Positions 1 to 64,000 of a DNA stretch of 64,000 bases are shown here, piece after piece. Each line of letters begins with the position of its first letter. Within the stretch, counting starts at the first letter, position 1. The DNA is from Crossiella equi. GTDB taxonomy: Bacteria; Actinomycetota; Actinomycetes; Mycobacteriales; Pseudonocardiaceae. The translations under genes were made by a program, and so were the position numbers. The stretch covers positions 7,549,786 to 7,613,785 of the forward strand of contig NZ_JAGIOO010000001.1 of NCBI RefSeq assembly GCF_017876755.1, given 5' to 3'. A model generated the notes under the pieces. That model ran no database searches and was not told where the DNA came from. It saw only the letters and a program-made list of their open reading frames with translations.

Positions 1-212
1 TCGACGAGTCCGGCGAGCTGGTCTCCGGCCCGCCGCACGAGCTGGTGCGCCTGGCCATCCCGCGCCGCGTGTACACCCAGAGCCACCTGGAGTACGTGGG
101 CGAGGTCCTCGGCGAGATCGCCAAGGACCCCGAGCGCGTGCCGGGCTACCGGCTCACGCACAACCCGCCGCTGCTGCGGCACTTCAACTGCCGGCTGGCC
201 CCCCGCGCGTGA
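1..212 (+). CDS. Tryptophanase / tyrosine phenol-lyase family, C-terminal 70 codons (partial)
   Basis: Only the 3' end of this gene is in the window; the reading frame begins at base 3 and stops at 210-212. The visible part includes RLAIPRRVYTQSHLEYV and ends LLRHFNCRL, which match the C-terminus of the PLP-dependent beta-eliminating lyases (tryptophanase and tyrosine phenol-lyase, where the end is LRHFxAxL). The family releases indole or phenol plus pyruvate and ammonia. Which amino acid is used cannot be decided from this fragment. Its last 29 bases overlap the convergent DUF885 remnant. Confidence 0.8.
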   Translation, partial: DESGELVSGPPHELVRLAIPRRVYTQSHLEYVGEVLGEIAKDPERVPGYRLTHNPPLLRHFNCRLAPRA

Positions 213-911
213 GCCAGTCGCCGACCACGCGGTCCAGCACGTCCAGCGGCAGCGCGCCGTGGGCCAGGACCACGTCGTGGAAGGCCCGGATGTCGAAGCC
301 CGCGCCGGGCACCCGTTCGGCGCGGGCCCGGATCCGCCGCACCTCCAGCCGTCCGACCAGGTAGGACAGCGCCTGGCCGGGCTGCTCGACGTACCGGTCG
401 GTCCCGGACTGGATCTCCACCTCGGTCATCGCGGTGCGCGCCCGCGGGAAGGCCACCACGCGCTCGCGAGCCCCCCACGGTGCCGCTCGGCGGCGTCGTC
501 CAGGAACGAGGGCACGGCGGCCACCCGCTTGAGAAAAGCCTCCTGCGCCTCCACCGACGAGGGCGTGGAGGCGGGCAACCGTTGCAGCACAACAACAACT
601 GGCGAGGACCCGAGATCGAGCATGGTGTGCCCGACCGCCTGGCTCTCCACGCGGGTGACCACGGCCTCGGCCTGCTGCACGACGACATCCCGGGTCACCG
701 GCTCGATACCGGAATCCCCCGGGGGAAAGACTAGTGTTTTTGCCAGCCGGGCAACCTCAGCCGCCTCGGCCCCCAACGAGGCCTGCCCAGCGGCGGACAC
801 CTCAGGCAGCCGCCCGGCAAACTCCGGCAGTCCGTCGAGTAGATCGTTGAGCGGATCCTCGGTGGCCAACACGCGCACCAACCGCCCCGCCAGGTCCCCC
901 ACCACGGTCAT
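184..911 (-). pseudogene. DUF885 family protein, internally deleted and frameshifted
   Basis: The first 150 or so codons (911 down to about 450) read as the N-terminus of a DUF885 protein. From about 459 to 184 a second frame reads as the DUF885 C-terminus, with YVEQPGQALSYLVG and FDIRAFHDVVLAHGALPLDV. DUF885 proteins are usually about 550 residues, so roughly 300 residues from the middle, including the HExxH-like zinc site region, are missing and the two parts are in different frames. The rest is well preserved, so the decay looks recent. The 3' end converges on the tryptophanase gene. Function is lost. Confidence 0.75.
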
Positions 912-1220
912 GTGCCAAGTGTGCCGGACTCACCACCCGAGCCGGCAAAAAAGGAGCGACGAGAACCCCCGCCGCCCCGATCCCACCAGACCCCCGAGGG
1001 CCTCAGTGCGTCCCGGAGTTCCCGGTGTCCAGGATCTGGTCCTTGTTCGGATTCATAGGGTGGCCTCCCCGACTCAGTAACGCATTCTTCCGTGGGATCG
1101 CTTTCACTCCCACGGGTGTTAGCTCTGTCAGAAAACTACCCTCCGAAAGTCTCGATCTGACCTGTCCTCACCCCATCGGGCGGCTGGGTTGCCCGAAAGT
1201 CACCACCCACGCTGGACGCC
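912..1220. other. Intergenic region with a short ORF and a hairpin
   Basis: This stretch holds no long gene. It contains a 17-codon ORF with a strong ribosome binding site on the minus strand (1003-1056). It also contains a perfect 8-bp inverted repeat CCGTGGGA/TCCCACGG (1090-1097 and 1108-1115, 10-base loop) that would sit in the leader of that ORF. Confidence 0.5.
1003..1056 (-). CDS. Possible 17-residue peptide
   Basis: ATG at 1056 is preceded by GGGGAGG about 7 bases upstream, among the best ribosome binding sites in the window, and the frame ends at TGA after 17 codons. The peptide reads MNPNKDQILDTGNSGTH. It has no signal sequence and no partner gene next to it. An 8-bp hairpin lies upstream in its presumed leader. 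It could be a leader peptide, a small secreted or RiPP-like precursor, or chance. Evidence is limited to the ribosome binding site and codon structure. Confidence 0.35.
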   Translation of the reverse strand: MNPNKDQILDTGNSGTH

Positions 1221-1610
1221 ATGGGGAGGAACACACCACAGCCCGAAGCCGGGCAGCCCACCAGGAAACCAACCCGCACCACCGGGCCGCGCACCGCGGC
1301 CCAGCTCGAACTGGTCGCCCGGTCCCTGGCCACTGACCAGCCCCTGCCACCCAACCGGCAACCCGACCACCCGGACCCGCGCCTGGTCCTGGAATGCCCC
1401 TACGGCTGCGGCGTCACCGCCCGAGGCCTGCTGCCCGACACCCTCGCCGAGGTCATGGGCGTACACGTCTACCTGTGGCACCAGTGGCGGTTCACCGCCG
1501 ATGCCCGGGGCTCCGGCGCGGAGCGGTTCGAGCCGCGCTCCGGCGCGGTGGACCGGGTCGACCTGCCCGCGCCCCGCCCGGCGATCTTCGACCTGACCGC
1601 CACAACCTGA
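1221..1610 (+). CDS. Hypothetical protein (129 aa)
   Basis: The frame has the strong G/C third-position bias of real genes here. The N-terminal 35 residues are Pro/Thr/Arg-rich and look disordered. A compact domain follows with a CPYGC pair (about residue 60) and the stretch GVHVYLWHQWRF. The two cysteines are too few for a full zinc finger. No family is recognised and no good ribosome binding site is visible. A minus-strand frame covers the same bases but has weaker codon bias. Confidence 0.45.
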   Translation: MGRNTPQPEAGQPTRKPTRTTGPRTAAQLELVARSLATDQPLPPNRQPDHPDPRLVLECPYGCGVTARGLLPDTLAEVMGVHVYLWHQWRFTADARGSGAERFEPRSGAVDRVDLPAPRPAIFDLTATT

Positions 1611-1750
1611 CCAGAGACCCCCGCCCAAGCCTCTCCAGAGGATCCCGCCAGGTGGGTCAAGGTGGGTGCACCACCGGGTGGTTCCGGCGGTTGTCCGCGC
1701 GCCCCGTCGGTACCGTCCTGGCCAGGCCCAGTTCGGCGAATGGGGAGCAC

Positions 1751-2668
1751 ATGACCACGGGAACCGCCACGGACGCCACGGACCTGCGGATCGAGGTGCG
1801 GCACGAGGAGGGGGCCGGCACCCGGCTCATCCGCGAGATGTTCCTCGAGCTGGACGAGCCGCAGCCCGAGCTGGAGGACGAGGACCGCGGGGTGCTCGGG
1901 GCCGTGGTGGCGCGGCGCGGGGAGCGACTGGTCGGGTGGGCCGAGCTGTTGTGGCCCGACGCGCCCGAGACCGACGCGATCCTGCAGTGGGTGCTCGTGG
2001 CGCGGGAGGCCGCCCGGGTGACCGGGAGCGCCGCGGGTGGGGACGAGCGGGACGTGGCCGTGCTCGCCTCGCTGGTGCGCGCCGCCGTGGAGGTCGCCCG
2101 GGAGGCCGGGTGCACCGGGGTGCGGTGGTGCGACACCGACGGGGACCTGGACCGGCGCGCGGCCCGGGCCACGGGGGCCTCGACCGCGCAGGAGCTCGGG
2201 CGGGTGTGGCGGCTGGAGCTGGCCGGGTGGCAGGCGCCCAAGGGGCTGCCCGAGGTCAGCGTCCGGGAGCTGCCGCACGTGCCCACCGACGCCGAGCTCG
2301 CCGAGTACGTCGACCTGTGCGCCGACCGGCTCGGCGGGGAGTGGACCGTCGACGACGTGGCCGACGCCGTCGGTGCCGAGGTCGACGGCTACCTCACCGT
2401 CGACCTCCGCGACGCGGCCGGGGCGCCCAAGGCCCTGGTCACCGCCGTGCTGGTGGACGAGGACACCGCCGAGGTCGAGCAGGTCGTGCACCGCGACAGC
2501 GCCGCCGCCGAGCTGCTCGCGCTGCTGGTGACCGTCATCGAGCAGGCCAAGGAGGAGGTCGGTGCCCTGGTCGTGCGCGAGCTGGACGACCCCGTGCTGG
2601 CCGAGGCCCTCGCCGGGGCCGGGCTCGCCGTGACCGACCAGTGGCTGGTCTACCGCCTCGGCGGGTGA
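1751..2668 (+). CDS. GNAT-like N-acetyltransferase
   Basis: ATG 1751 is preceded by GGGGAG. The 305-residue protein looks like two tandem GNAT-type halves: residues about 20-150 contain a beta-strand/helix series around RLVGWAELLW and a helix-rich VAREAGCTGVRW segment. Residues about 160-305 repeat the pattern and end WLVYRLGG. Two-domain GNATs with a degenerate half are common in actinomycetes (the MshD type is one example). The acceptor substrate cannot be inferred. It is a monocistronic gene convergent with the SDR at 2670. Confidence 0.6.
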   Translation: MTTGTATDATDLRIEVRHEEGAGTRLIREMFLELDEPQPELEDEDRGVLGAVVARRGERLVGWAELLWPDAPETDAILQWVLVAREAARVTGSAAGGDERDVAVLASLVRAAVEVAREAGCTGVRWCDTDGDLDRRAARATGASTAQELGRVWRLELAGWQAPKGLPEVSVRELPHVPTDAELAEYVDLCADRLGGEWTVDDVADAVGAEVDGYLTVDLRDAAGAPKALVTAVLVDEDTAEVEQVVHRDSAAAELLALLVTVIEQAKEEVGALVVRELDDPVLAEALAGAGLAVTDQWLVYRLGG

Positions 2669-2669
2669 C

Positions 2670-4136
2670 CTACCAGGCCGCCGGGGCGTAGTCCTTCAGG
2701 AAGCACCCGTACAGGTCCTCCCCGGCCTCGCCCCGCACGATCGGGTCGTACACGCGCGCCGCGCCGTCGACCAGGTCGAGCGGGGCGTGGAAGCCCTCCT
2801 CGGCCAGGCGGACCTTGGTCGGGTGCGGGCGCTCGTCGGTGATCCAGCCGGTGTCCACCGCGGTCATCAGGATGCCGTCGGTGTGCAGCATCTCCTCGGC
2901 GCTGGTGCGCGTCAGCATGTTCAGCGCCGCCTTGGCCATGTTCGTGTGCGGGTGCCCCGGGCCCTTGTACTTGCGGCTGAACTGGCCCTCCATCGCGGAG
3001 ACGTTCACCACGTACTTGCGCCGCGCCGCCGCCGCGGCCATCGACGGGCGCAGGCGGCTGATCAGGATGAACGGCGCGGTCTGGTTGCACAGCTGGACTT
3101 CCAGCATCTCCAGGGCGTCCACCTCGTGCACCCGCTGCGTCCAGGAGTTGGCCTCGTGCAGGTCCGGGACCAGGCCGCCCGCGTCGATGGCCACCTCGGC
3201 GGCGACCTTGTCGAAGCTGGCCGAGCCCGCGGTCAGCGCCAGCGCGGTGAGGGTGTGCGCCTTCGCCGAGGCCTCCGACAGCGAGCCCGCCAGCGCGGCC
3301 GGGTGCGCGTCGCTGGTGTGCCCGAAGCTGATCAGCTCCGGCAGCGGCCCGGACGGCAGTGGTGCCGCCTCGGCCGCGGCCAGCGGGGCGTAGGCGCCGG
3401 GGGAGCGGCGCACGGTCTGCGCGGCGTTGTTGATCAGGATGTCCAGCGGCCCCTGCTCGGCCACGGTGTCGGCCAGCGCCACCACTTGGGCCGGGTCGCG
3501 CAGGTCGATGCCGACCACGCGCAGCCGGTGCAGCCAGTCCCCGCTGTCCTCCATCGCGGCGAAGCGGCGCACCGCGTCGTTGGGGAACCGGGTGGTGATC
3601 GTGGTGTGCGCGCCGTCCCGCAACAGCCGCAGCGCGATGTACATGCCGATTTTGGCCCGCCCGCCGGTGAGCAGCGCGCGCCGCCCGGTCAGGTCGGTGC
3701 GCGCGTCCCGGCGCGAGCGGTTCAGCGTGGCGCAGTCCGGGCAGAGCTGGTGGTAGAAGGCGTCCACCAGGTGGTAGCGCTGTTTGCAGTGGTAGCAGGC
3801 CCGCGAGCGGATCAGCGTGCCCGCGGTGGCACCGGCGGTGTTGGACACCAGCGGGATGCCCTGGGTCTCGTCGTCGATGCGGTCCGGCGAGCCGGTGGCG
3901 GTGAGCGCGGTCACGGCCCGGTCGGCCTCGGCGACGGCCTGGCGCTTGGCCGCGCGGCGCCGTTTCCGGACATCCTTGAAGATGGCCGCGGTCGCCCGGC
4001 GGACGGCCACCGCGTCGGGGTGTTCGGGGTCGAGCTCCTGCACCTGCGCGAGAACCGCGAGGCAGACCGCCATCCGCGACGCCTCGACACCGGGCTGCCC
4101 GCCCGCTCCGGTCATCTCCTCGACACTCGCCGTCAT
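2670..4136 (-). CDS. SDR-type oxidoreductase with N-terminal zinc ribbon
   Basis: The 488-residue protein starts at ATG 4136 with AGGAAG upstream; longer frames extend to 4274 without a better site. Residues 1-110 are helical. A four-cysteine zinc ribbon (CYHC at 114-117, CPDC at 132-135) follows, then a Rossmann SDR domain with a modified glycine motif (TGGRAKIG near 158), NNAA, and NVSAMEG in the active region. The usual YxxxK is replaced by TNMAK, so the catalytic Tyr appears to be missing. Known SDRs need that Tyr as acid/base, so the reaction is uncertain. It is divergent from the secreted protein at 4234. Confidence 0.75.
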   Translation of the reverse strand: MTASVEEMTGAGGQPGVEASRMAVCLAVLAQVQELDPEHPDAVAVRRATAAIFKDVRKRRRAAKRQAVAEADRAVTALTATGSPDRIDDETQGIPLVSNTAGATAGTLIRSRACYHCKQRYHLVDAFYHQLCPDCATLNRSRRDARTDLTGRRALLTGGRAKIGMYIALRLLRDGAHTTITTRFPNDAVRRFAAMEDSGDWLHRLRVVGIDLRDPAQVVALADTVAEQGPLDILINNAAQTVRRSPGAYAPLAAAEAAPLPSGPLPELISFGHTSDAHPAALAGSLSEASAKAHTLTALALTAGSASFDKVAAEVAIDAGGLVPDLHEANSWTQRVHEVDALEMLEVQLCNQTAPFILISRLRPSMAAAAARRKYVVNVSAMEGQFSRKYKGPGHPHTNMAKAALNMLTRTSAEEMLHTDGILMTAVDTGWITDERPHPTKVRLAEEGFHAPLDLVDGAARVYDPIVRGEAGEDLYGCFLKDYAPAAW

Positions 4137-4233
4137 CGTCCGCTTCCTGAGTTCGCCCTGCTGGTGGACCAGCGAACACTGTAGTCTCCGACTCGGCTCC
4201 GCCGCGCCACCCTGCCACCTGCCTGGAGCGAGC

Positions 4234-5058
4234 ATGACCCTGCCGCGCAGCGCCGCAGCCGCGGTTCTGGCCACCGCCGCACTCGTCCTGACCGCCCTGC
4301 CCGCCAGCGCCGACGTCGGCCCGTGGAAGACGATCGGCTCCGACTACGCCCGCCCGCTCGACGAGAGCCAGGGGCTGGCCACGATCCTCCGCAACGGCGG
4401 CGGGTCCATCCGCTACACCGGTATCGGCACCATCTCCCTGGACGTGCGCACCCGGGGCTGGGACCACGTCGGCGACCCCGGCTCGCGCGCCGGTGTCTAC
4501 GTCGAGCCGTACCAGAGCGACAAGAACGGCGCGAAGATGTTCCGGGTGGAGACCCCGGACGGCCGGTGGGCGGAGTACGTCCACAAGCTGGAGTCCTGGG
4601 AGAAGCTGAACAACTCCTTCAGCGCGGTCAGCCCGGACGCCCGCTGGCTGGTCTCCGGCGAGTGGGGCGAGATGGACCGCCTGCTCGTCTACCCCAACCC
4701 GGGCGTCGCCTTCACCGACCCCACCAAGAACCTGCCTTACGGCTTCGCCATCCGCCTCGACCGCACGGTGACCAACATCCAGGGCTGCGAGTTCACCACC
4801 GCCACGCAGCTGCTGTGCGCCTCCGACGGTCCGGGCAAGCAGCTGCTCCAGGTCGACCTGGCCACCGCGCTGGGGGGCGCGGACGTCCGGGGCGTGGTCC
4901 GGGAGCTGGGCAGGCTGCCGCTGGAGAGCGGCTGCTCCGGCGAGTTCGAGGTCGAGGGCGTGGACTTCGACGGCCGGGACGGCACGCTGCGCGTGGTGGT
5001 GCTCTCGCCGAGCGTCTGCGTGGCCCTGGACAGCAAGACCTGGCGCTTCCGCAAGTAG
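4234..5058 (+). CDS. Secreted hypothetical protein (274 aa)
   Basis: ATG 4234 follows CTGGAG. The N-terminus is a clear Sec signal peptide (short basic start, Ala/Leu core, ALPASA cleavage site near residue 28). The mature part is rich in Trp/Gly beta-strand patterns such as SPDARWLVSGEWGEM and four cysteines near the C-terminal half, resembling a beta-propeller-like extracellular protein. No catalytic motif is recognised. It ends 4 bases before the convergent gene at 5063. Confidence 0.7.
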   Translation: MTLPRSAAAAVLATAALVLTALPASADVGPWKTIGSDYARPLDESQGLATILRNGGGSIRYTGIGTISLDVRTRGWDHVGDPGSRAGVYVEPYQSDKNGAKMFRVETPDGRWAEYVHKLESWEKLNNSFSAVSPDARWLVSGEWGEMDRLLVYPNPGVAFTDPTKNLPYGFAIRLDRTVTNIQGCEFTTATQLLCASDGPGKQLLQVDLATALGGADVRGVVRELGRLPLESGCSGEFEVEGVDFDGRDGTLRVVVLSPSVCVALDSKTWRFRK

Positions 5059-5062
5059 CGAC

Positions 5063-5479
5063 TCAGTAGGCCGGACGGCGCGGGCCACCGTAGTAGGAAA
5101 GGTGGTCCGCGTCCTCCCGCGCCCGGATCCGCGCCACCGACCACTGCTCGGCCGCCAGCGGAACCCGGGGCTGGGGCAGCGGCCAGGGTGAGTCCGGCGG
5201 CACCGGGGCGACCGGCGCGTACATGGTCGGCGTCGGCGCGTACCGCGGCAGCCGCCGGTGCGCGCCCACGTGCCGGTTCGGCACCGGCGGCAGCCGCACC
5301 AGACGGGGTTTGCGCTCCGGCAGCAGCCTGCCCAGCACCTGCCGGGCCTTGGCCACCACCTCCTCGGCGGTGGGCGGGTTCTGCTCGACGGAGCCGGGCC
5401 CGCTCCAGCGCCACAGGACGACGATGCCGACGACGGAGGGCAGCATGACGAGGAGGCCGAGAATCGCTGCGGTGCTCAT
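5063..5479 (-). CDS. Small single-pass membrane protein
   Basis: This is a 138-residue protein starting at ATG 5479. Residues 5-24 form one hydrophobic membrane segment (AAILGLLVMLPSVVGIVVLW). A Pro/Arg-rich cytoplasmic tail follows, with a short helical region about 36-56 (AEEVVAKARQVLGRLL) and the end YYGGPRRPAY. No domain is recognised. It converges on the secreted protein gene at 4234-5058. Confidence 0.55.
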   Translation of the reverse strand: MSTAAILGLLVMLPSVVGIVVLWRWSGPGSVEQNPPTAEEVVAKARQVLGRLLPERKPRLVRLPPVPNRHVGAHRRLPRYAPTPTMYAPVAPVPPDSPWPLPQPRVPLAAEQWSVARIRAREDADHLSYYGGPRRPAY

Positions 5480-5578
5480 GTCCCGGTAACGCCCGCCGGG
5501 CTCCCCCTGGTTCAAAGTCCCGCCCGGTGCCGGCGCCCGTGCCTGGGTCGCGTCACCGCACAGGGGGAACGAACGAAC

Positions 5579-5899
5579 GTGGACCACACCTCCCAGGTGG
5601 ACCTCCGGGGCGTGGTGGACCTGCTCGCCACCGTCGGCCGCAGCTCCCAACGCGACGAGCTCGGCTTCGCCCGCCAGGAGTTCCCCGGCCGGTTCGGCAT
5701 CGGCCTGCTCTCGGCGTTCCTGGTCGCCGACGTTTTCAGCGGCGACCGGATGGGCGTTTTCCGCTGCCCGGCCGGAATTCGCTGGTGCGTCACCCGGCAC
5801 GACCGGGATGTGCCGGACGAGGAGAGCGCCGCGGCCGCCGCGGAATTCGCCTGGGCAATTCGCGGACCGTTTCGTGGCGGGGGAGCGGGTGCGCCGTGA
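5579..5899 (+). pseudogene. Hsp90 (HtpG-like) family remnant
   Basis: A GTG at 5579 preceded by GGGGGAA opens a 106-codon frame. It begins with VDLRGVVDLL, the start of actinobacterial Hsp90-family proteins, and runs straight into LATVGRSSQRDELGFA and FGIGLLSAFLVAD. In intact homologues these blocks lie some 80 residues further on, next to the ATP lid. The helix carrying the conserved Asn/Asp ATP-site residues is therefore missing, and after about residue 55 the match fades. Intact relatives have about 600 residues. This is read as a decayed gene that lost an internal segment and its 3' part. Confidence 0.6.
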
Positions 5900-6141
5900 G
5901 CGGTGCGGGCACCCGCCCCCGATGAGTGCGGTCCCCCACGGGGCCGCGCGGCCCGGCGTTGTGGGCGGTGGCGTCCGGCGGGAGCCCGTGGCAGGGCTGG
6001 TGGCACCCGCGGAGCCGCCGTGGGACGTGGGCGGCTCCGCGGGGAGCGGTCGAGGGAGACCGCTCTGCACCGGATCGTCGTGACCCCCAGTCACGACGGT
6101 GCCCTGCCTGGTCATTTCTAGTGCACCGCGCGTTGTACGGC

Positions 6142-6159
6142 TTCGGTGCCGGCACCGAA
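6142..6159. promoter_or_regulatory. Exact 18-bp palindrome
   Basis: TTCGGTGCCGGCACCGAA reads the same on both strands. It lies 144 bases before the GH2 start, in non-coding DNA, and is a candidate operator. The bound protein is unknown. Confidence 0.4.
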
Positions 6160-6275
6160 CAACCAACCGCCGCACAATCCGGCTCACCCGGCCGGACGCC
6201 GGGACGGCGACTAACGGACCTTGTTGGCGCAGGTGGACGGGGCTAGTTTCTGGATCGTTCAACCAGCAGAACACC

Positions 6276-6291
6276 GTTCACACACATGAAC
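6276..6291. promoter_or_regulatory. Inverted repeat GTTCA-N6-TGAAC
   Basis: The repeat lies about 12 bases before the GH2 start codon, so a bound protein or mRNA fold here would block initiation. A second GTTCAA occurs at 6257. The regulator is not known. Confidence 0.35.
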
Positions 6292-6302
6292 AATGAGGTG
6301 GT

Positions 6303-8393
6303 GTGGTGTCCCGGTCCCGACTGGCCGCCCTGGTCTGCACCCTGACCACGGCGGTGACGAGTTTCCTCGCGGTCACCCCGGCCGCGTCCGCCTACGAGCC
6401 CCCGCGGACGCGGCAGAGCACCGGCCTGGACGCCGGGTGGCGGTTCGAGCGCAGCGACGTGCCGGGGGCGCAGGCGCCCGGGTTCGACGACTCCCGCTGG
6501 AGCACGGTGTCCGTGCCGCACACCTGGAACGCCCAGGACGGCCAGGACGGCGGCGGCGACTACCACCGCGGCACCGGCTGGTACCGGCGGCACCTCGCGC
6601 CGCCGGCCACGCTCGCCGGAAAACGCGTGTGGCTGCAATTCGACGGCGTGAACACCGTGGCCGAGGTGTGGCTCAACGGAATTCGCCTCGGTGAGCACCG
6701 GGGCGGTTATGCCGCGTTCCGGTTCGACGCGACGAACGCCATTCGCCTGGCCCAGGACAACGTGCTCGCGGTGCGCGTGAACAATTCCGCCAACCCCGAC
6801 ATCGCGCCCATCTCCGCCGACTACACCTTCTTCGGCGGCATCTACCGCGGCGTCAGCCTGGTCGCGGTCGACCCCCTCGCCATCCGGCTCGGCGACTTCG
6901 GCGGGCCCGGCGTGTACCTGCGCCAGCGCGCGGTCACCCAGGCCTCGGCCACCGTCGAGGTCACCACGAAGGCCTGGAACAACCACACCGGCACCCGGCA
7001 GGCCCGCGTGCGCACCGTGATCACCGACGCCGGGGGCGCCATCGTCGCCGAGGCCACCACGGCCAACCGCGCGGTGGACGCGGCCACCGAGTTCACCACC
7101 ACGCAGACCCTGACCGTGCGCCAGCCGCGCCGCTGGCAGGGCAAGGCCGACCCGTACCTCTACCGCGCGCACGTGGAGATCACCGACGCCGCCACCGGCC
7201 GCGTCACCGACTCCCTCACCCAGCCGCTGGGCCTGCGCGCGGCGACGGTGGCCCCGGACACCGGCTTCTCCCTCAACGGCCAGCGGCTGCGGCTGCGCGG
7301 CGTGAACGCCCACCAGGACCGGCTCGGCCAGGGCTGGGCGGTCAGCCCGGCGCAGCAGAGGCAGGACTTCGACCTGATGGACGAGATGGGGGTCAACGCC
7401 TACCGCACCGCGCACTACCAGCAGTCCCAGCACGTCATGGACCTCGCCGACCGGCGCGGCTACGTGGTGTGGACCGAGATCCCGCTGGTCAACCAGGTCA
7501 CCGACAGCGCCGCGTTCCGGGCCAACGCCCAGCAGCAGCTCTCGGAGCTGATCCGCCAGAACTTCAACCACCCGTCGGTCTTCTTCTGGGGCATCGGCAA
7601 CGAACAGGCCAGCGACAACGCGGTGACCAACGCGCTGCTGGACACCCTGGCGAAGCAGGTCGACGCGGAGGACTCCGGCCGCCTGTCCACCTACGCCACG
7701 CACAAGGGCGACACCGACGGCCTGGCCTCGCACACCAGCGTGATCGGCTACAACAAGTACTACGGCTGGTACGGGCTCAGCGACACCGGCCCGGGCCGGT
7801 GGGCCGACCAGCTGCACGCCAAGGACCCGGCGCGGCGCATCAGCATCAGCGAGTACGGCGCGGGCGCCAGCGTGCACCAGCACGAGGAGAACCCGAAGCC
7901 GCCGCCGACCACGGGCAAGTGGCACCCGGAGGAGTACCAGAACCTGCTGCACGAGAACCACTGGAAGCAGATCGAGGCCCGCCCCTACCTGTGGGGCTCC
8001 TTCGTGTGGAACATGTTCGACTTCGCCGTGGACAGCCGCGGCGAGGGCGACACCAACGGCCGCAACGACAAGGGCCTGGTCACCTACGACCGCCAGACCC
8101 GCAAGGACGCCTTCTACTACTACAAGGCCAACTGGAACCCCGAGCCCACGGTCTACCTGGCCAGCCGCCGCTGGACCCGGCGCACCGAGGCGGCCACCAC
8201 GGTGAAGGCCTACGCGAACCTGGACTCGGTGACCCTGACGCTCAACGGCGTGGCCCAGGGCACCAGGACCTCGCCGGACCGCATCCACACCTGGCCGGTC
8301 ACCCTGCGCCCGGGCGCGAACACCGTGACGGTCTCGGGCACCAAGAACGGCCGCCCGCACACCGACACGGTCACCTGGACCCTGGTGGGCTGA
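6303..8393 (+). CDS. Secreted glycoside hydrolase family 2 (beta-galactosidase-like)
   Basis: The 696-residue protein begins at GTG 6303 (a second GTG follows directly at 6306). A signal peptide ends near residue 30 (PAASA-Y). GH2 layout is complete: sugar-binding jelly roll (about 35-200), Ig-like domain (210-315) and TIM barrel (320-600). The acid/base Glu is in GIGNEQ (Glu 434) and the nucleophile Glu in SISEYG (Glu 517). A C-terminal beta domain (about 615-696) follows. It should cleave terminal beta-galactosides or related sugars outside the cell; the exact sugar cannot be read from the sequence. A strong hairpin terminator follows. Confidence 0.9.
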   Translation: MVSRSRLAALVCTLTTAVTSFLAVTPAASAYEPPRTRQSTGLDAGWRFERSDVPGAQAPGFDDSRWSTVSVPHTWNAQDGQDGGGDYHRGTGWYRRHLAPPATLAGKRVWLQFDGVNTVAEVWLNGIRLGEHRGGYAAFRFDATNAIRLAQDNVLAVRVNNSANPDIAPISADYTFFGGIYRGVSLVAVDPLAIRLGDFGGPGVYLRQRAVTQASATVEVTTKAWNNHTGTRQARVRTVITDAGGAIVAEATTANRAVDAATEFTTTQTLTVRQPRRWQGKADPYLYRAHVEITDAATGRVTDSLTQPLGLRAATVAPDTGFSLNGQRLRLRGVNAHQDRLGQGWAVSPAQQRQDFDLMDEMGVNAYRTAHYQQSQHVMDLADRRGYVVWTEIPLVNQVTDSAAFRANAQQQLSELIRQNFNHPSVFFWGIGNEQASDNAVTNALLDTLAKQVDAEDSGRLSTYATHKGDTDGLASHTSVIGYNKYYGWYGLSDTGPGRWADQLHAKDPARRISISEYGAGASVHQHEENPKPPPTTGKWHPEEYQNLLHENHWKQIEARPYLWGSFVWNMFDFAVDSRGEGDTNGRNDKGLVTYDRQTRKDAFYYYKANWNPEPTVYLASRRWTRRTEAATTVKAYANLDSVTLTLNGVAQGTRTSPDRIHTWPVTLRPGANTVTVSGTKNGRPHTDTVTWTLVG

Positions 8394-8403
8394 ATTCCGC
8401 GGG

Positions 8404-8432
8404 CCCGAGAGGAGTATCGCGCTCCTCTCGGG
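8404..8432 (+). terminator. Rho-independent-type hairpin after GH2
   Basis: A perfect 11-bp stem, CCCGAGAGGAG/CTCCTCTCGGG, with a 7-base loop lies 10 bases after the GH2 stop codon. Confidence 0.75.
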
Positions 8433-8628
8433 TTCCGTTACATCGTGTTACCGCGATCACTTGGCGACGGTTCTCCGCACGTTAATGTGATAGAAATATG
8501 TGCACCTTCTGGAACCGGAGAACTGGGGGATTCCATGGAGAGTGCATTCCACTTCCTCATCACGCACCGATGTCGTGCCGCGGGCTGGGACCAGGCCGCG
8601 CGCTGAGCCGGGTGTTGGGGGAGAAGTC

Positions 8629-9465
8629 ATGGAGAACGCATTTCGCTATTTCGCCTGCCTGGACCACGGCGGCAGCACGTACGACCGCCCGAAAGAGCTC
8701 TACCGGGAACACGACGGAGTCCAGGAAAAGCTCGGCCGGGACCTGGAATGGGCCCCGTCGGGCGAGCTGGCCTGGCTCCGGGACCTGCTGACCACGCACC
8801 CGTCCCACCTCTCGGCCATCCACGAGCTGCCACCCGCCCACGCGCGGGCCTGCGTCCGGGCTCGCCGGGCGGAACGCGTGACCGGGGAGAGACACCACGT
8901 GTGCGCGTGCGGCGAGTTCCAGGGCTGCGCCTGCCCGAGGACATTCCGCTACACGGCCCTGGTCGACGAGCTGAGCCCACTCGAGGACCCCTTCGTGGTG
9001 CTCCGGGAATGGGACCTGGCCCCGGGCTGCGCGGCCGAGGAGGCCTACACCAGCCGGCTGACCTGGCAACGGTCCCAGCACCGCCACCACCACGCGCGGG
9101 GCCTCACCCACTTCGAGTTCGTCGAGGTGGACGAGGCCTTCGCTGACCACTTCCAGACCTGGCAGGCCGACCGCGTGGCCACCCGGGGCACCGGCCGCCC
9201 CTATCGCTACCTGGCCCTGGTCGACGGCCCGTACAAGAACCCGGCCCTGCCCAAGAACACCACCAGGAACCCGGGCGCGGTCCTCCGCGAGAACAACTCG
9301 GAAACCACGGGCGAGCACTACGCCGAACGCCTGGCCTGGGAACTGGTCTGGCAGCCCTCCACCTATTCCGGCAATGGCGGGAAGGACCGCTACGACTACC
9401 GGGCGGTGCGGGTGGACGAGGACTACCTGCGCCGCTACCAGGAACGCCAGCGCCACCGCCGCTGA
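8629..9465 (+). CDS. Repeat-family hypothetical protein, three units
   Basis: ATG 8629 follows GGGGAGAAG. The 278-residue protein is built of three similar units of about 90 residues. Each begins with an aromatic-Arg-Tyr element (FRYFACLDHG, FRYTALVDEL, YRYLALVDGP) and a downstream LRE/YRE element, then a Trp-rich amphipathic part. The first unit is followed by a CACGEFQGCAC cysteine cluster. No signal peptide or membrane segment is present. The next gene (9487) encodes one more unit of the same kind. The family is not recognised. The repeats suggest a binding or structural role, possibly of a nucleic acid or peptide, but that is a guess. Confidence 0.6.
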   Translation: MENAFRYFACLDHGGSTYDRPKELYREHDGVQEKLGRDLEWAPSGELAWLRDLLTTHPSHLSAIHELPPAHARACVRARRAERVTGERHHVCACGEFQGCACPRTFRYTALVDELSPLEDPFVVLREWDLAPGCAAEEAYTSRLTWQRSQHRHHHARGLTHFEFVEVDEAFADHFQTWQADRVATRGTGRPYRYLALVDGPYKNPALPKNTTRNPGAVLRENNSETTGEHYAERLAWELVWQPSTYSGNGGKDRYDYRAVRVDEDYLRRYQERQRHRR

Positions 9466-9486
9466 ACACCGGGAGAGGTCGTGACA

Positions 9487-9804
9487 ATGGAATATCGCTA
9501 TTTCGCCCACATCGACAACGGCTGGGCCACCTACGACCGACCGGGTTCCCTGTTCCGGGAACGCGTCGACGAGCCGGGACCGGCGGGCCGGGGGGAGTTC
9601 CGCGACGGCGTCTGGCGGCAGTGCGTTCTCCTCCAGTTCGTCCGGAGAGGTCAACACCCCCACCACCTCCACGAGGTCACGGCCGCACACGCCGAGACCT
9701 GCCAGCGGAACCGGGTCCACCGCGACCGGGACCACACGTTCATCCCCGTGGACACCGCGTACGTGGACCGGGTCGTGGAGCGGAACCGGTGCCGACGTGG
9801 TTGA
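9487..9804 (+). CDS. Repeat-family hypothetical protein, single unit
   Basis: This 105-residue protein starts at ATG 9487, 8 bases after GGAGAGG; a GTG at 9481 is too close to that site. It opens YRYFAHIDNGWATYDRPGS, nearly the same as the first unit of the upstream protein (FRYFACLDHGGSTYDRPKE), so the two genes are tandem paralogues 21 bases apart and probably cotranscribed. No cysteine cluster is present. Function unknown. Confidence 0.6.
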   Translation: MEYRYFAHIDNGWATYDRPGSLFRERVDEPGPAGRGEFRDGVWRQCVLLQFVRRGQHPHHLHEVTAAHAETCQRNRVHRDRDHTFIPVDTAYVDRVVERNRCRRG

Positions 9805-10110
9805 GGAGCACGGCCGAAGGTACCGGCGGCGGATATCCCCGTAGGAGATCACCGGCGGAGGCGGTAGGTTCGGGGGTGGCGGTCCGGTCAGCGGACGGGC
9901 CGCGCGCACCCCCGGAACCCCCGTCAACCAGGCAGGATTCGCACAGTATGCGTGAGAGCGCTCCCAGTGGCCGGGCCCGGCAGGTGGCCTGGACGCTGGC
10001 GTGTTCCTGCCCCGTCGGACGGTGCGAGGCCCAGCTCGTGCCGGTCGGCGGTCGACCCCACCGCCCGGCGCCGCACTCGCCCTGACCCGCACGACCCCCC
10101 GGAGAACCAC
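9805..10110. promoter_or_regulatory. Promoter region of the GH3 gene
   Basis: About 300 bases without a gene. The notable element is a CebR-like operator at 9953-9966, which leaves about 145 bases of probable leader before the GH3 start. Confidence 0.5.
9953..9966. promoter_or_regulatory. CebR/LacI-type operator
   Basis: TGAGAGCGCTCCCA differs by one base from TGGGAGCGCTCCCA, the 14-bp palindrome bound by the cellobiose/cellotriose repressor CebR (LacI family) in Streptomyces. Its place before a beta-glucosidase-type GH3 gene fits cello-oligosaccharide control. No lacI-family gene is in the window. Confidence 0.65.
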
Positions 10111-12360
10111 ATGGATCACGACGTGCCCTTCCGCGACGCCTCCCGGCCGATCGCGGAGCGGGTGGCCGACCTGCTGGGACGGATGACCCTGCCCGAGAAG
10201 GTCGGGCAGATGTTGCAGCTGGACGCGCGCGAGGACCTCCCGGGCCTGGTGCTGGACAAGCACGCGGGCTCCATCCTGCACACCTCGCCCGCGCGGGTGC
10301 ACCAGGCGCACGAGCTCACCGCGCGCACGCGGCTGCGCATCCCGCTGCTGGTCGCCGAGGACTGCATCCACGGCCACTCCTTCCACGAGGGCGCCACGAT
10401 CTTCCCCACCCAGCTCGGCATGGCCGCCTCCTGGGACCGTGGCCTGGTCGAGCGGGTGGCCCGCGCCACCGCCGTGGAGGCCGCCGCCACCGGGGTGCAC
10501 TGGACGTTCTCCCCGGTGCTGTGCATCGCCCGGGACCTGCGCTGGGGCCGGGTGGACGAGACCTTCGGCGAGGACCCGGTGCTCATCGGCGAGCTGGCCA
10601 GCGCGATGGTGCGCGGCTACCAGGGCGACGGGCTCACCGACCCGACCGCGATCCTGGCCACCGCCAAGCACTTCGTCGGCTACTCCGAGACCCAGGGCGG
10701 GCGTGACGCCAGCGAGGCCGACCTGTCCCGCCGCAAGCTGCGCTCCTGGTTCCTGCCGCCGTTCGAGCGGGTGGCCCGCGAGGGCTGCCGCACGTTCATG
10801 CTCGGCTACCAGACCACCGACGGTGTGCCGATCACCGTCAACTCCTGGCTGCTGGACGAGGTCCTGCGCGGCGAGTGGGGCTACACCGGCACCCTGGTCA
10901 CCGACTGGGACAACGTCGGGCGCATGGTCTGGGAGCAGAAGGTGCAGCCCGACCACGCGCACGCCGCCGCGGCCGCGGTCAAGGCGGGCAACGACATGAT
11001 CATGACCACCCCGCAGTTCTTCGAGGGCGCGCTGCAGGCCGTCGAGCTGGGGTTGCTCACCGAGGCCGAGCTGGACCCGGCGGTCGGGCGCATCCTCACG
11101 CTCAAGTTCGAGCTGGGCCTGTTCGAGGACCCCCGGCACCCGGACGCCGAGCGCCAGCGCACCGTGATCAACCACCCCGACCACGCCGCGCTCAACCTGG
11201 ACGTGGCCCGCGCCGGGCTGGTGCTGCTGCGCAACGACGGCGTGCTGCCGGTCCCGGCGACCGCGCCGAAGCGGATCGCGGTCGTCGGCCCCCTCGCCGA
11301 CGACGCGCAGACCCAGCTCGGCGACTGGGCGGGCTGCTCCGGCCAGGCCGACTGGATCCCGGACGGCCAGCCGCGCGAGATGATCACCACCGTGCTGGAC
11401 GGCCTGCGCGAGACCGTGCCGGAGGGCTGGCAGGTCACGCACGCCCGCGGCGCGGACATCCTCACCCTGGAGCCGGACCCCGAGGGCGAGACCTTCCCGG
11501 ACGGCCAGCCCCGCCCGCAGGTGGTCAAGCCCTGCCCGGCCGACCCCGCGCTCATCGAGGAGGCCGTGGCCGCGGCCCGCGAGGCCGACTACGTGGTGGC
11601 CGTGGTCGGCGACCGCATCGAGCTGGTCGGCGAGGGCCGCTCCACCGCGACCCTGGACCTCATCGGCGGGCAGAACGCCCTGCTGGACGCCCTCGCCGCG
11701 ACCGGCACCCCGCTGGTCGTGGTGCTGCTGGCCTCCAAGCCCCTCGTCCTGCCCGAGTCGGTGCGGGGCGCGGCGCTGGTGTGGGCGGCCAACCCGGGCA
11801 TGCGCGGCGGTACCGCGGTGGCCGAGCTGCTGCTGGGCCGCATCGAGCCCCGCGGCCGCCTGCCGATCTCCTTCGCCCGGCACGCCGGGCAGCAGCCCAC
11901 CTACTACAACCAGGTGCGCGGCCAGCACGGCGCCCGCTACGCCGACCTCACCCAGGACCCGGCGTTCGCCTTCGGCGAGGGCCTGTCCTACACCACGGTC
12001 GACTACCGCGACCTGGTGCTGGAGAACCCGGTGCTCGGCCCGGAGGACCTGATCCGCGGCAGCATCACGCTGCACAACACCGGTGCCCGCCCGACGCGGG
12101 AGACCGTGCAGGTCTACGTCAGCGACACCGTCACCTCGGCCAGCTGGGCGGAGAAGGAGCTCAAGGCCTTCCGGCAGGTCGACCTCGAGCCCGGCCAAGC
12201 CGTGACCGTGGCCCTGGAGCTGCCGGTCGCCGACTGCACCATCGTGGACGCCGCCGGGCGCCGCGTGGTGGAACCGGGCGAGTTCGCCCTGCTGGTCGGC
12301 TCCTCCTCGCGGGACCGGGACCTGCGGCGGGCCACCTTCACCGTCAAACGCCCCGGCTGA
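10111..12360 (+). CDS. Glycoside hydrolase family 3 (beta-glucosidase / beta-xylosidase type)
   Basis: The 749-residue protein has no signal peptide and should be cytoplasmic. It shows the GH3 N-terminal TIM barrel (about 15-340) with AEDCIHGH, KHFVGYSE and the nucleophile Asp 265 in LVTDWDN. The alpha/beta C-terminal domain (about 360-600) and a fibronectin III-like domain (about 650-740, WAEKELKAFRQVDLEPGQ) complete the family layout. It would hydrolyse imported beta-linked oligosaccharides. The CebR-like box upstream favours a glucosidase acting on cello-oligosaccharides, though GH3 xylosidases look similar. Confidence 0.9.
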   Translation: MDHDVPFRDASRPIAERVADLLGRMTLPEKVGQMLQLDAREDLPGLVLDKHAGSILHTSPARVHQAHELTARTRLRIPLLVAEDCIHGHSFHEGATIFPTQLGMAASWDRGLVERVARATAVEAAATGVHWTFSPVLCIARDLRWGRVDETFGEDPVLIGELASAMVRGYQGDGLTDPTAILATAKHFVGYSETQGGRDASEADLSRRKLRSWFLPPFERVAREGCRTFMLGYQTTDGVPITVNSWLLDEVLRGEWGYTGTLVTDWDNVGRMVWEQKVQPDHAHAAAAAVKAGNDMIMTTPQFFEGALQAVELGLLTEAELDPAVGRILTLKFELGLFEDPRHPDAERQRTVINHPDHAALNLDVARAGLVLLRNDGVLPVPATAPKRIAVVGPLADDAQTQLGDWAGCSGQADWIPDGQPREMITTVLDGLRETVPEGWQVTHARGADILTLEPDPEGETFPDGQPRPQVVKPCPADPALIEEAVAAAREADYVVAVVGDRIELVGEGRSTATLDLIGGQNALLDALAATGTPLVVVLLASKPLVLPESVRGAALVWAANPGMRGGTAVAELLLGRIEPRGRLPISFARHAGQQPTYYNQVRGQHGARYADLTQDPAFAFGEGLSYTTVDYRDLVLENPVLGPEDLIRGSITLHNTGARPTRETVQVYVSDTVTSASWAEKELKAFRQVDLEPGQAVTVALELPVADCTIVDAAGRRVVEPGEFALLVGSSSRDRDLRRATFTVKRPG

Positions 12361-12369
12361 CGGGCGGCG

Positions 12370-12410
12370 CCCCGGCCGGAGGTGTCCACATCGGAGGCCG
12401 CTGGCCGGGG
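12370..12410 (+). terminator. Possible terminator after GH3
   Basis: Arms CCCCGGCC (12370-12377) and GGCCGGGG (12403-12410) form an 8-bp stem with a 25-base loop just after the GH3 stop. The long loop makes it weaker than the other hairpins. Confidence 0.4.
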
Positions 12411-12463
12411 TCACCCCGGCGGTACGCTGGGAACCTGACATCCGTGTGAGGGGCTGGGGTGGC

Positions 12464-12835
12464 ATGAGGATCGGCGAGCTGTCCGCGCGCACCGGGGTCA
12501 GCGTCCGCTCGTTGCGCTACTACGAGGAGCAGCGGCTGCTGGCCAGCCAGCGGGCCGCCAGCGGGCAGCGGCACTACACCGAGGCACACGTGGGCCGGGT
12601 GCGCTTCCTGCAGCGCATGTTCGGCGCCGGGCTGTCCAGCCGCACCATCGCGGCGCTGCTGCCGTGCGTCGACTCGCCCAGCGAGGAGTCCGTGGCGGAG
12701 GCCTTCGCGCGCATGGCCCGGGAACGCGACCGGCTCTCCACGCACATCGAGGAGCTGCTGCGCACCCGGGACGAGCTGGACGGGCTGATCGCGGCCAACC
12801 GCGCCTACCAGGGCGGCGGCGACCGGTGCCGGTGA
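12464..12835 (+). CDS. MerR family transcriptional regulator
   Basis: This 123-residue protein opens MRIGELSARTGVSVRSLRYY, the MerR winged helix-turn-helix with the conserved RYYE. A coiled-coil dimerisation helix follows (about 75-110). The C-terminal effector region is short and lacks metal-binding cysteines apart from one near the end, so it is probably a drug or oxidative-stress sensor rather than a metal sensor. GTG 12446 is an alternative start. The stop overlaps the start of the phosphotransferase gene by 4 bases (GTGA), so the two are translationally coupled. Confidence 0.85.
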   Translation: MRIGELSARTGVSVRSLRYYEEQRLLASQRAASGQRHYTEAHVGRVRFLQRMFGAGLSSRTIAALLPCVDSPSEESVAEAFARMARERDRLSTHIEELLRTRDELDGLIAANRAYQGGGDRCR

Positions 12836-13725
12836 AGCGCGAGCTGACCCCGGCCGAGCTGGACGGGGTGCTGCGCCGCGCCGGGCTCGACCGCGAGGTG
12901 GCCGAGGTGACCCGGCTGGCCGAGGGCACCTACAACACCGCCTACCGCGTCCGCACGGGCGGGCGCGGCTACGTGCTCAAGGCCGCGCCGGGCACCCCGG
13001 GCCTGACCTACGAGCACCGCCTGCTGGAGACCGAGGCGCGCTACTACCGGGCGGCGGCGGGCCTGCCCGTGCCCGGGGTGGTACACACCGAACCGGGCCT
13101 GCTGCTGATGACCGAGCTGCCCGGACGGCCGTGGTACCCGGCGACCCCGCCCGAGCACCTGCGCCCGGCCCTGCGCCGCCAGCTCGGTGAGGTCCTGGCC
13201 GCCCAGCACCGCGTCACCGGACCGGGCTTCGGCTACCCGCAGCTGGGCCTGGCGCCGACCTGGCCGGAGGCGTTCACCGGCATGCTGACCGCGCTGCTGG
13301 CCGACGCGCGGCGCTACGCCGTGGCCCTGCCGGTCCCCGCCGACCGCCTCCTGGGCGCGGTGGCCTCGTCCGCCTTCGCCGAGGTGCGGGTCCCGGCCCT
13401 GGTGCACTTCGACCTGTGGGACGGCAACATCCTCGTGCACGGCGAGCGCCTGGGCGGCCTGGTCGACGGGGAACGCGCCTTCTGGGGCGACCCGGTGGCC
13501 GAGTTCGTCTCCCTGGCCCTGTTCGGCGACATCGACGCCGACCCGGACTTCCTCGACGGCTACGGCCTGCCCGCGCTCACCCCGGCCCAGCGGTACCGGC
13601 TCGCCTGCTACCAGGCCTACCTGTACCTGGTCATGCTGGTCGAGACGGTGCCCCGAGGCGATGAGGACCCGAAGCGGCGCGAAGAGCTGGCCGGGCACCT
13701 GCGCCGGGCCGCCGACCGGTTCTGA
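12832..13725 (+). CDS. Aminoglycoside phosphotransferase (APH) family kinase-like protein
   Basis: GTG 12832 overlaps the merR stop as GTGA; GTG 12826 is also possible. The 297-residue protein has the APH/protein-kinase-like fold: an N-terminal lobe with RLAEGTYNTAYRV, a lysine strand (YVLKAA), and the catalytic loop LVHFDLWDGNILV (HxDxxxxN). The metal-binding Asp comes next in LVDGERAFWGDP. Such proteins phosphorylate antibiotics, sugars or small alcohols with ATP. The coupled MerR regulator suggests an inducible detoxifying role, but the substrate is unknown. Confidence 0.8.
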   Translation: MKRELTPAELDGVLRRAGLDREVAEVTRLAEGTYNTAYRVRTGGRGYVLKAAPGTPGLTYEHRLLETEARYYRAAAGLPVPGVVHTEPGLLLMTELPGRPWYPATPPEHLRPALRRQLGEVLAAQHRVTGPGFGYPQLGLAPTWPEAFTGMLTALLADARRYAVALPVPADRLLGAVASSAFAEVRVPALVHFDLWDGNILVHGERLGGLVDGERAFWGDPVAEFVSLALFGDIDADPDFLDGYGLPALTPAQRYRLACYQAYLYLVMLVETVPRGDEDPKRREELAGHLRRAADRF

Positions 13726-13734
13726 GGAGGGGCC

Positions 13735-13769
13735 GGAAGGGCCGCCTTCCCCAGATCGGCGGCCCTTCC
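13735..13769 (+). terminator. Strong hairpin terminator
   Basis: A perfect 12-bp stem, GGAAGGGCCGCC/GGCGGCCCTTCC, with an 11-base loop starts 9 bases after the phosphotransferase stop. Confidence 0.8.
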
Positions 13770-13894
13770 CCCGCGCGCCCCCCAGCGCCGCGCCCGCCCC
13801 CTCCACACAGACAGTTTTAGCCCGCGCGCAGTTGTGTGGCTTCGAGCGCGGCGATACACAATCAAAGCGGCACACAACCACGGGGGTGGGGGAC

Positions 13895-16800
13895 ATGCCG
13901 CGTCCGGAACGGCCGCTCGACCCGGCTGGCGGGCCGATCCAGGAGTTCGCCGCACAGCTGCGCACGCTGCGCAGGCGCGCGGGCAGCCCGAGCTACCGGG
14001 AGCTGGCCCGCCGCGCGCACTTCGCCATGGCCACGCTCGCGCACGCCGCGCGCGGGGACCGGCTGCCCAGCCTGGCCGTCACGCTCGCCTACGTCCGCGC
14101 CTGCGACGAGACCGAGGACACCGAGGACTGGGCGCGGCGCTGGCGCGCGGTCGCCGAGCACACCGGCACCGCCACCCCGGCCGAACCCGGCGGCGAACCG
14201 CCCTACCCGGGGCTGGCCGCCTTCCAGGCCGGGGACGCCGACCGGTTCTTCGGCCGCGAGGAGCTGGTGCAGCGGCTGCGGCTGCTGCTCGGCCAGCGCC
14301 GGTTCGTGGCCGTGGTCGGGGCCTCCGGCGCGGGCAAGTCCTCGGTGCTGCGCGCCGGGCTGCTGCCCCAGGCCGGGCCCGCCCTGGTCATCACCCCCGG
14401 CGCGCGGCCTTTGGAGGAGTGCGCGATCGCGCTCGGCGCCCGCCTGGGCACCCCGGCGGGCACGCTCGCCGCCGACCTGCGCGCCCAGCCCCGCAACCTC
14501 GGCCTGGCCCTGCGCCAGCTGCTGCACGAGGAGCACCCGGGCGCGGAGCTGCTGCTGGTCGTGGACCAGTTCGAGGAGCTGTTCACCCTCTGCTCGGACC
14601 CGGCCGAGCGCACCGCGTTCCTGGCCGCGCTGCGGGCCGCCAGCGACGACGAGCTGACCGGCCGCACCCGCGTGGTCATCGGGGTGCGCTCGGACTTCTA
14701 CACCCACTGCCTGCAACGCCCCGAGCTCGCCCCGGTCCTGCAGGACGCCCAGATCGTGGTCGGCCGGCTCAGCACCGACGAGCTGCGCGCGGCCATCGTG
14801 GAACCGGCCGTGCGGGCGCGCGCCACCGTGGAGACCGCCCTGGTCACCCGCCTGGTCGCGGACGCCTCCGGCCGCCCCGGCGTGCTGCCCCTGGTCTCGC
14901 ACGCCCTGCTGGAGACCTGGAAGCGCCGCCGCGGCAACACGCTCACCCTCACCGCCTACGACGAGGCGGGCGGCATCGAGCACGCGGTCGCGCGCACCGC
15001 CGAGCACGTGCACGAACAGCTCTCCGAACCCCAGCGCGAGCTGCTGCGCGGGGTGCTGCTGCGGCTGACCGCGCTCGGCGAGGGCACCGAGGACACCAAG
15101 CGCCGCATCGACCGCACCGAGCTGGACACCGCCGACCCGGACACCGCCCTGGTCCTGGACCGGCTCACCCAGGCCCGGCTGCTCACCCGGGACGGCGACA
15201 GCATCGAGATCACCCACGAGGCCCTGATCCGGTCCTGGCCCAGGCTGCGCGGCTGGCTGACCGAGGACCGCGACGGCCTGCGCGTGCACCGGGCGCTCAC
15301 CGACGCCGCCGCCGCGTGGGAGGCCGACGGCCGCGACCCCGACGCCCTGTACCGGGGCTCCCGCCTGGCCCTGGCCCGCGACTGGGTTCGGCGGCACCCG
15401 GCCGCGCTGTCCCCGCGCGAGCAGGAGTTCCTGGCCCGCGCCGTGGCCGAGGCCGACCGCGCCGAGCGCCTGGAACGCCGCCGCACCACCCGCCTGCGCC
15501 AGGCGGTGGCGCTGCTCGCGGTGCTGGTGCTGCTCAGCGGCACCGCCGCGGTGCTCGCGGTGCGCGCGCAGGAGGTGGCCGACCGGGAGCGCACCACCGC
15601 GATCGCCCAGCGCGTGGCCGACCGCGCGATCTCCCTGCGCACCGCCAACCCCGGCCTGGCCGCGCGGCTGAGCCTGGCCGCCTACCGCCTGGCGCCCACC
15701 CGGGAGGCGCGCGGCGGGCTGTACGGCAGCTTCGCCACCCACTACGCCAGCCCGCTGGCCGAACAGGGCAACACCGTCTACGACGTGGAATACCACCCCG
15801 ACGGCCGCGCGATGGTGATCGCCAACCAGGACAGCACGGTCGGCCTGTGGGACGTGGCCGACCCCGCGCACCCGCACCGCGTGCGCACCCTGTACGGCCA
15901 CGAGGGCGCGGTGCTCAGCGCGGTCTACTCCCCGGACGGCACCCTGGTGGCCAGCGGCGGCCAGGACGGCGTGGGCAGGCTCTGGTCGGTGCGCGACCCG
16001 GGGCGGGCCAAGGAGATCGGGCGGTTCCCGCAGACCGGCGAGCAGATCACCACCCTGGCCTTCAGCCGGGACGGCACGCACCTGGTGGCCGGGGCCATCG
16101 ACGGCGCGATGCGCGTCTGGGACGTGCACGACCCGGCCGCGCCGCGCCTGCTCTCCACGCTGCGGGAGTTCCGCACCCTGCACAGCCTGGCCTTCAGCCC
16201 GGACCGCCGCACGCTGGCCGCGGTCGGCACCGGCAGCGCGGCGGTGCGCTTCTACGACACCGCCGACCCGGGCCGCCCGCGCGAGCTCGCCCAGCCGCGC
16301 CTGGGCCGCGACGCCGCCTACGGCGGGGCGTTCAACCGCGACGGCACGCTGTTCGCCACCGGCCTGTCCGACCGCACCGTGCAGGTGGTGGATGTGCGCG
16401 AGCGCGACCAGCCGCGCACCCTGCCCGCCCTGCGCGGGCACGAGGACACCGTGTACGACCTGGCGTTCAGCCCCGTCGAGGACGTCCTGGCCACCGCGGC
16501 CCTGGACTGCGACGTGCGCACCTGGCTGCTGGCCGACCGCGAGCACCCCCGGCCGGGCGTCAAGCTGGACAAGCACACCGACATCGTGCGCGCCATCGCC
16601 TTCCGCCCGGACGGGCGCACACTGGCCTCCGGCGGGCTGGACCGCAGCGTGCGGCAGTGGGACTTCACCGACCCGGGCGCGCCGGTGGCGCTGGCCGAGC
16701 GCAGCGGGCACGTGGGCACGGTGCTGGCCACCGCGTTCCACCCGAGCGCACCGGTGCTGGTGACCACGGGCGGGGACTTCACCGTGCGGCTGTGGGACGT

Positions 16801-17719
16801 GCGCGAGCAGCGGTACCCGAGGCTGCTCAAGGTGCTCACCCGGCACACCGACATGGTCTACGACGCCCGCTTCAGCCCGGACGGCCGCACCCTGGCCACC
16901 GCCGGCTTCGACGGCGTGGTGCACCTGTGGGACACCACCGACCCCCTGGCCCCGGGCGAGCTCGGCTCCCTGCGCGGCGAGGGCGACGGCGTGCTGTCCC
17001 TGGCCTGGGGCGCCCAGGGCGCGATGCTGGTCACCGGCCGGGTGGACGGGCGGCTGCGCCTGTGGGACGTGCGCGACCGCCGCGACCCGCAGCCCGGCGC
17101 GCTGCTGGAGGGACACTCCGGGGTGGTGTTCGGGGTGGCCTACAACGAGGCCGCCAACCTGGTCGTCTCGGTCGGCGGGGACCGGATGGTGCGCGTGTGG
17201 CGGGCCACCGACCACACCGGGGCCGCCGAGCTCGCGGTCGCCGCCGGGCACACCGACCTGCCCTACTCGGTGGCGATCAGTCCACAGGGCACACTGCTGG
17301 CCTCCTCCGGCGCCGACCACACCGTGCGGGTGTGGGACATCCGCGACCCCACCCGGCCCACCGAGGTCTCCCGGCGCGACGACCACGGCAACATCACCTA
17401 CTCGGTGGCCTTCCGCGCCGACGGCCGCGCCCTGGTCAGCACCGGCGCGGACCGGACGCTGCGCCTGTGGGAGGTCGGCGAGGGCGGGGAGCTGACCGAG
17501 TCGGCGTCCCTGGCGCTGCACCGGGACCGGGTCTACACCGCCCAGTTCAGCCCGGACGGCACCGTGGTGGCCAGCAGCGGGCACGACGGGGTGGCGCTGC
17601 TGGCCGACGCCGACCCGGAACGGGCCGCGGCCAAGGTGTGTGAGCTGCCCGACCCGGAGCTGTCGGAGGCGGAGTGGCAGCAGTACTTCCCGGACGTGGC
17701 GCGCACACCGAGCTGCTGA
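13895..17719 (+). CDS. STAND NTPase with HTH and C-terminal WD40 propellers
   Basis: The 1274-residue protein begins at ATG 13895 after GGGGGTGGGGG. Residues about 10-75 form an XRE-like helix-turn-helix. A novel-STAND (nSTAND1-type) NTPase follows, with FFGRE, Walker A GASGAGKSS near residue 150 and Walker B LLLVVDQFEELF. A helical arm leads to one membrane segment (about 535-555, AVALLAVLVLLSGTAAVLAV), then about 14 WD40 blades (LWDV-type endings) fill residues 620-1265, enough for two propellers. Such proteins act as switch-like signal sensors; the ligand is unknown. It is monocistronic between two strong hairpins. Confidence 0.85.
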   Translation: MPRPERPLDPAGGPIQEFAAQLRTLRRRAGSPSYRELARRAHFAMATLAHAARGDRLPSLAVTLAYVRACDETEDTEDWARRWRAVAEHTGTATPAEPGGEPPYPGLAAFQAGDADRFFGREELVQRLRLLLGQRRFVAVVGASGAGKSSVLRAGLLPQAGPALVITPGARPLEECAIALGARLGTPAGTLAADLRAQPRNLGLALRQLLHEEHPGAELLLVVDQFEELFTLCSDPAERTAFLAALRAASDDELTGRTRVVIGVRSDFYTHCLQRPELAPVLQDAQIVVGRLSTDELRAAIVEPAVRARATVETALVTRLVADASGRPGVLPLVSHALLETWKRRRGNTLTLTAYDEAGGIEHAVARTAEHVHEQLSEPQRELLRGVLLRLTALGEGTEDTKRRIDRTELDTADPDTALVLDRLTQARLLTRDGDSIEITHEALIRSWPRLRGWLTEDRDGLRVHRALTDAAAAWEADGRDPDALYRGSRLALARDWVRRHPAALSPREQEFLARAVAEADRAERLERRRTTRLRQAVALLAVLVLLSGTAAVLAVRAQEVADRERTTAIAQRVADRAISLRTANPGLAARLSLAAYRLAPTREARGGLYGSFATHYASPLAEQGNTVYDVEYHPDGRAMVIANQDSTVGLWDVADPAHPHRVRTLYGHEGAVLSAVYSPDGTLVASGGQDGVGRLWSVRDPGRAKEIGRFPQTGEQITTLAFSRDGTHLVAGAIDGAMRVWDVHDPAAPRLLSTLREFRTLHSLAFSPDRRTLAAVGTGSAAVRFYDTADPGRPRELAQPRLGRDAAYGGAFNRDGTLFATGLSDRTVQVVDVRERDQPRTLPALRGHEDTVYDLAFSPVEDVLATAALDCDVRTWLLADREHPRPGVKLDKHTDIVRAIAFRPDGRTLASGGLDRSVRQWDFTDPGAPVALAERSGHVGTVLATAFHPSAPVLVTTGGDFTVRLWDVREQRYPRLLKVLTRHTDMVYDARFSPDGRTLATAGFDGVVHLWDTTDPLAPGELGSLRGEGDGVLSLAWGAQGAMLVTGRVDGRLRLWDVRDRRDPQPGALLEGHSGVVFGVAYNEAANLVVSVGGDRMVRVWRATDHTGAAELAVAAGHTDLPYSVAISPQGTLLASSGADHTVRVWDIRDPTRPTEVSRRDDHGNITYSVAFRADGRALVSTGADRTLRLWEVGEGGELTESASLALHRDRVYTAQFSPDGTVVASSGHDGVALLADADPERAAAKVCELPDPELSEAEWQQYFPDVARTPSC

Positions 17720-17727
17720 CGGCAGAA

Positions 17728-17755
17728 CGCCCCCGTCCCGGGAGGGGCGGGGGCG
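17728..17755 (+). terminator. Hairpin terminator after WD40-STAND gene
   Basis: Arms CGCCCCCGTCCC and GGGGCGGGGGCG pair over 11 of 12 positions with a 4-base loop, starting 9 bases after the stop. Confidence 0.75.
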
Positions 17756-17860
17756 CTCCGCGTGCCGACCGGCCGCGACGTGCCGTCCGTCGGATGGATC
17801 GGTGGTCAGGACGACCGGTCGGACGTGCCTCGCCCCAGCGGTGCCGGGGCCTGGCCGGGC

Positions 17861-18688
17861 TCAGCCGTTGAAGACGTCCGGGTCCGGGCCGGTGCGGCGG
17901 TCCTGGTTGAGGCCGGTGATCGCGGCGACCTCGTCGGCGGAGAGCTCGAAGCCGAAGACGTCCAGGTTCTCCGCGATGCGGGAGGGGGTCACCGACTTCG
18001 GGATGACCACGTTGCCCAGCTGCAGGTGCCAGCGCAGCACGACCTGCGCCGGGGTCTTGCCGTGCGTGGCGGCGATCTTGGCCAGGGTGGCATCGTCGAG
18101 CAGGCCGCCCTGGGCCAGCGGGCTCCAGGCCTCGGTGGCGATGCCCAGCTCGTGGTGCTTGGCGCGCAGCGAGGCCTGCACCAGGTGCGGGTGCAGCTCG
18201 ATCTGGTTGACCGCCGGGACCACACCGGTGGCGTCGATGACGTCGGCCAGGTGCCGCTCCTGGAAGTTGGACACGCCGATGGCGCGGACGCGGCCGTCGG
18301 TCAGCAGCTTGCCAAGCGCTTTCCACGACTCGACGTACTGGCCCTTGGCCGGGCACGGCCAGTGGATCAGGTACAGGTCGAGGTAGTCCAGCTTCAGCTT
18401 GTCCATGCTCGCGTCGAAGGCCGACAGCACGCTGTCGTAGCCCTGGTCGGCGTTCCACACCTTGGTGGTGATGAACAGCTCGTCGCGGGCGATGCCCGAG
18501 CCGGCCAGCGCGGCGCCCACCCCGGCCTCGTTGCCGTAGATGGCCGCGGTGTCGATGCTGCGGTAGCCCGCCCGCAGCGCGTGCGTGACGGCCGCCTCGG
18601 TCTCCGCGTCCGGCACCTGGAACACGCCGAAGCCCAGCTGCGGCATGGCCACCCCGTTGTTGAGGGTGATGGACGGGACCTTGCTCAT
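17861..18688 (-). CDS. Aldo/keto reductase (AKR5-like, 2,5-diketogluconate reductase type)
   Basis: This 275-residue (alpha/beta)8 NADPH reductase carries the full catalytic tetrad Asp46, Tyr51, Lys76 and His109 (in DTAAIYGNE, TKVWN and LIHWP). The NADPH-binding IPKSVTPSRI lies near residue 230. It reduces aldehydes or ketones to alcohols; the substrate is not defined. It is the last gene of the leftward MFS-SDR-AKR operon, which is divergent from a MarR regulator, so it probably takes part in an inducible detoxifying response. Confidence 0.9.
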   Translation of the reverse strand: MSKVPSITLNNGVAMPQLGFGVFQVPDAETEAAVTHALRAGYRSIDTAAIYGNEAGVGAALAGSGIARDELFITTKVWNADQGYDSVLSAFDASMDKLKLDYLDLYLIHWPCPAKGQYVESWKALGKLLTDGRVRAIGVSNFQERHLADVIDATGVVPAVNQIELHPHLVQASLRAKHHELGIATEAWSPLAQGGLLDDATLAKIAATHGKTPAQVVLRWHLQLGNVVIPKSVTPSRIAENLDVFGFELSADEVAAITGLNQDRRTGPDPDVFNG

Positions 18689-18734
18689 GGTGCGAAATCC
18701 TTTCGTGGGGCCAAAAATCAGGTGCTGGCGAGGA

Positions 18735-19520
18735 TCAGATGACCGGGAGCAGGCCGCCCTCGACGCGCAGCGCGGCGCCGGTGGTGGCCGAGGCCAGGTC
18801 CGAGGAGGTGTAGACGATGAGGTTCGCGATCTCCTCCGGGCGGATCAGGCGCTTGATCAGCGAGGTCGGCCGGTCGTTGGCCATGAACTCGCGCTCGGCC
18901 TGCTCCCAGGGCAGCTCCGGGTAGAGCTCGGCGATGAAGGTGCGCACGCCCTCGGTCAGCGTCGGGCCGGGCAGCACGGTGTTCACCGTGACGCCGGTGC
19001 CCGCGACCTCCTGGGCGAACCCGCGCGCCACCGACAGCTGCGCGGTCTTGGTCATGCCGTAGTGCACCATCTCGCTGGGGATCATGGTGGAGGACTCCGA
19101 GCTGACGAACACCGCCCGGCCCCAGCCGCGCTCGGCCATCCGCGGCAGGTAGTGGCGGCTCAGGCGGATGCCGGAGAGCACGTTCACCTGGAAGAAGCGC
19201 AGCCAGTCCTCGTCCGGGATCTCGAAGACGGGCTTGGGCTCGAAGATGCCGGTGTTGTTGACCAGGATGTCCACGTCGGGCAGGTTCGCGACCAGGTCGT
19301 CCGCGCCCTCGGCGGTCGCGATGTCCGCGGCCACCCCGGTCACCTTGGACGAGCCGGTCTGCTGCTTGAGCTTCTCCACGGCCTCGTCCACCCGGCCCTT
19401 GCCGCGGCCGTTGACCACGACGTCGGCGCCCGCGTTCGCGAAGCCCGCGGCCACCGCGAAGCCGATACCGCTGGTGGAGCCGGTGACGAGTGCGGTGCGC
19501 CCGGTCAGGTCGATCTTCAT
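18735..19520 (-). CDS. Short-chain dehydrogenase/reductase (classical SDR)
   Basis: The 261-residue protein has the classical SDR features: TGSTSGIG cofactor motif at residues 14-21, NNTG near 88, catalytic Ser in FVSSES and YGMTK (YxxxK). The Asn-Gly-Arg after beta-2 favours NADP(H). It lies 46 bases upstream of the aldo/keto reductase and 34 downstream of the MFS gene, so all three are probably one transcript. Confidence 0.88.
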   Translation of the reverse strand: MKIDLTGRTALVTGSTSGIGFAVAAGFANAGADVVVNGRGKGRVDEAVEKLKQQTGSSKVTGVAADIATAEGADDLVANLPDVDILVNNTGIFEPKPVFEIPDEDWLRFFQVNVLSGIRLSRHYLPRMAERGWGRAVFVSSESSTMIPSEMVHYGMTKTAQLSVARGFAQEVAGTGVTVNTVLPGPTLTEGVRTFIAELYPELPWEQAEREFMANDRPTSLIKRLIRPEEIANLIVYTSSDLASATTGAALRVEGGLLPVI

Positions 19521-19554
19521 GAGTGACTGTGCCTTTCCCGTGTGTCGGTGGGGT

Positions 19555-20757
19555 TCAGCTGTGGGAGAGAGCCGGGGACGTGGTGAGGTCCCCGGTGGTC
19601 ATCGTGCTGCGGTGGCGGCGGTCCAGCCACCCGGAGAACAGCGCCACCGCGAGCCCGGCGACGGTCAGCGCGCCGCCGATCCAGTTCGGCGCCGTGTAGC
19701 CCAGGCCCTGCTCGATGGCCAGGCCGCCCAGCCACGCGCCACCGGCGTTGCCCAGGTTGAACGCGGCCACGTTGGCCGCCGAGGCCAGCGCGGGCGCCCC
19801 CGCCGCCTTGGTCAGTACCCGCATCTGGAGCGGGGCAACCGTGGCGAACCCGGCGATGCCGAACAGGGCGATGGTGATGGCCGAGCCGAGCTGGGAGTGC
19901 GCGGTGAAGGTGAAGGTGAACAGCACCGCGGCCAGCGCGGCCAGGATCACGTACAGGCTGGGCATCAGCGAGCGGTCCGCGGCCTTGCCGCCGAGCAGGT
20001 TGCCCACGAACAGGCCGCCGCCGAAGAGCACCAGCAGCCAGGTGACGGTGCCGGACTCGAAGCCCGCGACCTGCGTCATCATCGGCGCGATGTAGGTGAA
20101 GGAGGCGAACACCCCGGCGAAGCCCAGCGCGGTCATCACCAGTGCCAGCCACACCTGCGGCAGCCGGAAGACCGCCAGCTCCTTCCTCAGGCCGCCGCTG
20201 TCCTGAGTGGACTGCACGCGGGGCACCAGGGTGAGGATGCCCACCAGGCCGATGACACCCAGCAGGGTGACCGCCCAGAAGGTGGAGCGCCAGCCGAGCT
20301 GCTGGCCCAGCGCCGTGCCCAGCGGCACGCCGAGCACGTTGGCCGCGGTCAGGCCGGTGAACATCATGGCGATCGCGGAGGCGCGGCGGTCCGGCGCGAC
20401 CAGGTCGGCGGCCACCACCGAGCCGACGCCGAAGAAGGCGCCGTGCGAGAGGGCGGCGACCACGCGGCCGGTCATCAGCAGGCCGTAGCTCTCGGCCAGC
20501 GCGGAGACCACGTTCCCGGCGATGAACAGCACCATCAGGCTGACCAGGATCGTCTTGCGCGGCAGCTTCGAGCCGAGCGCGGTGAGCAGCGGTCCGCCGA
20601 CCACCACCCCCAGGGCGTACCCGGAGATGAGCAGGCCCGCGGCCGGGATGGTGACACCGAAGTCGGCCGCGACCTCGGGCAACAGCCCCATGATCACGAA
20701 CTCGGTGGTGCCGATGGCGAAGGCGCTGATCGCCAGGGCGAGCAGAGCGACGGGCAT
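19555..20757 (-). CDS. MFS efflux transporter (AraJ / Cmx-like, DHA1)
   Basis: ATG 20757 follows GGGAG. The 400-residue protein has 12 predicted membrane segments. It opens with the DHA1 signature FAIGTTEFVIMGLLPEVA, and has GGPLLTALGSKLPRK (motif A region) and GRVVAALSHGAFFGVG. These match AraJ and the Cmx/YdhP group that export sugars, chloramphenicol or other small compounds. As first gene of an operon with two oxidoreductases and a divergent MarR gene, it is likely an inducible exporter. Confidence 0.9.
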   Translation of the reverse strand: MPVALLALAISAFAIGTTEFVIMGLLPEVAADFGVTIPAAGLLISGYALGVVVGGPLLTALGSKLPRKTILVSLMVLFIAGNVVSALAESYGLLMTGRVVAALSHGAFFGVGSVVAADLVAPDRRASAIAMMFTGLTAANVLGVPLGTALGQQLGWRSTFWAVTLLGVIGLVGILTLVPRVQSTQDSGGLRKELAVFRLPQVWLALVMTALGFAGVFASFTYIAPMMTQVAGFESGTVTWLLVLFGGGLFVGNLLGGKAADRSLMPSLYVILAALAAVLFTFTFTAHSQLGSAITIALFGIAGFATVAPLQMRVLTKAAGAPALASAANVAAFNLGNAGGAWLGGLAIEQGLGYTAPNWIGGALTVAGLAVALFSGWLDRRHRSTMTTGDLTTSPALSHS

Positions 20758-20795
20758 GACCCAACTCCCAAGTAGTCCGCAACTTACGGCGTTCA

Positions 20796-20836
20796 CAATA
20801 ACCCGCGTCTGAGATAGTTGCAAGCGCTGGTTATTG
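20796..20836. promoter_or_regulatory. Inverted repeat in the MFS/marR divergent promoter
   Basis: CAATAACC (20796-20803) and GGTTATTG (20829-20836) are exact inverted copies 25 bases apart in the 153-bp intergenic region. The region is AT-rich compared with its surroundings. The site is a likely binding place for the adjacent MarR protein, perhaps as two half-covered operators. Confidence 0.5.
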
Positions 20837-20910
20837 CATGGGCTGTATGATGGACTCAGTCAGGCGGCCCGCGCAAGTCGTGCGGGCCGGAGCCGGGGAG
20901 AGGACGAGCC

Positions 20911-21357
20911 ATGGGACTGGCCGACGACGCGGTCGAGGCGAGGGCGCAGGGCTGGCGCACGCTCGCGGCGCTGCACGGTCGCATCGAGGACAAGCTGGAG
21001 CGCGCGTTGCAGCGCTCGCACGAGCTGTCCGTCCGGGAGTACAGCGTGCTGTCGATCCTGGCGCTGCAGGACGGGTGGCACATGCGGATGAACCAGCTGT
21101 CCACCGCGGTGGTGCTGAGCCAGTCGGCCACCACGCGCCTGGTCACCAGGCTGGAGGAGCGCGGGCTGCTGGAGCGTTACCTGTGCCCGACGGACCGGCG
21201 GGGCATCTACACCGAGGTCACCAAGGCCGGGCAGGAGATCGTGGAGTCCGCGCGCCCGGTGCACGACACGGCGCTGGCCGAGGCGCTGGCGGAGGCGGAG
21301 GCCCTGCCGGAGCTGGCCCCGCTGGTGAAGGTCCTGGAGAACGCCTGGACCCCGTGA
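20911..21357 (+). CDS. MarR family transcriptional regulator
   Basis: This 148-residue winged-helix protein has the MarR core: LSVREYSVLSILA, recognition helix VLSQSATTRLVTRLEERG and wing DRRGIYTEVT. It is divergent from the MFS-SDR-AKR operon and most likely represses it until a small phenolic or other ligand binds. Cys177-type redox cysteines are absent; the single Cys (CPTDRR, start of the wing) could sense oxidants. The 3' end forms one arm of the terminator. Confidence 0.9.
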   Translation: MGLADDAVEARAQGWRTLAALHGRIEDKLERALQRSHELSVREYSVLSILALQDGWHMRMNQLSTAVVLSQSATTRLVTRLEERGLLERYLCPTDRRGIYTEVTKAGQEIVESARPVHDTALAEALAEAEALPELAPLVKVLENAWTP

Positions 21358-21373
21358 CGGATCGGGGTCCAGG
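21344..21373 (+). terminator. Terminator overlapping the marR stop codon
   Basis: A perfect 11-bp stem, CCTGGACCCCG/CGGGGTCCAGG, with an 8-base loop that contains the TGA stop (21355-21357). Confidence 0.75.
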
Positions 21374-21423
21374 CGGTGTGCTGCTGTCCCGGGGCGATGG
21401 CGGCCGCACCCGGGGCGGGGGTG

Positions 21424-21846
21424 TTACGCGACGCCGGGCAGGTTCTTGACCTGGTCCCGGTACTCCTCGGGGGAGAGCATGTGCGCGGGCCACTCGGTCA
21501 GACGCACGCGCACCAGCCAGGACCGCTCGGGGTCGTTGGAGCACAGCAGCAGCGAGGGGTCGTCCAGGACCTTCTGGTTGACCTCCAGGATCTCGCCGCT
21601 GACCGGCGACCACAGGTCGCTGCACACCGTGGTGGAGGCGATGAGGCCGCAGCGCTCGCCGGCCTCCAGGTGCGCCCCGCGCGGGGGCAGGCTGAGGTAG
21701 CGCACGGTGCCCAGGCAGCGCGAGGCGGGCTGGGTGATGCCGAGCTTGACGCCGTCGTCGCTGAAGGAGATCCAGGCGTGGTCGGCCGTGTAGTCGAACC
21801 GCTCCGGTATGTCGGACAACTCCGTGTACAGGTCTTTTACCGCCAT
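21424..21846 (-). CDS. Glycine cleavage H-protein-like protein lacking the lipoyl lysine
   Basis: This 140-residue lipoyl-fold protein has the GcvH layout: FDYTADHAWISF at residues 18-29, then GITQPASRCLGTVRYLSLP and SDLWSPVSGEILEVN. In true GcvH the lysine of ESVKAASD carries lipoate; here the matching segment is ASTTVCSD and the lysine is Thr73. It therefore cannot be lipoylated at the usual site and cannot act as the normal aminomethyl carrier. No gcvT or gcvP is nearby. A carrier or regulatory role outside glycine cleavage is likely but undefined. Confidence 0.8.
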   Translation of the reverse strand: MAVKDLYTELSDIPERFDYTADHAWISFSDDGVKLGITQPASRCLGTVRYLSLPPRGAHLEAGERCGLIASTTVCSDLWSPVSGEILEVNQKVLDDPSLLLCSNDPERSWLVRVRLTEWPAHMLSPEEYRDQVKNLPGVA

Positions 21847-21873
21847 GGCGAGGGACGGTAAAACACCTGACAC

Positions 21874-22669
21874 TCGGTAGCCAAGTCATGCTCGGTCTGT
21901 TGTGAGATCGTTTAACCTGCATTTCGAAACCCTTGGGTCTCAGCAAACGGTTGCCGCCAGGTTTCCGCAGTTCACCGGGTTGCTCTGTCCGTGTTGTGCG
22001 CTTTGTCACCCTCAAGTCCACTTCGAGTTTGTTGGGGCGACCCAGCGTGTGTGCCCAGACCGTCGCCCATCGGTGATGGGCCAGGTCATGCCATGTCCGG
22101 GCGCCCCGGTCGCCGAGCTCGCGGAGGTACCAGGGCAGGTCGCCGTGGCCGTGCGGCTGCGCGTAGGCCATGGCCGCCGGGCGAACGCCTGGTCGGGCTC
22201 GCCGCGGGAGGCGAACAGTCCGACCGAGGCGAGGAAGTCCGGGATCCGCTCCGGCCGCTCCGGCGCCAGGCCCCGGTCCCGTTGGCGGGCCGGGCAGCCC
22301 GCGGTCTGTTTGGTCACGAACGAGGGCCGGTCCGGCGCGGGCACCTCGCGCGGCGGCGCGATCCGGTGCGGGGCGGCCAGCGCGGCGGCCTCGACGACGA
22401 GCCCGTGCCGGGGCGGTGACGACGGCCACCCCGGGCCGTGGCGTGGCCTCGTCGCCCACCACGCGCCGGAACTCGGCCTCGGTCGTCGCCGCAGGCAGCG
22501 CGGCCGCAGTCCTCCCGCGCGGCACGCCAGCCCGTCCCGCCCGCACATGTCTTCAGGTTTTCGACAGCCGCCACCGGGAACGCGCGCCCGGTCGCCCCGC
22601 GTTTGTCCGGACGACCACACCAGAAACCCCGGCGCCGGGGAGTGCAGACCCCGGCGCCCCCACGCGGAG
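21874..22669. other. Region without an intact gene; probably a decayed minus-strand gene
   Basis: About 800 bases. On the minus strand, separate frames carry protein-like stretches with good composition: TEAEFRRVVGDEATPRPGVA near 22480-22420, DRPSFVTKQTAG near 22340-22300, and LPWYLRELGDRGARTWHDL near 22160-22100. No single frame joins them. This looks like a frameshifted, decayed gene, but I could not name the family. Bases 21847-22010 are relatively AT-rich and may hold the promoter of the GcvH-like gene. Confidence 0.3.
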
Positions 22670-22675
22670 GTGCCC

Positions 22676-23419
22676 GTGCTGTCTCCCGAGGTCCCCCCAG
22701 CCCCGGCGGAGCCACGAGGCCCCTCCGCCGCGGCGGCGCCCACCCCGCTCCCCGTACGGGCCCCGGGCGCCGCCGCCACCCCGTCCACCCTGACCTCCCT
22801 GGGCCTGGTCCTGGCCCTCGCCGGGGTGGCCCTGATCGGCCTGCTGGACCTCCTGCCGGCGACCTCCCAGTTCCACCGCACGATCAGCCAGTACGCCCTC
22901 ACCGACGCCCGCTGGGCCTTCGACCTGGCCCTGCTGTCCCTGGCCGCGGGCTCGGCCGCCATCCTGGTGGCACTGGTCCGCAAGGGCCTCACCCGCCCGA
23001 CGGGCCCGGCCGCGATCTTCCTGGCCCTGTGGGTGCTCGGCCTGGTGATCGTCGTCCTGTTCCCCAAGCACAACTGGACCATCGGCCCGAGCCTGTCCGG
23101 CGACATCCACCGCATCGGCAGCGCCCTGGCCTTCTTCGGCCTGCCCCTGGCGGCACTGCTGCTGGCTCGTCCGTGGCGCCGGGATCCGGAGTCCGCCGGG
23201 TACGCGACGGTCGTGCGGTGGCTGGGCATCGGTTCGCTGCTGTGGTTCCCGCCGATTGTCGCGGTGATCGCCTACTACGGGCCGCAGGGCGTGGCGTGGT
23301 GGGAGTTCTTCCCGCTCGGTCTGTGGGAGCGCCTGCTCGCGGCGACCGAGGTGGCCGCGGTGGTGGCCATGGGGTTGTGGGCACGTAAAGTGGGCCAAGA
23401 GCGGTCTAATTTTGCCTAG
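22676..23419 (+). CDS. DUF998 family membrane protein
   Basis: GTG 22676 lies 5 bases after CGGAGG; GTG 22670 is an alternative. The 247-residue protein has a Pro/Ala-rich cytoplasmic N-terminus (1-40) and six predicted membrane helices with the DUF998 hallmark HRTISQYALTDARWAFDLAL and FPKHNWTIGPSLSGDIHRIG. The DUF998 family is widespread in actinomycetes and of unknown function. The 3' end runs into the AT-rich promoter region of the type VII substrate genes. Confidence 0.8.
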   Translation: MLSPEVPPAPAEPRGPSAAAAPTPLPVRAPGAAATPSTLTSLGLVLALAGVALIGLLDLLPATSQFHRTISQYALTDARWAFDLALLSLAAGSAAILVALVRKGLTRPTGPAAIFLALWVLGLVIVVLFPKHNWTIGPSLSGDIHRIGSALAFFGLPLAALLLARPWRRDPESAGYATVVRWLGIGSLLWFPPIVAVIAYYGPQGVAWWEFFPLGLWERLLAATEVAAVVAMGLWARKVGQERSNFA

Positions 23420-23588
23420 GTAATTTGGCAAATAATTGACTCGGCAAGAATTTGTGTAGTGCCTTTGGGGGCAACCGCTGCCTCTTTTGAATGAATTGTT
23501 TTACTCGGCTCCTTGGATCAGGGAGTGCTGTCGCACATTGCGGGCTACTGTTACCGAGAGCGGTTCGTCGACCTCGGGGGGTAGTCGG

Positions 23589-23918
23589 GTGAGCGAGGAG
23601 CTGCGGGTTCGGGTGGACCGTGATCAGGTGCTTCAGGTCTGCGCGATGTTCGAGAACGAGGGGCGACGTCTGTCCGTGGAGCTGCGGCAGCTACGGGACA
23701 GGTTGCGTGTCGTGCCTTGCGCCGATGATCCGGTAAGCAAGGATGTCGCACTGGTATGCGAATGGAAGATCAAGGGCGCGCCCAATTCGATCTTCGGGCA
23801 GTATCTGAGGTTCGCGGACAACCTGAAGGCCGCCGCCGACCAGCTCAAAGCCGCGGCGCACGCCTATGGGTTCACCGATGAGGACATCAGCGGCGCGTTC
23901 ACGAGGTACCGGCGATGA
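23589..23918 (+). CDS. Type VII secretion WXG100/EspC-like small helical protein
   Basis: GTG 23589 is preceded by GGGGGG at 8 bases. The 109-residue protein is all helical with a long amphipathic first helix (about 5-40) and a second one (about 75-98, NLKAAADQLKAAAHAY), the size and shape of ESX substrates. There is no exact WxG; the turn region has CEWKIKGAP. It overlaps the DUF3558 lipoprotein gene by 4 bases (ATGA) and is followed by a PPE-like gene, a common Pseudonocardiaceae substrate set. Confidence 0.6.
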   Translation: MSEELRVRVDRDQVLQVCAMFENEGRRLSVELRQLRDRLRVVPCADDPVSKDVALVCEWKIKGAPNSIFGQYLRFADNLKAAADQLKAAAHAYGFTDEDISGAFTRYRR

Positions 23919-24526
23919 GGGCCGTGCCGTCCGCTGTCCTGGTACTCGTCGTGGGCTGCGCCGCCGGGTGCACCGTGACCGCCTCGGGTACCCCGGCGCC
24001 GCTGGACTCCTCGTCCGCCGTCGCCCAGGCGAAGGCGCTGGTTGCCAACCGGCCCAAGGAGATCCGGCTCGACGGCGTCGGCGCGGAGCAGGTGTGCGCG
24101 CTGCTCACCGAACCGCAGCGCCGCAACCTCGGCATCGAATGGGTCCAGGCGGATCCCTCGGACGGCCGGGGCCGGGACAAGTTCCGGAACAAGGGGTGCT
24201 CGTTCGAGAGCGGCACCGCCCCGCCCCGCTACGGGTACGCGATCAGCCCGGTCACCCAGGAGGGCGCGGACGTGTGGCTGCGGCCCGGTGCCACCAACGT
24301 GGAGGCGCAGCTGGTCACCGTGGCCGGGTACCCGGCGGTGCGCAACCGGCTGCGCGGGGACGAGCGGGCCTGCTTCGTCGACGTCAGCGTCGCGGACGGG
24401 CAGCGGCTGGGCATCCAGTACTCCTTCGACTCCAGTCCGGTCACCGAGACCGAGGAGCAGGTGTGCCGCAAGGCGCTGGACGCCGCCGAGCTGATCACGC
24501 GGAACCTGGTGCGGCAACAGGGGTGA
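23915..24526 (+). CDS. DUF3558 family lipoprotein
   Basis: The 203-residue protein begins with a lipoprotein signal peptide (VLVLVVGCAAGC, lipid Cys at 15 or 19). A DUF3558 domain follows, with paired cysteines (about residues 61, 94, 150 and 184). DUF3558 lipoproteins are typical of Pseudonocardiaceae and often sit beside type VII secretion substrates. It is probably anchored to the outer face of the membrane; the function is unknown. Its ATG overlaps the upstream stop (ATGA). Confidence 0.85.
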   Translation: MRAVPSAVLVLVVGCAAGCTVTASGTPAPLDSSSAVAQAKALVANRPKEIRLDGVGAEQVCALLTEPQRRNLGIEWVQADPSDGRGRDKFRNKGCSFESGTAPPRYGYAISPVTQEGADVWLRPGATNVEAQLVTVAGYPAVRNRLRGDERACFVDVSVADGQRLGIQYSFDSSPVTETEEQVCRKALDAAELITRNLVRQQG

Positions 24527-24550
24527 GCCAGGGGTGAGGGGGGATCGGGA

Positions 24551-25750
24551 GTGAGTCAGGGGCCGAGCATCCGGTACAACCGGTTCGAGGGGGTCGAGCT
24601 GGCCCAGAAGTACGCGTGGGTGCAGAACGGGCCCGGCAGCGGGGCGGTGGAGGGGACCACCCAGGTGTTGCGGGAGGCGCACGAGCTGGTCGCCCAGGCC
24701 CACCAGCGGGTGGTGGGCTTCCTCGCCCGGCTCGGCCTGTCCTGGGAGGGGGCGGCGGCCGAGGCGATGATCCAGGCCGGGGACGAGGCGGTGCGGTGGG
24801 CCGAGGGCTCCCTGGAGGTCACCGCGGCCAGCCTGGAGCGCATCGCCGTGCACGGGGTGGACTTCGCCGAGACCAAGCCCCGGATCGCGCCGCCGGAACC
24901 CGTGGTGGACCTCAAGCAGATCGCCGTCGGGGTGTTCAGCCCGCTGGTGCTCGTCGCGCTCGGCGAGGACCCGTTGAGCCGCCTGGCCGACAACAAGGCC
25001 AAGGACGACGCGGCCAACCGCGCGCTCTACGCCTACGAGCAGTCCGCCCGGGCCGGCATCGAACCGCTGCCCGCCTTGCCGGACCCGCCCGCGATCGCCC
25101 TGGACGTGGTCGGCGTGGTGCCACCGCGGCAGCCGCGCGAGCCGCGGTTGCCCGGGGGTGGTGATCCCGGGCTGGTCCGGCCGGGTGTGGACCCGGACCG
25201 GGAACGGGGGACCGGGCCGGGACAGCCCGGGGTGACACAGCCCGGCGGGACGCAGCCCGGCCGGGAGACGACCGAGGTGGCGGGCGCGGTGCCCGGCGGT
25301 GCGACCCCGGGCGGGCCCGGAACGGTGCCCAGCGGGAGCCCGGGAGCGATGGTGCCCGAAGCGGGCGGCCGGTCCGGTGGCGCCAGCGGGTGGCTCGGCG
25401 GCGGGTTCGGCCCGGGCGCGGGCGGACTGGGGGCCGGGGGAGTGGTCGGGCTCGGTGGTGCCGGTGGCGCGGGCGGGTATCGCGGCAACGGTGCTGGTGC
25501 ATCCCCGCACACCCCGGTGCCGCGTGCGCCCGCGCCCCGTACTCCCGCGCCGCCCGGTGGCGGGGCGGGAGTGCCCGGGGGCAAGGCCGGTGTGCCGGGG
25601 ATGCCGGGTCCGGTGCCCACGCCGCCCGGTGGGCGGGCGGAGGACGACCTGGAGCACACCAGCAGGTTCCGCAAGCTCAGTGACGAGATCTACGGGCTCG
25701 ACGACCTCCCCAGCGTGCCGCCGCCGGTGATCGGGGAGGGGGAGTCGTGA
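24551..25750 (+). CDS. PPE/WXG-like type VII secretion substrate with Gly/Pro-rich tail
   Basis: GTG 24551 starts a 399-residue protein. Residues 1-180 are helical, with LSWEGAAAEAM at about 74 as the WxG/PPE-like turn. Residues 185-365 are Gly/Pro/Ala-rich and low in complexity. The C-terminus has DEIYGLDDLPSVPPPVIGE, which contains a YxxxD secretion motif (YGLDD) and the PPPVIGE ending seen in many actinomycete T7SS effectors. No enzymatic toxin domain is visible. Its 3' end overlaps the convergent gene at 25690 by 61 bases. Confidence 0.7.
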   Translation: MSQGPSIRYNRFEGVELAQKYAWVQNGPGSGAVEGTTQVLREAHELVAQAHQRVVGFLARLGLSWEGAAAEAMIQAGDEAVRWAEGSLEVTAASLERIAVHGVDFAETKPRIAPPEPVVDLKQIAVGVFSPLVLVALGEDPLSRLADNKAKDDAANRALYAYEQSARAGIEPLPALPDPPAIALDVVGVVPPRQPREPRLPGGGDPGLVRPGVDPDRERGTGPGQPGVTQPGGTQPGRETTEVAGAVPGGATPGGPGTVPSGSPGAMVPEAGGRSGGASGWLGGGFGPGAGGLGAGGVVGLGGAGGAGGYRGNGAGASPHTPVPRAPAPRTPAPPGGGAGVPGGKAGVPGMPGPVPTPPGGRAEDDLEHTSRFRKLSDEIYGLDDLPSVPPPVIGEGES

Positions 25751-26466
25751 GCCGGGGGTAAGCCGCGCGGGCCGTCGAAGGCCAGGTAGTGCGGTGGCAC
25801 GTCGGTGTTGTGGACCGCCGAGACGAGCCTGGCCAGCGGGCCGACCAGGCGGACCGCCTCCTCGATCTCGTCCGGGTGGCGGGCCAGCCACCAGGCCACC
25901 GCGCTGCCCGGGTCCCGCAGCGCGCTCTCGGTGAGGTACTGGCGCTGGTCGCACTCCCACTCGCGTTCGGCGGCCCAGGCCAGGCGTTTGCGGCGCAGGC
26001 GCGCCAGGTTGGCCACCAGGGCCAGGTCCTCGGCGTCGGCGGACAGCCCGATGTCCTCGCCCCAGGACTGCACCCAGCCCCCGGGGTCGGACTGCGGGGT
26101 GCCCAGCTCGGCGGCCAGCTCGGCGTTGACGCGCTCGCCGTCGGTCAGCTCGGCCACGCCGGTGATGGCCATGGCGCGGTGCAGCACGGCGTTCACCGCC
26201 ACCCCGGCGGGGTTCGGGTGCCGTGGACCGTCCGAAGTGGACACCAGGCGCCACCGCACCGTGCAGGAGAAGCTGAAGCTGAACTCCGCGGTCGCGGTCG
26301 GCACCCGGCAGGCGCTCACCTCGTACCGCGCCACCTCCGCCGCCGTCACGGGCAGGGGCGCGGGAACCACGCCCCCCAGCTCCTTCTGCAACTGCCGGGA
26401 CCGCCACCAGGTTCCCACCCCGGCGAAAGGCCCGACGGGACGCCGGGCCTCCGTGGATCCGGTCAT
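25690..26466 (-). CDS. Uncharacterised protein B, possible SPFH/band-7-like fold
   Basis: ATG 26466 follows AGGAGGG. This 258-residue protein is a paralogue of the next gene upstream (26597-27397). Both have a beta-rich N-terminal half ending in (L/F)HRAxAIT and NAELAAELG, then a long charged helix (here LRRKRLAWAAEREWECDQRQ) and the sequence LRDPGSAVAWWLARHPD. The order, strands followed by a long helix, resembles SPFH/band-7 proteins, but without a membrane anchor; this is a weak call. It is the last gene of the crp-cyclase-STAND operon and has its own Crp-type palindrome 76 bases upstream. Confidence 0.5.
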   Translation of the reverse strand: MTGSTEARRPVGPFAGVGTWWRSRQLQKELGGVVPAPLPVTAAEVARYEVSACRVPTATAEFSFSFSCTVRWRLVSTSDGPRHPNPAGVAVNAVLHRAMAITGVAELTDGERVNAELAAELGTPQSDPGGWVQSWGEDIGLSADAEDLALVANLARLRRKRLAWAAEREWECDQRQYLTESALRDPGSAVAWWLARHPDEIEEAVRLVGPLARLVSAVHNTDVPPHYLAFDGPRGLPPAHDSPSPITGGGTLGRSSSP

Positions 26467-26541
26467 GGCACGACCCTCCTGCTTCTGCCGTCGGCAATCG
26501 GACCCGCGGAGGCAGTCTCGCCGCACCCACGCCTGGCGAAC

Positions 26542-26555
26542 GTGATCTATGTCAC
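26542..26555. promoter_or_regulatory. Crp-type palindrome GTGA-N6-TCAC
   Basis: GTGATCTATGTCAC keeps both half-sites of the Crp/Fnr consensus TGTGA-N6-TCACA core. It lies 76 bases before the start of gene B in the gap between the two paralogues, and a Crp/Fnr gene heads the same operon. One such 8-base match is expected by chance in a window of this size, so the location is the stronger evidence. Confidence 0.5.
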
Positions 26556-26596
26556 GCTCACGGTGTCCTAACCCGTATGCCGACGGCAGAGCAAGA

Positions 26597-27397
26597 TCAC
26601 TGTGGCTGTGCGTGGCCGCCGTTGGCGGAACGCGGCCCCGCCGCGTGCCCGGCCAGGCCCAGCCCGTACCGCTCCAGCAGCCGGGACAGCTGGCTCAGGA
26701 ACAGCTCCCGGCTCGACGCGTCCAGCCCACCGGTCAGATCGGACACCGCCTCGGCGAAGGTGGCCGTACCGGGCGTTCCGCCACCGGCCGCGCGCACCCA
26801 GTGGTCCAGGTCCGCGATCACCTCCGGCTCCTGGGCGCGGTCCGGGTTGCGGGAGAGCCACCAGGCGGCCGCGCTGCCGGTGTCCCGCAACACCTTCTCC
26901 TGGAAGAACGCCGCGCGCTCCCGCTCCAGCGCGGACTCCAGCCGCCAGACCTCCTGCGCCACCAGCAGCTGCCGGTACTTCTGCGTCTGCTCCAGCGCGC
27001 CGTCGGCAATGGACAGCGACAGGCCGAGCGCGTGCGCCCGCACCCGGCCGGTCGGCTCCGGCAGGTGCTCGCCCAGCTCCGCGGTCAGCCGGGTGGCCAC
27101 CGACACGTGGTACCCGGGGAAACCCTGCGAGGTGACGGCGGCGGCCCGGTGGAACACCGAGTTCAGCGCCAGGCTCTCCAGGTCCGGGTGCGGTGCGATG
27201 TCGGGCAGCGGCTGCCAGGCCACCCGCCCGGACAGCACGAACTCCACGCCCTGCACCCGGCTCGGCAGGTGCCAGTCGCCGATCTCCTTCACCTGGAACG
27301 GCATCGGCGGCGGCAACAGCGCCGGGCGGGGCGCGCTGCGCAGCAGGGACGCGAACTGCCCGAGGCAGCCCTTCGGGGCGGTGGGCTCAGTCATCAT
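26597..27397 (-). CDS. Uncharacterised protein A, possible SPFH/band-7-like fold
   Basis: This 266-residue protein starts at ATG 27397 (a second ATG follows at once) with GGAGGAGCAGG before it. The start overlaps the STAND-like gene by 11 bases. It is paralogous to gene B, sharing the FHRAAAVT strand/helix junction, a long charged helix (LESALERERAAFFQEK) and LRDTGSAAAWWLSRNPD. The C-terminal 60 residues form extra helices. No signal peptide or membrane helix is seen. The tight coupling suggests it acts with the STAND-like protein, possibly as a scaffold or adaptor. Confidence 0.5.
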   Translation of the reverse strand: MMTEPTAPKGCLGQFASLLRSAPRPALLPPPMPFQVKEIGDWHLPSRVQGVEFVLSGRVAWQPLPDIAPHPDLESLALNSVFHRAAAVTSQGFPGYHVSVATRLTAELGEHLPEPTGRVRAHALGLSLSIADGALEQTQKYRQLLVAQEVWRLESALERERAAFFQEKVLRDTGSAAAWWLSRNPDRAQEPEVIADLDHWVRAAGGGTPGTATFAEAVSDLTGGLDASSRELFLSQLSRLLERYGLGLAGHAAGPRSANGGHAQPQ

Positions 27398-29393
27398 CCT
27401 GCTCCTCCATCGCGTACTCGATCAGCCCGTCGATGACACCCAGCACCCATTCCCGTTGGGCCACATCGACTTCCTCGTCCGGGTCCTCGGTCCAGCCGAC
27501 CGTCACCCGCCGCAGCACCGCCTGGTACCGCACCTCACCGGCGCACGCCCGCACCAGCAGCCGCAGCTTGTCCACCACCCAGTGCTCGTCCACCGAGGGC
27601 TCCTCGACCAGCCGCAGCCAGGCCCGCACCGCCACCTCGACCTCCTCGGTCGGCCCCTGTCGGAACAGGCCGAGCCACCCCTCGCACAGCAGGCCGGGCA
27701 CCCCGGGTACCGCCCACAGCGCCCCCGCCCCGTCGAACAGGGCCGGGGGCGCGGTCAGCGCGGTGAAGGCCAAGGTGTTGCCCGCCACCGCGTGCCCGTT
27801 CGCCAGCGCCTTCACCACCCGGGTGAGCAGGGACAGGCGGGTGCCGGTGTCGACGGCGAGCTCGGCCAGCGCCCGCACCGCCTCCGCGACCACCTCGGGG
27901 TCCTGGTGCGCCACCAGGTTCTGCAACCGCACCACGGCCAGCTCCGGGTACGGCTCGCGCAGCACCTGGAGACAGGTCGCGATGAGCACCCGGGCCAGGT
28001 TGGGCGGACTGGTGGTGCGGGTGGACCAGTCGTAGAGCATCTGCCGGAACCGCGCGCCCGCCCCCGGGTCGAACACCGCCAGCCGCAGCACGGTCAGCGC
28101 CAGCGGCACCACCCGGGGATCGCTGGACTCCGCCCAGAGCCGTGACAGCACGCGCAGGTCGGCGTCCTCACCGGTGGCCAGGGCCAGCTCGGTGAACCGC
28201 TCGGCCAGCCGCAGCCGGTCCGCCGCGCCGAGCCGGGTGCGCGGCAGCCGTGGCACCCGCTCCACCCACCGGGTCAGCTCCGGCCGCAGCCCGGGGTGTT
28301 CGCGCCAGACGTGGCCGAGCACGGCGTGCCCGTAGGCGAGGCGGGTGAAGGTGACGCGGTCGTGCCGCACGTCCGCGCCCACCTCGGCCAGCCGGTCGCC
28401 CAGGGCCCGACCGGCCAGGCGGTGCGGTTCGTCCACCAGGGGACCGGTGTTGGCCAGCAGCTGCTCGCACGCGTGGTGCACCGCCTCCGGCCGCGCGCCC
28501 TCCAGCAGCGCGGCGGCCAGCACCAGGGCCCGCCACCGGGGCTCGGGGTGGTCGCGGAACTCCTTGGCCAGCTCCTCGGCGTAGTCGCGGTAGGCGGCCA
28601 GCGCCAGCTCCAGGGCCGCGGCGAACCCGCGCGTGCGCCGCTGGGCGGCCAGGACCAGGTCGGCCAGCCGGGACAGCTCGCGCGCCGGGTGGTGCAGCAC
28701 CGGGCGCAGGCGCTCGTCGGCGAGCTCGGCCGGGCCCACCTCGGGCAGGTGCCGGGCGAGCAGCCGGTGCCGCTGCTCCCCGGTCAGCGCGACGACGGCG
28801 ACCGAGCGGGCCAGCCAGGTGTCCAGCACGGCCGCCCCGCCCTCGGGCAGGACGACCGCGAGGCGGCAGCCCAGCTCCCGCGCCCGGCTCACCAGGGTGC
28901 GCAGCAGCTGGTCGGCCTCGGCCACCGCCGGAGGGTCCACAGTGGACAGGTCGAGCAGCACGCGTTCCCCGGCCTCGAACCCGTCGGGGTCGAACAGCCG
29001 CTCGGTCCCGGCCGACAGCTCGCGCACCCGCACCTCGGCACGGCCGGTCAGCGCCAGCACCGCGGCGGTGCGGCGGCCGGACCCGTCGGCCCCGGCCACG
29101 AACACCACGTGGTGCTGGGCGAGCCGGGTGACCACCTCGCCGAATCCCCTCGGTTCGACGAAGCGCTCCCGCAGCCAGCCGAGGAGCTCGGCGGACAGCC
29201 AGCGGCGGCGCAGCTCGTGCCCGTCGCCGGTGGTGAGCAGGCCGTGCACGGTGACCTGGGTGAAGTGCTGCTCGACGGTGGCCGCGCTGATCTCGGCGAA
29301 GATCTGCTGCCCGTCCCCGGTCTGCGTCGGGCCCGACGGCGCGGTGATGACCGTGCCACCGACATCGCCGATCTCCCCGATGTCGCCGGTCAT
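27387..29393 (-). CDS. STAND-like ATPase with N-terminal shared Gly-rich motif
   Basis: The 668-residue protein starts at ATG 29393, overlapping the cyclase-like gene by 4 bases (ATGA). Residues 10-31 carry a motif (DVGGTVITAP...QTGDGQQI) almost the same as that near the end of the cyclase-like protein. An NTPase domain follows with VVFVAGADGSGRRT (Walker A position 101-109, with Arg in place of the usual Lys) and Walker B-like RVLLDLSTVD. Residues about 230-660 are all helical repeats. The layout (N-terminal adapter motif, P-loop NTPase, helical superstructure) is that of STAND/NLR-like switches. The Arg for Lys may mean weak or no ATP hydrolysis. Confidence 0.6.
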   Translation of the reverse strand: MTGDIGEIGDVGGTVITAPSGPTQTGDGQQIFAEISAATVEQHFTQVTVHGLLTTGDGHELRRRWLSAELLGWLRERFVEPRGFGEVVTRLAQHHVVFVAGADGSGRRTAAVLALTGRAEVRVRELSAGTERLFDPDGFEAGERVLLDLSTVDPPAVAEADQLLRTLVSRARELGCRLAVVLPEGGAAVLDTWLARSVAVVALTGEQRHRLLARHLPEVGPAELADERLRPVLHHPARELSRLADLVLAAQRRTRGFAAALELALAAYRDYAEELAKEFRDHPEPRWRALVLAAALLEGARPEAVHHACEQLLANTGPLVDEPHRLAGRALGDRLAEVGADVRHDRVTFTRLAYGHAVLGHVWREHPGLRPELTRWVERVPRLPRTRLGAADRLRLAERFTELALATGEDADLRVLSRLWAESSDPRVVPLALTVLRLAVFDPGAGARFRQMLYDWSTRTTSPPNLARVLIATCLQVLREPYPELAVVRLQNLVAHQDPEVVAEAVRALAELAVDTGTRLSLLTRVVKALANGHAVAGNTLAFTALTAPPALFDGAGALWAVPGVPGLLCEGWLGLFRQGPTEEVEVAVRAWLRLVEEPSVDEHWVVDKLRLLVRACAGEVRYQAVLRRVTVGWTEDPDEEVDVAQREWVLGVIDGLIEYAMEEQDDD

Positions 29394-30262
29394 GGCTTGT
29401 GCCCGCGCTTGTCGACGGTGTTGCTGATCCCGCCGCTGACCCGGAAACCCTGGCCGCTGATCTGTTGGCCGTCCCCGGTCTGCACCGGTCCGTCCGGCGC
29501 GGTGATCACCGTGCCGCCGACGTCGCGGACGCGCCCGACGGCCCCTCGGCCGCCGGGTGCGGCGGGAGGCTCCGGTGCGGGCCCGGCCGCGTCCTCGGCC
29601 TCGGCGACGGGCGCGGGTGCCGGGAACAGGCCCTCGGCCAGCACCTCCCCGGACTGGCGCGGCAGGTACAGGTACCCGGTGCTCTCGTACTGCTTCACCC
29701 GCACCGGCGCGGGGTGGAACTCGGCGGCCCGCAGCGAGCAGTACCCGGCGGCGACCACGTCGGTGAACACCCGCTCGGACAGGATCGCCGCGACGAAGGT
29801 GATGGTGGGGTTGGTGCGTTGCAGGAGGGCCTTGAGCGGGGCGGCGTCGACCAGGCGGTGGGCCTCGACGCGGCTCTCGCCCTTGCCGTCGCCCAGGGCG
29901 TTGCGGCCGGAGTCGGTGAGCGGGCCCACGGTCAGGCTCACGCGCATGCGGACCGGGTTCATCGCGGCCCGGCCCACGGCCATGGCGTGGCGGTCGGCCA
30001 GCTCCTCCTGCAGGCCGGTGAGGTACTCGCCGATCAGCAGCGGCAGGTGGCGCGTGGAAAGGCCCAGGGTGTAACCGTCGCCGGTGCTGTCGTGGAAGCT
30101 CACCTCCTCCCACAGGGCGCCGTGGCCGATGCGGGTGAAGGTGTCCCGCAGGACCACGGGCACCGACTCGCTCAGGCCTTGCTGGTCGGCGCCCGGTTCC
30201 CGGCTGTAGTCCTTGATGTCCACGACCAGTACCGCGCGGTAGGGCGGCAGGGGCTTGTTCAT
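29390..30262 (-). CDS. Class III nucleotidyl cyclase-like protein with C-terminal shared motif
   Basis: The 290-residue protein starts MNKPLPPYRAVLVVDIKDYS. Asp15 in VVDIKDY and Asp62 in STGDGY match the two metal-binding Asp residues of class III nucleotide cyclases. MRVSLTVGPL and the later GESRVEAHRL resemble the second half of that fold. The purine-selecting Lys of KTIGDG-type motifs is Asp58 here, so the product, if any, may not be cAMP. A Pro/Ala linker leads to the motif DVGGTVITAP...QTGDGQQI at residues 247-268, repeated in the STAND-like neighbour. Crp-type palindrome and crp gene are directly upstream. Confidence 0.6.
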   Translation of the reverse strand: MNKPLPPYRAVLVVDIKDYSREPGADQQGLSESVPVVLRDTFTRIGHGALWEEVSFHDSTGDGYTLGLSTRHLPLLIGEYLTGLQEELADRHAMAVGRAAMNPVRMRVSLTVGPLTDSGRNALGDGKGESRVEAHRLVDAAPLKALLQRTNPTITFVAAILSERVFTDVVAAGYCSLRAAEFHPAPVRVKQYESTGYLYLPRQSGEVLAEGLFPAPAPVAEAEDAAGPAPEPPAAPGGRGAVGRVRDVGGTVITAPDGPVQTGDGQQISGQGFRVSGGISNTVDKRGHKP

Positions 30263-30320
30263 GCCCGCAAGGTTCGGCGGACCGTCGTGTTCGAACTGTC
30301 CAGAAGTACACAGAACGAAT

Positions 30321-30334
30321 GTGACCCGGGTCAC
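30321..30334. promoter_or_regulatory. Crp-type palindrome GTGA-N6-TCAC
   Basis: GTGACCCGGGTCAC, within the longer TGTGACCCGGGTCACT, is an exact palindrome. It overlaps the stop codon of the Crp/Fnr gene and lies 58 bases before the cyclase-like gene. It is the likely binding site of the adjacent Crp-like protein and marks an internal promoter. Confidence 0.6.
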
Positions 30335-30975
30335 TCCGGGATGTGGATGCGGTCCCGGAAGCGCACGGGGTCGGCCACCACCACGTGCGGGCCCGGTCCG
30401 AGGATGCCCTCGGCACGCAGGTCCCGCACGACCTCGGCCACCTTGCTGCGGGACAGGCCGAGCGCGTCGGCCAGCTCCTGCTGGGAGAAGGGCACCCGCA
30501 GCGGGTCGGCCACCTCCGGGCCCGCCAGGGCCAGTGCCCGCTGGATCAGGCGCGCGATCCGCTGCTCGGCCCGGAAGTGGATGAGCTGGCGGCGGAAGCC
30601 CACGCTCTCCGACAGCTTCGAGGTCATGTACTCCCCGACGGTGAAGGTCAGCGCCCGCTCCTCGCAGAAGCGCCGGAACGCGGCCAGGGGGACCCGGTGC
30701 GCGTGGCAGTCGTCCAGGGCGGTCACCGTCGCGCTGCGGGTGTGCCTGCCGGGCGCCTTGAACAGGCCCAGCTCGCCGACCAGGTCACCCCGGCCGCGCA
30801 TGGCCACCAGCCCCTGCGTGCCGTCCTCGCCCAGGTGGTGCACGGTGATGCGGCCACTGGCCACCACGAACACCTCCTCGCCGAGCTCGTCCTGCCGCAC
30901 CAGCACCGCGCGCCTGCGGTACAGGCGGCTGGGCCCGAGCTCGGTCAGCTCCCGCCACGCCCGCTCGTCGACCAT
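30331..30975 (-). CDS. Crp/Fnr family transcriptional regulator
   Basis: This 214-residue protein has an N-terminal cyclic-nucleotide-binding domain whose phosphate-binding cassette looks intact: GELGLF with Glu68, and RSAT with Arg80. A dimer helix (about 110-140) and a C-terminal winged HTH (FSQQELADALGLSRSKVAEV) follow. ATG 30975 has AGGGGG 9 bases upstream; ATG 30996 is an alternative (221 aa). There are no Fnr-type cysteines. It probably binds a cyclic nucleotide and controls the cyclase-like/STAND operon through GTGA-N6-TCAC sites at 30321 and 26542. Confidence 0.85.
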   Translation of the reverse strand: MVDERAWRELTELGPSRLYRRRAVLVRQDELGEEVFVVASGRITVHHLGEDGTQGLVAMRGRGDLVGELGLFKAPGRHTRSATVTALDDCHAHRVPLAAFRRFCEERALTFTVGEYMTSKLSESVGFRRQLIHFRAEQRIARLIQRALALAGPEVADPLRVPFSQQELADALGLSRSKVAEVVRDLRAEGILGPGPHVVVADPVRFRDRIHIPE

Positions 30976-31056
30976 CGTCTGGAACCCCCTGTGCATGCCC
31001 TCATGCCTACCTCGTGCGCCCTGCCGGGCGGTGCGGGATCAACCAGGTTCGCCCGC

Positions 31057-31326
31057 ATGGATGCGGAGCGGGTGGAGGATGTGCGGCTGGCGGTGTACCG
31101 GGCGTTCGCCGAGCGCGGCATCGTGCCCGAGGTGGGCGAGCTGGGCTGGCCGACGGTGAGGTCGCGGCGGCCCTGCGACGGCTGCACGAGAGCCGGGACC
31201 TGGCCCAGCGGTGGCGGCTGGTACGCCGGGCGGCTGGAGCGCGGGTACCGGCGGCGCGAGCCCGCGCGGGCCGCCGGGTACTTCCGGGAGGTCGGGCTCA
31301 GCGGGCCGTTCTGGGGACTGCACCAG
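31057..31326 (+). pseudogene. Alkylmercury-lyase (MerB-like) family remnant
   Basis: The frame from ATG 31057 reads DVRLAVYRAFAERGIVPEVGEL, the N-terminal helices of alkylmercury-lyase-family proteins. The expected continuation (GLADGEVAAALRRLHESRDL) is in the +1 frame. The first frame then shows the family C-terminus, GWYAGRLERGYRRREP and YFREVGLSGPFWGL. The central catalytic part with the cysteines is missing, so this is an internally deleted, frameshifted gene. No stop codon remains before the convergent gene at 31327. Confidence 0.6.
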
Positions 31327-32526
31327 TCACGCGGACTCCCGGGAGAACCCCTCCAGCACGGCCTCCACCACCGGCGAGGACTCGAAGGCGCGGGCCACCC
31401 GGCGCAGCCAGGCCAGCTCACCAGCCAGGTCGGTCACGCCCTCGGCCGGGGACAGCGGTGCGGCACCGGTCGTGCGGTGCCCGTCGGCCTTGTCCCGCAA
31501 CGCCATCCGCAGCCGCGCGGCCTCCACCACGGCCGCGTGCTCCTCGCCGGTCAGCCCGGCCTCGTCGGCCAGCCGCCGGGCCAGCTCCGCCACCGCCGGG
31601 TCCAGCCAGGGCCGCAGCGCCAGCTCGCCGTCGCGGATCTCGATCACCCGCCGGTACAGCCGGAACGCGGTGCCCGGCCGCCGCCAGGCCCCGGCCAGCG
31701 GGTCGACCAGGGCGATGTCGGGCTCCGCGCGGTACAGGGCCGCCCACAGCGGGGCCAGCTCGCGCAGCGCGCGCCGCCGGTCCAGGCCACCGAACCACTC
31801 CGACACCCGCGGTCCCCAGCCGGGCACCGTCCAACCGGTGATCTTGAACAGCGCGGCCAGCGCGATGCTGGCCTGCACCACCGGTTCCCACGGCTGCCCG
31901 GTGTAGGCGAACAGCCCGGCGACCAGGTCGGCGGCGCGGCCGGCCGAGTAGACCAGGCCCAGCGCGGAGGAGATCGCGGCCAGCCGCAGGCCCAGGCGCA
32001 GCCAGGTGCGCCCGGCCACCTTCGCGTAGCGCCAGCACAGCCGCAGCACGTCGGCCTGGCCGAGGGTGTACGCGCCCAGGTAGAGCACCAGGTACACCTG
32101 GTAGAACGGCGAGCCGACCAGCGCGAGCACGTAGTCGTGGTCCTGGGTGCCGGTGGCCAGCGCGAGCGCGTACAGCACGGCCATCGCCCCCAGCACCAGG
32201 CCGTAGAGCCACAGCCGCAACCGGATCCGCGGCCACACCCGCGCGGGCGGCCCGGACCAGCCGAGCACCACGGCCAGCTGCGCCGCGGTGAGCACGATGA
32301 CCAGGCCCTGGTTGAGGATCCCGCCGATGTTGGGGACGCCGAGCGCCCGGTCCACCCACGCCCACACCGGCGCGGTGAACAGCGTGTAGGACACCGCGAG
32401 CGTGGCGAAGACCGCGCACAGCGCGAGCAGTCCGGGCTCGCGGGGGTCGCGGCGCAGCGCGGGCAGCTTCGCCAGCAGGGCGAGCAGCGCCAGCCCCGCC
32501 AGCAGCGGCGGCAGGTACCGCACCAC
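31327..32526 (-). CDS. MAB_1171c-like putative membrane transporter
   Basis: GTG 32526 (or GTG 32523) begins a 399-residue protein with seven predicted N-terminal membrane helices (about 1-225). A cytoplasmic C-terminal part follows, with FRLYRRVIEIRDGELALRPW and LARRLADEAGLTGEEHAAVVEAARL, the hallmark of MAB_1171c/DUF6545-type proteins. These are regularly encoded after an XRE regulator and an ImmA/IrrE peptidase, as here, with 10 bases between the stop of the peptidase gene and this start. The transported compound is unknown; some relatives sit beside signalling or toxin-antitoxin loci. Confidence 0.8.
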   Translation of the reverse strand: MVRYLPPLLAGLALLALLAKLPALRRDPREPGLLALCAVFATLAVSYTLFTAPVWAWVDRALGVPNIGGILNQGLVIVLTAAQLAVVLGWSGPPARVWPRIRLRLWLYGLVLGAMAVLYALALATGTQDHDYVLALVGSPFYQVYLVLYLGAYTLGQADVLRLCWRYAKVAGRTWLRLGLRLAAISSALGLVYSAGRAADLVAGLFAYTGQPWEPVVQASIALAALFKITGWTVPGWGPRVSEWFGGLDRRRALRELAPLWAALYRAEPDIALVDPLAGAWRRPGTAFRLYRRVIEIRDGELALRPWLDPAVAELARRLADEAGLTGEEHAAVVEAARLRMALRDKADGHRTTGAAPLSPAEGVTDLAGELAWLRRVARAFESSPVVEAVLEGFSRESA

Positions 32527-32536
32527 GGCGTCCAGG

Positions 32537-33106
32537 TCAGCTCACCTGACCGGCCAGGGCGCGCTCGATGCGGCGCACCAGCTCGGCGGCCTCCGGCGGC
32601 ACCGGCCGCACGGGCTCGGCCCGCCACGAGCTGGTGCGCTGGATGACCAGGGAGGCGATGATCTCGGCCTGCTGCTCCTCCACCGCCGAGTAGCAGCCCC
32701 GCCCGAGCACCCGGCGCACCATGCCCGGGTCCAGGGAGGGCAGCAGCAGCCGCGAGGCGTCCTCGGACAGCACCGGGGCGGCGTGGTGGTCGCAGAGCAG
32801 GTGGCCGATCTCGTGCAGCACGATGTGCCGCTGGTGCAACGGTGAGGTCTGGGCCTCGTAGAAGATGTAGTCCACCGGGTCGGTGGCGATCCACAGCCCG
32901 CACGGGCCGCCGGTGGGCAGGCTGATCGGCGCGAGCAGGATGGGCCTGCCACGCGAGTCGCCGATGCGGTCGCACAGGGTCTGCAGGTCGAAGGGCTCGG
33001 GCAGGTCCAGCCCGTGCACCACCGCCGCGCAGTCCCGGTACACGCTCGGCAAGTCAGCGCCGCCTCCCCGCCTGGCGTCCCGCCGACGCCACCTGGCGAT
33101 CCTCAT
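32537..33106 (-). CDS. ImmA/IrrE family metallo-endopeptidase
   Basis: The 189-residue protein carries the zinc protease motif HEIGH in HIVLHEIGHLLCDH (about residues 96-109) and a downstream EEQQAEIIASL that supplies the third ligand Glu. ImmA/IrrE proteases cleave XRE-type repressors to switch on mobile elements or stress genes. The XRE partner is encoded directly upstream and overlaps by 4 bases (ATGA). ATG 33106 is chosen for that overlap; the ribosome binding site is weak, as expected for coupled translation. Confidence 0.85.
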   Translation of the reverse strand: MRIARWRRRDARRGGGADLPSVYRDCAAVVHGLDLPEPFDLQTLCDRIGDSRGRPILLAPISLPTGGPCGLWIATDPVDYIFYEAQTSPLHQRHIVLHEIGHLLCDHHAAPVLSEDASRLLLPSLDPGMVRRVLGRGCYSAVEEQQAEIIASLVIQRTSSWRAEPVRPVPPEAAELVRRIERALAGQVS

Positions 33107-33576
33107 TCTGCCGGGGAGCCATCCGGCCGGGCAGGGCCGTCCGTCTCCTTCAGGCGCCTGGCCTGCTCCACGGCGGCCCCGATCAGGTCGAGCAGCTCGG
33201 GCAGCGAGGCGGTCTCCATCGCGCCGGGCGTGGTGGCCCGCAGCGCGACCTTCTGCGCGCCCGCGTCCTTGAGCCTGCTCAGCAGCCCCAGCTCCGCGCG
33301 CGTGCGCTCGGCGATCTGCTCGTCGACGAAGTAGCCGATGGGCACGCCGAAGAACGCGGCCAGCGTGGCCATGGTCTCCACCGTGGGGTTGGCCCGGGGC
33401 GAGAGCAGCGCGTAGATGCCGGACTGGGACAGCCCGGTGCCCGCGGCCACGTCCGCCGGGCTGTGCGGCCCGCCGGGGTGGTGCTCCAGCAGGTACCGCA
33501 GACGTTCGACGAAGGCGGACCGCGCGGCCGTGCCGCCGTCCGACGCCCGCTGGCCAGGCACTTCCCGTTCCTCCAC
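33103..33576 (-). CDS. XRE family transcriptional regulator
   Basis: GTG 33576 has GGAGGAGG 6 bases upstream. The 157-residue protein has an XRE helix-turn-helix (about 25-80, SPADVAAGTGLSQSGIYALL and TMATLAAFFGVP), then YFVDEQ and a C-terminal helical part. It is probably the substrate of the ImmA/IrrE peptidase coded next to it and represses the three-gene operon. An AGTGGAA-N15-TTCCACT repeat in the promoter is a likely operator. Confidence 0.85.
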   Translation of the reverse strand: MEEREVPGQRASDGGTAARSAFVERLRYLLEHHPGGPHSPADVAAGTGLSQSGIYALLSPRANPTVETMATLAAFFGVPIGYFVDEQIAERTRAELGLLSRLKDAGAQKVALRATTPGAMETASLPELLDLIGAAVEQARRLKETDGPARPDGSPAE

Positions 33577-33600
33577 GACCCACCTCCTCCGGTGCACTGA

Positions 33601-33629
33601 AGTGGAAACTAGCACTAAATTGTTCCACT
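33601..33629. promoter_or_regulatory. Probable operator of the XRE operon
   Basis: AGTGGAA (33601-33607) and TTCCACT (33623-33629) are exact inverted copies separated by 15 AT-rich bases, 25-53 bases before the XRE start. The position fits autoregulation. Confidence 0.5.
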
Positions 33630-33696
33630 GTGTTGCAACCGTGCTCCATTTGACCCTAAGCTGCGATGCGAAGGGCGCTGCAGCACCAGGGCCCGG

Positions 33697-33766
33697 ACGG
33701 CAAGGGGCAGCACGGGGCACCAAGCGACTGGGGGTCGCTTGCGTGCACGGGCTGCCCCTTCGCCGT
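33697..33766. other. Long imperfect hairpin, possible structured RNA
   Basis: Nested complementary arms fold into one long stem. ACGGC pairs with GCCGT across a single bulged C, AAGGGGCAGC (33702-33711) with GCTGCCCCTT (33751-33760), and GCAC with GTGC. The innermost pair is CAAGCGAC (33721-33728) with GTCGCTTG (33734-33741), leaving a 5-base loop. No gene is adjacent in the right place for a simple terminator. It could be a small RNA, an attenuator or a remnant of a mobile element. Confidence 0.4.
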
Positions 33767-33823
33767 TGCCCGGCCGGTGCTCAGAACCCGTGTGGAGGAA
33801 GGAAAAGACCCCAGACATGCGCG

Positions 33824-33871
33824 AGGTCGCTGGCCGGGACCTAGGGGGGAGGAAGTCGCGGCCAGCGACCT
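33824..33871. repeat. 12-bp inverted repeat
   Basis: AGGTCGCTGGCC (33824-33835) and GGCCAGCGACCT (33860-33871) are exact inverted copies with a 24-base spacer that contains CCTAGG. It lies in the same non-coding region as the long hairpin. Function unknown. Confidence 0.4.
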
Positions 33872-34072
33872 GGGCGCAGGAAGACGGATAGAACGCCTTC
33901 CCCGCATCGACTCGACGCTCCCGTCCGCCCGGGGGGATGGAACGGACGACTGCGCAGTCACGCGAAGGATGGCAAAAAGCCGGGCCGAGCACAACCTGAG
34001 GCACCCATCAGAGCTAGTCGTCTCGGCGTGTCGGGCTCACCGCGCTGCGCCGTGCGGTAGTGCGGACACCCG

Positions 34073-35107
34073 TCAGGCCAGCACGAACTCCGCCAGCTGC
34101 GGCAGGTACTGGGTCTGCAGGGTGTTGATCGAGAACGTGGTCACAACGGTCTGCTTCCACACCTCGATCTCCTCCTTGACCTTCGACAGCGGCCCGACGA
34201 TCGCGAAGTCCTCCACCATGGCGGTGGGCACCGCGGCGATCGCGCCCTGCTTGTCCCCGGCCAGGTACAGCTCCTGGATCTTGCGGCACTCCGCCTCCCA
34301 CCCGGCGCGCGCGATGACGTTGTGGTGGAAGTTGAGGTCCTTGGCGCCCATGCCCCCGGCGTAGAGGGCCAGCACCGGGCGCACCCAGTCCGCGGCGGCG
34401 TCGACGTCGTCGTCGACCACGATGGAGAAGGGCCCGCCGACGACCTCGAAGGTCTCCTTCGTGTGCCGCGCGCCCGGCCGGGCGAAGCCCTCCTCCAGGC
34501 AGCCCTGGAAGAAGCCGCTGGTCTTGGGGGACAGCCACAGCGGCAGCCAGCCGTCGGCGATCTCGGCGGCCAGCGCGACGTTCTTGGGGCCCTCGGCGGC
34601 CAGGTGGATGGGGATCTCGGTGCGGAAGGGGTGCAGGGTCGACTTGAGCGGCTTGCCCATCCCGCTGTGCCCCCGCAACGGGAGCTGGAAGTGCTTGCCC
34701 TCGTAGGTCACCGGCCCCTCGCGGGCGATGACCTTGCGCATGACGTCGATGTACTCGCGGGTGCGCTCCAGCGGTCGCGGGTAGGGCACGCCGTACCAGC
34801 CCTCGACCACCTGTGGGTTGCTCGCCCCGATGCCGATGACCGCGCGCCCGTTGGACAGGTGGTCCAGGGTCATCGCGGCCATGGCCAGCGTGGTCGGCGG
34901 GCGGGCGGCCATCTGCGCGATGGCGGTGCCGAGCTTGACCCGCGTGGTCCCCGCGCCCCACCAGGCCAGCGGGGTGAGCACGTCGCTGCCGTAGGCCTCG
35001 GCGGTCCACACGGAGTCGAAGCCGAGGTCGTCGGCGAGCTTGATGGTGGTGGCGGCGTCGGCGGGCGGTCCGGCGCTCCAGTAACCCAGGGTCGTGGCAA
35101 CCTTCAT
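34073..35107 (-). CDS. F420-dependent LLM-class oxidoreductase
   Basis: The 344-residue protein is a luciferase-like monooxygenase-fold TIM barrel. It has FDSVWTAEAYGSD near residue 29, LGTAIAQMAARPPTTLAM near 58, GRAVIGIGASNPQVVEGWYG near 87 and IADGWLPLWL. These are typical of actinomycete F420-dependent oxidoreductases (Rv3520c-like). The substrate is unknown; several relatives lie near lipid or steroid genes. Only 18 bases separate its start from that of the divergent AraC gene, so the two promoters must overlap and at least one mRNA is probably leaderless. Confidence 0.88.
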   Translation of the reverse strand: MKVATTLGYWSAGPPADAATTIKLADDLGFDSVWTAEAYGSDVLTPLAWWGAGTTRVKLGTAIAQMAARPPTTLAMAAMTLDHLSNGRAVIGIGASNPQVVEGWYGVPYPRPLERTREYIDVMRKVIAREGPVTYEGKHFQLPLRGHSGMGKPLKSTLHPFRTEIPIHLAAEGPKNVALAAEIADGWLPLWLSPKTSGFFQGCLEEGFARPGARHTKETFEVVGGPFSIVVDDDVDAAADWVRPVLALYAGGMGAKDLNFHHNVIARAGWEAECRKIQELYLAGDKQGAIAAVPTAMVEDFAIVGPLSKVKEEIEVWKQTVVTTFSINTLQTQYLPQLAEFVLA

Positions 35108-35125
35108 CCGCCTAAGCTAGGCCCT

Positions 35126-35944
35126 GTGACGGAGTTCGTGCAGCAGGTGACCTGCCTGCCGCCGCCCCGGCTGCGGCCACTCGTCACCCGGTACGTCGGC
35201 TACCGCATCGCCTCCGCGCCGGGGACGCACACCGGGCTGCCCTCCAGCGGGCTGACCTTCATCGCCACCGTCTCCGGCACCGTCGACCTGGCCGGGCCGG
35301 ACGGACGGCGCGCCTACACCGGGCTGGTCGGCGGGCTGCACGAGCGGCCGGTGACCATCGCCCACGACGGCCACCAGCACGGCGTCCAGGCCGACCTGAC
35401 CCCGCTGGGTGCCCGCGCCCTGTTCGGGCTGCCCGCGGGCGAGCTGGCGCACCTGGACCTCGGCCTGGACGTGCTGCTCGGCCCGGCTGCCGGGGAGCTG
35501 CTGTCCCGGCTGCGCGAGGCGTCCACCTGGACCGAGCGGTTCGCGCACCTGTCCGCCGTGCTCACCCGGATCGCCCGGCCAGCCGCGCTCCCCGCCCCCG
35601 AGCTGGGCTGGGCCTGGCGGCGGCTGACCACCGGCCCGGTCGCGGTGGCCGGGCTGGCCGCCGAGGTCGGCTGGAGCCGCCAGCACCTGGGGGAGCGCTT
35701 CCGCCGGGAGTTCGGGCTCACGCCCAAGGTGCTGGCCCGCATCACCCGCTTCGGGGCCGCCAGGAGCCTGCTGGTGCGCCCGGACCGCCCCGGCCTGGCG
35801 GAGGTGGCCGCGCGGTGCGGCTACACCGACCAGGCGCACCTGAACCGGGACTGGCGGGCCTTCAGCGGTGAGCCGCCGAGCGCGTGGCTGGCGCGCGAGC
35901 TGCCATTCGTACAAGACGAGGGGGCGCCGCCCGAGCAGGGTTGA
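35126..35944 (+). CDS. AraC family transcriptional regulator
   Basis: GTG 35126 is probably used without a leader, since it is 18 bases from the divergent LLM gene. The 272-residue protein has an N-terminal ligand-sensing part (about 1-150) and a C-terminal AraC double HTH (about 170-262) with VAGLAAEVGWSRQHLGERF, FGLTPKVLARITRF and AARCGYTDQAHLNRDW. It probably regulates the LLM gene and/or the VOC-MFS genes that follow it at spacings of 4 and 12 bases. Confidence 0.88.
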   Translation: MTEFVQQVTCLPPPRLRPLVTRYVGYRIASAPGTHTGLPSSGLTFIATVSGTVDLAGPDGRRAYTGLVGGLHERPVTIAHDGHQHGVQADLTPLGARALFGLPAGELAHLDLGLDVLLGPAAGELLSRLREASTWTERFAHLSAVLTRIARPAALPAPELGWAWRRLTTGPVAVAGLAAEVGWSRQHLGERFRREFGLTPKVLARITRFGAARSLLVRPDRPGLAEVAARCGYTDQAHLNRDWRAFSGEPPSAWLARELPFVQDEGAPPEQG

Positions 35945-35948
35945 GCCC

Positions 35949-36338
35949 ATGACCAACCACGTCTGGCCGGGCCTCGGCTACACCGACGCCCCCGCCGCGA
36001 TCCGCTTCCTCACCACCGCCTTCGGCTTCACCGAGACCCTCGTCGTCCCCGGCGAGGCCGACGGCGAGGTCACCCACGCCGAGCTGGCCTGGCCCGACGG
36101 TGGCGGCGTCATGCTCAGCACCACCCGCGACGACGTGCTGTGCTGGCCCAGACCCGGTACCGGCGGCGTCTACGTCGTCACCGCCGACCCGGACGCGCTG
36201 CTGGCCCGCGCGGTCGCACACGGGGCCGAGCCGGTCAAGGGGCTCGCGGACTCCGACTACGGATCGCGCGGGTTCAGCGTCAAGGATCCCGAAGGACATT
36301 TGTGGAGTTTCGGCACCTACGGCGGTGCCGCCGCCTGA
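35949..36338 (+). CDS. VOC (glyoxalase/bleomycin-resistance-like) family protein
   Basis: The 129-residue protein is a single vicinal-oxygen-chelate domain with GLGYTDAPAAIRFLTTAFGF at the start and SVKDPEGHLWSFGTY at the end, the family signature with a C-terminal metal Glu/His region. The first His ligand (usual position near residue 5) is His4. Such proteins bind or transform small molecules. It starts 4 bases after the AraC stop and is probably cotranscribed. Confidence 0.85.
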   Translation: MTNHVWPGLGYTDAPAAIRFLTTAFGFTETLVVPGEADGEVTHAELAWPDGGGVMLSTTRDDVLCWPRPGTGGVYVVTADPDALLARAVAHGAEPVKGLADSDYGSRGFSVKDPEGHLWSFGTYGGAAA

Positions 36339-36350
36339 CACACTGCTCCG

Positions 36351-37694
36351 GTGAAAACCGGTGATCAGGTGGTCCAGGAGCTGCCCTGGCGGTGGCACAC
36401 CCAGGGCACGATCTTCCTCATCGGCGGCCTCGGGTTCATGTTCGACGCCTGGGACGTCGCCCTCAACGGCTACCTGATCCCGCTGGTCGGCGCGGAGTGG
36501 GGCCTGAGCACCGCCGAACGCGGCTGGGTGGGCACCGCCAACCTGATCGGCATGGCCGTCGGCGCCTTCGCCTGGGGCGGGGTCGCCGACATCATCGGCC
36601 GCAAGAAGGCCTTCAGCCTCACGCTGCTGATGTTCTCGCTGTTCACCGTGGCGGGCGCGCTGTCCCCGGACTACCTCACCTTCTGCGTGTTCCGCTTCCT
36701 GGCGGGCATCGGCCTGGGCGGCTGCATCCCGGTGGACTACGCGCTGGTCGGCGAGTTCACCCCGGCGCGCGTGCGGGGCCGGGTGCTCACCGCCCTGGAC
36801 GTGTTCTGGCCGATCGGGGCGACCCTGTGCGGCCTGGTGTCCACGCTGCTGCTGCCGTGGCAGAACTGGCGCCTGCTGCTCCTGGTCATGGTGCTGCCCG
36901 CCCTGCTGGTGTTCTGGGTGCGCCGCTCGGTGCCGGAGTCCCCGATCTACCTGGTGCGCCGGGGCCGGGACGCCGAGGCCCGCGAGGTCATCGACGCCCT
37001 GGTGGCCCGCACCGGCGCCACCCCGGAGCCCTGGACCCTGCCCGAGCACCGGGACGCCAGCCCGCTGTCGCTGACCGCGGTGGCCGCCCAGCTGCGCGCG
37101 CTGTGGGCGCACGGCGCACGCCTGACCTCGGCCACGTGGGCGGTGTTCCTGGCCGTGTTCGTGCTCTACTACGGCGCGCTGACCTGGCTGCCCAGCATCC
37201 TGCGGGAGCAGGGCTACGGCGACTACGCGGCCTTCATGGTCACCACGCTGATGACCGCGGTGGGCATCGTGGGCGTGCTCGTCTCGGCCTGGCTGGTCGA
37301 GGCGGTGGGCCGCAAGTGGGTGATCGGCGTGAGCGCCCCGCTGGCGGCCCTGGCCCTGGTGCTGTTCGCCTTCCACCTGGAGATGCCCGCCAGCGCCTAC
37401 GTCTGGATCGGCGCCTACGGCCTGGTCATCCAGGTGACCATCCCGGCCCTGTACGCCTATGTCTCCGAGGTCTACCCGACCCACCTGCGCGCCAGCGGCT
37501 TCGGCTGGGCCTCCACGGTCAGCCGGATCGGCGCGGGCCTCGTGCCGGTGCTGTTCGGCTCGGTGCTCTGGCCCTGGCTCGGGCTGACCATGACCTTCTT
37601 CGTGGTGGGCGTCGCGGTCGGGCTCGCGGTGCTGTGGCTGGCGGTGGCGGCCCCGGAGACCCGGGCGCGGGAGCTGGACCGGATCGACCGGTGA
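36351..37694 (+). CDS. MFS transporter (sugar/metabolite:H+ symporter-like)
   Basis: GTG 36351 starts a 447-residue protein with 12 predicted membrane helices. It has FDAWDVALNGYLIPLV in helix 1, GGVADIIGRKKAF (motif A), RFLAGIGLGGCIPVDYALVGEF and SEVYPTHLRASGFGW, as in the sugar-porter and aromatic-acid:H+ symporter groups. The Asp pair in FDAWD matches the AAHS family used for uptake of aromatic acids. It follows the VOC gene by 12 bases. Uptake of an organic acid or alcohol is likely; the exact substrate is unknown. Confidence 0.85.
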   Translation: MKTGDQVVQELPWRWHTQGTIFLIGGLGFMFDAWDVALNGYLIPLVGAEWGLSTAERGWVGTANLIGMAVGAFAWGGVADIIGRKKAFSLTLLMFSLFTVAGALSPDYLTFCVFRFLAGIGLGGCIPVDYALVGEFTPARVRGRVLTALDVFWPIGATLCGLVSTLLLPWQNWRLLLLVMVLPALLVFWVRRSVPESPIYLVRRGRDAEAREVIDALVARTGATPEPWTLPEHRDASPLSLTAVAAQLRALWAHGARLTSATWAVFLAVFVLYYGALTWLPSILREQGYGDYAAFMVTTLMTAVGIVGVLVSAWLVEAVGRKWVIGVSAPLAALALVLFAFHLEMPASAYVWIGAYGLVIQVTIPALYAYVSEVYPTHLRASGFGWASTVSRIGAGLVPVLFGSVLWPWLGLTMTFFVVGVAVGLAVLWLAVAAPETRARELDRIDR

Positions 37695-37892
37695 CGCCGT
37701 CCGAAGTGGACGGTCAGTCCGCGTCCGGCGGCCGGACAGCGGTGCGTCACCGGCTGGTCGGTGCGGATGGCCACAAACGGGGCAACCCGCGCACGACAGT
37801 GCGCAATCGCGCCCGCAGATTCACCGGAAAGGGCGGCAGCACAGCCGGATCGGGGTTTCCGGTGTGGTGCACCGGTTAGGCTCCGCCGCACC

Positions 37893-38771
37893 ATGGACAG
37901 CGGAGAAGGGGACCGGGGCTTGCGCGGTCAGGTCAGGCGGCTCGTGGACGCCGAACGCTTCCAGCAGGCGATCGTCCTGGTCATCGTGGTCAACGCGGTC
38001 GTGCTCGGCCTGGAGACCTCGGACGCGGTCCAGCGCGAGTACGGCGGTGTCCTCAACACCGTGGACGCCTTGTCGCTGGCGGTGTTCGTGGTGGAGATCG
38101 CGCTGCGCCTGTACGCCTACCGCCTGGAGTTCTTCCGCGACCCGTGGAACTGCTTCGACCTGCTGGTGGTCGGGGTGTCGCTGGCCCCGTTCGCGCACGG
38201 CTCGGCCGCCCTGCGGGCCCTGCGCGTGGTGCGGGTGCTGCGCCTGCTCTCCAGCCTGCCCAACCTGCGGCGGGTGGTGGCCGCGCTGCTCTCGGCGGTG
38301 CCCGCGGTGCTGTCCATCGTCGCGGTGCTCTCGCTGCTGCTCTACGTGGCCGGGGTGATGGCCACCAACCTCTACCACGACGCCCCGGGCGGCTACTTCA
38401 CCGACATCGGCGCCTCCATGCTCACCCTGTTCCAGATCATCACCGGTGACGCCTGGTCGGACGTGATGCGCGAGGTCATGACGATCGACCCGTGGGCCTG
38501 GACCTTCTTCGTGGCCTTCGTGCTGCTGGGCACCTTCACCGTGCTCAACCTGTTCATCGCCACCATGGTCACCGCGATGGAGAGCCAGATCGCCGCCGAG
38601 CAGCAGGCCGCGCGCGAGGCCATCGCCCGGCAGGACGTCGACGAGGCGGCCGCGCGGCGCGACACCACGCTGCCGGTGCCCCGCGAGGGCGAGTCGGTGG
38701 AGACCGCGATCCTGCTGGAGCTGCGGGCCCTGCGCGCGGAGGTCCGCGAGCTGCGCGCCGCCCATGACTGA
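37893..38771 (+). CDS. Voltage-gated cation channel (BacNaV/Kv-like ion transporter)
   Basis: The 292-residue protein is one six-helix channel subunit: S1 (about 23-41), S2 (56-73), S3 (87-100), S4 with five Arg at three-residue steps (ALRALRVVRVLRLL, 106-119), S5, pore and S6 (200-228). A C-terminal helical coiled-coil follows. It would form a tetramer. The selectivity filter reads TGDAWSD (184-190), whereas BacNaV channels have TLESWSM, so ion choice may differ. The stop overlaps the next gene by 8 bases. Confidence 0.85.
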   Translation: MDSGEGDRGLRGQVRRLVDAERFQQAIVLVIVVNAVVLGLETSDAVQREYGGVLNTVDALSLAVFVVEIALRLYAYRLEFFRDPWNCFDLLVVGVSLAPFAHGSAALRALRVVRVLRLLSSLPNLRRVVAALLSAVPAVLSIVAVLSLLLYVAGVMATNLYHDAPGGYFTDIGASMLTLFQIITGDAWSDVMREVMTIDPWAWTFFVAFVLLGTFTVLNLFIATMVTAMESQIAAEQQAAREAIARQDVDEAAARRDTTLPVPREGESVETAILLELRALRAEVRELRAAHD

Positions 38772-39879
38772 ACCGCCCCGGATCGGGGTCGCGCTGGCCC
38801 GCACCGGCCGCCTCACCCCGCTCGGGGACCCCCTGGCCTACGTGGCCGGGCGGTTGTCCGGCCGGGGCGCGGAGTTCCTGCCCGCCGACCACGGGTCCAC
38901 TGTGGACGGAGCGCGGCGGGCGGTGCGCGAGCTGGCCCGGGCCGGGGTGTGCCTGGTGACCTGCCTGGGCGGGACGACCGTGCTGCCCGCGGTGGTGGCC
39001 GCCTGCGCCGAGCTCGGCCTGCCCTGCCTGTCCACCGCGCTGCCCTGGCAGTACTGGCTGGCCCACCGTCCCGCGCACGCCGAGGGGGCCTTCCACTTCT
39101 GCTGGGGCCTGGACGACATCGCCGCCACCTTCACCGACCTGTGGGCGCGGGTGCCCGGCGAAGACCCGGTGGGGCTGCTGTGGAACGACGGCCCGCAGGG
39201 GCGGGCGTTGCGCGACCCGGCGGGCGGGTTCCTGCCGGTGGCGGTGGCCGCGCGGCCGCTGGTCGACCCGGGCGGCTACCGCGAGGGCGCCCCGGACTAC
39301 ACACGGCTGCTCTCGGCCTTCCGCGCCACCGAGGTGCGCCTGGTCAGCAGCGCGGCCACCACCGCCGACCTGGCCCGCTTCACCGGGGCCGCGGGGGAGC
39401 TGGGGCTGCGCCTGGTCACCTGCTCGCGCTGGCTGGCCTACCCGTTCGGGGTGGACCACCCCGCGCTGGACGGCGTGGCCACCGTGGTCGCCTGGTCACC
39501 CCGGCACCGGTACACCTCCAGCCTGGACGGCACCACCTCGGAGCGGCTGGCCCGGGACTACCGGCGCGACACCGGCCGGGCCTGGCTGCCGCCGCTCGGG
39601 CTCGCGCACGCGCTGCTGGAGGCCGCCGCGCACGCGGTCACCGCCGCCGGCTCGGCCGGGTACGCCGCGGTGACGCACGCCCTGTCCCGGCTGGCGCTGC
39701 ACACCATCGCCGGGCCGCTGGACTTCCGGCGCGGTCCCGCCCCCGGCATCGCCACGCTGCCCCTGGCGGGCGGGCAGTGGCGGCACGAGGACGGGGCGGT
39801 GCGGCTGCGGATCGTGGCCGCGGACCGGGTCGCCGCCGTGGAGCCGGACGGCGACCTGCGGCCGTTGCTCACGCGCTGA
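38764..39879 (+). CDS. Cytosolic type-1 periplasmic-binding-like protein
   Basis: The 371-residue protein resembles the receptor family of ABC-type branched-chain amino acid binding proteins. It has an N-terminal lobe with GVALARTGRL and CLVTCLGGTTVLP, a hinge, and a C-terminal lobe with ADLARFTGAAGELGLRLVT and THALSRLALHTIAGPL. There is no signal peptide or lipobox, so it should stay in the cytoplasm. It overlaps the channel gene by 8 bases, which implies co-expression and perhaps ligand sensing for the channel. No ABC permease or ATPase gene is near. Confidence 0.65.
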   Translation: MTEPPRIGVALARTGRLTPLGDPLAYVAGRLSGRGAEFLPADHGSTVDGARRAVRELARAGVCLVTCLGGTTVLPAVVAACAELGLPCLSTALPWQYWLAHRPAHAEGAFHFCWGLDDIAATFTDLWARVPGEDPVGLLWNDGPQGRALRDPAGGFLPVAVAARPLVDPGGYREGAPDYTRLLSAFRATEVRLVSSAATTADLARFTGAAGELGLRLVTCSRWLAYPFGVDHPALDGVATVVAWSPRHRYTSSLDGTTSERLARDYRRDTGRAWLPPLGLAHALLEAAAHAVTAAGSAGYAAVTHALSRLALHTIAGPLDFRRGPAPGIATLPLAGGQWRHEDGAVRLRIVAADRVAAVEPDGDLRPLLTR

Positions 39880-40366
39880 GCGTGATGGTGAAGGTGTAGG
39901 AGACCGGCGCGGTCGGGTTGAGCAGGTCCGCGGCCTGTTTGGCGGTTGTGGCCTGTCCGCGCGCGTCCTGGTACGCCCCGGTGCCGCCGATCACCGCCAT
40001 CGGCCCGTCCTTGAAGCTGGTCACCTCCAGCAGCGAGTAGGTGCGCAGGCTGGACAGGTGGATCTCGCCGTCGGCCAGGCGGAAGGCCGAGGTGCAGTGT
40101 GCGGTCAGCTCGGGCAGCGCGATCTTGGCGATCAAGCAGCTGGAATATCCCTCGCCGACCTTCTTGTCCGCGGTGTCGAACAGGTCGCCCCCGGCCAGGA
40201 ACGGCAGGCCGACCGCCGGTGCGGCGGGCAGGCTCAGCGCGGTGCGCTTGCTCTTGATCTCGATCGTCTGCTGGACCGGAGCGGCGCTCGCGGTCAGCGG
40301 CAGCAGCAGCACGGCCAGGCCGAGCACGGCGACGGGCAGCCAGTGGCGACGGGTACGGGCGGACAT
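39869..40366 (-). CDS. Secreted allene-oxide-cyclase-barrel-like protein
   Basis: ATG 40366 follows GAGGAG at 8 bases; GTG 40384, overlapping the previous stop as GTGA, is an alternative. The 165-residue protein has a signal peptide (cleavage near TASAAP) and a beta-barrel-like domain with YSLLEVTSFKDGPMAVIGGTGAYQDARG, the hallmark of allene oxide cyclase/dirigent-like barrels in bacteria. The role is unknown. The 3' end overlaps the convergent binding-protein gene by 11 bases. Confidence 0.65.
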   Translation of the reverse strand: MSARTRRHWLPVAVLGLAVLLLPLTASAAPVQQTIEIKSKRTALSLPAAPAVGLPFLAGGDLFDTADKKVGEGYSSCLIAKIALPELTAHCTSAFRLADGEIHLSSLRTYSLLEVTSFKDGPMAVIGGTGAYQDARGQATTAKQAADLLNPTAPVSYTFTITLSA

Positions 40367-40380
40367 GGGGTCGGCTCCTC

Positions 40381-41142
40381 TCACGGTGGCGTCTGTCCCA
40401 TTTGGACCAACGCGATGCGGAAAGCCTCAGGGGTCACGGCCACCTCGCCCCGGAAGGGGTGGTCCATGAGGTAGGTGAAGTACAGCGAGGCCGACACCAG
40501 GCAGGCCAGCACCATGACCATCAGCGCGTGCGGCCCGAAACCCGGCGGTCCGAAGAACAGGGCGAAGCCGATGACCAGGCAGCCGCCCACGATCAAGCCC
40601 ACCCAGAAGAAGCGCGGCACCGACGGGTGCGCCTCGTTGAGCCGCTCGCGGCGTGCGGTGCCGACCGTGTTGACCCGTTCGATCATCGCCGAGTACAGGG
40701 CCTCCTGCCTCGGCGTCTCCACCTCGACCGAGACGATCGCCCGGCGCAGGCGCTTGGCCGAGTCCTCCACGGCCGGGCCGGTGCGGCCCTGGGCCAGCAG
40801 CGGCCACTCCTCGGTGATCACCGCGCGGGCGTAGGCCACCGAGATGTCCTGGAAGGCCTTCTTGTCCGCCTCGCCGAACGCGGTCGCGGCGAAGTACAGG
40901 CCGGGCAGCGCGTTGGCCTCGACGTAGGTGTTCTTCTTCGCCGCTTCCATGTCCTCCCACACCGCGACCACGACGAAGGCGACGAGGATCGCGTAGAAGG
41001 CGCCGACGGCGGCGAAGAAGTGCCCGGAGACGTCGTGGTAGCGGGCGCGGGACTCACGGGAGACGAGGCGGTCCACCACGAAGGCGGCCACGACGCTGAG
41101 CAGCGCGGCGCCGCCCACGACACCCAGGCTGGTCCACAGCAC
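40381..41142 (-). CDS. DUF4239 family membrane protein
   Basis: GTG 41142 has GGAGG 6 bases upstream; longer in-frame starts lack one. The 253-residue protein has two N-terminal helices (about 5-25 and 45-65), a soluble helical part (about 75-175) and two C-terminal helices (about 180-220). The sequence HDVSGHFFAAVGAFYAILVAFVVVAVW is cut here to its key points: His-Asp before helix 2 and the FYAILVAF core, which mark DUF4239. Function unknown. Its stop precedes the barrel protein gene closely, so the two may be cotranscribed. Confidence 0.75.
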   Translation of the reverse strand: MLWTSLGVVGGAALLSVVAAFVVDRLVSRESRARYHDVSGHFFAAVGAFYAILVAFVVVAVWEDMEAAKKNTYVEANALPGLYFAATAFGEADKKAFQDISVAYARAVITEEWPLLAQGRTGPAVEDSAKRLRRAIVSVEVETPRQEALYSAMIERVNTVGTARRERLNEAHPSVPRFFWVGLIVGGCLVIGFALFFGPPGFGPHALMVMVLACLVSASLYFTYLMDHPFRGEVAVTPEAFRIALVQMGQTPP

Positions 41143-41302
41143 TCCGGTCCTCCTGCCCTCGGCTGGCGAGCCGAAGGTAGGCGGCACACCCGGTCACCGG
41201 GCGGACGCGTGCGGTGGTTCCCCCGACCGTGCACCGGGCTTCACCCGGCAGAGCGGGGCGCTCTCACCAGTCGGCGGTGCCCCAGCCGTCGGCGGACACC
41301 GC

Positions 41303-41716
41303 TCAGCCCACGTTGCCGAGGTGGGTGAGCTCGTGCTCGAAGTCGAACCACCGCGACTCCTGGCCCGGCGCCACGATCTCGTAGCTGCGGTTGAGGAAGT
41401 CGGCCAGCTCCTCGGCGTCGGCGGTGAACCGCGCGTGCCCGGCCGGGGTGGTGAACTCCACGACCACCAGGTCCATCTGGTCCGGGATCGGCCACATGCG
41501 GACGTCGCCCTCGCCGCTCTCGCTGATGAGGCCGTCGGCCAGCAGGTCGCGGGCCAGGATCCACTCCACGCTCTGGCTGCCGCCGGGGTTGAACACCGCG
41601 GTGACCGCGTACGGGTCCTTGGTGGAGTAGCCCAGCTCGACCTCAACCGGCACCGGCGGCGCCACCAGCAGGTTGAACATGGTGGTGGTCTGGATCTCCG
41701 CGTGCTCCTCGCGCAT
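41303..41716 (-). CDS. SsgA-like sporulation/cell division regulator
   Basis: The 137-residue protein fits the SsgA/SsgB family: PVEVELGYSTKDPYAVTAVF, VEWILARDLLADGL, GEGDVRMWP and FLNRSYEIVAPGQE are all in family order. SsgA-like proteins occur only in morphologically complex actinomycetes, where they recruit FtsZ or guide septum and spore wall formation. ATG 41716 has GGAAGGG before it. It stands alone between DUF4239 and the GH28-like gene. Confidence 0.88.
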   Translation of the reverse strand: MREEHAEIQTTTMFNLLVAPPVPVEVELGYSTKDPYAVTAVFNPGGSQSVEWILARDLLADGLISESGEGDVRMWPIPDQMDLVVVEFTTPAGHARFTADAEELADFLNRSYEIVAPGQESRWFDFEHELTHLGNVG

Positions 41717-41842
41717 GGCAGTTGCCCTTCCGCTCGTCTCTCCCGTCGCGTGCGGTGGGGGGACGGTTCAGGCTTCCCCGCTCTTACGCGGTTCGGCACG
41801 CATCACACCCGTTCGTGCGAACGTTCGGCCGAGGATCGCACG

Positions 41843-43255
41843 TCAGGACACCGGCCTGCCATTCACCTTCACATTGCTGAAGGCAGTCCGATCCGCATTC
41901 GTGATGGACAGCTTCGGGTCCGTGACCTCGGTGAACGTGCTGTCGCGGACGGTGAGGTCCTGGATGTGGCTCTCCGCCAGGCCCTCCAGCCGCACCGCCC
42001 ACGGGGCACCGCGCACGGTCAGCCGCTCCAGCGTGACCTCCCGTATGACCGGGTTCACAACGGGCCCGAAGCCGGGGCCGGTGAGGTTGTAGTCCATCGT
42101 CACGAACACCGCGCCGCGGTCGATCCGGTCGGCGGTCAGGCGGCGCACGTGCACGCCCTCGATGGTGCCGCCGCGCCGCTTGTTGGTCTTGAGGTAGACC
42201 GCGTGGAAGGTCCGGTAGTCCGGGCCGGGCTTGATGGTGATGTCCTCGGCGAAGACGTTGCGCACCCCGCCGGACATCTCGCTGCCCACCGCGATCGCGC
42301 CCCAGCGGCCCAGGAACGTGCAGTCCCGCACCACGATGTCCTGGCTGGGCACGCCCACGCGGCGGCCGTCGGTGTCCCGGCCGGACTTGACGACGACGCC
42401 GTCGTCGCCGGTGTCGAACACGCAGCCGGTCACGAGCACGTCCCGGGAGGACTCCGGGTCGCAGCCGTCGACCATGCCGCCGCGGCTGTGCACCCGCACC
42501 CCGCGCACGGTGACGTTGCGGCACAGCACCGGGTGGATCGTCCACATCGCCGGGTTCCGGATGTCCAGGCCCTCCACCAGGACGTTGCGGCACCGGTAGA
42601 ACTGGATCATGTTCGGCTTGAGGAAGTGGCCCTGGCCGAACACACGCCGGTCCGGGGGCACCCCGTCCACGGCCTGCTGCTGCAGCCGCTCCCAGTCCGG
42701 CTGGCGTCGCGGGTCGAAGCCGAACCACGGGCCGTTGGCCGCCTGGCCGTCGATGCGGCCCGCGCCGGTCAGGGCGATGTTGACCGCCTCGTAGGCGTAG
42801 AGGAAGGGGGAGAAGTTCACGCACTCGATGCCCTGCCAGCGCGTGCGCGCGAGCGGGTACCTCGCCGGGTCGGTGCTGAACCTGACCGTGCCGCCCGCCT
42901 GGACGTGCAGGTCCACGTTGCTGCGCAGCGTGATGGCGCCGGTGAGGAAGGTGCCCGGCGGGACCACCACCCGCCCGCCGCCCGCCCGGGTGCAGGTCTC
43001 GATCGCGTCCCGGAAGGCCGCGGTGTTGTCGGTCCGGCCGTCGCCCCTGCCGCCGTGCGCGGTGACAGGGAAGTCCCGGGCCGGGAAGGTCGGCGGGGTG
43101 ATCCGGGCCAGGATCCCCGGCACCGCGGCCCACGGGTCCGCCGTGGCGCGGAACGGCTCCGCGGCCGCGGTGCCGGGGAGTGCGAGACCGCCCGTGCCCG
43201 CCACGACGAGACCGGCTGCGGTGCGGAAGAACTCCCGCCGGGATGACCGCCTCAT
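41843..43255 (-). CDS. Tat-exported GH28-like polygalacturonase-family protein
   Basis: ATG 43255 has GGAG 7 bases upstream. The 470-residue protein starts with a twin-arginine signal (SRREFFRTAAG) and is a right-handed beta-helix of the GH28 type, with CDPESS, FDTGDDGVVVKSG and VGSEMSGGVRNVF. The paired Asp residues (GDD) and Glu of DPES are present. The family His of GHG is Trp in GRWG, and the RIK Arg is Tyr in YLKTNK. It is probably an exported pectin-type or rhamnogalacturonan-type hydrolase with changed specificity. Confidence 0.8.
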   Translation of the reverse strand: MRRSSRREFFRTAAGLVVAGTGGLALPGTAAAEPFRATADPWAAVPGILARITPPTFPARDFPVTAHGGRGDGRTDNTAAFRDAIETCTRAGGGRVVVPPGTFLTGAITLRSNVDLHVQAGGTVRFSTDPARYPLARTRWQGIECVNFSPFLYAYEAVNIALTGAGRIDGQAANGPWFGFDPRRQPDWERLQQQAVDGVPPDRRVFGQGHFLKPNMIQFYRCRNVLVEGLDIRNPAMWTIHPVLCRNVTVRGVRVHSRGGMVDGCDPESSRDVLVTGCVFDTGDDGVVVKSGRDTDGRRVGVPSQDIVVRDCTFLGRWGAIAVGSEMSGGVRNVFAEDITIKPGPDYRTFHAVYLKTNKRRGGTIEGVHVRRLTADRIDRGAVFVTMDYNLTGPGFGPVVNPVIREVTLERLTVRGAPWAVRLEGLAESHIQDLTVRDSTFTEVTDPKLSITNADRTAFSNVKVNGRPVS

Positions 43256-43366
43256 GAAGAGCTCCAATCGGGGCTCTGGCGGTCACCCCAGGCGATGAAT
43301 ACGTTTTCATCCATGGTGGGGCCGGGCCCGAAGACGGGCAACCCGCCGATCGTCGTGCCCGGGTGG

Positions 43367-44011
43367 TCAGGGTGCGGCGAACCCGGCCAGCACCGGCCGC
43401 ACCAGGCGCGCGGCCCGGTCCCGCAGCTCCGCCTCGGGCGATCCGTGCAGGCCGAGCGTGGTGTCCAGGCCCGGCTCGAACGGCGCCAGCGCCAGGTGGG
43501 GCAGCAGCACCAGGAACAGCGCGACCAGCGCGTCCAGGTCGGCGTCCGCGCGCAGGGAGCCCCGCATGCGGGCGGCCTCGAACACCGGCAGCAGCGCCTC
43601 CCGGTAGCGCTCGTGCGTGGGCGCGAGCAGCACCGTGCGCACCGCCGGGTCCAGTTCGGTGGTCACCGCCGCGACCATGCCCCGGTCCTGCGGGTGCCGG
43701 GCGAAGAAGGTCATCCAGGCCGCCACCGCGTCCAGCACGGTCTCGGTGAAGCCCGCGCCGGGGTCGATGCGCGCCAGCCACGGGTCCAGCGCCGTCCGCA
43801 CGCGCTGCGCGGAGTGCGCGGTGACGTGCAGGAAGAAGTCGAACTTGTCCGGGAAGTACTGGAACAGCGAGCCCTTGGCCACCCCGGCGGCCTGGGCGAT
43901 CACGTTGAGGCTGCCCCGCGAGTAGCCGTGCCTGCCGAACTCGGCCATCGCGGCCGCCAGCACCCGCTCCCGCCGCGCGGGCGGCAGGTTCGTCCACGTC
44001 CGAGTGGGCAC
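43367..44011 (-). CDS. TetR family transcriptional regulator
   Basis: GTG 44011 follows CTGGAGG. The 214-residue protein has a TetR HTH (about 12-58, RVLAAAMAEFGRHGYSRGS and AGVAKGSLFQYFPDK) and a helical ligand domain. It is divergent from the flavin monooxygenase gene 84 bases away, and TGACC-N4-GGTCA in between is its probable operator. Confidence 0.88.
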   Translation of the reverse strand: MPTRTWTNLPPARRERVLAAAMAEFGRHGYSRGSLNVIAQAAGVAKGSLFQYFPDKFDFFLHVTAHSAQRVRTALDPWLARIDPGAGFTETVLDAVAAWMTFFARHPQDRGMVAAVTTELDPAVRTVLLAPTHERYREALLPVFEAARMRGSLRADADLDALVALFLVLLPHLALAPFEPGLDTTLGLHGSPEAELRDRAARLVRPVLAGFAAP

Positions 44012-44061
44012 CGTCGGCCTCCAGGTCTTGCTCGTCGCCCCGCCCTCAGAGCATGCTGCCA

Positions 44062-44075
44062 TGACCACCCGGTCA
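44062..44075. promoter_or_regulatory. Probable TetR operator
   Basis: TGACCACCCGGTCA, with 5-bp arms and a 4-base centre, lies in the divergent promoter between the TetR gene and the monooxygenase gene, about 20 bases before the latter. Confidence 0.5.
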
Positions 44076-44095
44076 CATTCGCTGAGGGAGTGCTC

Positions 44096-45418
44096 ATGGA
44101 GCGTGTCTGCGTCATCGGTGCGGGTTCCTCCGGGATCGCGGCCGCACAGGTGCTCCGGGCACGCGGCCTGCCGTTCACCTGCTTCGAGACCGGGTCCAGC
44201 GTCGGCGGGAACTGGCGGTACGGCAACGACAACGGCATGTCCTCGGCTTACCGCTCGCTGCACATCAACACCTCGCGGCAGCAGATGCAGTACTCGACCT
44301 TCCCGATGCCGGACTCGCTGCCCGACTACCCCAGCCACACCCAGATCGCGGCCTACTTCGACGCCTACGTCGAGCACTTCGGGCTGGCCGGGCACATCCG
44401 GTTCCGCACCGAGGTCACCGCCGTGCGGCCGCTGCCCGGGGGCGGCTACCGTGTGCACAGCCGGTCCCTGGCCGACGGCGCGGAGGCGGCCGAGGACTTC
44501 CGCGCGGTGCTGGTGGCCAACGGGCACCACTGGGACCCGCGCTGGCCGGAACCGGCGTTCCCGGGCGTCGCGACCTTCACCGGGGAGCAGCTGCACGCCC
44601 ACCACTACCGCACCCCGGACGTGCTGGCGGGCAAGCGCGTGCTGGTGCTCGGGTTCGGCAACTCCGCCTGCGACATCGCGGTGGAGAGCAGCCGGGTGGC
44701 CGAGCGCACCGTGCTGGCGTTCCGGCGTGGGGAGTACGTGCTGCCCAAGTACTTCTTCGGCAAGCCCACCGACAGCCTGGTGCGGCCCTCGCTCACCCTG
44801 GCCATGCCGATGGCCGGGCAGCGGCTGATCCTCAAGACCCTGCTGCGCCTCAAGGTCGGCAAGATGTCCAGCTACGGGCTGCCCGATCCCGAGCACAAGC
44901 TGTTCGCCAGCCACCCCACCATCTCCGAGGACCTGCTCAGCCGCCTCGGGCACGGCGACATCCAGGTGCGGCCGAACCTCGCGCGCTTCGACGGCGGGCG
45001 GGTGCACTTCACCGACGGCTCGGTCGAGGAGATCGACACGGTCGTCTACTGCACCGGCTACCGCATCACCTTCCCCTTCCTGGGCGAGGACGTCATCGCG
45101 CCGGTGGACAACCGGGTGCGCCTGTACCGGCGCGTGGTCAGCGTCGAGCACCCCGGCCTGTACTTCATCGGCCTGGTCCAGCCCATCGGCGCGATCATGC
45201 CGCTGGCCGAGGCGCAGGCGGCGTGGGTGGCCGACCTGCTCGACGGCACCGCGGCGCTGCCGTCCCCGGCGGTGATGCGCCGCTCGATCGCCGCCTACGA
45301 GCGCTCGCTGCGCCGCCGGTACGTGGCCAGCAAGCGGCACACCATCCAGGTCGACTTCCACCCCTACCTGCACGAACTGAGCCGGGAGCGGAAGGCGGGC
45401 GCCCGCCGCGCCGGATAA
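44096..45418 (+). CDS. Flavin-containing (FMO/BVMO-type) monooxygenase
   Basis: The 440-residue protein has a FAD site GAGSSG (residues 8-13), the FMO signature FTGEQLHAHHY (FxGxxxHxxxY) near 160, and an NADPH site GFGNSA near 185. It also has VVYCTGY near the C-terminal third. The enzymes oxygenate N, S or ketone groups with NADPH and O2. The divergent TetR gene suggests substrate induction. The substrate is unknown; one could suppose a steroid ketone because of the island downstream, but nothing in the sequence shows this. Confidence 0.88.
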   Translation: MERVCVIGAGSSGIAAAQVLRARGLPFTCFETGSSVGGNWRYGNDNGMSSAYRSLHINTSRQQMQYSTFPMPDSLPDYPSHTQIAAYFDAYVEHFGLAGHIRFRTEVTAVRPLPGGGYRVHSRSLADGAEAAEDFRAVLVANGHHWDPRWPEPAFPGVATFTGEQLHAHHYRTPDVLAGKRVLVLGFGNSACDIAVESSRVAERTVLAFRRGEYVLPKYFFGKPTDSLVRPSLTLAMPMAGQRLILKTLLRLKVGKMSSYGLPDPEHKLFASHPTISEDLLSRLGHGDIQVRPNLARFDGGRVHFTDGSVEEIDTVVYCTGYRITFPFLGEDVIAPVDNRVRLYRRVVSVEHPGLYFIGLVQPIGAIMPLAEAQAAWVADLLDGTAALPSPAVMRRSIAAYERSLRRRYVASKRHTIQVDFHPYLHELSRERKAGARRAG

Positions 45419-45425
45419 CCGGTTG

Positions 45426-45463
45426 CAACCACTACAGCTGGAGTACTATGTTTGCAGTGGTTG
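45426..45463. promoter_or_regulatory. Inverted repeat before the RibD/DHFR-like gene
   Basis: CAACCACT (45426-45433) and AGTGGTTG (45456-45463) are inverted copies flanking a -10-like TACTAT at 45444-45449. The left arm overlaps the perfect 10-bp palindrome GGTTGCAACC (45421-45430). An operator for an unknown regulator is likely. Confidence 0.4.
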
Positions 45464-45488
45464 ACTCGCCGCTGTGAACGGAGCCCGC

Positions 45489-46070
45489 ATGCGCACCCTG
45501 ACCTACTTCGTCGCCACCACCATGGACGGCTTCATCGCCGAGACCGGTGGCGGCGACCCCACGGGCTCGGAGCACTTCCTGATGGAAGGCGACCACATGG
45601 CCCACCTGTTCGAGCACTACGCGGACACGCTGCCCGACGGTGCCCGCCAGGCGCTCGGGCTGGCCGGGCCGCTGACCAAGTTCGACACCGTGCTGGAGGG
45701 ACGGCGCAGCTATGCCGACGGTGTCGCGCTCGGGGTGCCGGACGCGTACACGCACCTGCGCCACTACGTCTTCTCCCGCACGCTGACCACCCCGGCCGCG
45801 CCCACGGTGCACGTGGTCAACACCGACCCGCTGGAGTTCGTGCGCGGCCTCAAGCAGGAGCCGGGGCTGGGCATCTACCTGGTGGGCGGCGGCAACCTGG
45901 CCGCGACGCTGCTGCCGGAGATCGACGAGGTGTTCGTCAAGCAGCACCCGACCGTGATGGGGCAGGGCATCCCGATGTTCAACGGCCCGGTGCTCCCGGC
46001 GCAGTTCACGCTCACCGACCAGGTGCGCTTCGACAGCGGGGTGGTGTTCCTGTCCTACCGCCGCAGGTGA
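45489..46070 (+). CDS. Dihydrofolate reductase / RibD C-terminal domain family protein
   Basis: The 193-residue protein has the fold signature TYFVATTMDGFIAETGG at the start, FDTVLEGRRSYADG in the middle and LGIYLVGGGNLAATLL near residue 140. These mark the RibD-C/DHFR superfamily, NADPH-dependent reductases of unknown substrate that are common in actinomycetes. It converges on kstR across a shared terminator. Confidence 0.88.
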   Translation: MRTLTYFVATTMDGFIAETGGGDPTGSEHFLMEGDHMAHLFEHYADTLPDGARQALGLAGPLTKFDTVLEGRRSYADGVALGVPDAYTHLRHYVFSRTLTTPAAPTVHVVNTDPLEFVRGLKQEPGLGIYLVGGGNLAATLLPEIDEVFVKQHPTVMGQGIPMFNGPVLPAQFTLTDQVRFDSGVVFLSYRRR

Positions 46071-46093
46071 GCCGCTCCGGTCCGGGGCGGCTC
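46069..46093. terminator. Bidirectional hairpin between the RibD-like gene and kstR
   Basis: GAGCCGC (46069-46075) pairs with GCGGCTC (46087-46093) around an 11-base loop, between convergent stop codons. Confidence 0.55.
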
Positions 46094-46682
46094 AGTCCTT
46101 CAGCAGCAGGCGGACGGTGAGGTCGAGCCGGTTGGCCACGTCGGTGGCCGAGGCGCGGCGGGTGACCCAGGCGACCAGGTTGGACAGCCACACGTCGCCG
46201 ATGACCCGGGCGATGGCCTTGCGCTCGGCGTCCGGCTCGCCGCCCATGGCGGTGACGAACATGCGCTCCATCTGCAGGCTGACGGTGTCGACCTCGGCGG
46301 CCACCGAGGCGTCGGCGAACATGAACGCCCGCGTCATCGCCTCGGTGAACAGCGGGTCGCGCTGCAGGCTGCGGGTGGTGCGCCGCAACACGAACAGCAC
46401 CCGCTCGTAGGCGCTGTCGCCGGGGATGGCGGCGCGCTCGACCTTCTGGTTGGCCCGGTCGAGCTCCCGTCCCAGCGCGGTGACCAAGAGGTGCACCTTG
46501 GACGGGAAGTACCGGTAGAGGGTGCCCAGGGCCACCTCGGCGCGGTCGGCCACGGCGCGCATCTGCACCGCGTCGTACCCGCCCTTGGAGGCCAGTGCGA
46601 TCGTGGCGTCGATGATCCGCTTGCGCCGGTCGCGCTGGGCGGCGGAGCCGAGCTCCTCCTCGGCGACACCGGTAGTGGTCAT
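46092..46682 (-). CDS. kstR: TetR-family repressor of steroid catabolism KstR
   Basis: The 196-residue protein is clearly an orthologue of mycobacterial KstR. It shares ELGSAAQRDRRKRIIDAT, SKGGYDAVQMRAVADRAEVA, GTLYRYFPSKVHLLVTALGR, TEAMTRAFMFADAS and IGDVWLSNLVAWVTRRASA in the same order and at the same length. KstR represses cholesterol uptake, side-chain and ring degradation genes until a 3-oxo-steroid-CoA thioester binds. It is divergent from fadE34. KstR boxes at 46710 and 46843 lie between the two genes, so it should control itself and that operon. Confidence 0.95.
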   Translation of the reverse strand: MTTTGVAEEELGSAAQRDRRKRIIDATIALASKGGYDAVQMRAVADRAEVALGTLYRYFPSKVHLLVTALGRELDRANQKVERAAIPGDSAYERVLFVLRRTTRSLQRDPLFTEAMTRAFMFADASVAAEVDTVSLQMERMFVTAMGGEPDAERKAIARVIGDVWLSNLVAWVTRRASATDVANRLDLTVRLLLKD

Positions 46683-46709
46683 GGACTTAGGTTAACACCA
46701 CGACAAAGG

Positions 46710-46723
46710 CGAAACTTGTTCCA
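46710..46723. promoter_or_regulatory. KstR operator (kstR side)
   Basis: CGAAACTTGTTCCA fits the KstR consensus TnnAACnnGTTnnA except for the first base. It ends 28-41 bases before the kstR start, suited to autorepression. Confidence 0.75.
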
Positions 46724-46842
46724 GTTCCGCGCGGTGACACTCCGCTGCCAATGGTCGTAGCCCGACCCGGGCTACCCCGATCGGGTTCCCGCGTTACGGC
46801 GTCCGAGTGGAGGGTGGCGCCCAGGCGTGCGGTGCGGCAAAG

Positions 46843-46856
46843 TGAAACACGTTCTA
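46843..46856. promoter_or_regulatory. KstR operator (fadE34 operon)
   Basis: TGAAACACGTTCTA fits every fixed position of TnnAACnnGTTnnA. It lies 26-39 bases before the fadE34 start and should repress the fadE34-fadE28-fadE29-chsH2-chsH1-ltp2 operon. Confidence 0.88.
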
Positions 46857-46881
46857 CATCTTCGGCCGGTCTGGAGGTGTT

Positions 46882-49122
46882 GTGCCGATCGCCGCCACCG
46901 CGGAACAGCACGCGCTGCGCCACGCGGTCCTGACCCTGGCCACCCGCGCGGACGCGGTGACCCTGACCCGCACCCAGGAACACACCCCGGGTGCCTGGCG
47001 CGCCTACTGGCCGGAGGTCACCACCCTGGGCCTGTGCACCCTGACCCTCCCGGAACACGCGGGCGGCGCGGGCGGCACCCCGGAGGAGCTGGCGGTGGCG
47101 TTGTCGGCGGCGGCGGAGTCCCTGTGCCCGGGCCCGTTGCTCCCCACTGCTCTGACGGCCCTCCTCCTGACGGACCTCCCCGGGGCCAAGGACCACCTCC
47201 CCCGGTTGGCGACGGGCACCCCGGCGACAACAGCCCTCCCGGGCACCGGCCTCCTGGACGCGACCCCCACCCGGACCGGCCTCCGCCTGACGGGCACCCT
47301 GACCCCGGTCCTGGGCGCGACCCCGGACGCCCTCCTCCTGCTCCCGACCACCGAGGGCTGGGTCATCCTGACCCCGGGCGAGGCCACAGCGCACCCGTTG
47401 CCCGCCACGGACCTCACCCACGACCTCGCCCGCCTGGAAGTGGACCTCCACATTCCCCCAACCCGCCTGCTCCCCACCCTGACCACAGACCAGGTCCGGG
47501 ACCGAGCGGCAATCCTGGCGGCCGCGGAGGCGGAAGGCCTGACCCACCACTGCCTGACAATCGCCACCAAGCACGCCAAGACCCGCCACCAGTTCGGCCG
47601 CCCCATAGGCGCCTTCCAAGCGGTGAAACACCTGTGCGCCGAAATGCTCTGCAGATCAGCCCAAGCCACAGCCGTCACCCAGGACGCGGCCCGAGCCCTG
47701 GCCGAATCCTCCCCGGCGCTGCCCCTCTCCGCCGCCACCGCAGCCGCCCTCTCCCTGGAGGCGGCCCTGGCCAACGCCCAAGACTGCATCCAGGTCCTGG
47801 GCGGCCAGGGCTTCACCTGGGACCACAACGCCCACCTCTACCTCCGCCGAGCCCTCACCCTCCGCCACCTCTTCCCCGGCACCCACTGGCGCACCCGCGC
47901 GGCAACCCTGGCGGTGGCGGGCGTGCGCCGCGAGGTCCGCCCGCACCTCCCCGCCACCGACCGTGATTCCACTGGGGCAGGTGCTGCCGGACCCGGTCCT
48001 GCCGAGGTCGCCCGCACCGAGGTGGCCCCCGTTGAGCCGGTCTGCCTCGAGCCGCTCCGGGCCGATCTCCGCGCCGAGGTGGCACGCATCGCGCGCCGGC
48101 CCGAGCCGGAACGCCGGGCGGCACTGGTGGACGCCGGACTCTTCGCCCCGCACTGGCCCCGCCCGTACGGCCGGGACTGCGGCCCGGCGGGCCAGCTCCT
48201 GGTGGACGAGGAACTCACCCGGGCGGGCCTGACCCGACCGGACCTGGTCATCGGCGGCTGGGCCGCCCCCACCCTGCTGCGCCACGGAACCCCGTCCCAG
48301 CGCGACCGATTCGTGCGTGCCACCCTCACCGGCGAAGTCGTGTGGTGCCAACTGTTCAGCGAACCCGAAGCGGGCTCCGACCTCGCCGGACTGCGCACCA
48401 GGGCGATCCGGGTCGACGGCGGCTGGCGACTGACCGGCCAGAAGGTGTGGACCTCCCTGGCCGACCGCGCCCAGTACGCGATCTGCCTGGCCCGCACCGA
48501 CCCCGAGGCCCCCCGCCACCGCGGCCTCACCTACTTCCTCGTGAACATGCGGGCCCCCGGCCTGACGGTACGACCCCTGCGGGAGATCACGGGAGAGCTC
48601 CGCTTCGCCGAGGTGTTCCTGGACGAGGTCTTCGTCCCGGACGAGGACGTGGTGGGAGAACCCGGCCAGGGTTGGCGCATCGCCCGGGGCACCCTCGCCG
48701 ACGAACGGGTGGCCATGAGCCGGGGCTCGGCACTGGGCGAAGCGGTCGAGGAACTCCTGACCACGGCCGCTGACTCGAACCTGCTGGCCGACCCGGTGCT
48801 CGCCGAACGCGTCGGCGGCCTCGTGGTCGACGGCCTGGCCCTGTCCCTGCTGGACCTGCGCGCCACCCGACAGCGCCTCAGCGGCGGCGATCCGGGCCCC
48901 GAAGCCGGTGTGCGCAAACTGGTGGGCGTGCGCCACCGCCAGGCCGTGGCCGAGGTGGCCGCCGAACTGTCCGGCCCGTCCGCACTCCTGCGCGACACCC
49001 CAGCCGTACACCACTACCTGCTGAGCCGCTGCCTCAGCATCGCGGGCGGCACCACCCAGGTGCTCCTCACCCTGGTCGGCGAACGCGTCCTCGGCCTCCC
49101 CCGGGAAGGCGGTGACCGGTGA
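46882..49122 (+). CDS. fadE34: Fused two-domain acyl-CoA dehydrogenase FadE34 (ChsE3)
   Basis: GTG 46882 follows GGAGG. The 746-residue protein consists of two complete acyl-CoA dehydrogenase domains in tandem (about 1-355 and 385-746), the rare fused layout of mycobacterial FadE34 (711 aa). The first has TRHQFGRPIGAFQAVKHLCAEM, the second CQLFSEPEAGSDLAGL and GGTTQVLLTLVGERVLGLPR. FadE34/ChsE3 makes the first double bond in the C24 cholate-type side-chain CoA thioester. It heads the KstR-controlled operon and overlaps the next gene by 4 bases (ATGA). Bases 47150-47900 use more CCC/CTC/TCC codons than neighbouring genes. Confidence 0.85.
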   Translation: MPIAATAEQHALRHAVLTLATRADAVTLTRTQEHTPGAWRAYWPEVTTLGLCTLTLPEHAGGAGGTPEELAVALSAAAESLCPGPLLPTALTALLLTDLPGAKDHLPRLATGTPATTALPGTGLLDATPTRTGLRLTGTLTPVLGATPDALLLLPTTEGWVILTPGEATAHPLPATDLTHDLARLEVDLHIPPTRLLPTLTTDQVRDRAAILAAAEAEGLTHHCLTIATKHAKTRHQFGRPIGAFQAVKHLCAEMLCRSAQATAVTQDAARALAESSPALPLSAATAAALSLEAALANAQDCIQVLGGQGFTWDHNAHLYLRRALTLRHLFPGTHWRTRAATLAVAGVRREVRPHLPATDRDSTGAGAAGPGPAEVARTEVAPVEPVCLEPLRADLRAEVARIARRPEPERRAALVDAGLFAPHWPRPYGRDCGPAGQLLVDEELTRAGLTRPDLVIGGWAAPTLLRHGTPSQRDRFVRATLTGEVVWCQLFSEPEAGSDLAGLRTRAIRVDGGWRLTGQKVWTSLADRAQYAICLARTDPEAPRHRGLTYFLVNMRAPGLTVRPLREITGELRFAEVFLDEVFVPDEDVVGEPGQGWRIARGTLADERVAMSRGSALGEAVEELLTTAADSNLLADPVLAERVGGLVVDGLALSLLDLRATRQRLSGGDPGPEAGVRKLVGVRHRQAVAEVAAELSGPSALLRDTPAVHHYLLSRCLSIAGGTTQVLLTLVGERVLGLPREGGDR

Positions 49123-50471
49123 ACTTCGACCTCGACGACCACCAGCTCACCGTCCGCGACCTCACCCGGACCGTGCTGGCCCGCACCCGGCCCACACCAA
49201 CCGACCTCGGCTCGCCCCCAGCCGCCTCAACGAGGCCAGGCAAGACTCAGCCCGGATCGGCCCAGGCTTTCCCAACGCAGGCCGGGATGACCCGGGCCGC
49301 ACCACCCGAGACCGAACCAACCTCGGCCGAACTGCCCCGAGTCGAGTCGGCCCAGGCCGCACCGACTCGGCCCGGGGCGCCCCGGCCTGAACCAGCCCAC
49401 ATCCCGCAGGCCCAGGTCATGCCAGTCCAGGCCACGTCGACGCACACCACGTCGACGCACGCCACGTCGACGCAGGCCGAGGCGACCCCGTCTGTGGCGA
49501 CCCCGCCCGGAGCGGCCCACGAGACCGACAGCACCTGGCGGCACCTCGCCGACACCGGGCTGCTCACCCTGGCCACGCCCGAACGCCTCGGCGGCGCCGG
49601 GCTTGGCGTGCTGGAGATCGCCGTGCTGCTCACCGAGCTCGGGCGGAGCGCGAACGCCACCCCCGCGCTCGTCTACCGCACACTGAGCCACCTGGCGCTG
49701 GGCGTGTTGCCCTTGGCCCGGCTGGGCACCGTGGAGCAGCAGGACCGTTGGCTCAAGTCCACACCGGACTCCGAACAGCTCACCGCCGCGCTGTTCCAAC
49801 CCCGGTCCCACCCGTCCACCCGACTGTACCGCAACCGCCTGATCGGCACCAAAACCCTTGTGCCGCAGGCGGATTCGGCGCGACTGCTGCTCGTGACCGC
49901 CGACCTCGACGACGGCGGTGAGGGGGTGCTCCTGGTCGATCCGGCCAGTCCCGGGCTGGAGGTGGTGCCATCCCACACCTCCAGTGGGGTGGCCGAGTGC
50001 ACGGTGCGTTTCGACGGGGCCGAACACCTCGGGCTGCTCGGGGAGGATCGCACCGGGCAGGCCGCGGCCGAGCTCCGCCGGTGTGCGGTCGCGGGCGTCT
50101 GCGCGCTCGGGGACGGGCTGCTCGCGGGGGCGCTCGAGCTCACCGTCGCGCACGCCGGCAGTCGCCACCAGTTCGGCAAGCCCCTGGCCGCGTTCCAGGC
50201 CGTGGCGATGCAGCTCGCCGATGTGCGCATCGCCTCGCGCACCCTCGGGCTCATCACCAGGTCGGCGTGCTGGCGGCTGGGTGAAGGCCTGCCCGCGCAG
50301 GAGGAGCTCGGGCACGCCGCCTTCTGGCTCGGCGAGCACCTGCCCGCCGCCCTGGCCACGTGCCACCACCTGCACGGTGGGCTCGGCCTGGACATCACCT
50401 ACCCGCTGCACCGCTACTCCGCGCTCGGCCGCGACCTGGTGCGCCTGCTGGGAGCCGTGCATGCGCATTGA
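49119..50471 (+). CDS. fadE28: Acyl-CoA dehydrogenase FadE28 (ChsE1) with a low-complexity insertion
   Basis: ATG 49119 overlaps the fadE34 stop. The 450-residue protein is the alpha-type subunit of the ChsE1-ChsE2 heterotetramer, which dehydrogenates the C22 (3-carbon side chain) steroid-CoA. It has NFDLDDHQLTVRDL at the start, LATPERLGGAGLG, HAGSRHQFGKPLAAFQAVAM and GGLGLDITYPLHRY at the end. Without residues about 23-136 it would be about 336 residues, close to Mtb FadE28 (339). Those 114 residues are Pro/Thr/Ala/Ser-rich with three 15-bp tandem repeats and are not part of the fold. The order fadE28-fadE29-chsH2-chsH1-ltp2 equals the mycobacterial igr operon minus cyp125. Confidence 0.85.
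   Translation: MNFDLDDHQLTVRDLTRTVLARTRPTPTDLGSPPAASTRPGKTQPGSAQAFPTQAGMTRAAPPETEPTSAELPRVESAQAAPTRPGAPRPEPAHIPQAQVMPVQATSTHTTSTHATSTQAEATPSVATPPGAAHETDSTWRHLADTGLLTLATPERLGGAGLGVLEIAVLLTELGRSANATPALVYRTLSHLALGVLPLARLGTVEQQDRWLKSTPDSEQLTAALFQPRSHPSTRLYRNRLIGTKTLVPQADSARLLLVTADLDDGGEGVLLVDPASPGLEVVPSHTSSGVAECTVRFDGAEHLGLLGEDRTGQAAAELRRCAVAGVCALGDGLLAGALELTVAHAGSRHQFGKPLAAFQAVAMQLADVRIASRTLGLITRSACWRLGEGLPAQEELGHAAFWLGEHLPAALATCHHLHGGLGLDITYPLHRYSALGRDLVRLLGAVHAH
49432..49476 (+). repeat. Three tandem 15-bp repeats inside fadE28
   Basis: The unit CCACGTCGACGCA plus two variable bases starts at 49432, 49447 and 49462. It encodes TSTHT, TSTHA and TSTQA within the low-complexity insertion of FadE28. 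Confidence 0.8.
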
Positions 50472-51609
50472 CCTCACCGCCGAACAGCTCCGGCTGCGCG
50501 ATCGGCTCCGCGAGTACTTCAGCGGCCTGGTCAGCCCGGCCGAGCACGAGACCATGCGCACTGAACGCCACGGCCCCACCTACCGCGCCGTGGTGCGTCG
50601 CCTGGGCGAGGACGGCTGGCTGGGTGTCGGCTGGCCGGTCGAGCACGGCGGCCGGGGCTTCGGCCCGGTGGAGCAGCAGATCTTCGTGAACGAGGCCGCC
50701 CGCGCCGACGTGCCGCTGCCGTCGGTGACCCTGCAGACGGTGGGCCCGACCCTGCAGGAGCACGGCACCCCCGAGCAGAAGGCGTACTTCCTGCCCAGGA
50801 TCCTGGCGGGGGAGGCGCACTTCGCCATCGGGTACACCGAACCCGAGGCGGGCACCGACCTCGCCGCGCTGCGCACCAGCGCCACCCGCGCCGGAGACGG
50901 CTACCTCGTCAACGGGCAGAAGGTCTTCACCACCGGCGCGCACGACGCCGACCACATCTGGCTCGCCTGCCGCACCGACCCGGACGCGCCGCGCCACAAG
51001 GGGATCTCGATCCTCATCGTGGACACGGGCGATCCCGGGTACCGGTGGACACCGATCATCACCTGCGACGGCGCCCACCACGTGAACGCCACCTACTACA
51101 GCGACGTGCGGGTGCCGCTGACCCGGCGCGTGGGCGCGGAGAACGCGGGCTGGCGCCTGATCACCACGCAGCTCAACCACGAGCGCGTGATGCTGGGGCC
51201 AGCGGGCCGTGTGGCCGCGCTGCTGCACCGGTTCGACACCTGGGCCAGCCCCCGAGGTGTCGGCGATGTCGCCGAAGTCGAGCATACGCTCCGGTTCGCG
51301 CGGGCCGCAAGCCGGGTCAACGAGCTGTTGAACTGGCAGGTCGCGGCCGCCGGGGGCGCGGTGGACGTGGCCGACGCCTCGACCACCAAGGTCTTCTCCT
51401 CCGAGCTCGTGCTCCGCGTCGGCCGCGTGGTCACCGACCTGGTCACCCGGTACGGCGACCCGGCCGAGCCGGAGACCGCGGCACTGCTGCGGTGGCTGGA
51501 CCTGCAGGCCAAGCGCAACCTCGTGCTGACCTTCGGTGGCGGGGTCAACGAGATCCAGCGCGAGCTGATCGTGACGGCCGGGCTCGGGCTGCCCCGGGTC
51601 CCCCGGTGA
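50461..51609 (+). CDS. fadE29: Acyl-CoA dehydrogenase FadE29 (ChsE2)
   Basis: ATG 50461 lies inside the end of fadE28 (11-base overlap). The 382-residue protein has the full acyl-CoA dehydrogenase layout: GWLGVGWPVEHGGRGFGPVE, IGYTEPEAGTDLAAL, VNGQKVFTTGAHDADHIWLA and FGGGVNEIQRELI at the FAD end. It forms an alpha2beta2 complex with FadE28 in known systems; FadE29 supplies the catalytic Glu. The complex acts on 3-oxo-23,24-bisnorchol-4-en-22-oyl-CoA. Confidence 0.9.
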   Translation: MRIDLTAEQLRLRDRLREYFSGLVSPAEHETMRTERHGPTYRAVVRRLGEDGWLGVGWPVEHGGRGFGPVEQQIFVNEAARADVPLPSVTLQTVGPTLQEHGTPEQKAYFLPRILAGEAHFAIGYTEPEAGTDLAALRTSATRAGDGYLVNGQKVFTTGAHDADHIWLACRTDPDAPRHKGISILIVDTGDPGYRWTPIITCDGAHHVNATYYSDVRVPLTRRVGAENAGWRLITTQLNHERVMLGPAGRVAALLHRFDTWASPRGVGDVAEVEHTLRFARAASRVNELLNWQVAAAGGAVDVADASTTKVFSSELVLRVGRVVTDLVTRYGDPAEPETAALLRWLDLQAKRNLVLTFGGGVNEIQRELIVTAGLGLPRVPR

Positions 51610-51635
51610 CGGAGTGCCCCGGTGAAGGGAGAACG

Positions 51636-52529
51636 ATGACGTCCACCGTGGACAGCGCGGAGGAGATCAGGGAGGCGGTGGCCCGCATCGCCGCCAGTGC
51701 CGCCACCGGGCTGCGGTTCGCCCGCGACCCGGTGAACGAACCCATGATCCGGAACTGGACCGAGGCGCTCGGTGACACCGACCCCCGTTACCCCGAGCTG
51801 GCCCCGCCCGCGATGGCGCAGGTGTGGACCATGATGGGGCTCAACGGGGAACGCGACGAGGCTGACCCGTTCGGGCAGGTGCTGGAGCTGCTCGACCAGG
51901 CGGGCTATCCCTCGATCGTGGCCACCAACTGCGAGCAGACCTACCACCGCTACCTGCGACCGGGCGAGCTGCTGTCGGTCACGACCAGGCTGGACCAGGT
52001 GACCGGGCCCAAGCGCACGGCGCTGGGCGAGGGCTGGTTTGTCACCGTGCACAACGTCTGGTATTCAGGAACGGAAGCCGTGGCGGAGATGCTGTTCCGG
52101 GTCTACAAGTACCGGCCGCGCCCCGCCCCGGGCGGAGGTGGTGGGATACCTCCGTTGGTCAGCAAGGACACGGAGTTCTTCTGGGCTGGTACGGCCCTGG
52201 GTGAGCTCCGCGTGCAGAGGTGCGGCGCGTGCGGTGCGCTGCGGCACCCACCGGGCCCCATGTGCCCGTTCTGCAACGCCTTGCGGCCCGAACACGTCGT
52301 CGTGAGCGGTCGCGGCAGCGTGTACAGCTACGTGGTGCACCACCACCCGCCAGTGCCCGGACGGTCCGCGCCGTTCGTGATCGCCTTGGTCGAGCTGGCC
52401 GAGGGACCGCGCATGGTCGGCGAGCTGCTCGGGGCCGCGCCCGAGGACGTCCACATAGGACAGCCGGTGGCGGTGGAGTTCCAGCAGCAGGACGGCTTCG
52501 CGGTGCCCGCGTGGCGGGTGACGTCATGA
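51636..52529 (+). CDS. chsH2: Steroid enoyl-CoA hydratase subunit ChsH2 (MaoC-like + DUF35)
   Basis: ATG 51636 follows GGGAGAAC. The 297-residue protein has an N-terminal hot-dog (MaoC-like) domain (about 15-165) and a C-terminal DUF35 OB-fold/zinc ribbon (about 175-297) with CGACG and CPFC. This is the layout of Mtb Rv3542c. ChsH2 pairs with ChsH1 to hydrate the C17(20) double bond, and its DUF35 part binds the Ltp2 aldolase. The stop overlaps chsH1 as ATGA. Confidence 0.92.
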   Translation: MTSTVDSAEEIREAVARIAASAATGLRFARDPVNEPMIRNWTEALGDTDPRYPELAPPAMAQVWTMMGLNGERDEADPFGQVLELLDQAGYPSIVATNCEQTYHRYLRPGELLSVTTRLDQVTGPKRTALGEGWFVTVHNVWYSGTEAVAEMLFRVYKYRPRPAPGGGGGIPPLVSKDTEFFWAGTALGELRVQRCGACGALRHPPGPMCPFCNALRPEHVVVSGRGSVYSYVVHHHPPVPGRSAPFVIALVELAEGPRMVGELLGAAPEDVHIGQPVAVEFQQQDGFAVPAWRVTS

Positions 52530-52921
52530 TCGCCGTCGGCGCGGAGCTGCCCGAGCTGGTGGTCGAGGTGACGCCCACCTTCATCATCAGCACCGCGGTG
52601 GCCACCCGGGACTTCCAGGACGTGCACCACGACCGCGACGCCGCGGTGCGCAGGGGGTCGCCGGACATCTTCCTGAACATCCTGGCCACCACCGGGCTGG
52701 TGCAGCGGTTCGTCACCGACTGGGCCGGGCCGCGGGTGCTCATCCGGGGCATCGCCATCCGCCTCGGGGTGCCCTGCTACGCCTACGACACGCTCACCCT
52801 GCGCGGGCGGGTCGAGGAGCCGTTGGGGGACAACGGGTACGTGGTGTCGGTGGTGGGCGCCAACCGGCTCGGCGACCATGTCACCGGCACGGTCCGCATC
52901 GAGGTCGGAGGCACGCCATGA
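52526..52921 (+). CDS. chsH1: Steroid enoyl-CoA hydratase subunit ChsH1 (MaoC)
   Basis: The 131-residue single hot-dog domain has the hydratase-2 motif in RDFQDVHHDRDAA (Asp and His of the catalytic pair). It corresponds to Mtb Rv3541c (129 aa). With ChsH2 it hydrates 3-oxo-4,17-pregnadiene-20-carboxyl-CoA. It overlaps both neighbours by 4 bases, so subunit amounts are probably matched by coupled translation. Confidence 0.92.
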   Translation: MIAVGAELPELVVEVTPTFIISTAVATRDFQDVHHDRDAAVRRGSPDIFLNILATTGLVQRFVTDWAGPRVLIRGIAIRLGVPCYAYDTLTLRGRVEEPLGDNGYVVSVVGANRLGDHVTGTVRIEVGGTP

Positions 52922-54087
52922 GCAGCTTGTCCGGTGCCGCGGCGATCGCCGGGATCGGGGCCACGGAGTTCTCCAAGAAGTCCGGGCGCAGCGAGCTGCG
53001 GCTGGCGGTCGAGGCGGTGCGCGCCGCGGTCGCCGACGCCGGGCTCAAGCCGTCCGATGTGGACGGTCTGGTCACGTTCACCATGGATGGCAGCTCGGAG
53101 ATCGCGGTCGCCCGCGAGCTGGGGCTGGGCGAGTTGAAGTTCTTCAGCCGGATCAACTACGGCGGCGGGGCGGCCTGCGCCACGGTGCAGCAGGCGGCGA
53201 TGGCGGTGGCCATGGGGGTGGCCGAGGTGGTCGTGGTGTACCGGGCGTTCAACGAGCGGTCCGGCACGCGGTTCGGGCTCGCGCACGCCGCCGCGGCGCA
53301 GCAGCCCAACAGCAACGGCGTGGACAACAGCTGGCACTACCCCATGGGCCTGGCCACACCCGCGGCCATGGTGGCGATGTTCGCGCGCCGGTACCTGCAC
53401 GAGTACGGGGCGAGCACCGAGGACTTCGGGCGGGTCGCGGTGGCCATGCGGCGGCACGCGGCCACCAACCCGGACGCGTGGTTCCACGGCAGGCCGATCA
53501 CGTTGGCGGACCACCAGTCCTCCCGCTGGATCTCCGAACCGCTGCGGCTGCTGGACTGCTGCCAGGAGAGCGACGGTGGGGTCGCGCTGGTGGTGGTCAG
53601 CGCCGAGCGTGCCCGGGACCTGGCGTGGGTTCCGGCGCGGATCACCGCCGCGGCACAGGGCAGCGGGCCGGACCAGTTCGTGATGACCAGCTACTACCGG
53701 GACGGGCTGGCCGGGCTGCCGGAGATGCGGGTGGTCGGCGACCAGCTGTGGCGGCAGGCCGGGATCGGGCCCGGTGACGTGGACGTGGCGGTGCTCTACG
53801 ACCACTTCACGCCGTTCGTCCTGGTGCAGCTGGAGGAGCTCGGCTTCTGCGGGACCGGCGAGGCCCGGCACTTCATCGCCGACGGCGGGATCGAGATCGA
53901 CGGCAGGCTGCCGGTCAACCCGCACGGCGGGCAGCTCGGCGAGGCCTACCTGCACGGGATGAACGGCATCACCGAGGCGGTGCGACAGGTGCGGGGGAGT
54001 GCGGTCAACCAGGTGGGTGGGGCCGAGCACGTGGTCGTCACCGCCGGGACCGGGGTGCCCACCAGTGCGCTGGTGGTGAGCCGTTAG
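52918..54087 (+). CDS. ltp2: Steroid side-chain retro-aldolase Ltp2
   Basis: The 389-residue thiolase-fold protein belongs to the SCP-x/lipid-transfer-protein group. It has AAIAGIGATEFSKKSGRSE at the start, GGAACATVQQAAMAVAMG, YDHFTPFVLVQLEELGF and NPHGGQLGEAYLHGMNG near the end. The Tyr of YDHF and the Tyr of AYLHG fit the catalytic Tyr pair reported for Ltp2. It splits the 17-hydroxy-steroid-CoA into androstenedione and propionyl-CoA. It is the last gene of the KstR-controlled operon. Confidence 0.92.
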   Translation: MSSLSGAAAIAGIGATEFSKKSGRSELRLAVEAVRAAVADAGLKPSDVDGLVTFTMDGSSEIAVARELGLGELKFFSRINYGGGAACATVQQAAMAVAMGVAEVVVVYRAFNERSGTRFGLAHAAAAQQPNSNGVDNSWHYPMGLATPAAMVAMFARRYLHEYGASTEDFGRVAVAMRRHAATNPDAWFHGRPITLADHQSSRWISEPLRLLDCCQESDGGVALVVVSAERARDLAWVPARITAAAQGSGPDQFVMTSYYRDGLAGLPEMRVVGDQLWRQAGIGPGDVDVAVLYDHFTPFVLVQLEELGFCGTGEARHFIADGGIEIDGRLPVNPHGGQLGEAYLHGMNGITEAVRQVRGSAVNQVGGAEHVVVTAGTGVPTSALVVSR

Positions 54088-54089
54088 CC

Positions 54090-54123
54090 GGGTCGGCGCC
54101 GGACCGGGGCCGCACGCCGACCC
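54090..54123 (+). terminator. Terminator after ltp2
   Basis: GGGTCGGCG (54090-54098) and CGCCGACCC (54115-54123) form a perfect 9-bp stem with a 16-base loop, right after the ltp2 stop. Confidence 0.65.
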
Positions 54124-54210
54124 AGCGGTGGCCGGGGGTTGGGTGCCGGGCCGAGGCTTGACGTCGGGCTGTGGCTTGGTGCTGGGCTGGAACTGGCGCC
54201 GGGGCAAGGC

Positions 54211-54540
54211 TCAGCGCCGCCTGAAGGCCTCCGCGTGTGCCGGGGGCCAGGTGGCGAGCAGCTGCTTGCGGTAGGTCTCGCGCGGGACCTCCTCGTACCG
54301 CCACGGCCGACCGAAGGTCTGGCCCAGCACACGCACGCGGTCGGCCTGGGTCAGGGCGACCAGGCCGGTGACGTGGTAGGCGCGGCCGGTGTGGCCCCGG
54401 TCCAGCAGGACCGCGTCGGTGCCCTCGACCGCCTCGTGCAGGGCGGGGCCGGTGGTCAGAGGGCAGTGGCGGACGTCGGCGGACTCGGCGGCCAGCAGGT
54501 CGGTGACCCCGGGATCGGTGCCCAGCAGCAGAACACGCAT
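54211..54540 (-). pseudogene. NmrA-like NAD(P)-binding protein remnant
   Basis: A 109-codon frame starts MRVLLLGTDPGVTDLLA, a shortened Rossmann start. It soon passes into GRAYHVTGLVALTQADRVRV and RPWRYEEVPRETYRKQLL, which in intact NAD(P)H-binding (NmrA/SDR-a) proteins lie near residue 200-240 of about 280. Roughly 150 central residues are missing while the frame is kept. It is read as an internally deleted gene; a shortened but functional protein cannot be excluded. It lies 38 bases after hsd4B. Confidence 0.55.
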
Positions 54541-54578
54541 GGCCGGACCGTAGAAGCTCCAGTGCGCTGGAGGTCAAG

Positions 54579-55424
54579 CTACCGCGCGGTCACCGAGCCG
54601 ACCAGGGCCTGCGCGGAGGCCGTCGAGGCGGTGAAGGTCCAGGTCGGCGGGGTGTGCCAGAGGTGCACGACCAGTTCCTCGCCCGGCAGGACCACGCCGG
54701 TGAAGCGGGCGCCGATTCCGGTCAGCCGACCGGGATCGCCGTCCAGGAGGTGGTCGGTGACGGCCTTGGCCACCATGCCGTACGTGCACAGGCCGTGCAG
54801 GATGGGCATCGGGAAGCCCGCCGCGGCGGCGAAGGCCGGGTCGGCGTGCAGCGGGTTGCGGTCGCCGCACAGCCGGTACAGCAGCGCCTGCTGGGGCAGG
54901 GTCGGCACGGTCAGCACGTGGTCGGCGGCGCGGTCCGGGGCGGCCTGCCGCGTGCTCGGCCCCCGGTCGCCGCCGAAACCGCCCTCGCCCCGGGCGAAAA
55001 CGGTGGAGCGGGCGGTGAACAGCGGGTCGTCGTCGAGGTCGGCGGTGGACTCCTGCACCAGCACGGCGTCCCTGCCCTTGTCGTGCACCGCGACGATGCG
55101 GGTGCTCAGCCGGGCGGTACCGGCCACCGGCAGCGGGCGGCGCAGGGTGATCGACTGCTCGCCGTGCAGGCAGCGACCCAGGTCGATGTCCACGCCCGGG
55201 AACCGCACCTCCGGCGGGGTGGCGCGGTGGAAGCCCGGTGCGACCAGGGCGAAGGTGGGCAGCACGTGCAGCTGGGGCTCGTAGGTGTAGCGCAGTTCGC
55301 GCGGGTCGGTCGGCCGGGCGCCCGCGCCGAGGGACAGGTGGTAGAGCAGCACGTCGGTCGCGGTCCAGGAGAACTCCACCGGGGGCAGCTCGGCGCCCGT
55401 GGCGAGCTCGGGGTTGATGGGCAT
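54579..55424 (-). CDS. hsd4B: Steroid side-chain enoyl-CoA hydratase Hsd4B/ChsH3-like (MaoC double hot-dog)
   Basis: The 281-residue protein has two hot-dog repeats, the second with the hydratase-2 motif YRLCGDRNPLHADPAFA (Asp and His catalytic). It equals Mtb Rv3538 in size and lacks the SDR part of the eukaryotic multifunctional enzyme. In steroid degradation it hydrates the C24 enoyl-CoA made by FadE34-type dehydrogenases. It is the last clear gene of the leftward kstD-kshA-kshB operon, 10 bases after kshB. Confidence 0.85.
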   Translation of the reverse strand: MPINPELATGAELPPVEFSWTATDVLLYHLSLGAGARPTDPRELRYTYEPQLHVLPTFALVAPGFHRATPPEVRFPGVDIDLGRCLHGEQSITLRRPLPVAGTARLSTRIVAVHDKGRDAVLVQESTADLDDDPLFTARSTVFARGEGGFGGDRGPSTRQAAPDRAADHVLTVPTLPQQALLYRLCGDRNPLHADPAFAAAAGFPMPILHGLCTYGMVAKAVTDHLLDGDPGRLTGIGARFTGVVLPGEELVVHLWHTPPTWTFTASTASAQALVGSVTAR

Positions 55425-55434
55425 GGGGCTCCCG

Positions 55435-56412
55435 TCACTCGTAGGTGATGCGGACCGTGTCGGCGGCCGGGAGGGCCTGGCAGGCCAGGATGATGCCGTC
55501 AGTGAGGTCGTCCTCGTCGAGGACCTCGTTGTGGGCCAGGGTCACCTTGCCGTCGACCAGGCGGCACGCGCACGCGCTGCACGCCCCCTCACGGCAGGAG
55601 TACGGGGCGGCCAGGCCGTGGCCGAGCAGCACGTCCAGGAGCTTGCGCCCACGGGGCCAGGGCAGGGTGTGCTGCTCGCCGTCCAGGTCGACCTCGACCA
55701 CCGCGGCGTCCGGGTCGGCGGCCGGTGCCGGGGCGCTGAACGGGTCGTCGGTGAGGGAGCGGAACACCTCGGTGTGCAGCAGGTCCGGTGCCGGGGCGGC
55801 CTCGCGGACCGCGGCCATGAACGGGGCCGGGCCGCACAGGAAGGTCCGCCGCCCGGTCAGGAACGGCCGCAGCGTGGCGGCGCTCGGCAGGCCCTGCACG
55901 GACTCCAGCCAGTGCACGACCCGGAGTCGTCCCGGGTGCGCCGCGACCAGTGCCCGGAGCTCCTCGGCGAAGATGACCGAGCGCTCGTCCCGGTTGGCGT
56001 AGAACAGGAACAGGTCACCGCTGCCCCGGGCCAGCACCGCCTTGACGATCGACAGCACCGGTGTGATCCCGCTGCCCGCCGCGAACAGCGCCAGGTCCTC
56101 GGCCAGCGAGGGCGGGGTGAACGTGCCCGCGGGCGGCAGCACGTCCAGCACCGTGCCCGGGACCACGGTGTCGCACACCCAGATCGACGCCCGGCCCTCC
56201 GGGATCCGTTTCACCGCGACCCGCGGCGGCTCGTCCGGGCCGTTGCACAGCGAGTAGCTACGCGCCCCGCACGGCACCCGGATGGTCAGGAACTGGCCGG
56301 GCTCGTGGGTGAACGTGTCACGGAGCCCGGGCGGTACCTCGAAGACCAGCGACACCGCGTCGGGGGTTTCCCGCACGACCTCGGCCACGCGGAGTGCGTG
56401 GAACTCAGCCAT
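55435..56412 (-). CDS. kshB: 3-ketosteroid 9alpha-hydroxylase reductase KshB
   Basis: The 325-residue protein has the three parts of a class IA reductase. The FAD domain carries RSYSLCN near residue 52, and the NAD domain carries AAGSGITPVLSIVKAVL near 120 and CGP near 195. The C-terminal plant-type [2Fe-2S] domain has CREGACSACACRL plus a later Cys. YANRDERSVIF and HWLESVQGLPSA match mycobacterial KshB. It passes electrons from NADH to KshA. ATG 56412 overlaps the small gene before it by 8 bases. Confidence 0.92.
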   Translation of the reverse strand: MAEFHALRVAEVVRETPDAVSLVFEVPPGLRDTFTHEPGQFLTIRVPCGARSYSLCNGPDEPPRVAVKRIPEGRASIWVCDTVVPGTVLDVLPPAGTFTPPSLAEDLALFAAGSGITPVLSIVKAVLARGSGDLFLFYANRDERSVIFAEELRALVAAHPGRLRVVHWLESVQGLPSAATLRPFLTGRRTFLCGPAPFMAAVREAAPAPDLLHTEVFRSLTDDPFSAPAPAADPDAAVVEVDLDGEQHTLPWPRGRKLLDVLLGHGLAAPYSCREGACSACACRLVDGKVTLAHNEVLDEDDLTDGIILACQALPAADTVRITYE

Positions 56413-56644
56413 CGCCCACCGCCAGCGCACCCCGCCGCACCGCGTCCTGGATGGCCTGGCGCAGCGCGGGGCAGCCGGGGGCACCGGGATCGCCCGCCAG
56501 CGCGGGGCAGGCCGTGGTCGGGGTCGACCACTGGATGCTGGTGTGCGCCTGGCTGTGCTTCTTCACCCGCACCACCGTGGCGCAGGTGGGGCAGGCCAGG
56601 GGTCGCAGGCCGCCGTCCAGGTAGTCCGCGCGGTCAGCCCCCAT
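56405..56644 (-). CDS. 79-residue protein between kshA and kshB
   Basis: ATG 56644 lies inside the end of kshA (11-base overlap) and the stop lies inside kshB (8-base overlap), so the protein is made in step with both. It has a CPTC pair (residues about 18-21), then VRVKKHSQAHTSIQW, and a CPAL-GDPGAPGC-type cysteine pair further on. Together these four cysteines could bind zinc or an iron-sulfur cluster. No family function is known to me. Because it is sandwiched between the two hydroxylase subunits, a helper or electron-transfer role is likely. Confidence 0.6.
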   Translation of the reverse strand: MGADRADYLDGGLRPLACPTCATVVRVKKHSQAHTSIQWSTPTTACPALAGDPGAPGCPALRQAIQDAVRRGALAVGDG

Positions 56645-57770
56645 CGGCGTCCCGCCGGGCCAGGTTGTCCGCGACCTCGCGCTCCCACGCCTGCACGGCC
56701 CGGCTGGTGTCCACCTCGAACTCGAAGCGGCGCACCATGTCCTCGCTGACCTCCTCCACGTCCACGTAGAACTGGTCGTACCACCGGCGCAGCTGGTAGA
56801 CCGGGCCGTCCTCCTCACACAGCAGCGGGTTGTCGATGCGGGCCTTGTTCTTCCAGATCTCCACGTCCTGCAGGAAGCCCACGCCGATGCCCCGGGCGAA
56901 CTTGCCCGCGATCTTGTCCGCGTGCTCGTCGGTCAGACCGGGCAGCTTCTTCACGATCGCGCCCCACTGGAGCACGAAGGAGTTCGCGTTCACCGGGTAG
57001 TGGCAGTTGATCAGGACGGTGTCGATCACCGTGCCGTGGTAGTCGTTGGCCAGGTGGTTGATCATGTAGCTGGGGCCGTAGTAGCTGGCCTCGGACTTCA
57101 CCGTGACGTCGCCGGTGTAGTTGGAGGCCATCGCGACGTCCGGGCGGCCCCGGGTGGTCAGGTACTGGCTGGCGACGTGGCCCTCGAAGACGTTCTTGAA
57201 GTAGGTCGGGAACGCGAAGTGCACGTAGAAGAAGTGCGCCATGTCCACGACGTTGTCCATGATCTCGCGGCAGTTGGACCCGTCGATGCGCACCGAGTCC
57301 CACGTCCAGTTGCTCCACTCGGAGCTGAACGCGCCCTCGACGCGCGGGATCACGACATCACCCGGTGGGGGGTTGCCCTGGGGGTCGTGCCACACGAACA
57401 GCTGCTTGTTCTGCTCCATCGTCAGCCAGGACCGGGTCCGGGCGCGCAAGGGCACCCTTTTGGCGTACGGGATGGCCTGGCAGCGGCCGTTGCCGCCCCA
57501 CCGCCAGTCGTGGAACGGGCAGGCCACCTCATCGCCCTTGACACTGCCCTGGCTGAGGTCCCCGCCCATGTGGCGGCAGTAGGCGTCCAGCACGTGCAGG
57601 GCACCGCCGGAGTCGGCGAACACGACGAGCTTGGTGCCGAAGGCCTCCACCGCGTGCGGGACGCCGTCGCGGTAGCCCTCCGCCAGCCCGAGACAGTGCC
57701 AGCCGCGCGCGAACCGCGCCGGCGGCTGGCCCGACTCGATCAGGCGCACCTCGTCCTGGGCAGCGGTCAT
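56634..57770 (-). CDS. kshA: 3-ketosteroid 9alpha-hydroxylase oxygenase KshA
   Basis: The 378-residue Rieske oxygenase has CRHMGGDLSQGSVKGDEVAC with PFHDW directly after (CxH...CxxH cluster, about residues 66-88). The mononuclear iron site follows in DNVVDMAHFFYVHFAFP (His-x4-His, with a conserved Asp later). YTGDVTVKSEASYYGPSYM and the length match KshA of Mtb and Rhodococcus. With KshB it hydroxylates C9 of androst-1,4-diene-3,17-dione, which opens ring B. The ATG overlaps the kstD stop by 4 bases. Confidence 0.95.
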   Translation of the reverse strand: MTAAQDEVRLIESGQPPARFARGWHCLGLAEGYRDGVPHAVEAFGTKLVVFADSGGALHVLDAYCRHMGGDLSQGSVKGDEVACPFHDWRWGGNGRCQAIPYAKRVPLRARTRSWLTMEQNKQLFVWHDPQGNPPPGDVVIPRVEGAFSSEWSNWTWDSVRIDGSNCREIMDNVVDMAHFFYVHFAFPTYFKNVFEGHVASQYLTTRGRPDVAMASNYTGDVTVKSEASYYGPSYMINHLANDYHGTVIDTVLINCHYPVNANSFVLQWGAIVKKLPGLTDEHADKIAGKFARGIGVGFLQDVEIWKNKARIDNPLLCEEDGPVYQLRRWYDQFYVDVEEVSEDMVRRFEFEVDTSRAVQAWEREVADNLARRDADGG

Positions 57771-59407
57771 GGGTTTCCTCCCGGGGACGCGGCCGCGGCG
57801 CGCGCGGCCAGGTAGCCGAAGGTCATCGCCGGGCCGATCGTGGCACCGGCCCCGGCGTAGGTGCGGCCCATCACGGCCGCACTGGTGTTGCCCGCCGCGT
57901 ACAGCCCGGGCAGCGGGGTGCCGTCCTCGCGCAGCACCCGGGCGTGCTCGTCGGTGCGCAGCCCGCCCTTGGTGCCGAGGTCGCCCGGTACCAGGCGCAC
58001 CGCGGCGAACGGCGGTTTGTCCAGCACGCCCAGGCACGGGTTGGGCCGCTGCCACGGGTCGCCGTAGTACCGGTCGTAGGCCGAGCGGCCGCGGCCGAAG
58101 TCCTCGTCCACCCCGGTGCGGGCGAAGCCGTTGAACCTGTCCACAGTGGACCTCAGTGCCGCCGGGGGCACCTCGATCAGACCGGCCAGCTCCTCGACGC
58201 TCCCGGCCTGCCGCACCACGCCCAGCTCGGCCCAGCGCTTCGGGAACGGCTGGCGCGGCGGCAGTCCGGCGAACAGGTAGCGGTCGCGGTAGCGCTGGTC
58301 GCACACCAGCCACGCGGGCAGGTTGCCCGGCTGGTGCATGGCGTGCACGGCGTCCACGTACGGTGAGGCCTCGTTGGTGAACCGCTGGCCCGCGGCGTTG
58401 ACCACCAGGCAGCCGGGCAGGGTGCGCTCGGCCAGGCAGAAGTAGGGCCCGCCGCCGAGCGGGATGGTCGGCCCCCACCAGGCCTCGTCCATCAGCTCCA
58501 CCGCCGCGCCCAGCCGTTGCGCGGCCAGGATGGCGTCACCGGTGTTCGCGACCGCGCCCACGCTCCACTCGGCGCAGCTGGGGGAGGGGTGGTGGGCGGC
58601 GCGCAGCTCCGCGTTGTGCTCGAACCCGCCGCAGGCCAGCAGCACCCCGCACCGCGCGCCGACCAGCACCTCCTCGCCGTCCTGGCGGACCAGCACGCCG
58701 GTGACGCGGCCGTCCTCGGTGACCAGGTCCAGCAGCGGGGTGTCCAGCCACACCGGTACCCCCGCCCGCACCAGCCCGGCGCGCAGGCAGGCGGCCAGCG
58801 CCTGGCCCATGGACAGCACGGGCTCGCGCCGCAGCAGCACGTCCCGGCCCTTGCGCGCGGCCACCCGCAGCGCCCGCCACAGTCCGCGCGGGTGGCGCAG
58901 CACCAGGTTGAGCCAGCGGTAGTCGGCCGCGGTCACGGTCACGCCGTACTGGGGGGTCAGGTAGGCGGGCTCCAGGTCCTCGATCTCGCCGCCGAAGGCG
59001 GTCGCGCTGACCGGCCGGGGTTCCACCGAGCGGCCCAGCGGGGTGCCACCGGGTGCCTCCGGGTAGTAGTCGGCGTAGCCGGGCACCCACTTCAGCCGCA
59101 ACGGGGTCATGGCCAGCACCAGGTCCAGCATGTCCGGGCCGTGCCGCAGCAGCGCCGCGCGCCGGGCCCGCGCCACCTGGTCGCCGACGAGGTGCTCCAG
59201 GTAGGCCGCGGCCGAGCCCTCCCGCACCCCGGCCTTGCGCAACACCGAGTTGCCGGGCACCCAGAGGGCGCCACCGGATCGGGCGGTGGAACCGCCGTAC
59301 CGGGTGGACTTCTCCAGGACGAGCGCGCTCAGCCCCAGCTGCGCGGCGGTCAGCGCGGCGGTCATCCCGGCGGCGCCGCTGCCCGCCACGACGAGGTCGA
59401 CCTCCAT
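57767..59407 (-). CDS. kstD: 3-ketosteroid delta1-dehydrogenase KstD
   Basis: The 546-residue flavoprotein has a FAD motif GSGAAGMTAA (residues 9-18), STRYGGSTARSGGALWVPGN near 34 and LLACGGFEHN near 285. The C-terminal MGRTYAGAGATIGPAMTFGY contains the catalytic Tyr and Gly of KstD enzymes. It introduces the C1-C2 double bond into ring A of 3-ketosteroids. It is the first gene of the leftward operon, with a KstR box 23 bases before its start. Confidence 0.93.
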   Translation of the reverse strand: MEVDLVVAGSGAAGMTAALTAAQLGLSALVLEKSTRYGGSTARSGGALWVPGNSVLRKAGVREGSAAAYLEHLVGDQVARARRAALLRHGPDMLDLVLAMTPLRLKWVPGYADYYPEAPGGTPLGRSVEPRPVSATAFGGEIEDLEPAYLTPQYGVTVTAADYRWLNLVLRHPRGLWRALRVAARKGRDVLLRREPVLSMGQALAACLRAGLVRAGVPVWLDTPLLDLVTEDGRVTGVLVRQDGEEVLVGARCGVLLACGGFEHNAELRAAHHPSPSCAEWSVGAVANTGDAILAAQRLGAAVELMDEAWWGPTIPLGGGPYFCLAERTLPGCLVVNAAGQRFTNEASPYVDAVHAMHQPGNLPAWLVCDQRYRDRYLFAGLPPRQPFPKRWAELGVVRQAGSVEELAGLIEVPPAALRSTVDRFNGFARTGVDEDFGRGRSAYDRYYGDPWQRPNPCLGVLDKPPFAAVRLVPGDLGTKGGLRTDEHARVLREDGTPLPGLYAAGNTSAAVMGRTYAGAGATIGPAMTFGYLAARAAAASPGGNP

Positions 59408-59429
59408 GCCACCTCCTCGAACATCAGAC

Positions 59430-59443
59430 TGAAACAGGTTATA
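59430..59443. promoter_or_regulatory. KstR operator between the two ring-degradation operons
   Basis: TGAAACAGGTTATA fits every fixed position of TnnAACnnGTTnnA. It lies in the 123-bp gap between kstD (minus) and the flavoprotein-hsaE series (plus), so a single KstR dimer pair could control both directions. Confidence 0.9.
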
Positions 59444-59530
59444 GTTTTTGACGGCGAAGGCGCTATGGTTGGTGTGAATTGCTGCGATCGAGCGAAGAGA
59501 ACGTGTTGCACACGCTTCGGGAGGATCTCG

Positions 59531-61135
59531 GTGTCCACTGCCTGGGACCTGCGGGCCGAGGTCGTCGTCCTCGGCTTCGGCGCGGCAGGCGCCTGCGCGG
59601 CGATCGAGGCGGCCACCGGCGGCGCGGACGTCCTGGTGCTGGACCGCTTCCACGGCGGCGGCACCACGGCGATCTCCGGCGGCGTGGTCTACGCGGGCGG
59701 CGGCACCTCGGTGCAGGCCGCGGCCGGGGTCAGCGACACCCCCGAGGCACTGCTGGCCTACCTGCGCGAGGAGGTCGGCGACGCGGTGTCCGCCGAGACC
59801 CTGCGCCGCTTCTGCGCGGGCAGCCGAGACCTGGTGGAGTGGCTGCGGCGGCACGGCGTGCCGTTCGAGGGCAGCCTGTGCCCGTACAAGACCTCCTACC
59901 CGGACGACCGCTACCACCTGTACTTCTCCGGCAGCGAGAGTTCCGGCCACTTCCGCCGCTTCGCGGTGCCCGCCCCGCGCGGGCACCGCGCCAAGGGCCG
60001 GGGCACCTCCGGTTCGGCGCTGTTCGCCGCGCTGGCCGCCGCCACCCGCCGCCTCGGCGTCCGCTGGCAGCCGCAGACCCTGGGGGAACGGCTGATCGTG
60101 GAACAGGGCCGGGTGACCGGTATCCAGTGCCGCACCCTCGCGCACGCACCGCGCTCGGTACGGCTCCGGCACCGGCTGCTCAGCCGGTACGCGGCCAGCC
60201 CCGGCGTGTACCTGCCGTGGCTGCGCACCCTGCTGCACCGGCGGGTCACCCGCCTGGAGCAGCGCCACGGCCGCCTGCTGCGCGTGGGCGCCGGCAAGGG
60301 CGTGGTCATCGCGGCCGGGGGCTTCGTGGCCAACCGCGCCATGCTCGCCGAACACGCCCCGAACGCCCGCGGCTGCCTGCCCCTGGGCACCCCCGGCGAC
60401 GACGGCAGCGGCATCACCATGGCGGTCGAGGCGGGCGCGGCCACCGCGCACCTGGACCGCGTCTCCGCGTGGCGCTTCCTCAGCCCGCCCAGCGCGTTCC
60501 TGCACGGGCTGCTGGTCAACCGGCACGGCGCCCGGGTGATCGACGAGTCCCGCTACGGCGCCGCCGTCGGCGAGGTGCTCCTCACCGAGCACGACGGCAA
60601 GGGCTGGCTGCTCGTGGACCGGGACATCGTGGCGCGGGCCCGCCGCCAGCTCGCCCACCAGGCGCTGTGGTTCCAGCGCGTGGGGGCCTACATGCAGCTC
60701 GCCGCCCGGCACACCGCGCCGACCCTGGAGGCCGTGGCCGCCCGCGCGGGGGTGGACCCGGCCGGGCTGCGTGCCACCGTCGAGGAGCACCACCGCCGCC
60801 TGGCCCAGCGCCGCCCCGACCCGACCGGACGGCCCGAGGAGCTGGCCCGGCCGCTGCACGCGCCGTACTCGCTGGTCGAGGTCTCCATCCGGGGCCGCCG
60901 CGTCCCGCCCTGCCCGGTGCTGCCCCTGGGCGGACTGGTCGTGGACGAGCGCACCGGCGCGGTCCGCCGCCCCGACGGCAGCACCGTGCCCGGCCTGTAC
61001 GCCGCCGGCCGCTCCGCCGTCGGGCTGTGCTCGCGCTCCTACGTCAGCGGCCTGTCCCTGGCCGACTGCGTCTTCTCCGGCCGCCGGGCCGGGGCCCACC
61101 TCGCCGCCACCAGGAGGTCCGGTGCTCACCGCTGA
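59531..61135 (+). CDS. KstD-related FAD-dependent dehydrogenase
   Basis: GTG 59531 follows GGGAGGATC. The 534-residue flavoprotein of the fumarate reductase/KstD superfamily has GFGAAGACAAIEAA near residue 15, TTAISGGVVYAGGGTS near 45 and VVIAAGGFVANRAML near 260. It ends GLYAAGRSAVGLCSRSYVSG. The KstD catalytic MGxTYxGxG motif is replaced by LCSRSYVSGLSLAD, which keeps a Tyr, so the substrate or double-bond position may differ. It is first in the rightward operon and overlaps hsaE by 14 bases. Confidence 0.8.
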   Translation: MSTAWDLRAEVVVLGFGAAGACAAIEAATGGADVLVLDRFHGGGTTAISGGVVYAGGGTSVQAAAGVSDTPEALLAYLREEVGDAVSAETLRRFCAGSRDLVEWLRRHGVPFEGSLCPYKTSYPDDRYHLYFSGSESSGHFRRFAVPAPRGHRAKGRGTSGSALFAALAAATRRLGVRWQPQTLGERLIVEQGRVTGIQCRTLAHAPRSVRLRHRLLSRYAASPGVYLPWLRTLLHRRVTRLEQRHGRLLRVGAGKGVVIAAGGFVANRAMLAEHAPNARGCLPLGTPGDDGSGITMAVEAGAATAHLDRVSAWRFLSPPSAFLHGLLVNRHGARVIDESRYGAAVGEVLLTEHDGKGWLLVDRDIVARARRQLAHQALWFQRVGAYMQLAARHTAPTLEAVAARAGVDPAGLRATVEEHHRRLAQRRPDPTGRPEELARPLHAPYSLVEVSIRGRRVPPCPVLPLGGLVVDERTGAVRRPDGSTVPGLYAAGRSAVGLCSRSYVSGLSLADCVFSGRRAGAHLAATRRSGAHR

Positions 61136-61916
61136 GCAGCGCGCACAGGCAGCCACGGCGCTGCTGGCCGCCGAGACCAGCAGGCAACCCATCCGCCCGC
61201 TCGTCCGCAGCCACCGCGGCATCGACGTCACCGACGCCTACGAGATCCAGCTGCTCAACATCCGCCGCCGCCTCGACACCGGGGCGAGGGTCGTGGGGCA
61301 CAAGGTCGGCCTGTCCTCGGCGGCCATGCAGCAGATGATGGGCGTCACCGAACCCGACTACGGCCACCTGCTCGACGACATGCGCCTGTCCGAGCACGAA
61401 CCCGCCGACGCCAGCCGCTACTGCCAGCCCCGGGTCGAGGTCGAGGTGGCGTTCCTGCTCGGCGAGGACGTCCCGCCCGGCTGCACCGAGGCCCAGGTGC
61501 TCGCCCGCACCGCCTACCTGGCCCCGGCGATCGAGCTGATCGACAGCCGCATCGAGGACTGGCGGATCAGCCTGCCGGACACCGTGGCCGATAACGCCTC
61601 CTCCGCTGCCTTTGTGCTCGGTGCCGCGCGGGTGCCGCCGAGTCACCTGGACGTCAAGGGCATCTGGGCCACGCTCACCCGCAACGGCGAGGTGCTGGCC
61701 AAGGGCCGCAGCGACGCCGTGCTCGGCAACCCGGCCACCGCCGTCGCCTGGCTCGCGGGCAAGGTCGCCGCGTTCGGCGTGCACCTGCGGGCCGGGGACG
61801 TGGTGCTGCCCGGCTCGTGCACCCGGGCCTACGACGCCCGGCCCGGTGACGTCTTCGACGCCGAGTTCGCCGGGCTGGGCACCGTCCACCTCGCCTTCCG
61901 GGAAGGAGCGGCATGA
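61122..61916 (+). CDS. hsaE: 2-hydroxypentadienoate/hexadienoate hydratase HsaE
   Basis: GTG 61122 has AGGAGG just before it, within the end of the flavoprotein gene. The 264-residue protein is of the MhpD/XylJ family with [31 protein letters not shown] and [24 protein letters not shown] in order. It adds water to 2-hydroxyhexa-2,4-dienoate, the fragment released from rings A/B. The stop overlaps the next ATG as ATGA. Confidence 0.92.
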
Positions 61917-62794
61917 AGGCCGCGATCGTCGGCTCCGGCAACATCGGCACCGACCTGCTGTACAAGCTGCTGCGCTCGCCGCACATCAGTCCACAGTGGA
62001 TGGTCGGCATCGACCCGGACAGCCCCGGCCTCAAACGCGCCGACGCGCAGGGCCTGGCCACCACCACCGAGGGCGTGGACTGGCTGCTGGCGCGCGAGGA
62101 CCGCCCGGACCTGGTGTTCGAGGCCACCTCCGCGGCCGTGCACCGCGCCCACGCCCCGCGCTACGCCGAGGCCGGGATCATCGCGGTCGACCTGACCCCG
62201 GCCGCGCTCGGTCCGGCCGTGGTGCCCCCGGTCAACCTCGGCGCGCACCACGACGCGGGCAACGTCAACCTCACCACGTGTGGCGGCCAGGCCACCATCC
62301 CGATCGTGCACGCGGTCTCGCGCGTGGCACCGGTGTCCTACGCCGAGATCGTGGCCAGCGTCGCCTCGGTCTCGGCCGGGCCCGGCACACGCGCCAACAT
62401 CGACGAGTTCACCCGCACCACCTCGCGGGGCATCGCCGAGATCGGCGGCGCCGGACGAGGCAAGGCCATCATCGTGCTCAACCCCGCCGACCCACCCATG
62501 ATCATGCGGGACACCGTGTTCTGCGCGATCCCGGAGGACGCCGACCAGCACGCCATCACCGACTCGGTGCACCGCATGGTGACCGAGCTGTCCACCTACG
62601 TGCCAGGCTACCGCCTCCTGGACGAGCCCCAGTTCGACCCCCCGTCCACCCTCACCGGGGGCCTGGCGCGGGTCGCGGTGTTCGTGGAAGTCGAAGGGGC
62701 GGGCGACTTCCTGCCCCCGTACGCCGGGAACCTCGACATCATGACCGCCGCCGCGACCCGCGTGGCCGAGGGACTCGTGGAGGCCCGCCGATGA
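61913..62794 (+). CDS. hsaG: Acylating aldehyde (propanal/acetaldehyde) dehydrogenase HsaG
   Basis: The 293-residue protein has an N-terminal NAD site [14 protein letters not shown] and the catalytic Cys in [18 protein letters not shown] (about residue 123). It converts propanal or acetaldehyde to the CoA ester with NAD+. It acts as a complex with the aldolase HsaF, which channels the aldehyde. It overlaps both neighbours by 4 bases. Confidence 0.94.
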
Positions 62795-63810
62795 CCGAGG
62801 TCCGGATCACCGACACCTGTCTGCGCGACGGCTCGCACCACAAGCGCCACCAGTTCACCGAATCGGAGGTGCGCGCGGTCGTCGGGGCACTCGACCGGGC
62901 GGGCGTACCGGTCATCGAGGTCACCCACGGCGACGGGCTGGGTGGCTCCTCCTTCGTCTACGGCTTCAGCCACACCCCGGAACAGCAGCTGATCAAGGCC
63001 GCGGTGCAGACCGCCGAACGCGCCCGCATCGCCTTCCTCATGCTGCCCGGCGTCGGCGTCACCGACGACATCCTCGCCGCCCGGGACAACGGCGCGGACA
63101 TCGTGCGCATCGCCACCCACTGCACCGAGGCCGACGTCTCCGCGCAGCACTTCGGCCTGGCCCGCGAGTGGGGTCTGGAGACCGTGGGCTTCCTGATGAT
63201 GGCCCACTCCCAGCCGCCGGAGGTCCTGGCCCGGCAGGCGCGGATCATGGCCGACGCGGGCTGCCAGTGCGTGTACGTGGTCGACTCCGCGGGCGCGCTG
63301 GTCCTGGAACAGGTCACCGACCGCGTCGCCGCCCTGGTCGCCGAGCTGGGGGAGGACGCCCAGGTCGGCTTCCACGGCCACGAGAACCTCGGCCTGGCCG
63401 TGGCGAACTCGGTGGCCGCGGTGCGCGCGGGCGCCCGGCAGATCGACGGCAGCGCCCGGAGGTTCGGGGCGGGCGCGGGGAACACCCCCACCGAGGCGTT
63501 CGTCGCGGTCGCCGACAAGCTCGGCTTCACCACCGGCGTGGACTTCTTCGCCATCGCCGACGCCGCGCAGGACGTGGTCCGCCCGACCATGCCCGAGGAA
63601 TGCCTGCTCGACCGGAACGCCCTGGTGATGGGCTACTCCGGGGTCTACTCCAGCTTCCTCAAGCACGCCGACCGCATCGCCGGGCGCTACGGCGTGCCCG
63701 CCGCCCGCGTGCTGGCCGAGGCCGGGCGCCGAAGACTCGTCGGCGGCCAGGAGGACCAGCTGGTCCACATCGCGCTTGAGCTCCAGCGAGAGAACGGGAA
63801 GCAGCCATGA
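62791..63810 (+). CDS. hsaF: 4-hydroxy-2-oxohexanoate/oxovalerate aldolase HsaF
   Basis: The 339-residue metal-dependent DmpG-type aldolase has [18 protein letters not shown] at the start (Arg-Asp active pair), the metal His pair in [15 protein letters not shown], and a [16 protein letters not shown] segment in the communication domain. It splits 4-hydroxy-2-oxohexanoate into pyruvate and propanal, handing the aldehyde to HsaG. Overlaps hsaG and hsaA by 4 bases. Confidence 0.94.
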
Positions 63811-64000
63811 CCGGAACCGAGGTGCTCGCCGCCGTCCGCGACCTGCTGCCCGCGCTGCGGGAGCGGGCCCAGGAGACCGAGGACCTGCGCCGCCTGCCCG
63901 GCGAGACGGTGAAGTCGTTGCAGGAGTGCGGGTTCTTCACCCTGCTGCAACCCGGGCGCTACGGCGGCGCGGCGGCCAGCCCGGTGCACTTCTACGAGGC
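63807..64000 (+). CDS. hsaA: 3-HSA hydroxylase oxygenase HsaA, 5' end (partial)
   Basis: ATG 63807 overlaps the hsaF stop (ATGA). The 64 codons in the window read as the start of a flavin-dependent monooxygenase of the HsaA/acyl-CoA dehydrogenase fold, with [18 protein letters not shown] and [14 protein letters not shown]. HsaA hydroxylates 3-HSA to the catechol 3,4-DHSA using reduced flavin from HsaB. The gene continues past the window; hsaB, hsaC and hsaD are expected beyond. Confidence 0.85.

Follow-up and report, generated by a model that had tools for sequence, protein, structure and literature searches.

A CRP-cyclase-NLR-SPFH gene module in Crossiella equi as a candidate sensor, second-messenger and transcription circuit

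The window analysed here, a 64,000-nucleotide stretch of the Crossiella equi genome, carries the five leftward genes that an earlier note had described from the sequence, and the presence of all five was confirmed, with corrections to gene starts. All lie on the minus strand and encode a Crp/Fnr-type regulator with a cyclic-nucleotide-binding domain and an HTH (CRP, 30331..30996), a predicted class III nucleotidyl cyclase (CYC, 29390..30262), a putative nSTAND3-like NTPase with a degenerate Walker A motif and a long C-terminal part (NLR, 27387..29393) and two paralogous SPFH-like proteins (P4, 26597..27397; P5, 25690..26466). The CRP start, which had been placed at 30975, is most likely 30996, because alignments with homologues, whose starts were themselves assigned by rule, begin near this Met. 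CYC most likely begins at the ATG at 30262, which leaves 68 bases between CRP and CYC, with a promoter inside. As had been noted, CYC and NLR overlap by ATGA and NLR and P4 by 11 bases; 130 bases lie between P4 and P5.

Comparison of homologous loci bore out the conserved neighbourhood that the earlier note had put forward for checking: the order CRP-CYC-NLR-P4 was retained in 35 of 40 family loci and in 23 of 42 loci from named organisms, two Kribbella among these. A P-type gene follows NLR in 35 of the 40, and one Frankia locus has CRP-CYC-NLR without a P gene. The CYC stop overlaps the nearest NLR start as ATGA in 35/48 loci, with gene starts picked by rule at all loci; for the motif-pairing set described below, the rule took whichever NLR start lay closest to the CYC stop. 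The proposed five-gene operon, by contrast, shrank to four genes. Two same-genus loci (L051 and L061) keep a MAB_1171c-CYC2-P5 arrangement without CRP, NLR and P4, each with one P gene that is P5-like and stands beside CYC2, and in two others (L032 and L033) CRP-CYC-NLR-P4 sits between CYC2 and P5. P5 is therefore not a module gene and belongs to this older neighbour, which argues against the five-gene unit; a CYC2 match was sought in the window and none was found.

CYC was detected at E ≤ 0.001 in 133 of 249 family genomes, of which a hand count gave about 83 at E ≤ 1e-15, and in 2 of 396 phylum genomes at E ≤ 1e-15, the window's own genome included; the two surveys differ in query length and E-value limit. 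By eye, the window module is surrounded by apparent metabolic and transport genes. A defence island was considered and rejected, as a PADLOC scan of 10 neighbours returned only HTH and oxidoreductase cross-matches and no convincing defence gene, and an immune role for the module is conjectural. Such surroundings, together with a presence common in the family and rare outside it, would suit the same wiring serving a physiological purpose unconnected with phage, as a stress or developmental switch of the kind that STAND/AfsR-type regulators provide in filamentous actinobacteria. We regard this as possible, if somewhat doubtful, since the patchy presence, along with the diversifying matched motifs described below, resembles conflict systems.

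The AlphaFold model of CYC (pLDDT 82, pTM 0.74) is by fold a class III nucleotidyl cyclase, in line with the fold claimed earlier: every one of the best 50 of 633 PDB matches falls in this class, the lowest E being 5.4e-8. The predicted cyclase domain (residues ~5-212) is followed by a low-complexity linker and a C-terminal motif. At the sequence level, a PDB search with the single CYC sequence gave nothing useful, and a profile search gave Ma1120 as its sole match. Both metal Asp residues named earlier, D15 and D62, are present and, with R136 and K190, invariant in 32/32 CYCs from module and non-module loci; from motif position, we take R136 to be the catalytic Arg and K190 the phosphate Lys. 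The earlier note had also pointed to Asp at the purine-selecting Lys position. Alignment to Ma1120 does place D58 there, but family members differ at this position (D in 7/32), which rules D58 out as a substrate signature. The class III transition-state Asn is not recognisable either, there being no invariant Asn among the columns listed before R136. Purine-selecting Lys/Glu and transition-state Asn are not universal among class III cyclases, and no nucleobase can be predicted for CYC.

The variable purine-Lys position and the missing transition-state Asn would also suit a catalytically inactive CYC that binds nucleotide as an adaptor and leaves CRP to answer another ligand. A degenerate paralogue, CYC2 of L061, no longer carries the second metal Asp, and inactive cyclase domains are reported for related systems in the available portion of Kaur et al. 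2020 (PMC7159879). The invariance of the metal Asp pair, the Arg and the Lys in every CYC compared argues against such an adaptor, and we consider it improbable.

The C-terminal motif of CYC, of a signalling type (residues 240-268; 29459..29545, minus strand), recurs at the N-terminus of NLR (residues 3-31; 29301..29387, minus strand). The two copies agree at 22 of 29 positions (76%, tblastn), which corroborates the common motif noted earlier, and across 48 loci the pairing lies far above chance: the mean score was 79.1 for cognate CYC/NLR pairs versus 33.9 for non-cognate ones (0/2000 permutations). Four controls were nearly flat, with differences of at most 1.3 points. The motif sequence varies between loci yet matches within each locus, and the own NLR partner ranks first in 27/48 loci and among the top three in 38/48. 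Pairing fails in L053, L056, L064 and L104, and the own partner comes second to eighth in 17 more. At 15 loci that lack a same-strand CRP or this NLR, the CYC tail carries a different motif, and at five of these a nearby long frame has a similar motif close to its N-terminus. At those loci the cyclase appears to have exchanged its sensor along with its motif. The two frames tested of the five (L110 and L116) encode NB-ARC/TPR proteins, which show a likeness, below the cut-off, to part of AfsR that would favour a physiological role.

Pfam amyloid-motif models gave nothing past the cut-off on CYC tails; NACHT_sigma came closest, at E 0.0095 on the CYC of L097, and was sub-threshold on 2/32 CYCs. 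Scans of the window CYC tail and of the isolated motifs returned no amyloid-motif match. By eye, the motifs are like published amyloid peptides, namely VQVGDGNVQI (in the Frankia BASS3 peptide) and GSGDQFN (in fungal sigma). Where the earlier note had the cyclase signalling to the STAND protein, the common motif suggests the reverse, with the STAND protein as sensor acting on the cyclase as effector.

The STAND/NLR-like assignment proposed for the third gene proved weaker. The window NLR resembles nSTAND3 at E 0.0073, under the cut-off, and 15 of 24 homologues match the same family up to E 1 (best E 5.4e-6). Its Walker-A Lys, however, is replaced by Arg, and only 1/24 homologues has Lys at that position, so ATP-driven oligomerisation may differ from that of classical STANDs. 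A short C-terminal stretch of NLR touches the PADLOC OloA model (E 0.00059), which speaks against a purely developmental or stress function.

CRP matches Pfam cNMP_binding (4e-19) and HTH_Crp_2 (1.3e-10), both above the cut-off. Its cyclic-nucleotide cassette (GE...RSA) is intact, as had been stated, and conserved in homologues, and its recognition helix reads R-S-K-V. In class II CRP promoters, the activator site is centred at -41.5. The CRP-CYC gap contains two predicted CRP-type palindromes, 23 bp apart on the minus strand. Site A (AGTGACCCGGGTCACA, 30320..30335) has 1 mismatch to TGTGA-N6-TCACA, overlaps the CRP stop codon and is centred at -64.5; site B (TGTGTACTTCTGGACA, 30297..30312), a weak copy with 2 mismatches to TGTCC-N6-GGACA, is centred at -41.5. 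They precede a predicted -10 element, GAACCT (30270..30275, minus strand), and a predicted +1 at 30263, one base ahead of the CYC ATG, which would make the mRNA near-leaderless.

This architecture recurs across the loci. Site A was found with ≤2 mismatches in 29/39 loci against 0.84 in mononucleotide shuffles, and site B with ≤1 mismatch in 31/39 against 0.16; the window falls outside this stricter limit, and its own site B is equalled in 2.38 of 39 regions shuffled in the same way. Both bases of the -10 pattern nAnnnT, the A and the T, occur in 32/33 loci each, at a spacing from site B that does not vary. Site A is missing (>3 mismatches) from L040, L044, L045, L064, L068, L070 and L071, and site B is missing or has >2 mismatches in L050, L056, L059, L067, L068 and L070. 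When the promoter consensus was scanned against the 249 genomes, 26 of 33 matches lay upstream of a CYC match at a distance of ≤102 bases, eight of these at loci outside the set from which the pattern was derived, and a reversed-pattern control gave 0. Judged by these matches, the consensus appears nearly private to the CYC operon. We found no matching promoter ahead of CRP itself: site A was absent from all upstream regions at ≤2 mismatches, and site B-like matches occurred in six regions, of which that of L046 had 1 mismatch and the other five had 2.

A recognition helix with Ser after Arg accompanies site B in 41/46 cases and other helices in 0/5, a correlation that ignores ancestry and rests on five exceptions. 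It bears on whether the sites are instead bound by a global CRP or an unrelated regulator, with the adjacent CRP controlling something else. Site A is a standard CRP consensus (compare the E. coli and M. tuberculosis CRP sites in the accessible text of PMC4117774), window site B is weak, and the genome has a further CRP, whose helix reads R-E-T-V (L073; own-genome CRP loci compared were L073, L074, L075, L077, L079 and L080, with L072, L076 and L078 left out). Site B, in contrast, is unlike the CRP consensus, occurs almost nowhere but in this operon and varies along with the helix of the local CRP, so that we think control by another regulator unlikely. The cyclase-to-Crp signalling proposed earlier remains a supported inference, strengthened by the conserved CRP-type promoter predicted upstream of CYC.

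P4 and P5 look like SPFH proteins, P5 from its AlphaFold model (pLDDT 85) and P4 from its homology to P5 (29% identical). The top PDB matches of the P5 model were vault protein, HflK/C, erlin and stomatin (E 3.5e-4 to 1e-2), with low TM-scores and high rmsd. The paralogy recorded in the earlier note is confirmed, and its tentative SPFH assignment gains support from the P5 model.

Taken together, we lean towards reading CRP-CYC-NLR-P4 as a circuit that links a sensor, a second messenger and transcription. On this view, the NLR/STAND protein would sense a trigger and oligomerise, and its N-terminal motif would template the matching CYC C-terminal motif as bacterial amyloid signalling sequences (BASS) do. 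Class III cyclases work as dimers, so the resulting clustering, by gathering cyclase domains, would yield cyclic nucleotide. The local CRP may then bind this nucleotide and activate the CYC-NLR-P4 transcript from site B in the class II position, with site A occupied either by a second dimer of the local CRP or by the global, cAMP-type CRP that the genome encodes; positive feedback on the operon would follow. P4 probably forms an SPFH oligomer, as scaffold or executor of the output. More tentatively, at slightly under an even chance, we propose that prion-like NLR templating drives a cyclase whose diffusible cyclic-nucleotide product is read by a dedicated CRP acting back on the same operon's private class II promoter, an immune or stress circuit that would amplify itself and respond in an all-or-none way. 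If true, this would connect amyloid signalosomes with the classical control of transcription by second messengers. The output appears to combine a second messenger with transcriptional positive feedback, and one sensing event would commit the whole cell or filament. The nearly private operator offers a ready reporter for finding the trigger, and each link (motif-motif, cyclase-nucleotide, nucleotide-CRP and CRP-promoter) is a small part that lends itself to testing in laboratory Streptomyces or E. coli.

Among known systems, Pycsar pairs a cyclase with a cyclic-nucleotide-binding protein that carries a TM or TIR effector. The module shares the adjoining cyclase and binding protein; PADLOC Pycsar models touch CRP, and cUMP and cCMP synthases are among the listed CYC fold matches. 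The PADLOC matches are, however, confined to the cyclic-nucleotide-binding part of CRP, CYC itself draws no PADLOC match up to E 1, and among the listed folds adenylyl and guanylyl cyclases score above the cUMP/cCMP synthases. Because no TM or TIR effector was found in the five proteins (their Pfam families include no TIR) and the receptor, with its HTH_Crp_2 domain, is a DNA-binding transcription activator, we do not uphold the Pycsar kinship suggested earlier and hold a Pycsar system to be very improbable.

The available parts of Kaur et al. (2020, PMC7159879; 2021, PMC8195603) describe STAND/EAD/bDLD and vWA-MoxR-VMAP systems, in which cyclic-nucleotide cyclase domains are likewise coupled to STAND modules via common domains, cyclases occur with Band-7 (SPFH) domains and a CRP-like factor lies near an AP-ATPase peptide-processing system. 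Here, separate genes stand in a fixed CRP-CYC-NLR-P order and a linear motif replaces the EAD or death-like domain; the families assigned to the five proteins include no vWA, MoxR or VMAP domain. Set against class II CRP promoters, the predicted promoter shares a -41.5 palindrome with an N6 spacer, as well as a -10 element, and differs in its TGTCC half-site, the tandem site 23 bp upstream and its nearly one-operon distribution.

A close parallel in gene arrangement is offered by BASS NLR/effector pairs (Dyrka et al. 2020, as summarised in the available sections of PMC7889193 and PMC8086366), which also have overlapping or adjacent genes, a motif at the NLR N-terminus and the effector C-terminus, and an occurrence in filamentous actinobacteria. 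According to the same portion of PMC7889193, bacterial NLR/amyloid pairs end in membrane-targeting Bell domains, less often in CHAT or TIR, whereas the effector here is a predicted class III cyclase, amyloid formation is putative, and the module has in addition its own CRP, a private promoter and an SPFH protein.

The operon finding is real and richer than first stated, its strongest evidence being a matched pair of protein motifs and a nearly private class II promoter. In the comparison with related genomes that the earlier note had suggested as a check, four leftward genes of the window form a recurrent module: a Crp/Fnr-type regulator (CRP, 30996–30331), a class III cyclase-like protein (CYC, 30262–29390), a STAND-like protein (NLR, 29393–27387) and an SPFH-like protein (P4, 27397–26597). 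CYC matches at E ≤ 0.001, weak and partial ones included, were found in 133 of 249 sampled family genomes, and about 83 genomes (hand count) reached E ≤ 1e-15. Among 40 stretches comprising the best CYC matches and some lower ones, 38 had CRP upstream of CYC, 36 had an NLR match downstream of it, and 35 showed the complete order CRP-CYC-NLR-P; the exceptions were L051 and L061 (only P5 and CYC2, a degenerate CYC paralogue), L050 and L069 (without an NLR match) and L059 (P upstream only). A scan of named genomes yielded 42 loci, partly overlapping this set: 23 contained all four genes, one lacked P (Frankia, L104), in three the CRP was distant and NLR missing, and in 15 CYC had neither CRP nor NLR matches on its own strand, L110 among them carrying a weak CRP-like match on the opposite strand. 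Since only two of 396 genomes in a phylum scan with a shorter CYC query reached E ≤ 1e-15, including the window's own (9.44 Mb, single contig), the module is centred on the window's family; outliers occur in Kribbella and Frankia. In two Lentzea-type loci, L103 (8857–10706) and L056, the NLR match runs over two frames or is only partial, which suggests a possibly broken NLR gene beside an apparently intact CRP and CYC.

The cyclase fold previously proposed for CYC was borne out by its AlphaFold model (pLDDT 82, pTM 0.74), whose best 50 of 633 PDB matches were all class III cyclases, with moderate TM-scores (0.32–0.46 on query length, including a low-confidence tail). A Pfam scan gave no family for the cyclase domain, and a profile of 14 relatives searched against the PDB up to E 1 recovered class III cyclases only, namely four Ma1120 sequences (best E 0.025). 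D15, D62, R136 and K190 are invariant (32/32), and the purine-selecting Lys position is variable (D, H, F, G and T among other residues; n = 32). Sequence and model together suggest that CYC is an active cyclase.

Beyond the cyclase domain, CYC continues through a Pro/Ala linker into a Gly/Asn/Gln/Val-rich motif, GAVGRVRDVGGTVITAPDGPVQTGDGQQI (CYC 240–268) in the window, which is paired with GDIGEIGDVGGTVITAPSGPTQTGDGQQI at the NLR head (NLR 3–31). Of 61 tail/head pairs, 13 whose CYC tail was repeated were removed, and in the remaining 48 all tails were compared with all heads. The mean score was 79.1 for own partners and 33.9 for others; the own head ranked first in 27 loci, within the top three in 38 and second to eighth in 17 further loci, and none of 2000 permutations equalled the observed pairing. 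In four controls the own-versus-other difference was at most 1.3 points, the observed value being reached by 46 (tail/NLR end, a slight own-partner excess), 566 (tail/NLR middle), 1273 (cyclase domain/NLR head) and 388 (tail/shuffled head) of 2000 permutations. Pairing clearly fails in L053, L056, L064 and L104. The motif varies among loci yet mostly stays matched within each, the behaviour of homotypic signalling motifs. By eye the motifs resemble the published amyloid peptides in Table 2 of PMC8086366, and Pfam NACHT_sigma (fungal sigma motif) matched two CYC tails below its cut-off (E 0.0095 and 0.19).

We call NLR STAND-like from sequence comparison. Up to E 1, nSTAND3 matched 15 of 24 relatives, the best value being 5.4e-6; for the window NLR the match was under the cut-off (E 0.0073). 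Many relatives have a P-loop of the form GxxGxGRR[TS]; the Walker-A Lys position holds Arg in 17 of 24 rows, Lys in one and other residues in six; a short C-terminal stretch of the window NLR touches the PADLOC model OloA (E 0.00059). Where CRP and this NLR are both missing (15 loci), every CYC tail carries Q[VI]GxxHG instead, in a context resembling TNxISGxxxGTAxQVGHxHG. In five of these loci (L110, L116, L117, L126 and L128) a long frame nearby bears a similar VVQAGTITGDV-like segment close to its N-terminus, a count from one search pattern that may miss others; the two frames tested (L110 and L116) encode NB-ARC/TPR proteins. These five loci probably represent a separate cyclase-NLR pairing.

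The CRP-CYC gap contains two palindromes: TGTGA-N6-TCACA (site A) within 2 mismatches in 29 of 39 gaps (0.84 in mononucleotide shuffles), and TGTCC-N6-GGACA (site B) with at most 1 mismatch in 31 of 39 (shuffled 0.16). Wherever both occur within 3 mismatches they are spaced 22–24 bp apart, except in L056, L059 and L067. In an ungapped alignment anchored on site B of the 33 loci with this site within 2 mismatches, a candidate -10 element, nAnnnT, has its A and its T each in 32/33, at positions 38 and 42 when the first base of site B is numbered 0. The element stands at the same place in 21 of the 22 named loci where CRP is adjacent and site B has no more than 2 mismatches, a set overlapping the first; in L122 it is shifted by one. 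If the A and T are taken as -11 and -7, the centre of site B falls at -41.5, the class II activator position of E. coli CRP, and that of site A at -64.5. The +1 predicted for the window lies one base before the CYC ATG, which would explain the missing ribosome-binding site.

The strict pattern TGTCCGN4CGGACA-N22-AnnnT, which the window's own promoter fails, had 33 matches in 32 of the 249 family genomes, and the reversed pattern had none in the same genomes. Twenty-six of the matches precede a CYC match by at most 102 bases, 18 from the pattern-defining set and eight outside it. The other seven comprise a reverse-strand match overlapping the G019 site and six perfect operator and -10 matches away from listed CYC matches (genome:contig:position G119:C11:63060, G126:C57:18772, G193:C1:9040711, G081:C33:55995, G105:C20:362218 and G037:C588:25890); one more match comes from outside the family (G260:C1:1510357). 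The CYC-distant matches are possibly extra regulon members or undetected loci. Among 51 distinct CRPs, 46 were counted as having Ser after the key Arg of the recognition helix (L067, where Thr replaces Arg, is one of them), and site B is within 1 mismatch for 41 of these but for none of the 5 with other helices, in statistics that ignore ancestry; the window is one of the five Ser-type cases above 1 mismatch.

The five-gene unit of the earlier note holds for CRP-CYC-NLR-P but not for P5 (26466–25690), which pairs with CYC2 in same-genus loci. The SPFH-like character ascribed to the paralogues is supported by the P5 model (pLDDT 85), whose best matches are SPFH proteins (vault protein, HflK/C, erlin, stomatin) with modest E-values and low TM-scores. 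In L032 and L033, CRP-CYC-NLR-P4 is situated between CYC2 and P5, and the module may have been inserted there or lost elsewhere; no CYC2 match was found in the window. CYC2 also lies beside P5, without CRP or NLR matches, in L051 (7322–7915) and L061 (7187–7771), the latter having lost the second metal Asp. Upstream of the module, a leftward triad (31327–33723, minus strand) encodes a MAB_1171c family membrane protein (NCBIfam 1.7e-79), an IrrE/ImmA-like peptidase (sub-threshold match) and an HTH_3 regulator; the first two are kept beside CYC2-P5 in same-genus loci. A further SPFH-like P gene precedes CRP in L050, L053, L054, L056, L059, L102, L103 and L108. Convergent with P5, plus-strand genes (23915–25747) encode a DUF3558 protein and then a Pro/Gly-rich protein of ESX/PPE-like appearance, judged by eye.

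No published account of a CRP-cyclase-NLR-SPFH operon was found in the literature searched, an absence that weighs little because the search did not extend to most subscription journals or to the original BASS paper. For the module, a role in immunity, catalysis and amyloid formation are all putative. Nearest in print, in Kaur 2020 (PMC7159879) and 2021 (PMC8195603), are shared domains that couple cyclase domains to STAND modules, cyclase-Band-7 architectures, and a CRP-like factor close to a peptide-processing ATPase.
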